Of a stretch of 35,252 bases of DNA, positions 1 to 35,252 are shown piece by piece. The DNA is from Cochliopodium minus (Eukaryota; Discosea; Himatismenida; Cochliopodiidae), in assembly GCA_024220525.1 (NCBI GenBank), contig JAMYWO010000365.1:1-35252 (forward strand). Direction: 5' to 3'. The notes below the pieces were generated by a model. That model was not told the DNA's origin, searched no databases, and was given only the letters and a program-made list of their open reading frames with translations. A program made the position numbers and the translations under genes. Each line of letters begins with the position of its first letter. Positions within the stretch are counted from its first letter, which is position 1.

Positions 1-1030
1 TTTTATTTTATTTTTTATTTTTTATTTTTTATTTTTTATTTTTTATTTTTTATTTTTTATTTTTTATTTTTATTTTTCTAAAAGGTACAAAGACTAAAGA
101 AGATCTCAACTTTTTGGAGAGCTACAACCCCAAACTTTACTCCATGAAGTGCCTCAAGGAGAGCAAGCAGGAGGAGCGCACTGAGGAGAACACCAAGCTT
201 GACCTCATCGACAGAAACTGGAACTGGAAGGATCCCAACTTCAAGTATTCCCCTTCTCGTTCCCAACAACAACCTGGTAAAAATAAAAAACTTTCCTTTT
301 ATTTTATATTTTTATTTATTTTTATTAAATTTAAATTTTATTTTATTTTATATTTTTGTTAATTTTTCTTTAATTTTTTTATTTTTAATTTTCATTCTTT
401 TAAATTTTTTTTATTTTTTAAAAAGGATAAATCTTTATTTTATTTATTTTCTTTTAATTTTTCAGATTTTATCAAATTAATTTTTTTCATTTTATTTGTT
501 TTTTTTTTGATTAATTATATTTTTTTCATTTTATTTGATTTTTATTGATTTATTAATTTTTTATTTATTTTATCTTAATTTTATTTCATTTTTATTTTTA
601 ACAAGGATACATCGGAAGTTATTGCATGGACGCAGTTTCCATGGCCTTGCATTGCATCTACTCCACCAACTCTTTCAGCGAGGCTCTCCTCAAGGCTGCC
701 AACATGAGGGGTGACTCTGACTCTGTTTGTGCTGTTGTCGGGCAAATGGCTGGTAAAAAAAAAATTAAAAAAAAAATTAAAAATTAATACAAATAAAAAA
801 AGTAAAAAATATTGACAAAATAAAAAGTTTTGGTTGTATACATAGCCTTCAAAAAATAAAAAATAAAAAATAAAAAATTAAAAAATAATTTTTTTTTTTG
901 AAAAACAGGTGCAATTTATGGTTTGTCCAGCATTCCCAAGGACTGGATAGAGACTGTTTCTAGATGGGACAAAGGTGGTTTGCTCGGTTTGAGGGCTTAC
1001 AAATTGTTTCACAAAAAGTCTGTCAATTAA
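1..1030 (+). CDS. ADP-ribosylglycohydrolase family protein, C-terminal part (5' end outside window)
   Basis: Three exons can be spliced: 85-276, 606-752 and 909-1030, with GT-AG introns between them. Bases 1-84 are the end of an upstream T/A-rich intron. Each junction splits a glycine codon and the frame stays open to TAA at 1028-1030. The second exon encodes GYIGSYCMDAVSMALHCIY, then GDSDSVCAVVGQMAG, continued by AIYG in the last exon. That is the second metal-binding signature of the DraG/ARH fold (family form GDTDT...G...GA.YG), whose Asp residues hold Mg. The family removes ADP-ribose from proteins or small molecules. The last residues, WDKGGLLGLRAYKLFHKKSVN, fit the usual C-terminal helix. 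The N-terminal metal site lies outside the window, so catalytic competence cannot be judged. The family call is confident; the substrate is unknown. Confidence 0.85.
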
Positions 1031-1190
1031 ACAAAAAAAAATTTTTGTTTTCTTAGAAAAAAAAAATTGTTTTCTTGTTTTTTTTCAATTATTCAAATAT
1101 TGGTGACTCACCATATTGAAATTATTTTATTTTTGTAACATTTAATTATAAAATAAAAGAATTTTCAAATTAAATTGAAATAATTAAAAA

Positions 1191-2602
1191 ATGCGGGGTG
1201 AATTTCAATTTGTCGATGTAAAACAATACTTGAGATGCTGTTTGTGTGGGGAAGCAGTTCAGGGTAATAAATGTTGCGAAATTTGTTTTTTTCGATGCTG
1301 TGGGACTTGTTACTCTGAGGGAAAATGCCGGAATTGCGAAGCTCCTTTGAAACATAACCCAAAATTAAATGAAAAGGTGTTGGATCTGATTATAAAGTGT
1401 ACAAGATGCCAGTTGTTGATTGAATTAAGGAAATGGGATGAGCATTCCCTCAATGAATGTTTTGCATCATGTAAACAAGATTGTGGGACAAATTTAAAGA
1501 GAGGGGATGAACAGAAACATATTGATGAAGTTTGTGAAAATTCTATTATTGAATGTAGAGGTAAAGATCAAAAAATGTTTTTTTAAAATTAAAATTCCTT
1601 TTAAAATTCATTTTTTTAAAAGGAAAGCCTTGTGATTGCACTTTGAAGGATAAAAGAGTTTTGGTATTTCTCCACGAGAATACATGTAATAAAGCAATTT
1701 TTGTAGTTAAAACAATTTTTCTGCAACAAAAAACCAAAAAACTCGAAAGATTAATCCAACAAAACGACCAACAAACACAACTAAAAGATCAACTAATAAA
1801 ACAACTATATGAACAGAATGATAAAGAGATCCAAAAGTTCTCTTCCCAGATCCAACTCTACGAACAGCAAACTAAACAAATCACTGATCAAAATGTTTTA
1901 AAAGAAAAAGAGATCCTGACACTCAAGAACCAAGAAAAGGATAAACTAATTCTTGTAAATAAATTGAAAACAGAGATCCAACAAAAAAATAAACTAAATG
2001 AATTACTCAACAAACACATTCAGGAAAAAGAAAATGAAAAGAAGGAACTGAACAATAAGATTAAGGAAAAAGATGAAAAAATTTTGGGAAAAGATTTACA
2101 AATGGACGAACTCACCACCAAGATTAGAAAGAGAGAGGAACAAACAATATCTTTCGTTCATAATTTGATCCAAAACTTTAATCAACACAAAATACTTAAT
2201 ATCAATGAGTGTGTCCAAATCTCCAAGATTTCTTATGATAATTATCAAGTGACTTGTAGCAGTTTTTATAGTGGAGATTCTGAATCTAGTTTTGCTAATT
2301 TGACCAATGTGGTTGAAACAAACGGACTTGCCATTAACAATACACCTGAGAATAATTTTATTAAGTTCACTTTTCCAGCACCTGTTGTAATTACAAAACT
2401 TTTGATTGGTTCTGCAAACTATGGAGGTTGGAATAATTATCTCGATGGGGTTGTGATTTCTCTCGATAACCAACCTTTCTATGTTCTCAAAACACCTTCA
2501 GGGTCTCATATTCTTCTTGAATGTAATAGAACTGTCAAAGAGATTACTCTAGAAAGAAATAATTACTTTGCCATTAGCTTTCTCAAATGTTTAAAGAAAT
2601 AA
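1191..2602 (+). CDS. RING/TRAF-type zinc finger, coiled-coil, discoidin-like domain protein (tandem copy 1)
   Basis: Exons 1191-1560 and 1623-2602 encode 449 residues; the intron starts gtaaag and splits a Gly codon. Residues about 18-52 are a Cys-dense RING-like block (CCLCGE, CCEICF, CCGTCY, CRNCEAP). Residues about 70-145 hold TRAF-type zinc fingers, with the pattern IKCTRCQ..H...CFASCKQDCG, KRGDEQKHIDEVC, IECRGKPCDC and HENTC. A long Gln/Lys/Glu-rich coiled coil fills about 155-310. The C-terminal 130 residues form a beta-rich domain (FTFPAPVVITKLLIGSANYG, then GWNNYLDGVVISLD) resembling an F5/8-type C (discoidin) fold. The layout copies TRAF adaptors and E3 ligases, with a discoidin-like module in place of the TRAF-C domain. 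E3 activity is inferred only. A close paralogue follows 145 bp downstream. Confidence 0.8.
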
Positions 2603-2747
2603 TTAAATTCATTACAATTTTATTTTCTCCATCTGATTGAATAAAAAATAATAATTCTCCGGTATAATCTTTATCCATTTCTATTTTACAATTAAAGAAA
2701 AAATTTTGTAACATTTAAATAATGTATCAAAAAAAAATAAAAAAAAA

Positions 2748-3947
2748 ATGCAGAATGAATACGAATTTGTTGATGTAAAACAATACTTGAAATGTATTAT
2801 TTGCAATAAAGCTGTTCAGAGTAATAAATGTTGCAAAATTTGTTTTTTTCGATGTTGTGGGACTTGTTACTCTGAAGAGAAATGCAAGGAATGCCAAAGT
2901 CCATTGAATCATAATTCTGAACTAAATGAAAAGGTGTTGGATCTGATTATAAAGTGTACAAGATGCCAGTTGTTGATCGAATTAAAGAAATGGGATGAGC
3001 ATTCCCTCAATGAATGTTTTGCATCATGTAAACAAGAATGCAGTGTAAAAGTAAAAAGAGGGGATGAACAGAAACATATTGATGAAGTATGTGATAATTC
3101 CATTATTGAATGTAGAGGTAAAGATCAAAAAATGTTTTTTTAAAAATTAAAATTCCTTTTAAATTTATTAATTTTTTTTAAAGGAAAGCCTTGTGATTGC
3201 ACTTTGAAGGATAAGAGAGTTTTGGTATTTGTTCACGAGAACACATGTAATAAAGCAAAACATGTTTTAAAAACTAATGATTTGGAAAAAAAAACCAAAG
3301 AACTCGAAAGCTTAGTCCAGCAAAAAGATCAACAAATACAACAGTTCACTACTCAAAACCAACTAAAGGATCAACATATTCAACAAAAAGATGAACAAAT
3401 TCAACAAAAAGATCAACAAATACAACAACTCACTACTCAAAACCAACAAAAGGATCAACTAATTCAACAAAAAGACCAACAAATACAACAACTTACAACA
3501 CAAAACCAACAAAAGGATCAAATAATCCAAAAACAGATACAAGAAAAAATATTGACTATTACTGAGTGTGTCCAAAGCGCAACAAATTGTCACGATAATT
3601 ACCAAGTGACTTGTAGTAGCTTTTATAGTGGAGATTCTGAATCTAGTTTTGCTAATTTGACCAATGTGGTTGAATCAAATGGACTTGCCATTAGTACTGC
3701 TGGCCACATGAAATTCACTTTTCCTTCTTCAGTTCTAATTTCAAAACTTTTGATTGGTTCTGCAAATTATGGAGGGTGGAACAGTTATCTCAATGAAGTT
3801 GTAATTTATTTTGATAACGAACCTTTCCATATACTAAGACCACCTTCGGGGTCTCATATTCTTCTCGAATGTAATAGAAATGTAAAAGAAATTACTCTCG
3901 AAAGAAAAGCTTATTTCGCCATCAGCTTTCTCAAATGTTTCAAGTAA
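2748..3947 (+). CDS. RING/TRAF-type zinc finger, coiled-coil, discoidin-like domain protein (tandem copy 2)
   Basis: Exons 2748-3117 and 3184-3947 encode 377 residues. Exon 1 has exactly the length of the upstream paralogue's (370 nt), and the intron sits at the same Gly codon. The Cys pattern of the RING-like and TRAF-type zinc fingers is conserved (CIICNK, CCKICF, CCGTCY, CKECQSP). The coiled coil is shorter and built from repeats of QQKDQQIQQLTTQNQ, so it probably evolved by in-frame repeat turnover. The C-terminal discoidin-like domain (about 245-377; VTCSSFYSGDSESSFANLTN, then LLIGSANYGGWNSYL) is close to copy 1. The protein probably acts as an oligomeric, TRAF-like cytosolic adaptor or E3, with the tail binding a ligand. 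That function is inferred. Confidence 0.8.
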
Positions 3948-4100
3948 CAAAAAATGGAAATATTTGATTAAGAAAATTTTTTATTAAACAAAATTTTTAC
4001 ACTTTAAATCTAAAACCTTTATAGTGACCTATTTTTATGAAATTTGATTAATTTTTGTTAATAAATATCCAATTGAATTAAAAAATTTGATCAATTTATT

Positions 4101-5328
4101 TTAAAAATTGTCTTTATTTTCAAGGAGTGTCAGGCCAACATTCTTTGTAGCCCTTTCGGACTTTGGAATGTAGACCGTCTCGCAAGAGACCAACAATGTC
4201 TCTATGTCCTTGTCCTTCTTGTTCTTTTTGTTCCTAGCTATTTTTCCTTGTTTTTGAACAAAATCAGTAATATCCTAAAAAAAAATAGAAAATTAAATTG
4301 AAAAATAAAAATAAATAAAACAAATAATTAACAGATAAAATAATAAATTAAAAATATAAAAAATCAAATAAAAAATATAAAAAATCATAAAATAAATGAA
4401 ATAAAATAAATAAAACGAAAATAAAAAATATAAAATATAAAAATATGAAAATATAAAAATATAAAAATAAAAAAAATAAATAAAAATAAAAATAAATAAA
4501 AAATAAGAAAAATGAAAATAAATCATAAATATTACTTTTATTTGAATTATGTCTTCTCCGTTTGCAAAAGAAGTAATGTTTCTGAGTCCTATTTGCAAAG
4601 CTTTGCGATAGGGATGGGGGCTTCCCTGGTAGTTATGGTCAGGATCCCATTGGAGGTTAACAGTTCCTTTGATGTCTTTTTCTACTTTATTTTTTTTTCC
4701 CTTCATCTCATCTTTGTTTGTGATCACCACGTTCCCGTTTTCCAGGTATTTTTCAAAGGCCTCTCTTTTCAGCCATATCGCTAAAACGTGATCTTGGTTT
4801 TTCTTGGATGCCCATGAACATCTGGAAGTGGTTGAGAAAAATTATATTTTCTCTGAAATTATATATATATGTTCATCAATTGATGGTTTAATCAATGTTG
4901 AAATTACTTTTGATATGTAAAATATGAAATCAGATTAATAAATATCATTCAAGAATAATTATTAGTCAAAAATATTTCTTTTAAAATTCTCAAAATTTAA
5001 TTTATAAAATTTCTTTTGATACCTGAACATCATCCACATGAAATTGGATTTTATCCATGTCATTCTCGTTTCATTATATGCTTCACATCCCGTGAATTTT
5101 TTGTTCTTCACTGCATATTCTGCAATTTCTTTGTTGAATGCTTGATATACTATTATACTTTGATCATCATATTGAGCAAGGATATGCTTTGAAGTATTAG
5201 AAGTATATTGAATTGATAGGAGAAATTACCTTTCCATTCCCTGGCCATATGTTCTTGATTTGTTCAAGATATGATTGGCTTTTGAATTCTTTTGGTGTAT
5301 CTCTTTCATTTTCATTTATTTCGATCAT
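4101..5328 (-). CDS. DUF4291 family protein
   Basis: Four minus-strand exons, 5328-5230, 5186-5023, 4821-4536 and 4274-4101, keep frame and encode 240 residues ending in TAA. The splice is supported by family motifs that continue across junctions: NIWPGNGK|HILAQYDDQSIIVYQAF, then RMTWIKSNFMWMMF (residues 74-87) running into RCSWASKKNQDHVLAIWLKR, then VNLQWDPDHNYQG and PYRKALQIGLR. I recognise these as the DUF4291 signature (WP..GRHI.A.YDD.TIVVYQAY; RMTWIKPSFLWMMYRSGW). The family is best known from bacteria and fungi, and I know of no settled function. The length is normal. The start codon is 29 bp from the divergent ATG at 5358. The 3' end converges on copy 2 of the zinc-finger pair, 153 bp away. 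Confidence 0.85.
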
Positions 5329-5357
5329 TCTAATTTTAATTTATTATAAAAAAAAAA

Positions 5358-7893
5358 ATGGAACAAAAAATCAGTTTGGGGGAGATATTTGAGTTAATGG
5401 AGATTGATAAAAAATTGGAGAACAAAATAAAATGTTCAAAATGTTCAAATCTTTTGATTCCAAATCCAAATATGTGCCCAATTTGCTTCTCTTTATTTTG
5501 TGATGGTTGTATAATTGGAAATTTTTGTTGTGATGAAGAATTGCAATTGAATAATGCATTAAAACAAAGGATAATGAATCTTAAATGTAAGTGTAAAGTA
5601 TGTGGAGAAGAATTATTGATCAAAGAAACGAATAATCATCCTCAAACCGAAAATGAACACTCGATTGAATGTGTGGGCTGCAAAAAAAAATTTGAGAAAT
5701 CATTTCTTGAGATGCATCAGCTTTCATGCGAGAAATATCTTCTTATCAACAAAGAGATCGAAATACAAATATTAAAGGAAAAGATTAACTCCCAAATAGA
5801 AAAAGAATTCTCCAAAGAGATGGAGATGCAATGCCTCAAAATCGAAATGAAAAAGATTAAACAAGATATGGAGGGAAAAATAGAAGAACTCATAAAAAGA
5901 AACGAAGAATCCTCTCAAGTGATAGCAAAACTAAGAAGAGAAAAAGAAACAGAAACAGAAAAACTAGAGATGAGAGTAAAAAAGGAGAATGAGAGGAATG
6001 AAAACCTTCAAAAAAAAAATGAAGAAAACTCAAAAGAGATTATGAAACTGAGGAAAGAAAACATCTCTTTTATTAAACAATTTTCTCTCAATAAATCAGA
6101 CCCTCTGAAAGCTAATCAAATTGTATCTTCTACATGCTTTACTTTCAAAATTTTATTCGATAAAGATTTGTTCAACCACAATTTGGTGGACCTTATCATG
6201 AAAAACAGAGTTTTTGAAGAGAAACAAATTTTAAAAATACCAAAACACAGCACGTTATCGGTCATATGTGAAGAAATACAGGAGAGGTTCGGCATTCCCA
6301 TTAATAATTTCAGGATAAGGTTTTTTAATGAAAGAAAGAACAAAACATTAAGACCATCCAAACCACAACTAAAAGAAGACTACCAAATAGTTTTATCCTC
6401 CATTTTTTCTCATCTATTAACAGAAAAATTCATTTTCGTTGAAGTAAATAGTGATTATTTGGCAAACAAAGGGACTCTCTTCGATCCTACCGAACTCCTC
6501 AATTTTAAAGATTATGAAATTTCCCAATTTAATTTACACGGAGAAGGAGAAACATTTTTTCCTGGTGTGTCTGTTTCTCTTCTCTTCTTCAAATTTTTTG
6601 ACAAAGAAAAACAAAGTTTGGAGTATGTTGGACGACTTTATGTTCCCAAAGATATTCTCTTTCGTGAAGTTAAAAAAATCTTGGCAAAGTGGAAGAAAAT
6701 ACCTGAAGATGTACCTATTACTCTTTATGAAGAATGCAAGGTATTTATTTATTCCATTTTTTTTTTTATTCATATATTTTTATAACTTATATTTGTTTTA
6801 CTTTAGGTTGATCCACCAGTCTTAAATCTCATTAATGACTGTTCAGATGTTGAAACTTCAAAGCTCATTAATGGAGATATTATCATTTTCGAACTGGAAA
6901 ATCAGGATATTGAGGGAAATAGCTCTGAGATAAAACATCTCAGTCTCTTCGAGCATTTAGAGTTTATTAGTAACTGCGCAGTGGAAATAACATTTAAAAA
7001 TGAAGATTTTATTAATTCTTGCGTCTTAAAGTTAGGTATTTTTTATTTATTTTTTTCTAAAATTAATTTTAATGAATAATTTTTTTAAAAAAATAAAAGA
7101 TTTAAAAATGTCATACCAGCAAGTGGCAATGGTTCTTGCAAATGAGCTAGAATTACAAAATGATGAAAAAATAGTGTTTAAAAGATATACAGAAAAACAT
7201 AATTACACTTCCCTACATCCAAACCACTTTCCTGATCTCAAGTCCATGTTAACTGGATTTTCTAATTTAAGTACTTCTATTCTAACATTTGGATTTCTTC
7301 CTTTTCCAGTGAAAGATCTTATTAATAAAGTACTGGTCAAAGTCACTGTCATAAATGAGAGAACACAAACCATTTTTTCTGGAATTATATACTTGGACCA
7401 AGATAGATCGACTGCTGAGAATCTAATGAAAGTGATCACTTCAAAACACTTTCCCAAGATTAAACCAAAACCCACTTTGAGGCTGATGGTTGTCGAGAAT
7501 TCTCAAATTTGTTCGATTTTAACAAATGATTACATCTTCCCTCTGAACTCAGAAAATCAATATCTCATTGAATTGTGTTCCAAAGAAGAAACTGCAATGA
7601 AAATCTCTGATCTTTTAGTCCCTGTTTTCAATCTCGATCCTTCATTTAATGTGAATTTTGGTAACCCATTCATGTTTGTTGTCAAAAAAGATGAAAAGTT
7701 GTTCAGTGTAAAGAAACGAATGCAAATCAAACTCAATATTTTATTTAAAGAATTTAGAAGCTGGGAATTTCTTATTTTCAATAAAGAAATTGGAAATTTT
7801 GTTGATATTGATGATGAATTTATTATTTCTGACAATTTCCATTTTCATCAAAATTTTTGGGAACATTTGGTGATAAAGCATAGTAATAATTAA
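5358..7893 (+). CDS. RING/TRAF-like zinc head and coiled coil fused to USP7-type ubiquitin-like (HUBL) C-terminal region
   Basis: Exons 5358-6740, 6807-7035 and 7100-7893 encode 801 residues. Residues about 26-60 hold a RING-like Cys block (KCSKCSN, MCPICFSLFCDGC, CC). Residues about 75-125 hold a second zinc region (CKCKVCGEELL, NHPQTENEHS, CVGCKKKFE, MHQLSC). A charged coiled coil spans about 127-235. The rest aligns by eye with human USP7 after its catalytic domain: FKVL-like FKILFDKDLF, then FFKFFDKEKQSLEYVGRLYV, LYEECKVDPP and GDIIIFELEN. Across intron 2 comes LKLDLKMSYQQVAMVLANEL, then NFGNPFMFVVKKDEKLFSV near the end. No UCH catalytic domain (Cys and His boxes) is present. In USP7 this tail activates the protease and binds partners. 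Here it may recruit ubiquitin-pathway clients to a RING-type head; that role is inferred. Confidence 0.82.
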
Positions 7894-8442
7894 AATGGTA
7901 CAGTGGTTGAGGTTAAAAAGAAAAAATGATACAGTTCATTAAATAAAATAAATACAGTCTGTCTTCAGTTAAAAAATTGATCGGTTAATCTTAATCTTTC
8001 CTTAATCTTTTTTTTTTTCTCAAACTAAGTTGATAATTAATAACTTAAACAAGAAAAAACTTTTTTTAATTATCAATAAATAATTGAAGTTTGTTTGGCA
8101 GATTATTCAGGTACTCTTGTTGTTTCATGGTTTAAACAGAAGTTTAGGAGCATAGACAACTTTGCAACTTTACTTTGATCATTCGTCCACAACTTTTGTT
8201 CTTTTGTAAAAAATTTGCATTCTTTTTATCCTTCTTTTTGGAAATTGTAAATGTTTATTATTGGAATAAAACAAAATAAATTAAAATTCCAACACCTATG
8301 TAATATGAAAATAAATAAAATTTACCCAAAAAAAGATAATTTTTTAAATAAAAAATTTATAAAAAATCTAATTTAATTAAAATTAATTAAATTTAAAAAT
8401 CTAATTATATATAATTTATTTTATAACTTTTATCAAATCATT
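7894..8442. other. AT-rich spacer between convergent genes
   Basis: These 549 bases separate two converging 3' ends. I see only short A/T runs and a somewhat less AT-rich patch at about 8090-8240 with no usable open frame on either strand. No RNA gene or repeat is evident. Confidence 0.6.
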
Positions 8443-10431
8443 TCAAAAGTAATTTTCGGGATTCCCAATTCTTGATTTAAAATTTTCATTCCAACGCATG
8501 GATTCTTTTAACTTATTTCTATCATCTAAATTAACATAATTAATCAAAAGACGAATAGTTTCAACATATGCGCTCTTATTATAGCAAGCTATGTGAATAG
8601 GTAATTGTCCTTGATTGTTTTTAGTATTATGATGATCATAACTATATTTTTGAACAAAATAATTTAGAATTTCAGTCGAAATATTCTCGCTTTGACAAAT
8701 TATATGGAGAAGAGTATTTCCATTTTTGTCTTTTAGATTTTTATCGCTTCCATTCTCCAATAAAATTTTAATTATTTCCAAAGATGATTTCTTTTGTCGG
8801 AAGTGTAAGCAAGCTAGGTGAAGAGGAATACGTCCTTGATTGTTTTGAGTATTAAGATGTTGTTTACATTTTTTAACAAAATAATTTAGAATTTCAGTCG
8901 AAATATTCTCGCTTTGACAAATTATATGAAGAATAGTATTTCCATCGTCATATTTATGTTCATTTATATTGCTTCCATTCTCCAGTAAAATTTTAATTAT
9001 TTCCAAAGATGCTTTCTCTTGTAGGAAACATTGAAGAAGAGTTTTTCCATGTGTGTTTTTGAGATTGGGATCACTCTTCATGATCAAACCTTTAATTTCT
9101 AATGGATTGTCATATTTTATATCCGTGTTCTTATATTGCTCAAACAGGTGATTAGATTCAAAAATAGCTTTGCATTTGGAAAAAATGAAAAGTTGGTACA
9201 TCTCTGTAGAAAAATTGGGATTGGAGAGTAGCAAAATGAGGGGATGTGAATCCTTATAATAGTAATTTGTATCTGCCCCACAATCTAAAAACAACTTTAG
9301 GAGTTCAACATTAAGATGAGGAGATCTCAAAAACAGAAAAAAAGGATCAACGTTAGGATTGGTACCCGCTTTCAGAAAAAACTTGATCCAGTACGATGCT
9401 GAGGTATTACTTTTCATATTGCAGGAAAGTGCGAGGCAGTGCGAGCACTTTGCGTTGTTAGGCAGGTAAGAATAAAGAATTTCCATTATCTCTTTGTTGG
9501 GCTCTTCTTTCTCCATTTCTTTGCAAAAATTGTTCACTGTGGCTTTGAAAGAAAGAAGAGACTTGATGTATTTCGCTTCAGCTTTATTTTCTAAAGCAAA
9601 ATCAATTATATTTTGTGGAATTATCTGGTTGGGATCATGATAATTGTTTGTTCGATAATTATTCTTATTATTATTGTTATTATTTTGTGAACAATTTCCT
9701 TTGTTATATTCCGAAAGATAATCATTATTTAAAAGAAGGATCATGTTTTCATATTCTTTCCTTTCAATGGTTCCTAATAATCCATTTTTATTTTTTACGA
9801 GATGTTCGATGTGATTCACCAAAAATAAGTTCTTCTTGTCCACTATTTGAGCATTCTCGATTGAAGGCAATCTTTCCTCCACCTCCTCCTTTTCTTTCTT
9901 TAGTTTTTCGTAATCTCGAGACAATAAGTTGAGTTCTTCCTTGAGATCGCAAATTTCTTGTTTCAATAGCTTGATTTCTTCATCTTTCGGACTATCAACT
10001 CTATTGACTTGCATCTCCAAACTTTTTATCTGTTGATCTTTTTCCACCAGCCTCTTATATCCAGGGCAATCGATTTGATGCATCATCATCTGTATTTTCT
10101 CATATTCTTTCCCACATGCCTCACATTTTAAGCTATGTTCTTCTTTGCTTTGTGGATGATTGCTAGTATTGACCTCTCCAACAGTTAATTTTTCTCCACA
10201 GAAAATGCATTCACATTTTAATTTCTCAATATCATTGGACATTCTTTGATTTATTTGCATTTCTCCACAACATTCATCCCCACATAGATTACAATATTTC
10301 TCATTACAGTAATCACATAATTTGGGTTTAATCCATAAATTCCCACACTTGCACATCATTGATTTTTTGATATTCGGATCGATTATAATGAATGCATTTT
10401 CTTGTGCCTTATTTCTGAGATATATTTCCAT
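8443..10431 (-). CDS. RING/TRAF-like zinc head, coiled coil and ankyrin-repeat protein
   Basis: A single uninterrupted minus-strand frame of 662 residues starts with ATG at 10431 and ends with TGA at 8443-8445. Residues about 27-57 are a Cys-rich block (CKCGN, LCDYCNEKYCNLCGDECC). Residues about 72-127 hold the same zinc motif as the gene at 5358 (KCECIFCGEKL, NHPQSKEEHS, CEACGKEYE, MMHQIDCPG). A coiled coil runs to about residue 195, then a short Asn tract. From about 275 to 640 there are ankyrin-type repeats, the clearest being LEIIKILLENGSNIN, NTILHIICQSENISTEILN, IPLHLACLHF and LPIHIACYNK. Two repeat blocks are almost identical in DNA, a recent internal duplication. It is probably a cytosolic scaffold or E3-like protein. 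Unlike its relative at 5358 it has no introns. Confidence 0.85.
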   Translation of the reverse strand: MEIYLRNKAQENAFIIIDPNIKKSMMCKCGNLWIKPKLCDYCNEKYCNLCGDECCGEMQINQRMSNDIEKLKCECIFCGEKLTVGEVNTSNHPQSKEEHSLKCEACGKEYEKIQMMMHQIDCPGYKRLVEKDQQIKSLEMQVNRVDSPKDEEIKLLKQEICDLKEELNLLSRDYEKLKKEKEEVEERLPSIENAQIVDKKNLFLVNHIEHLVKNKNGLLGTIERKEYENMILLLNNDYLSEYNKGNCSQNNNNNNKNNYRTNNYHDPNQIIPQNIIDFALENKAEAKYIKSLLSFKATVNNFCKEMEKEEPNKEIMEILYSYLPNNAKCSHCLALSCNMKSNTSASYWIKFFLKAGTNPNVDPFFLFLRSPHLNVELLKLFLDCGADTNYYYKDSHPLILLLSNPNFSTEMYQLFIFSKCKAIFESNHLFEQYKNTDIKYDNPLEIKGLIMKSDPNLKNTHGKTLLQCFLQEKASLEIIKILLENGSNINEHKYDDGNTILHIICQSENISTEILNYFVKKCKQHLNTQNNQGRIPLHLACLHFRQKKSSLEIIKILLENGSDKNLKDKNGNTLLHIICQSENISTEILNYFVQKYSYDHHNTKNNQGQLPIHIACYNKSAYVETIRLLINYVNLDDRNKLKESMRWNENFKSRIGNPENYF
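8607..9011 (-). repeat. Internal direct duplication within ankyrin coding sequence
   Basis: About 8607-8786 and 8824-9011 match for roughly 180 bp each, with a core of long identical runs (for example gaatttcagtcgaaatattc in both). Each unit encodes one ankyrin pair including CQSENISTEILNYFV and LEIIKILLENGS. Confidence 0.8.
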
Positions 10432-10803
10432 TTTTTATTATTATTCTTTAATTTTTACCAAAATAATATTTTGAACATAAAATATAACCTTTGAGAAAAT
10501 AATTTTTCTGCTTTGAAAATTAAAACTTAAAATAGTTTTTTCAAAGAATATTTGCAATCCAAACCTCTGTCTAATCCCTATTCTCATCCAAATACAAAGC
10601 AGTAAAATTCTATAAAGAAAAAAAGAATTTATTAGAAAAATAAAAAAAATTATATTTTTTTGATCATCAGATTGGATGATATCATATCCCATTTTTTATT
10701 AACTGATTAAGGATCCAAGCTTAGTTGAAAGAGAAATCAAACCAAGTATTCTACTATTTAAATATTACTTGTAAATTTACATTACGAAAAAAAAAAAACT
10801 GGA
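10432..10803. other. Divergent intergenic region
   Basis: These 372 bases lie between the ankyrin gene (minus) and the Hsp70-vWA gene (plus), so they should hold both promoters. They are AT-rich with a poly-A run just before the plus-strand ATG. A weak minus-strand frame at 10441-10692 is hydrophobic and I do not accept it as a gene. Confidence 0.5.
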
Positions 10804-13800
10804 ATGGAAAAACAAAAAATTAGTGAGGTTGATGTTATTGGAATAGATTTTGGTACAGAAAGATCAGGATTTTCATTCAGACTCAAAAATGAAAAAGAAC
10901 CCATTGTTTGTGACAAATGGAAAGGAATAACCCTGTATAAAAATTATACTTTGACGGTTTATGACAATAATAACAAAGAAATAAAGGAATGGGGATTGGA
11001 GGCAATCAAAATTTTGAAAAATGAAGAAAATAAAGATAAATACAAAATAGAGAAATATTTCAAAATGTTATTGTATGAGAATCAAGAAGAAAAGAAAAAT
11101 CATACATTCCAATTGATAAGTGATTATTTGGGTTTGATGATGAATTATATCAAAGAAAAAATCAAAGAACAAGGACATAAAATCTCTGAAAATACAAAAT
11201 ATATCCTCACCGTAAATTATTTTTGATTTTCACTTTGTAAAAAATGATCGATAATAGGATCAATATTGATTAAATCAACTTATACAAATGATATTTTAGA
11301 ACATATTGATAAATAATAAAGTTATGTTTAGATTTAATTATATTGGATTTGCGCAAAATAAATTCTCACTTTATGTCAAAATTCATAACATTTCATTTTT
11401 GATATATTTTATTTTAGATTCCAGCAATATGGAATAATGATCAAAAAACAACGATGAAAAGATGTTTTGAGAAAGTGGGATTAGATATTAAAGATAAAAA
11501 AAAGTTTGAAATAATCATTGAATCTGAAGCTGCAATCAATTATGTGATAAATGAAAAAGATGTGAAATGTACAATTTTGGAGGACAAGCCATTTATCGTT
11601 TTTGATGCAGGAGGAGGAACAATAGACATTTCAGTTTTTGTTTTGCAATCTTCAAACAAAAAAGTGAAGAAAATAACAGAATCTAATGGAGGACCAGAAG
11701 GAGGATGGGTTGTTGACAAATATTTTTTGAAATGGTATTACAAATTGTTGGATTATGAAAAATCTTACAAGAAATTTTACAAAGAAATAAGCAATGAAAG
11801 TTCTTTCTTTCATTTTATTGATAAGTGGGTAGAGGAAAAACATTCTTTTTATGAAGATACTCAAATTTATAATGTTCATCTTCCCCCAAAGTTGAGCAAA
11901 CGATTCAAACTAAAGAAGGAAAATGAACATTTACTTGATGAAAATAACTATTTGAAAATTTCAAAAAAAAATATGATCAAATTCTTCAAAAAATCAGTCA
12001 GTAAAAGTATTGGCCACCTCAAGAAAATGATGGATAAAGTCAAGATGTTGACAGGAGTGAATGAAATTGAAGATATCATTTGTGTTGGTGGATTTTCCAA
12101 CTCTGAAATATTAAAGAAAGCCATCAAAAAAGAATTTGAAGAAAAGGGATACAATGGGAAACAATTCAGAGTGAAGATACCAAATCGATGTGACACTGCT
12201 GTGGTTAAGGGAGCTTCTTATTCTTTCGATTCTTTCGAAAAAGAAATGGATTTGATTATTGGCATTGATTTTGGGACATATTCCACTGGTTATGGTTTCA
12301 GAAGAAACATTTTAGATTATCACTCTGAAAAAACAATCAGAAAATATGATGGAAGTGCAAAGGATAGAACCGCTTTGTTATACAAAAAGGAAAATGAGAA
12401 ACTCCTTCCGCTGCTTATTGGTTTGAATGCGATCAAGGAATTTTGTAAATCCAAAAAGGAAGAGTTTCATTTGGCAGAATATTTTAAAATGAATTTGCAC
12501 AAGTTGGAAGAAACCGAGGAAGTGGAAATGTTGGGAAGCAAAATTAAATTGGAAAAAATGATAAGTGATTATTTACTTTTACTTTTGGAAAACGACTTGA
12601 AAAAATATGTTCATTTGAGAGAATTTGTCAATGAAAAAAGTATGAAATGGAAAGAAGAATTAAGAATACATTGGGTGATTACTGTTCCTGCGATTTGGTC
12701 TGAAAAAATGAAGGATGTGATGAGAATGTCTTGTGATATTGCCAATATAGGATGCGAAAACAAAAACCATTCTCGTGAGTTTATTTTTGAACCAGAAGCA
12801 GGTGCTTTGACAGTTCTTGATATGCATTCTAACTTTGGGAACATTAAGAACTTTATGGTGTTTGATGCAGGAGGTGGAACTGTTGATATTTCTATTTATT
12901 CTAAAAATAAAGATAGCAGTATTGATCAAATTCACCATTCTGTCGGAGGAGCTTTTGGAGGAATTTATGTTAACAGATTATTTTAGTTTAAATGTTGTGT
13001 ATTAATAAGAATTTAATTTTTTTTTTTTATAAAAAAAAATATTTTAGGTTGATGAAGAATTTTTCAAGTGGTTATTTGGAGATGAATATGAAAAAATTGT
13101 CAAAGAGTTTCATAATCTGAAGAGTTATCCTGGTTTTTTAAACTCATGGATAAAAATCAAGCATCAATTCGAGGGAGATGTTAAAGAAGATTGCTTTGAA
13201 ACGCTCAAAATTAGTGCTTCTGTCCTAAAATTTTTGAACAAATATAAAAAAGAAAAAATTGAAATCAAAAAAATGAATGGAAATTATTATGTAAAAATTT
13301 CTCAAAAAGAGATTGAAAATTTTTTCCAAAAGGTCGTTCAAAAGTCTGTTGATTTGGTCAAAAATACAATGGATGATTGTATTGAAAAGAAAATTGAAAT
13401 CAACAAAATATTTATGATTGGAGGGTTTTCATCTTCCATTTATCTCACTGATCAAATAAAACTAAAATTTGGAAATACAGTGGAACTGGTGACAGATCCA
13501 TATGAAGCAGTAATAAAAGGAGCCATTCTTTATGGAAGTACTTTTGGAAAATTTCAAAGATTTGTCAATTCTAGAACCGCAAAGTCTAACATTGGCATTG
13601 AAACATACGAAACTTATGATCCCAAAATTCATCAAGGAGAATATATCACCAACAAAGAAGGAGAAAAAAACTTCCCAAACTTTTTTCTTCTTCAAAAAAA
13701 ATCGGTCGAGATTCCTTTCAATTCAGAAATCAAAAAAGAATTTAGATTAACTTCAAATAAGTCGAATATTCTTGAAATAAAAATATTAGAATTGGATGAG

Positions 13801-14868
13801 TACGAAGAAGGAAAAGTGGTTTGTTCCAGATATTGTAGGAAAGTTGGTATTGTCAAAATTGATTGTGAGGAAATTGATTATTTGAAAGAAAAAGTTGAAG
13901 TTTCACTTAAATTTGGTGGAGACGTTTACCAAATTTTTGCAACTGTTCAAAGAAAAAAGTACGAAATCAAAATTGATTATAATATCAAAGAAATGAAAGA
14001 AAAGAGTGTGAATCTACCTTCCGGAAGTGTTGACATTTGTTTTCTAATTGATGTGACTGCTAGTATGGATGATTACATCGAAGTCACCCACAATAAAGTG
14101 AGGTTCATTTCAGAAAAAATAGTTGAAAAAGAAGAAAACCAAAAATCAGTTTCATTGAGAATGGCTTATCTTGGATACAGAGATTTTGACGATGAAGAAA
14201 TGTTTGTTTATTGTCCTTTTGAAGAAATTAATTCTGAAGAATCTTTGAAAGAACTTCACCAAAAACTTGATACAACAAAAGCTTTTGGTGGAGGTGATTT
14301 TCCAGAAAACATGATGGGAGGATTTGAAGAATGTTTGAAATACGATTGGAAAGCTGAAAAGAAAATAATCATTTTGATTGCTGATGCTCCTCCTCATAAC
14401 TATCCTCCTTACATTTTTCAAAATTACATTATTGATAAACATTCTGGGAAAGGTCCAAACCCCAAAACAATATTTGAAGGACTTAGAGAAAAAGATATTC
14501 ATGTTATTTTTGTACAAATTGATCAAATTGAAACTCAAAAAATGGCAGATTTATTTGGAGGATTACACTTAGAATTGTTTCATATCACCGACTTTTCTAC
14601 AATTTCAGAAAAAGAAAACATAGAAAGAGCATTCGAAGATATTTTGGTTCCTGATATTCTTAGATTAACTTCTGGAGAGTGTAATTCAAAAATGACAGAA
14701 TTGCAAAAAATAAAAAAGATAAATGAAACCATAGAAGAAGATTTTTTTTTCGAAGAAACAGATGAAGATGACCTTGGGAGTGAAGAATTTGATTACTTAG
14801 ATTTTTTTTATTCACAACAAGTACTTGGAAGTGAAATGTCTTCGGAATACAGTGACGAAGAAGAATAA
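10804..14868 (+). CDS. Tandem Hsp70/HSPA12-like ATPase domains with C-terminal vWA domain
   Basis: Exons 10804-11211, 11418-12968 and 13048-14868 encode 1259 residues. Domain 1 (about 1-405) shows the actin/Hsp70-fold ATP motifs: VIGIDFGTERSGFSF (phosphate 1), VFDAGGGTIDISVF (phosphate 2, about 197-210) and ICVGGFSNSEILKKAI (adenosine). Domain 2 (about 412-800) repeats them: IIGIDFGTYSTGYGF, VFDAGGGTVDISIY (about 617-630) and FMIGGFSSSIYLTDQI. The peptide-binding domain of classical Hsp70 is not recognisable; a short beta-rich linker follows. Residues about 980-1190 form a vWA domain of the alpha-kinase type: CFLIDVTASMD gives MIDAS D988, T990 and S992, followed by AFGGGDFPENMMGGFEE and ILIADAPPH. 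The acidic C-terminus ends YSDEEE. No kinase domain follows. It is likely a cytosolic ATP-driven sensor or scaffold; function inferred. Confidence 0.87.
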
Positions 14869-14880
14869 TTTCTTTGAAAT

Positions 14881-14905
14881 ACAAGTTCCTGAAAAGGAAC
14901 TCTTG
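14881..14905 (+). other. Inverted repeat 12 bp after a stop codon
   Basis: The arms acaagttcc and ggaac(tc)ttgt can pair around a gaaaa-type loop with a two-base bulge. It lies in the presumed 3' UTR of the Hsp70-vWA gene. An RNA stem is possible; a role in 3'-end formation is a guess. Confidence 0.35.
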
Positions 14906-15000
14906 TTTCTACTCAAAATCTGATAATTTCTGCTGATATATTATCTTCAATAAATAAAAAATAAAAAAAAATTTCCTTTAATTTCAAATTTAAAACAACA

Positions 15001-15144
15001 TTAACTATCTGAAGAATTTAATTTCAATTGTTTTCTTTCTGCCATTACTTTTCCATCCATGTATATTTCTTTTGACAAATTTTTTATTTTGTATGTTTCT
15101 TTTGACAAAAAAGAAGTATATTCATAAACCATAATATCAAGCAT
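15001..15144 (-). CDS. Possible small ORF, 47 residues
   Basis: A minus-strand ATG at 15144 opens 47 codons to TAA at 15001-15003. The product is not the Ile/Phe/Leu-rich translation typical of intergenic frames here. It includes two similar stretches, LSKETYKIKN and LSKEIYMDGK. No family is recognised. It could equally be a chance frame or a remnant exon. Confidence 0.2.
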   Translation of the reverse strand: MLDIMVYEYTSFLSKETYKIKNLSKEIYMDGKVMAERKQLKLNSSDS

Positions 15145-15147
15145 ATG

Positions 15148-15186
15148 TTATCAGATGTATATATCTATCAAAATTGATAGTGATAA
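15148..15186. other. Nested inverted repeat upstream of the 15232 gene
   Basis: ctatca-aaat-tgatag (15165-15180) is a perfect six-base palindrome with a four-base loop. It is flanked by ttatca (15148-15153) and tgataa (15181-15186). It could be a dyad protein site or chance in AT-rich DNA. Confidence 0.3.
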
Positions 15187-15231
15187 TCAGATCAAAAAGA
15201 TTATATTTAAGTTATTAAAATTATAAAAAAA

Positions 15232-16266
15232 ATGAATCTTGATTATGAAACAATTTTAAGGGATATCACATCAATTCTCCAATTAAAATGCAAAAAGGAA
15301 GATTTGGAGAATGAACTTGAAAAAATAAATCCTATGATTGTTATAAATATTGAAAATTTTGAAGAGAACATCAATTCCATCAAATTCCATCTTCAATCTA
15401 TCTCCAATAAAATTTATAAAGACCAACATATAACATATAAAAATAACAATTCCAAAGAAAAATTCAATAAATTGTCCAACATCTTTTCACGAGCAAATAA
15501 GAAAACACAAAATATTTCATTTATAAAGATGATAAAACAAGAAAACAGAAAGAGGGAAATAGAAATAACCAACTTCAAAGATAATGATAAATCAAAATTG
15601 GTGGATTGGATAAATAGGATATGCCTCAAATATGAAGACTCCCTCCAAAACAGCATGAATAAAATCAACCAAGAGTATGATGGTTTTTCTCTGAAGAAAT
15701 ATCTCTACAAATCCATCCACAAAGAGAACTTTATAAAAGAAAACATCTCCAACAATATGAATAAGGCAATGAAAGAAGATTTGAAAATAGATCTTGTAGA
15801 TCATTTATCTGAAAACTCTCGTAATGCACTAATTGAATCAGGGATTGAAATTTTTTCAACATTTAAAAATTACAAATATATCAGGTTTGAAACTTTGAAT
15901 GAAGAAGATGTAATTCCTAAGCTTGTTCTGGACAACGGAGAAGTGATGTGGCACGGAGTTAAAAACAGAAACAAGTTTTTGATGTGGCAAAGTTTGATAG
16001 AAGAGGAAGATGTAGAGGAGATTAAAATTAAAATAAACTCAACTATTAATATAAACGAGAGTCTCACTGAGAAACTTCACCATACCCCTTTGTATTTAAG
16101 TATGAAAACTGAAGATCCAAGTCTTGAAATCATCAAACTTCTTCTCGATTCAAAGTCTGATATCTCTATCTTTTCAAAAAAAAAAGAAATTTTAAACAAG
16201 ATTGTTGATGTTGCCAAAGAAAACAAAAATCTTGATTTAATTATAATCTTTGAGAATTCAAAATAA
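15232..16266 (+). CDS. Hypothetical protein with one C-terminal ankyrin-like repeat
   Basis: A single exon of 344 residues starts after a run of A and ends with TAA. The N-terminal half is helical, charged and probably coiled coil (about 1-120). The middle (about 120-260) is not recognised. Near the C-terminus, TPLYLSMKTEDPSLEIIKLL followed by LDSKSDIS reads like one ankyrin repeat, so this may be a degenerate member of the ankyrin proteins found nearby. There are no membrane segments and no zinc motifs. Codon use is like the neighbours. It is a real gene by length and composition, with function unknown. Confidence 0.65.
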   Translation: MNLDYETILRDITSILQLKCKKEDLENELEKINPMIVINIENFEENINSIKFHLQSISNKIYKDQHITYKNNNSKEKFNKLSNIFSRANKKTQNISFIKMIKQENRKREIEITNFKDNDKSKLVDWINRICLKYEDSLQNSMNKINQEYDGFSLKKYLYKSIHKENFIKENISNNMNKAMKEDLKIDLVDHLSENSRNALIESGIEIFSTFKNYKYIRFETLNEEDVIPKLVLDNGEVMWHGVKNRNKFLMWQSLIEEEDVEEIKIKINSTININESLTEKLHHTPLYLSMKTEDPSLEIIKLLLDSKSDISIFSKKKEILNKIVDVAKENKNLDLIIIFENSK

Positions 16267-16389
16267 TTTATTACAGAAATTAAAAATTTAAATAAAATTT
16301 GATTAAAGTAGCAAATACGGTCACAATCCCTTTGAATGGAATTTTAAACAAGATTGATTTGGACCAAATCCAATAAATAAACAAAAAAA

Positions 16390-17225
16390 ATGGAAATTGA
16401 AAATTTTAAAGAAGATTTGATCAAAATTGAAAAAAATGAAGAAAATATCTTTACTTTGATCAAATATGGGAATTCTGAATTTGATTGTGGGGTTTCTTCA
16501 AATCTCATTCCTTGTCCAATGGAAATGAAAGTTACAATCTTGGAATCTGAGGTAGCACAAACAATGTTTGGGATTTTACCTAAAAGTCAATTCGATATCA
16601 ATGGAAAATTATCTTCATTTTATCATTATCAAAATAGTTCTTATGATAAAAAGGTAAACGTGTCAAAATATTGTTTGATAATTATAAATTTAAAAATAAA
16701 AATTTTAAAAGGGAATATTTTTTTGTCCATATGATGATACAGTTTACTTTGATATTGGAGGGAAAACTCAAACCTCCCAAAACATTTTCTGGGACAAAAA
16801 GGATTATAGAAATGTTAAGATGACCATTGAGAATGAATTTATTATAAAGTTTACACAAAGAGACAATTTAGTTACATTTATCAGGTAATTGTATAAAATT
16901 TATTAAAAAATTTAAATTAAATTTTTTAAAAAGAAATAATTTTGGAGAAAATTTAATTTCAAAAGAAATTTCCTTCAACCTAGATTCTGAAGGAAATGAT
17001 GACTGGGTTTTTGCTCTTGACGTAGTGCATGAGAATGATAAACTGAAAGTAGAATTTTCATATTATTTATGGTCTCCCAGCAATCATAAATATTTCAGCA
17101 AATCTTTCCATAATTTTGTTTTATCTTTTTTGTTAGTCTCAAAAAGACTCCAAAGAGAAAAAAACTTGAAAATACCCAAACCTATTCTTTATGAAATTTT
17201 TAAAAGAATTGACATTTTCAAATAA
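16390..17225 (+). CDS. Hypothetical beta-rich protein, three exons
   Basis: Exons 16390-16653, 16712-16884 and 16934-17225 splice in frame to 242 residues. The exon 2-3 junction splits an Arg codon (ATC AG|A). The middle exon alternates hydrophobic and polar residues (CPYDDTVYFDIGGKTQTSQN), as in a beta-sandwich. The C-terminal part includes NDDWVFALDVVHENDKLKVE and a helical end, LKIPKPILYEIFKRIDIF, that resembles a short box-type helical motif. I recognise no family; SPRY-like or other beta-sandwich folds are possible. Its stop lies only 20 bp from the convergent phosphatase stop at 17246-17248. Confidence 0.65.
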
Positions 17226-17245
17226 AAGTTTATTTCAAATTAAAA

Positions 17246-18794
17246 CTAAAATTTAAATTTTAAATCAACAGAATTTGAACCAAAAAGTTCCATTTCATAT
17301 TTGATTAACTGTTCCAAAAAGCCTTGGTTTGGATTGATATAAGATCTTGAGTTTTTTGTGTGATACAATGCCTATTTATTATTTTGAAACTTAATAATTT
17401 TATAGTTTTTTTTTTAATTACCTTGCTCAATGTCATTCCATTGTGTTTCATCAAGTAAGCAATTCTAAAAAGTAATTTTGAAGATTCCAAAAAAATTTTA
17501 AAAAATAATTTACACAAAAGATGCAGATCCTATTTTCAGAAGAAGAAAAATTATTTTTACTTTTTTTTTGAAAATAATAAATTTTTACTAGAAATCCCCG
17601 CCATACAATGTATTAAACATCTTTTATTTTCTGATTTTGCTATGTTAATAAATGTATTAACTCGTTCAAAATATTGTTTTATGTCCTCATTTTCAACATC
17701 TTTTTTTTTTTGAAAGAAAAAAAAATAATTCAAAAAAAATAATAAAAAAACTTCTTAAACCATCAACATTTAAAGTTAGATATTCGATTCCTTTTTCAAA
17801 ACAATTTATCCCATTGTTGGATACATTAATTATTTTTCCAATACGAAAATGTTTGAGTATTTTTTCGTTTTGAGAACTATCGACACTCCCTACAAATATG
17901 TTTAAAAAAATAAAAAATCTGATCGAAAATTACCCAAGAATAAAAGATCAGGAATAATGATGTTTGGATAAAAAGAAAAATCAATTTTCTCCTTTTCATT
18001 AAAAAGGATTTCGTAATTTATTTGAAAAGATTTGAATGAATTAGATTTAAGAAAGTTGAGTTCAAATTTAAAGGATTTTTTCTTTTTGAGGATTTTTTTC
18101 CCTGAGAGCTTTAGTTCATCTTTGAAATTTTTTGTGGTTTGGAAATCACCTCCATAAATATTAATTCTTAATATTCTAAAAAGAGTTTTTTCGTGTAAAT
18201 CTTGAATGAATTTTTTAGGAGATTTGGAGTTTTTTGAATTTTTTTCACTTTCATTTCTCAAATCAATGAGATAGGATCCTTTTAAAACATATTTGTTGTA
18301 AAATTCTATTTCTTCCAATTCATTTTCTACCCAATTTTTCAGATTGTCACTTTTATACTATTTATTAAAAGGTGACCCTTTTTAAAAGGATAATCTTTTT
18401 ATTGAAAATCTATTTTTACTTTCAATGAAGGAGAATATTTAATTGTGGATGAAAATTGTGTGACCATTAAAAAAAGAACTAAAAATCCTTCATAATCTAT
18501 CAAATCCCCTTCCTTGAAATTCTTTTTTATAATTTCTTTTTTATCCTCTGTTAAAAATTTAATTTATATTTATTTAGAATGGTATTCTTTGTTAAATTTA
18601 CTCTTTAAAATTGATTCCTCTAATGTCAAATGTTGTATTATCTCATCAATTAATTTTTTGCATGTTTCTTTTTTGAGGTTTTGTTTGATATCATTTAGGG
18701 GAGCTATTCTCTTAAAGATATTTTTAATTATTTCCTCTCCTATCTCATTATCAAGGATAAAAGATTCAATCCATGAGCTTTTTTCTTTGAACAT
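17246..18794 (-). CDS. Dual-specificity protein phosphatase with N-terminal extension
   Basis: Eight minus-strand exons, 18794-18602, 18547-18420, 18357-17934, 17889-17761, 17699-17589, 17529-17514, 17464-17422 and 17371-17246, give 389 residues ending in TAG. All phases agree. The C-terminal 160 residues are a DSP domain: IIPDLLFLGSVDSSQNEKIL, then IINVSNNGINCF, general-acid region LNVDDVENEDI (Asp291/292), catalytic loop HCMAGISRS (Cys323, Arg329), AYLMKHNGMTLSKALYHTKN, and INPNQGFLEQLIKYE. Cys and Asp are about 31 residues apart, as is usual. Such enzymes dephosphorylate Ser/Thr and Tyr, often on MAP kinases. The 245-residue N-terminal extension is not recognised. A 16-nt exon carries part of the catalytic Arg codon and the next residues (SASF). 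Confidence 0.88.
17514..17529 (-). other. 16-nt microexon in phosphatase catalytic loop
   Basis: It lies between AG (17531-17530) and a GTAAAT donor (17513). It supplies two bases of the catalytic Arg codon, SASF, and two bases of the following Val codon. Skipping it shifts the frame and removes the catalytic Arg. Confidence 0.8.
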
Positions 18795-18883
18795 TTTTTT
18801 TTATTTTTGAATAAAAAATCAGCAATAGAAAGATAATTCTTTAATTTTCAATTTATTTGTTTTTTCAATTTATAGACAGGGTT

Positions 18884-21800
18884 TTATTTTTGATCCTTCT
18901 TTTTCTTTTCTGTTGGTTTTCTATCCTCTACATCACAAGTAGCAGTGCAAAACTTATCGGAAGTGATAGATTCATGGCAACAACTCCATTTTGCAATACC
19001 TTTAATTTTGAAAATTAAATAATTTTAATTTTAATTTTAATTTTAATTTTATAATCACCTTCTTGAAAATCTAAGAAAGTAGTTCCACCAGAGATAGCAC
19101 CAGACATGAAACCAGCACCAAGAGAAGTCATCCAAGCAAGTCTCTTAGTTGCAAATTTTAAGAGAGATTGGATAGCGAGAGGATCACTCGAAATGGCGAA
19201 CAAACCTTGCATTGATGCAACTGCCCAAAATGCTTTATTTTTAAAATGATTTTTTTAATGATTTTTTTGGAAAAAGAAATAGAAAAATAAGCATACAAGT
19301 AACTCTCTCCACTATTTCGTAGATATGCAACTTTTGGCAAACAAGTCCACCAAAAATAATGGAAAGGAGAGTAGGAATTGGAGCAGTCATTCCTTTTTTG
19401 AAAAAATTTTTAAAATGATAATATGGTAATGTGGTAATATGGTAATATGGTAATATGGTAATATGGCAAAAAGGAAAATAAGATTGAAAATATTTTTTAG
19501 TTTTACCAGTGAGCATGAGGGCGGTGGGGGTGATAAGATGTTTGGAAGAAATGGCAGCAGTAGAAACATAATGACTCCATTTAGAAAAGAAGGTAAGAAA
19601 TCCTCCTTTTTGAAGTTGATACCATGTCTTTCCGTTACAAACCCCTAAATAAATAATAATTTTATTTAAATATAAATAAAAAGAAATAGATATATAAATA
19701 AGAAATAAAATAAAGGGTTAAAAACTGTTATGAACAAACAAATTTTTAAATTGGTAATTACCATGATGGTAGTAGTTATTTTCAGATATGTAAAGTAAAC
19801 GACCTTTTTCATTGACAAGATCATCATTATAGTGTACACGATAACACTTCAAGCAATGATGTGTCACTACTTCTGATATGTATGTTTCTTTCCAGTTTTT
19901 ACTTGGCTCTTTCTCTATCACTCCTTTTTCAATCAAATAATTAATAAATTAATAAATATTCATAATAAAAAATGTAAAATAAATAAAGAAAGAATAAAAG
20001 TAATAATAAATGAATCTAAATGAACAAAAAAAAAAAACAATAAAAGAAATGTAAATATATATTAACAAAGAATAGGAAAAAAAAAACCTTGAGAAAAACA
20101 GAGATTCAACCAAACATGATCATCTTTTTGAACGAATTGATACAAAGACTTGGAAGTCTTGGAAGTGTTGATGATGTCTCTATCATCTAAGTACATGAAA
20201 ATTCTTCTTAACAAAGACTTTGGGAAAAAACCAACATCATTCCCGAAATACACTGCATCGTTACTGCTTATAAAATTGAAATTTGAGGAAGGACAATGAA
20301 GCAAATGTGTTATCATTTCGTTAAAAATGGGTGTGGAATAGGTGCCTTTACAAATAAATTAATTATAAAAAATAAAAATAAAAATAAAAATAAAAATAAA
20401 AATAAAAATGAAAAATCATACAAGAACCATGAGAAATGTTGGAATTGAAACAACGATAAACTTTGAAAGAACAAGACTTGAGATGAGAAGAAACTTTACA
20501 ACGTTGCATGGTATCCTTGCAACCCAAAGTATGAAAAGGGCATTTAACTTTTAGATTGTCCAATAGACGAAGAGTAGAAGGAGGTATTGGCTTCACATCT
20601 CTTTCACTGCTTAGTAATTCTATTTCTTGCATCATTTCCCTTTCCTTTTTCTCCAACTCATTGTTGACCTTTTAAAAAAATGAATTAAAATAAGTCAAAT
20701 TAAAAAATTGATAAGGAAAATTCTAAATTTGAGGAATGAAAAAAAATATACAAATATAAAAGAATTACAATGTAAATTGAGTAAAAAAGGATTATAAAGT
20801 AATAATAAAAGTGGTTACATTATCTTTTCCAGAAGACAAAAACTTTTGTTGCAAAGATTCAATGGGATGTTTCTGAGGATAAGTGGAAGGGATGTACTCT
20901 TTGTTATATTCTTTGTTATTCATAACGTTGATATTATTACCAAAGTTAACATTGGTTTTAATATTACTATCACTGTTCTTATTTTTCAGATGAGAGTATT
21001 CAGGGTTTAAGGAAGGATTGTATTCAGGGTTGAAGGGAGGATTACTGAGAACATTGACCATCACATCATTGTTTGGGCTGATAGAAGAAGGGCAAAAGTC
21101 TATTTTGTTATTTTGAAAGTAAGGAATGTAAGGTACATCATATTGTGGTGTGTTATTGTTCTGGTTCACTTCATTGTAATTGTTGTCATTATTATTATTT
21201 ACTTCATTTTTATTGTTGTTATCATTACTATTTTCCAATGTCTCACTAGAAAAGTTTACAAAAGAGGAATTTATCATAAATTTTTCGTGATTACTATTAT
21301 TATTGTTATTATTACTGTTATTATTATTGTTGTTATTATTGTTATTATTATTATTATTTACATTGTTGTTTACGTTATCATTATTTTTATCAGGAAAGAA
21401 GGGAGGAGAAGAGGAAGAAGAGGAAAGAGAGATGGTAGAACCAGTTAAAGAAGGAAAACCAGAAGTAGAAGAAGAAAGAGACAAGGGATTGCGATAAGGA
21501 TTATTTGGATTGAAAAAAGATTTTCCAGGATGACGTTTACTGTTGAGATAGTTTAAAAGTTTTATTGCTTGAAGATGAGGTTTGAGACATGAAGCACAAT
21601 AGATCGATTGGGATCGAGAATTAGGATAGGATACTGGATCTATTGCAATTTTGAAACAGATAGGGCATATTAACTCTGGATTTGCTTCTTTTACATCTAT
21701 ATTTACATAATAGTAATCAAATGAAAACAACATTTTCGATAATACCATCGATACCAATTCTTTCAAATTCCTTTATTAAAAAATTTAAAGATAGTTTTGT

Positions 21801-22860
21801 TAAATTTTAAATTGTTATTATTTTCTTACAATAAAGGAGATCCCATTGTGCATATAGTCTCCATGTTTTGACGGATTGAATGAAAAATAAGAGGCAATAG
21901 AGAGATCAGTTGATCATCATTCAATTGTAAGGATCTATAACAGAAACTCTTTAAAGAAAAAAAGGATGCTTCAATGTCTTCCCTTTTCTCTCCAGATACC
22001 AAAAGATATATTTTACCTTCTTGATCTTTGTAGGTGATACGATAAGGCTTATAATTATTGAATATATTTATCAAATTGTTTAATGATTCACAATAAAGGA
22101 TTCCGTGTGTTGCAAGATTATACCTTAATTTTGTAAGAAATTTTAATATTATTGAGTCATTTGAGATCAAACAGGAAAAATAATAATGGCAAAGTATTTA
22201 TTTATTCGTATTTATTTTGCAATTATTCATAAAATTAAAATATATATATTAGGCGAAATTATAATTTATTTTTTACCATGTGAGAGAAGAATAAGAATGT
22301 TTAATTTCCTCGAAGGGAGGCTTTTTGAATTCCAATTGATTGCTCAATATTGGATGATAAGGTAATTTGAATAACTCTTTATTTGTTAAATTTGTGAATT
22401 TTGTTTCTTCTTTATCTATTTCTCCTTGTAACAAAAATTTGTAAACTCTTTCCTTGAATTCTTTGTCCTCTTCTTGAAGATTATTTTCATTTATGTAATC
22501 CTTGAGTATCTTTAATACTTTTTCAAATTTCTTGGCTCTTTCTATCACATATTTTGCATTGAATTGACCATATGGAAGATAAGGTTTGTATGGGAATTCG
22601 TTGTTTATTCTTTGAATTATTGTTTTATTTTTCAAATTCAGCTCATCTTTGAAGATATTAAATTCGTTGTATCTATGATAAACAGATATGCATTTTGTCA
22701 TCTTATTTCTGAGTTCAAATATTGTTTCTATTTTGTAATTGGTGTAAGCATAATTTTTGTTATTATAGAAGGTGGTTGGCTCTTTGACAGAAACTTCAAT
22801 AATCCTTTCTACATCCAAGTTATATTTTATCTTTTTTTCATCTATACTAAAGTAATTCAT
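18884..22860 (-). CDS. PX - RING - TRAF zinc finger - F-box multidomain protein
   Basis: Ten minus-strand exons: 22860-22277, 22123-21830, 21770-20819, 20668-20422, 20345-20088, 19923-19762, 19644-19507, 19392-19297, 19220-19059, 18999-18884. They total 1003 codons with all phases consistent. Residues about 10-145 read as a PX domain (VSVKEPTTFYNN, CISVYHRYNEFNIFKDEL, YLPYGQFNAKYVIERAKKFE). Residues about 328-365 hold a RING-like ICPICFKIAIDPVS with YCASC. A poly-Asn segment follows. Residues about 645-710 hold TRAF-type zinc fingers (KCPFHTLGCKDTM, RCKVSSHLKSC). Residues about 731-777 hold an F-box (PKSLLRRIFMYLDDRDIIN). The tail has possible zinc ligands (CLKC, HHGVC) and two hydrophobic stretches. 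PX domains bind phosphoinositides, so a membrane-directed ubiquitin-ligase component is likely (inference). The least certain junction is exon 1-2, where PX could instead end at TAA 22275. Confidence 0.75.
19412..19466. repeat. Intronic 8-bp tandem repeat
   Basis: The unit ggtaatat is repeated about six times, with one variant, inside an intron of the PX-RING-F-box gene. Confidence 0.7.
20370..20410. repeat. Intronic (aaaaat)n array
   Basis: A simple hexamer array lies next to the 5' splice site on the minus strand, within an intron of the PX-RING-F-box gene. It is ordinary low-complexity sequence. Confidence 0.7.
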
Positions 22861-23056
22861 TTGAATTTTTTTTATTTTTCATTTCACCCCAATTTTCTTT
22901 TCATTCCCCAAATTAATTTATTAAAAAATCTCTTCTATTATTCAAACCACATTTGAATATTGTAAAATTACTTTTGGAGTATAATTATGATCAACATTAA
23001 TTATTCTTACTTTCGATCTACTTCTCTTCATTATATATGTCAAAACTCACTCATAG

Positions 23057-23271
23057 GCAATCATAAAATTATTATTGGAAAAAGGAGCAAGTTTTCACAA
23101 CTCGTTTTTGAATTTCTTATGCAAAAGAACTATAATATATTCTTTTTTCTTTGAATTCTTATTGTTGAAAAAAGCAAAAGCTTATTTAAAAGATGATAAT
23201 CATAAAAATTGTTTGCACTATCTTGTTGAGAATAACAGGCTCGATTGTTTGGCTACTTTGTTGCTTCATCA
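23057..23271 (+). pseudogene. Ankyrin-repeat-like fragment, probably a relic
   Basis: After an acceptor-like catag, a frame reads AIIKLLLEKGASFHN and later DDNHKNCLHYLVENNRLDCL with LLLHQ. Both stretches look like ankyrin repeats, with a hydrophobic, frame-preserving insertion between them. An in-frame TAG lies just upstream, there is no ATG, and I cannot join it to flanking exons. It may be a decayed gene or an exon of an unrecognised gene. Confidence 0.35.
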
Positions 23272-23361
23272 GCGATTTCCCATTTTTGGTCTGTTTCTCC
23301 TGTTTGCCTTGCATGTTATAATAATTTCCCAGAAATTCTCTTTTGTTTAATTAAAAACAAA

Positions 23362-23429
23362 TTTTCTGTTTCCCCTAATTCATTAGTAATTTATTTTTTC
23401 TGTTTCCCCTAATTCATTAGTAATTTATT
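23362..23429. repeat. Perfect 34-bp tandem duplication
   Basis: Two adjacent identical copies of a 34-bp unit, each containing ctgtttcccctaattcatta. Being perfect, it should be recent. It lies in non-coding sequence beside the ankyrin relic. Confidence 0.9.
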
Positions 23430-23871
23430 TAATTTATTTGTTTGTTTCTAGTCCAATAACCCAACTGTCCATTGTTATTTAATGAGAATTCTTCCTTGCA
23501 AGAAATATTATGGATTTATTTAAGTCTCAAACACACCCAAGATGGACGATTGAACATCTTTTGTTTCCTGAATTCTTTAGAATGCAAATTTTTCTTTAAT
23601 ATCTTTATTGAAACATCCAAGATATTATCAAAGTTCCAAAACCTATCTTTCATTTTCAAGTTTATAATTTATTAAAACTCTGCAAGTGGGGAAATAAGAT
23701 GACTTTGAGATAACTTTGCATAGATTAATTAAATGTTGGATCATTCTAATTTAGGTTAAAAAAGCAATCAAAATATTTAATAAAAAAGCAATCAAAATAT
23801 ATAAATAAAATATATATAAAATAAAATATTATTCAACAAAAAAAAAAAAATAAAAAAACTTTAAATTTAAA

Positions 23872-26800
23872 ATGAAGAAGAAAATATTTTCAAGAAGATA
23901 TTCATCAGACTCCGATTCTGAGGATAGTGAAGAAGAAAAACATAATTTTGATGTAAAATTAACTGAAACAACTTTAGATCAAATAAACCAAGAAGGAGAT
24001 AATAATCAGACCATCTCTAATAATATAGAGAAGGAAGTGAAAATAAAGGAATTGTCTGAAGAAGATACAAAAAAACTGTTATCAAGAGTACAAGAGATTT
24101 CCAAAAAAGAGGATGATGAGAAGGATTTTTTCATGAGAGGTAAAATAATTTTGTAATTTCAATAATTTCTGTCAAATTCATCAAATTTTGTAGAAAAATC
24201 TTTGAAGGCTCCTAAAACAGGAAAGAGAATAGAAATTCCATTTCCACCTCCAAGTATTGATAGACCTCCCGAAAATTTGGACCCAAAAAAATTAGAAGAA
24301 TTATCAAGACAAGAAGTTGATGAGGTTAAAGTGGAGAGATACAGCCCAACTGGAGAATTGAATACTATATCTGCATTTTCCATAAATTTCAATCAACCTA
24401 TGATTGCTTTATCAAGTGTATCTGACGTTGAATTAATGGACATTCCTGTAAATTTGACTCCAAAGATACAAGGAAAATGGGTATGGAAAGGGACCCAAAA
24501 TTTACAAGTAAAAAAAAAAAAAATTTTAAAACTCTGGAAATTTTGAAAATTATTTCTTCTTTTAGTTTGAATCTGTTCATAGATTTCCAAAGAGTACAAA
24601 CTATGAAGTTGAATTGAAAAAGGGATTCAAATCGAGTGCTGGGGGAGTACTAAAGAAAGAATTTAAGTTCACCTTTTCCACCACACCAGTAAAACTCTTG
24701 TCCAACTACCCATCTAACAACCAAAGAGTACCAGATCTTACACCTGTCTTTTTCTTTAATTTTGATCAAAAGATTGATCAAGCAGCAGTCCTCAACACCA
24801 TCAAAATAATTGGATCCAACAACACTGGAGGAAAATTGGTTCTTTTGAGCGAAGAAGAAGTAAAAGAAAACAAGCACATAAAGTGGAGTCTTTCTAATGC
24901 TTTGCCTGGCCAGTGGATTTCTTTCAAGTTATCCTCTGAATTGAACAAGAATACCACTTATTCTGTTGAAATTGGACCTGGTACTCCTTCTGCTGAAGGT
25001 CCTCGTCACTCCACTTCCAAAATGTCCATTTCTTTTTCTACCTATCCTCCTTTTACCATCACTTCTTCTTCTCCAAACACAACCACTTATAAAGCTTCTC
25101 CAAAAGGTTAGTTTATATTTTAAATTTGAATTAAAATCAACAATCAATTCTTAAATTTAAATTAATTCTTTTTTAAAAATATTAATTTCAATTCTTTTCT
25201 TTGTTTAGGAACATGGAGCATTTTCTTTGCCAATGAAATTGATCAAAATAGTATTTCTAAAGATCTCATCGAAGTAATACCAGCTTGTGATGGTCTCGCG
25301 GTCAGCAGCTCAGGTTCCTCCATTACGATAAGAAATTACAGCAAAGAAAGTACAGAGTACAAAGTGAAAGTGTCAAACAAGTTAAAAGACATTTATGGAC
25401 AAAGTTTGACAGGTACTGATTATGTGGTTTTTCGTGTTGGAGAGAGAACGCCTTTACCTTCTATTGATGCTCCAAGAGGTTTGTTTACCTATGACCCTTC
25501 TGTTGTTCCTCCTCTCTACAATATTCTTGTAAATCCTATTTTTCTATATTTTTATTTTATTTATTTATTTATTTTATTTTATTTTATTTTATTTTTATTA
25601 ATTAAGGTTTATGAGTACAAGAAAATTATTGTAAAAGTGAGCCAAGTGAATCCTAGTGACTACAGCAGAAGTCCATTGAAAGATTCTTATCATTACAAGT
25701 CTCACATTGGAAAGACAATTTACGACAAAGAATTAGAGTGTAAAATTGATGACCCTACCATCCCTCATAACTTTGCTCTTGACCTCAGAAAATTCTTGCA
25801 ACATGGTTGGTTCTTTTTTTTCTCATCTCATATTAATTTTTATTTATTTAAATATTATTTCCATTTATTAATTTATTTAAATATTATTAATTCTTTTATA
25901 ATTTGTTAATTTATTTTAGAAAAGTCAAATCTCGGGCAGTTACTCATTTCTGTGGAACCTGAAAGAAAAGAGTTTGAAAGGTTGAATAAAGGTACAAAAT
26001 ATGAATACAGACCTATCATATGGAGTTGGGCTCAAGTAAGGATTTTTCATTTTCTTCATTTTCTCTCATCTTTTTATATCTTTTTATATCTTTTTATTTT
26101 GAAAGTGTACCAAAATGGGTATTAATGTAATTTTGAGCAACAACCCAAACCTTCCTTCTTATGCAATCATTTCCAACTTAGTTGACGGATCTCCTGTGTA
26201 ATTATAATAATTATTTATTTATTTAACATTTATTTAATTTAATTATTCATAATTTTTATTTAATTGATTAATAATTATTTATTTAATATTTATTTATTTA
26301 TTTAATATTTATTTATTTAATATTTATTCAAATTGTCATTCACAATTTTTATTAATTTATTTATTCAATTGTTTAATTTTTTTTATCAAAATTATTTGTG
26401 AAAACCCTAGATCTGGAGCAAAATTAGATATGGGAGGAAAAAGTGGAAAATCAAATGAAAACGGGGTAGTTACTCTTACTTCTGCCACTCTGAACTATGC
26501 AAGTGCCATTGCATCATTGGGAGAGGACACTGCTTTTTATTACGGCATTTATCATCATCCTCGCGTTTCTGATGATCATGTCTGGTTTACTTTTGACGAT
26601 AGAAAGCTGTATAAACCAAATGAGACGGTATCAGTAAAAGGTGAATACCCTTTTTTTTAAAATTTTTAATTTTATTTGTTTTATTATCTCGTTTTCTATT
26701 TTTGTTTTATTTGTTTTTTTTTTTTTTAGGATATGTAAGAATTTTGACTCACAAATTAGACACAGTGATTCCAACTTATTGTTCAGGAGACGTGTTGTGG

Positions 26801-29800
26801 AAAGTGTATGACCCAAGAGGAGCACAAATAGCAGATGGAAAATCTCCTCTAAACAAGTTCAGCTCTTTTGACCTTAAATTTACTTTGAAAGATAATGTTA
26901 ACCTTGGTGATGGAAGAATTGAATTTAAATATAAAGGTATTTTTAAATTTTTAAATTTTTTCATTTTTTATTTAAACAATTTTTTATTTATAATAAAGGG
27001 TTGACACATTATCATTCATTCCAAATACAAGAGTTTAGAAGACCAGAGTTTGAAGCAAAATGTAGTTATACACCTGCTTCTAACCACGTCTCCTCTAGTG
27101 AACTTGGTGGTTTTGTTGTTAGTTCTGTAAAAGCTTCTTATTTTGCAGGAGGTAGCTTTTTATTGAAAAAGAATTTATAATTAAATTATTTTTTTTTTAT
27201 TTTTTTTTTACAGGACCTTTGAATGATGCACATGTAACATGGAATATAAGTGCAAAAGAATCTTCTTACACCCCTCCTGGTAACTTTGGATTTTCTTTCG
27301 GAAACACCAAACCTTGGTGGATGTTCTACAATAAAAAGACTACCAACGTTAATATACTTTTTTATTTCTTATTTTTTTATGAATTATTTTTTGTAATATT
27401 TTATTCAACTATGAATTATTTTTAATCATGTTTTTAACTATCAATTATTTGTTTATTTAATTTATTAATCAATTTATTAATTATTTTTTAATTAAATTTA
27501 TAATAGTTTGGATCATGGAGCCAAACAGGAAAAACAGATAAAGAAGGAGAACACCATTTGAGATTAGACTATTTCGGAAATTTGGTAGAAAAAGAACCAG
27601 TACCTATCACCATTATTGCAAGTGCAAGTGTACAAGATATCAATTATCAAACAATGAATTCTAGCACCAATGTTTTGTTGCATCCATCCTCTTATTACGT
27701 TGGTTACAGAGCTCTCAAAAGATTTTGTTCTCCTAATCAATCTGTTCCTATTGAGTTTATCGTTACCACCATTGATGGAAAACTCGTTGACAAAGCACCT
27801 GTACTTCTCAAAGGTAAATATAATTTAATATTTTTTGATTAAAATTATTTATTCATAATTTTTATTTTTATTTTTTTTTTATTTTTTTTTATTTAGTGGT
27901 GAGAAAGTGGAACGAAATAGTAGAAGATGAAAGAGGAATGGCAAAGTGGGAGGAAAAAGAAGAAGTGGTGGAACACAAGTTGCTTAGTTCTTCCAACAAA
28001 GAATCTCCTTCTCTCTTCTCTTTTGAAAGCAAAGACAAACCTGGTACTTATCAATTCCTCTTTTCTACTTTTGATGATAGAGGAAGAATAGCTAAATCGT
28101 GATTCCTTTTTTTTTTTTTCTTTTTATCAAAAATTTTTTTTTATCAATTTTTATATCAATTTTATGTGAAGAGCTTTGACTGGGTTTCATGTAAGTGGAG
28201 GAAAAAGCGATAAAAAGAGAGTGAACAATAAAAAGATAGAAAATGAAGAAGTCACTCTTATACCCAACAAAGAAACTTATGAAGATGGTGATGAAGGAGA
28301 AGTTTTGGGTAAAATAAAAAATTATTTTTTTTTGAATTAATTTTAATTTTAAAAACAATTTATTTTTTTAATTGCATTAAAAAATAGTGATTTCACCATT
28401 TTCACCTGCATACGGGACATTGATATTGGACTGTGGAGGAACAGTACATCTGAAATCATTTGAAATGAAATCAGAAACGGAAATAATCAAGTTTCCCATC
28501 AAAAAAGAATGGCTTCCTGAAATCACCCTCCGAGTTGACTTGAATGGAAGCACTTATAGAATCAATGAATCTGGTCAAAGTGCTAAAGATGCCCCAAAGA
28601 GGTAATAAAATTTTTTTTTAAAATTATTTTGAAAATTTTATTTTTTTTTTATAAATTTCAAACAAAACAGACCTTCTCAAGCATCAGGATCAATAGGAGT
28701 GAAAATATCGAACAAGATATTTGAGTTAGAGGTCATTCCCCTCCCTTCCAAAAGAAAAACTTCGCCTGGTGATGAGTTGGACATCGAGGTTTTGATCAAA
28801 AACAAAAAGGGAGATGTAATTATTTTTTTATTTTTACTTAATTTTAAAATTTTTATATTTTTTATATATTTATTCATTTTAATATTTTTATTCATTTTAA
28901 TATTTTTATATTTTAAAATTTTTATATTTTTTATATTTTTATTCATTTTAATATTTTTATATTTTATTTATATTTTTTACTTTTTTAGGTAGCTCAAAAT
29001 GTGGAAGTATGTCTTGTGGTGGTGGACGAGAGTGTATTGGCATTAGCGGGATATTCTCTTCAAAATCCTTTATCTCTTTTTTATCGTTCAAGATCTTCTG
29101 GTGTGTATAATGCATACAGAACCAGAGATCAAGTTCTCTTATTTGATATTGAAGATCTCAAAAGCTTGGGTGAGGTAATTTTTTTATTTTTTTTAAAATT
29201 TTATTACAATATTTACTATTTTAATTGATTTCATATTTATTTTTATTTATTTTATATTTATTTTATATTTATTTTATATTTATTTTATATTTATTTTATA
29301 TTTATTTTATATTTATTTTATATTTATTTTTATTTTCTATTTTTATTTTCTATTTTAATTTATTTTTAAATTTTTTTTTAAAAAAGGCATCACTTATTAT
29401 ACCAGTGAAAAAAGAAGAGGAATATCGTTGTAAGAAGAAATGTTGTAAATGTTGTAGTAATTGTTGTAGAAGTAGAAGTTGTTGCGAAAGGGAAGAAAAA
29501 TGCTGTTGTGAAGATGACGGAACGGATTCTTCTGAAGAATGTGATGAAGATGGTGAAGGTGCTCTTGACAATGACAAACCTATCAAAGGTAAAAAAATTC
29601 TGATATTTTAATTTTTCTAAATTATTTTTAAATTTTTAATTTTTTTTAATTATTATTTTTTGCTAATTTTTAATTTTTTTTGTAAATTATTTTTAAAAAT
29701 AGTGAGAACAAACTTTGATGCGTTAGCATTGTTTTCACCATCTTTGGTTACTGACAAGAATGGAAAATGCTCCACTAAATTCAAACTCCCCGATAATCTC

Positions 29801-32800
29801 ACCAGATACAGGTACACATCTTTCTTCTTTTCATTTTTTTTTTAAAATGTTTCACAATTTCCTTTTCAATAATCAAAAGAGTATGGGCTATTGCTGCAGA
29901 CAATCAAAGGTTTATTTTCATTCAATTTATTTTTTATTATATTTATTTTTATTTTATTTATTATTATTTTCATTCAATTTATTTTTTATTATATTTATTT
30001 TTATTTTATTTATTATTATTTTCATTTAATTTATTTTTTATTATATTTATTTTTATTTTATTATTTTATTTATTCGTTTTACCCATTATAAAAGATATGG
30101 GTTGGGAGAGTCAGATATATCAGCAGTGTTACCATTGATGGTGAGACCATCATTGCCGAGATTCTTGAACTTTGGAGACAGACCTGATGTCAACGTTGTT
30201 GTTCAAAATCAAACTGATGAATCTTTAAATGTTGTCATCGCCATGAGATGCACCAACGCTTCCATCAGGTAAAATAAAATTATAAAAAAAATAAAAATAA
30301 AAAGAAATAAAATAAATAAAAAATCATAAAAATTAATTTTAATTATAAAAAAATTAACAAATATTAAAAATAAGTTTAAACTTTTTTAAATGATTATAAA
30401 GAGAGGGTTCAGGAGGGTTTTCATTCAATTTGGAACCAGCACAAAGAATAAACATAAAGTTTCCAATAGAAACCCAATTCAGTGGTATTGCCAGATTTCA
30501 AACTGTTGTTGCTTCCAAAGACTTTGCTGACAGTGCAGAAACTACCATCCCCATTTTCACTCCTGCTACCACAGAAGCCTTTGTACATTTTCTTTTGTTC
30601 AAAAAAAAAAATTATTCTATATTAATTTTTGATTTCAAATTCATTAATTTTTTTTTTTTCAATTTTTTTATTTTGATTGAAAAGGCAACTTATGGTATTT
30701 TTTTTTTTTTTAGATTTTTTTTTTTTAATTTTGTTTTACATTTTATTTTTAAAAAGGGGATATATCAGAAGAAAAGGCAATAATATTACAAGATGTGAAA
30801 GCACCAAGTGATGTGTATTCCCAATTTGGAGGATTAGAAGTTTCCACCAGCACCACTGTTCTCCAATCTCTCACTGACTCTATCCTCTATCTCTACAACT
30901 ACTCTTATGAATGTAACGAACAATTAGCCAGTAGAGTTTTAGGTAATAAAAAAAATAAAAACAAAAATCATAAAAAATAAAATCAAAAATCATAAAAAAT
31001 AAAAATAAATAAAAATCATAAAATAAAAATAAATAAAAATCATAAAATATAAATAAATAAAATCATAAAATAAAAAATAATGAAAATAAAAATAAAATTA
31101 TTAATTTAAAAATAGGGGTTGGATCATTGAGAGATGTATTGGTTGCATTTAAAGTGAAAGGATCACCAAGTTTGGAGACAATCAACAAAAAATTAGAAGA
31201 CGGACTCCACAAATTGAAAAGAAGACAATGGGGTAATGGTGGTTTTTCTTATTGGGAACCCACTTCTTGGTGCAAACCTTCCCCTTACGTCTCCTGTCAT
31301 GTTGGGTACATTTTTTCTTTCAATTTTAATATTTTTTATTTTTTATTTTTTATTTTTTATTTTTGTTAAAAAAGACACATGTTGGCATTATGCAAACAGA
31401 AGGGAATTAAATATGATGAAGGAGTATGGAGTAAACTGAAATCATTTTTACTAAACATTGATTCTCACTTTGATTCTTGGTACAGCATCTCCTCTAAAAA
31501 CTCCATCAGGTCCTATGCTTTGTATTCCTTGACCAAATATGGCGAAGACGTCACTGCCAAAGCTCGTAATACAAAAAAAATAAAAAATGAAGAATAATCG
31601 AAATAAAACAAAATAATAAAACAAAATATAAAACAAAATAAAAAATAAAAAAATAATCAATTAATTAAAAATAATTAAAAAAAAAAATAGTTCAATTGTT
31701 CAAAAGTGAAAATTTGGAAAACTTTCCATTAGAAGCTTTTGGTTGGTTGCTGGTTGCTTTAAAGCCTAAACAATCCACTTTGACTAAAGAGGCCATCTCC
31801 TCCATTTTGAAACATCTCAAAAACAAAGTCAATGAAACTGCTGAGGTACTCTAAAAAAATCTTATTTATAATAAATAAACTTTAATCTTATTTTTTTAAA
31901 AAAGACTGCAAACTTTGTAACATCATATGGAGATGATGGACAATACGTCATGCTTCACAGTGAGAGAAGAACAGATGGTGTTTTGTTAGAGGGTTTGTTG
32001 ACTGTTGACGAAAAAAATTCTTTGATTCCCAAATTGGCTAAAGGGTCCTTTTTGTTTAATTTTAAATATTATTATTATAATTTTACTTCCATATTATTTT
32101 TACTTCAATATTATTTTAAATTTTAAATAATTTTTATGTTTTACTTTTTTTAAAAAAAAAATTTAGTTTATTAGCTCACAAGAAACAGGGAAAGTGGAGC
32201 AACACACAAGAGAATTCATTGATTTTAGTTGCTTTAGATAAATTCTTTGCTGTTTATGAGAAAGATGTTCCTGAATTTATCACCCATATGTGGTTTGGTG
32301 AAGGTATTTTTAATAAAATAAAAACTTGAAAAAATAAATAAATTTTTTTTAAAGATTATGCTGGAGAACAAAAATGGAAAGGAAGAACAACAGATACAAA
32401 CATAGTGAATATACCAATGAAACATGTTGTTGAAGGAGAAGAAACAAAACCATTGATAATCCAAAAAGAAGGAAAAGGAAGGTTGTACTACAGATTGGGT
32501 TTGAGTTATGCTCCTAAAAGTTTAGACTTGAAAGAATCTTCTTATGGTTTCTTTATCAAGAGAAGTTACGAAGGTGTTGACAGCAAAGATCATGTAAAGA
32601 AAGATGAAAATGGTGTTTGGTAATTTTTTTTCTTTTTTTTCTTTTCTTTTTCAAATTAACTTTTTTTAGGCATTTTTCTTTGGGACAAAAGGTACTCGTT
32701 AAAATAGATATGATCACCACTTCCCGTAGATATCATGTAGCTCTAGGTTTTTTTTTTAAATTCTTTTTTAATTTTAATTCTATAAAATCCAAAAACTTTC

Positions 32801-33180
32801 AGTTGATAAACTTCCTGCAGGTCTTGAAATTGTTAACCCTTACCTTAAAGGAGGAGCAGGTTTGTCATTTTACTTTATTAAAATTTTTTCAACTTTTTTA
32901 ATTAGGAACTGGAGGAGATGTGGAGAGCAACAAGCTAGGAGGGTTCAACCCATACAGTTGGAGATGGTATCATCCTACTAACTGGTATGAACATCAAAAC
33001 TTGAGAGATGAAAGAGCAGAAGCCTTTCAATCTTTGTTGTGGGAAGGAAAATATGAGTACAAGTACATCGCCAGAGCAACCACCAAGGGAACTTTTGTGG
33101 TTCCACCAGCATCTGCAGAGGAAATGTACTCCCCTGAAGTATTTGGAAGATCTTCAACTGATAAAGTTATCATCAATTAA
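23872..33180 (+). CDS. Bacterial-type alpha-2-macroglobulin with thioester, 33 exons
   Basis: Exons: 23872-24139, 24194-24507, 24566-25106, 25209-25528, 25607-25805, 25920-26035, 26106-26197, 26411-26640, 26730-26936, 26999-27151, 27214-27347, 27507-27813, 27897-28098, 28172-28308, 28388-28601, 28671-28815, 28989-29174, 29387-29588, 29703-29811, 29880-29909, 30095-30268, 30402-30582, 30685-30694, 30757-30942, 31116-31305, 31375-31565, 31691-31845, 31905-32044, 32167-32303, 32355-32619, 32670-32746, 32803-32859, 32906-33180. Total 2048 codons, all phases consistent. The acidic N-terminus has no signal peptide. Order: Big_5-like Ig modules (about 120-480); MG1 (from 482); MG2 (DDRKLYKPNETVSV); bait-region domain (ISPFSPAYGTLILDCGG, VVVDESVLALAGY); Cys-rich insert (1256-1322); MG8 (FSPSLVTDKNG, KLPDNLTRYRVWAIAAD); thioester YECNEQLASR (Cys1543, Gln1546); C-terminal MG modules. 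The family traps proteases through bait cleavage and thioester attack. It resembles bacterial more than animal members. Confidence 0.88.
29387..29588 (+). other. Cysteine-rich, acidic exon at the bait position
   Basis: Exon 18 of the alpha-2-macroglobulin encodes 13 cysteines, mostly as CC pairs (RCKKKCCKCCSNCCRS, SCCEREEKCCCEDD), followed by an acidic Ser/Glu/Asp stretch. It falls just before the conserved VRTNFDALALF segment, where the variable bait lies in this family. Confidence 0.8.
29915..30070. repeat. Intronic minisatellite, 52-bp unit, three copies
   Basis: The marker ttttcattcaatttat recurs at 29915 and 29967, and with one change at 30019, a spacing of 52 bp. The array fills most of intron 20 of the alpha-2-macroglobulin gene. 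Confidence 0.85.
30685..30694 (+). other. 10-nt microexon of the alpha-2-macroglobulin gene
   Basis: It reads gcaacttatg between an AG acceptor (30683-30684) and a GTATTT donor. It encodes ATY plus the first base of Gly. Exon 22 ends in phase 0 and exon 24 starts with two bases, so the frame closes only if it is included. Confidence 0.75.
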
Positions 33181-33227
33181 TAATCTTTTCACAATTTGAA
33201 CCATTAATAAATATTTTAATTTTCAGT

Positions 33228-35025
33228 TTAAAAAATTTCTTCAAAAAAGTCATCTTCTTTGATATTGAATTTATCAAATTCGTGTTTTGTTGCAATTATT
33301 ATTTTCTTCTCTGGATGAATTCGAAGGAATTTAACCTTGTAAATCATGTTTGGCAACAGAGATTCAACATTTTCATGTTTTTGAAGAAATAGAGAATTAT
33401 TGGGCTCATCCCCTTTCAAGGATTCAGTTCTTTCTTTAGTTTGTGTGTGTAGTAAGACTTTTAGAGTGAAAGAGAGAGAATCATCAAGAAGAGGAACCAA
33501 TTCAATAGTTGTCTCATTATTTTCTGTGGAAACATTTTTAATTTGGCAAACAACAACCAACTAAGCAAAAAATTCGGTTAATAAAATTAAAGTTGTTTGA
33601 AAACTAATGTTTACATCATTGATGTTATTTGATCCTATCTCACGTAATTGGCTTCTGCACCAATCATACAAACGAAAGCAAAAGATACGATCATCATCAA
33701 GAATTTTAAACATACTAGTTTCAAATAAAACATTTCTTCTTATCCAATAGAGAGTTTCTTCGAGAGAAACAAACGACTCATATGAAGGAGACAATAAACG
33801 AGAAACAAGAAAAGGGAAATGATCTTTTAAAAATTGAGTTGCGTGTATCATATTTGTTGTTTGATATTCTTTGTGGACAGTTAGTTGTGGGTACTCCAAA
33901 AAATGACTTGTTATTAACTGAAAAAATTTTTGAGAAGCAAACGAAGACAATTCTATTGTAAAAATAAATTAAATTATAATGAAATGAATTAACAGGCCTG
34001 TGAATTAAAAAAATTAATAATAAAAATAAAAATAAAAATAAAAATAAAAATAAAATTACCATTTATCAAAATGTGGAGATCATTGGGATTGATTTTAAAA
34101 GAGGGGATGTTATTTGCATGATGAGAATCCCAAAGAGCACAAATCAAACGATTTTGAAATGAAGGTTTCATTTCTTCTTTTTTTTCTCTCATTCTTAAAT
34201 CTCTTTGTTGAAATGCTATGTCCATCAACACTTTTACTTTCCTTTCCTCACTTTTTTCTTCCCCCGCTTTATTTTAATTTATTTTAATTTATTTTAATTT
34301 ATTTAATTTATTTTAATTTATTTTATATTTGTTTTAATTTATTTTAATATTTTTTATTTTATTTTTATATTTAATAGAAAATTGATAAATTTTTAACCTT
34401 TGTCTTCCAAGATTTGAGAAACTTGTTGATACGAATAAAAGGTTGGGAATATGGTTGATCTGAAAACTGAAATTTCTTCTTCCTGTTTTGTTTGAAACAA
34501 AAAAACATTTTTTTAAGATTCTAATTTTATAATATTTATTTATAATATTATTTATAATTTTATTTATAATATTTATAATATTATTATTAAATTAATATAG
34601 TAAATATTTTATTATAGTAAATATTTTATAATTAAATTTATTAAAGTATATTTTTTATATTATCAATAGACCTGAGTAAGACGATTGATGTGAATAGAAA
34701 AAGAGATGGCATTGGAAACAAGGGAAGGACGAAAAGAAAAAAGAGAAAGAAAAGAAGGAGGAAATATAGATACTTCCTCCCCTATTTCTTTCACTGATGG
34801 TAACACATTTGCAAACCTCTTCATTTGTTTCTCCATCCACTCTGGTATAGAGGAATGAGAAGAGGAACGAGAAGAGGGGAGGGAAGAGGGGAGGGAGGGG
34901 GGAAAAGGGAAATGAATGAGTAAAGAGGGGGAAAGATGGCCATTAATAGATTTTTCTAAAATGCTGTATGCCACATTTTTCTCTCCTTCTTCTTTTCCCA
35001 TCATAATCGCTTTTATTCTTTTCAT
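33228..35025 (-). CDS. Hypothetical protein, five exons, 438 residues
   Basis: Minus-strand exons 35025-34672, 34482-34398, 34266-34060, 33952-33615 and 33560-33228 splice with agreeing phases to 439 codons ending in TAA. The N-terminus has a Pro/Ser-rich segment (FPPSLPSSLPSS). The middle is helical and charged (DIAFQQRDLRMREKKEEM), followed by FQNRLICALWDSHHANNIPS and YPQLTVHKEYQTTNMIHATQ. The last 110 residues alternate beta-like and polar stretches (VVVCQIKNVSTENNETTIEL, MIYKVKFLRIHPEKKIIIAT), which could be an OB-like or other small beta fold. I recognise no family. There is no signal peptide or membrane segment. Its 3' end converges on the alpha-2-macroglobulin gene, 47 bp away. Confidence 0.72.
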
Positions 35026-35034
35026 AACAAAATA

Positions 35035-35252
35035 TTTAAATAAATAAATAAAAAATATTGTAAAAATAATAAATAATTATTAATAAATAATAAATATAAA
35101 AAATAAATAATAAATAATAAATAATTATTAATAAATAATAAATAATAAAAAATAAATAATAAATAATAAATAATTATTAATAAATAATAAATAATAAATA
35201 ATAAATAATAAATAATAAATAATAAATAATAAATAATAAATAATAAATAATA
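35035..35252. repeat. A/T tandem array (taaataa-type units) at window end
   Basis: Short units such as taataaa and ataaataattatt repeat to the end of the window and probably continue beyond it. This is upstream of the minus-strand gene starting at 35025. Confidence 0.85.

What the first reader, a model, noticed from the sequence alone, without database searches (positions are those of the whole stretch)
23872..33180. Bacterial-type alpha-2-macroglobulin that looks intracellular in a eukaryote
The spliced 2047-residue protein follows bacterial alpha-2-macroglobulin layout from Ig-like modules to the thioester domain, with YECNEQLASR intact, yet it starts with a Lys/Ser/Asp/Glu-rich segment and no signal peptide. 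Known members act outside the cytoplasm. A thioester trap kept in a cytosol would be new, for example against proteases of ingested or intracellular bacteria. The 33 introns show it is a long-resident nuclear gene, even if acquired from bacteria.
Basis: partly seen in the sequence, partly recalled or inferred. Interest (0 to 1): 0.82.

Follow-up and report, generated by a model that had tools for sequence, protein, structure and literature searches.

The report
Signal-less bacterial-type alpha-2-macroglobulin in eukaryotes
A protist gene encodes a bacterial-style protease trap that appears to have lost its export signal, and relatives sharing that loss occur in bdelloid rotifers, ferns and an amoeba, hinting at a trap that works inside the cell.

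Summary
The gene is real: 33 exons and 32 introns, 23872-33180, 2047 aa, with Big_5, MG2, bait-region, A2M and bMG10 domains and an intact CNEQ thioester. By sequence it is bacterial-type: named Acidobacteriota proteins are 39% identical over 97%. Eukaryotic profiles showed that it is not a one-off: relatives are in bdelloid rotifers, Adiantum ferns, Stereomyxa and two EukProt transcripts. These form one clade (UFBoot/SH-aLRT 100/99), not nested within 80 named bacterial loci. A strongly hydrophobic N-terminal stretch occurs in 73-77 of 80 bacterial loci, by measure, but in 2 of 39 eukaryotic rows. The two closest orthologues, transcripts, begin MGNK with a weak EF-hand-like segment. The four thioester-shielding residues and the RDxR and ExMY motifs known from E. 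coli/Salmonella are kept. The bait segment has gained cysteines, 13 in the window protein, against none in the 180 and 69 non-eukaryotic baits measured. Best reading: an intracellular thioester protease trap. Localisation and activity are untested.

The parts
23872..33180 (+). Whole gene, 33 exons/32 introns, 2047 aa, stop codon TAA 33178-33180
23872..24139 (+). Exon 1: Lys/Ser/Asp/Glu-rich N-terminus, no signal peptide
24566..25528 (+). Exons 3-4: hold the best of three Big_5 (bacterial Ig-like) stretches, aa 356-449
26411..27151 (+). Exons 8-10: MG2 domain (aa 676-771)
28172..29174 (+). Exons 14-17: A2M_BRD Pfam domain (aa 1056-1212)
29387..29588 (+). Exon 18 (aa 1256-1322): bait segment by position, with 13 Cys (aa 1270-1307) and an acidic tail, on one exon
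   Evidence: bait role inferred from alignment
29703..30268 (+). Exons 19-21: A2M (PF00207) domain, aa 1331-1418
30685..30694 (+). 10-nt micro-exon 23, needed for the conserved FATYGD
30912..30923 (+). CNEQ thioester motif (C1543-Q1546), preceded by lock tyrosines Y1539 and Y1541
32355..33177 (+). Exons 30-33: bMG10 / C-terminal MG domain
33004..33015 (+). RDER, the counterpart of the RDDR motif
33118..33129 (+). EEMY, the counterpart of the EXMY motif with lock Met and Tyr

Best explanation
The gene encodes a type I (thioester) bacterial-type alpha-2-macroglobulin that most simply entered eukaryotes once, lost its export signal before the eukaryotic clade diversified, and now works inside the cell. 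A protease that reaches the cytosol cuts the exposed bait segment (exon 18). The C-terminal MG domain then releases the thioester domain and the Cys1543-Gln1546 thioester bonds covalently to the protease. Shown by sequence: family, intact thioester and lock residues, no signal peptide in nearly all members found, Cys gain in the bait, one eukaryotic clade. Inferred: cytosolic place, thioester formation, trapping, and the targets (proteases of ingested or vacuole-escaping bacteria, or the cell's own). In the window's own group the Cys-dense bait, and in its two relatives an MGNK/EF-hand-like N-terminus, suggest attachment to the inner face of a membrane by lipid, or metal/redox control of the bait; this step is the least certain.
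For: Domains. Named Acidobacteriota relatives at 39% over 97%. Eukaryotic clade 100/99 with the mixture model, 9 rows among 31, and SH-like 100 in two other trees. Hydrophobic N-terminal stretch, same threshold: bacterial loci 77 of 80 or 76 of 80 scanning the ORF back to the preceding stop, 73 of 80 in the first 60 residues from the first Met; eukaryotic rows 2 of 39 in the first 60 residues and 2 of 39 over the whole stretch before the anchor. Bait Cys: 0 of 69 bacterial loci and 0 of 180 non-eukaryotic rows with a measured bait, against 33 of 33 eukaryotic rows with a bait of 35 aa or more (of the other 6 rows, 2 have only 4-6 residues there and no Cys, 2 gave no segment and 2 are half proteins). 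Max Cys in 60 aa is 13; 0 of 2000 shuffles reach it. Aromatic-x-aromatic-x-CxEQ in 37 of 37 rows, RDER in 27 and EEMY in 26; 10 rows missing both have no bMG10 in the precomputed Pfam lists and P0002 diverges at its end. Residue roles from PMC4498604, passages read. Orthologous transcripts without a signal peptide.
Against: No localisation, expression or biochemical data. The window gene has no transcript of its own in these calls; its 5' end is predicted. P0003 and P0166 have a hydrophobic stretch near the start of their predictions (1.73 and 1.77). Rotifers and ferns share several Cys columns that could pair if the protein were secreted. A thioester in a thiol-rich cytosol may be lost unless well shielded. 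The bait Cys cluster is dense (7 or more) in only 6 of 39 rows (win, P0001, P0002, P0003, P0006, P0122); other rotifers, ferns and Stereomyxa have 1-3 where measured. Many rows, the window's among them, have a letter make-up that the tree models do not fit, and Stereomyxa is a long branch.
Confidence: 0.55

Rival explanations
1. The protein is exported after all, by a missed 5' signal exon or an unconventional route, and is an ordinary extracellular or vacuolar protease trap.
For: Animal and bacterial relatives act outside the cytoplasm (established knowledge). A hydrophobic ATG ORF lies at 23193-23318. Rotifer/fern shared Cys columns could be disulfides.
Against: That ORF overlaps an ankyrin-like remnant, has no GT[AG][AT] donor, and joining it to exon 1 would need an intron of more than 500 nt where the gene's introns are 46-213 nt; looser donors, which the gene also uses, were not excluded. 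Orthologous transcripts start MGNK. 37 of 39 eukaryotic rows score below the 1.6 threshold. Across 25 rows no Cys column except the thioester is universal.
Confidence: 0.17
2. It sits in the cytosol but is not a protease trap: the thioester is a covalent tag put on bacterial or damaged-membrane surfaces, like complement C3.
For: The same chemistry serves both roles in the superfamily (established knowledge). The lock is kept.
Against: A bait segment of 35 aa or more is present in 33 of 39 rows, and Pfam lists no C3-specific domain in the window protein.
Confidence: 0.1
3. The thioester is a passenger: the molecule was recruited as a scaffold or sensor built on MG domains and the Cys-rich segment.
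For: The bait changed much (13 Cys against none). Two rotifer predictions have almost no bait (P0163, P0182).
Against: 37 of 37 rows keep CxEQ and two aromatic residues at the shielding positions, which a scaffold would not need.
Confidence: 0.1
4. It is imported into mitochondria or a related organelle by its basic first 12 residues.
For: MKKKIFSRRYSS is basic and free of acidic residues. P0001 and P0002 also have net charge +2 and +4 in the first 20 residues.
Against: P0001 and P0002 start with an EF-hand-like segment that holds acidic residues; the five fern-group starts have net charge 0 to -5 in the first 20 residues.
Confidence: 0.06

Closest known systems
Type I bacterial alpha-2-macroglobulin (YfhM of E. 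coli, Sa-A2M of Salmonella)
   Same: MG domains, bait segment, CxEQ, Tyr-x-Tyr lock, RDxR and ExMY motifs, bMG10
   Different: No signal peptide; spliced nuclear gene; Cys in bait; about 2000 aa against 1614-1647 in the longer solved chains
2000-aa Big_5/A2M proteins of Acidobacteriota, Chloroflexota, Myxococcota and others (L002-L081)
   Same: Homology over nearly the whole length, 32-36% to the rotifer query in the best segment
   Different: 73-77 of 80 have a hydrophobic N-terminal stretch, by measure; 0 of 69 measured baits have Cys; 4-11 Cys in all
Animal A2M, CD109, complement C3
   Same: Superfamily chemistry and CxEQ (established knowledge)
   Different: Of animal members only CD109 appears in the PDB search, at 21 bits; secreted or GPI-anchored (established knowledge)
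Bdelloid rotifer, Adiantum fern, Stereomyxa and EukProt proteins (P0001-P0003, P0006, P0121-P0124, P0162-P0189, P0233, P0260)
   Same: Representatives fall in one clade with the window protein; no strongly hydrophobic N-terminal stretch in 36 of these 38
   Different: P0001/P0002 add MGNK + EF-hand-like segment; bait Cys number varies 1-14 where a bait of 35 aa or more was measured

Membership tests
Type I bacterial alpha-2-macroglobulin | CxEQ thioester motif | tested here: met
   CNEQ, C1543-Q1546
Type I bacterial alpha-2-macroglobulin | MG / bait / A2M / bMG10 domain order | tested here: met
   Pfam above cut-offs. The thioester domain itself had no Pfam hit; it was aligned to YfhM
Type I bacterial alpha-2-macroglobulin | Two TED tyrosines plus CTMG Met and Tyr that shield the thioester, RDDR and EXMY motifs | tested here: met
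   YSYECNEQ, RDER, EEMY; RDER differs from RDDR by one acidic residue
Type I bacterial alpha-2-macroglobulin | Export signal / periplasmic or surface place | tested here: not met
   No hydrophobic segment in the window protein; 73-77 of 80 bacterial loci have one
Type I bacterial alpha-2-macroglobulin | Covalent protease trapping after bait cleavage | not testable with these tools
   needs purified protein
Signal-less eukaryotic A2M clade (defined here) | Falls in the eukaryotic clade with high support | tested here: met
   100/99
Signal-less eukaryotic A2M clade (defined here) | Cys in the bait segment | tested here: met
   13 Cys
Animal secreted A2M / complement | Closest to animal members in a tree | not tested
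   No animal A2M of the secreted kind was put in the trees; PDB bits favour YfhM, 68 against 21

The most novel reading that the evidence does not exclude
A widespread but patchy eukaryotic family of cytosolic, thioester-carrying protease traps: an intracellular counterpart of complement/A2M immunity, taken from bacteria once and passed among amoebae, other protists, rotifers and ferns, with a lipid-anchored or metal/redox-controlled Cys-rich bait.
Probability: 0.4. Interest if true: 0.93.

Novelty: new variant of a known kind. Interest (0 to 1): 0.8.

Why it matters
The A2M and complement proteins I know of act outside the cytoplasm (own knowledge). A clade that kept the thioester and its shield while losing the export signal would show that this chemistry can work in a reducing compartment. 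It would give rotifers, ferns and protists an unsuspected intracellular defence, and would be an unusual bacterial-type gene found across several eukaryote groups.

Tried and rejected
Viral vector of the gene: no relative was confirmed in viral contigs with the eukaryotic profile A2 (two peptide patterns, 55 candidate stretches). An MGNK/EF-hand exon in the window: tblastn of the first 300 residues of P0001 and P0002 gives strong hits only to the known exon 1-2 region. Naming the window's organism: not achieved; the genome is 44.65 Mb in 598 contigs and the window is 23-33% GC per kb. Other copies in the genome: apart from one PF07678 hit elsewhere (L001, a different A2M type), not counted, because the genome search stayed unavailable. 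Conserved disulfides as a test of secretion: inconclusive. Literature: ten searches listed no paper that I recognised as describing this family; I saw listings, plus passages of PMC5764988, PMC4498604 and PMC12939704. Budd et al. 2004, recalled, is not held. No structure was predicted: the full-length members exceed 1200 aa.

Limits of the counts: protein searches listed the best 120 of 3902, all 44 and the best 120 of 190 hits, with candidates capped, so other eukaryotic members may be missing. The 39 eukaryotic rows include 19 Rotaria rows, five of which share the same first 30 residues. Signal peptides were judged by an 11-residue hydrophobicity window (threshold 1.6), not by a trained predictor. 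One search scanned each bacterial ORF back to the preceding stop codon, a longer stretch than the first 60 residues used for eukaryotes; one search is the matched check. In one search, 30 of 232 non-eukaryotic rows also fell under 1.6; several of those printed look like late start calls. (larger tree) did not finish; one search is its FastTree form and joins long branches readily. In one search the last part of the script (printing bait segments) stopped with an error after the counts used here.

Full report
What is there. The model was built by a Viterbi script using codon use, intron make-up and GT-AG sites, with no homologue. It runs from 23872 to 33180 and has 33 exons and 32 introns of 46-213 nt. 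Pfam finds Big_5 (three stretches), MG2, A2M_BRD, A2M and bMG10 above their cut-offs. The best solved relatives are chains named YfhM and an A2M lipoprotein (4u48, Salmonella according to PMC4498604). Other ORFs on the contig match USP7-like, ankyrin, Hsp70-like and VWA domains, with a weak PX match below its cut-off, in line with a eukaryotic nuclear contig.

Who its relatives are. A first protein search (best 120 of 3902 hits listed) gave two EukProt transcripts (56% and 46% identity), two unnamed rows later placed with rotifers (P0003, P0006), and bacterial-type proteins, the named ones mostly Acidobacteriota, at 37-43% identity. Profiles of the eukaryotic rows then brought in Adineta, Rotaria and Didymodactylos (bdelloid rotifers), Adiantum nelumboides and A. 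capillus-veneris (ferns), and a Stereomyxa transcriptome protein. In the tree P0003 and P0006 fall with the rotifers, and P0184 and P0185 with the ferns; P0170 and P0189, also unnamed, were not put in a tree.

One eukaryotic clade. Three trees agree: 17 eukaryotic rows among 55 (LG+G4, quick, SH-aLRT 100), 9 among 31 (LG+C20 mixture, careful, UFBoot/SH-aLRT 100/99, one change in 100% of 200 bootstrap trees), and 9 among 94 with 80 named bacterial loci (FastTree, 100). In these trees Stereomyxa branches first, then the window group, then ferns with rotifers. In one search the 80 named loci (Acidobacteriota, Chloroflexota, Myxococcota and others) form a group of their own (97) and the eukaryotes lie beside it; more distant unnamed rows (P0263, P0264, P0266) leave the exact order open, and the eukaryotic branch sits in an open fork. 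Many rows deviate in letter make-up and Stereomyxa is a long branch, as the program warns. One transfer into eukaryotes with later spread or loss is the simplest reading; an unsampled donor lineage could change it, and the tree does not say how the gene spread. No viral relative was found.

No export signal. With an 11-residue Kyte-Doolittle window and threshold 1.6, 77 of 80 bacterial loci have a hydrophobic stretch ahead of the first domain (the 3 misses are ORFs open at the contig edge), 76 of 80 in the repeat and 73 of 80 in the first 60 residues from the first Met. Of 39 eukaryotic rows only P0003 and P0166 reach it, in the first 60 residues and in the whole stretch before the first domain alike. 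The transcripts P0001 and P0002, both labelled complete ORFs, start MGNK followed by about 80 residues like an EF-hand pair. The match is weak: PF13499 E = 0.002 for P0002 alone, below its cut-off, and troponin C E = 0.0036 for the two aligned. MGN fits an N-myristoylation start (recalled, not tested). Both transcripts diverge at their C-termini. The window has no such segment. The one strongly hydrophobic ATG ORF upstream (23193-23318, among three of 15 aa or more in 22881-23860) overlaps ankyrin-like code and has no GT[AG][AT] donor; looser donors, which this gene also uses, cannot be excluded.

The trap is kept. PMC4498604 (passages read) names Tyr1175, Tyr1177, Met1625 and Tyr1626 of Salmonella A2M as part of the pocket that shields the thioester, and the RDDR and EXMY motifs as bonding first to the thioester domain and, after cleavage, to the bait. 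The window protein has YSYECNEQ, RDER and EEMY. Across 37 eukaryotic rows, 37 keep aromatic-x-aromatic-x-CxEQ, 27 keep RDER and 26 keep EEMY. Ten rows that miss both have no bMG10 domain in the precomputed lists, and P0002 diverges at its end.

The bait has changed. The segment between the A2M_BRD domain and the next MG domain lies mostly on exon 18 (aa 1256-1322), which holds 13 of the protein's 27 Cys; none of 2000 shuffles gave as dense a cluster. Outside eukaryotes, 0 of 69 and 0 of 180 measured baits hold any Cys. In eukaryotes, 33 of 33 rows with a bait of 35 aa or more hold 1-14; it is dense (7 or more) in six rows: the window, P0001, P0002, P0003, P0006 and P0122. Total Cys is 4-11 in the bacterial loci and 24-51 in the 37 longer eukaryotic rows. 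Clusters such as KKCCKCCSNCC could be acylated, could bind metal, or could sense oxidation; nothing here decides.

Judgement. Observation confirmed. The intracellular reading is strengthened from one gene to a clade, but remains a sequence inference. The most likely mechanism is a cytosolic suicide protease trap.

Noticed in passing
L001 (G000:C149:61830-65000): A second A2M-like gene in the same genome, with CFEQ, not close to the window gene (of seven query proteins only P0160 matched by tblastn, E = 0.003).
   Followed up: partly
22940-23280, + strand: Ankyrin-like remnant in two reading frames just upstream of the gene (Ank_2 E = 3.4e-5 on the joined letters, below its cut-off).
   Followed up: partly
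5340-7890, + strand: Two ORFs matching USP7_ICP0_bdg and USP7_C2, parts of a ubiquitin-specific protease 7-like gene.
   Followed up: no
11418-14868, + strand: Hsp70-like domains followed by a VWA domain in adjacent ORFs.
   Followed up: no
P0186-P0188: A bacterial-type A2M in Adiantum ferns, one on a 181-Mb sequence; I know of no other A2M in land plants (own knowledge).
   Followed up: partly
P0163, P0182: Rotifer predictions in which the bait segment measures only 4-6 residues; real loss or a prediction error.
   Followed up: no
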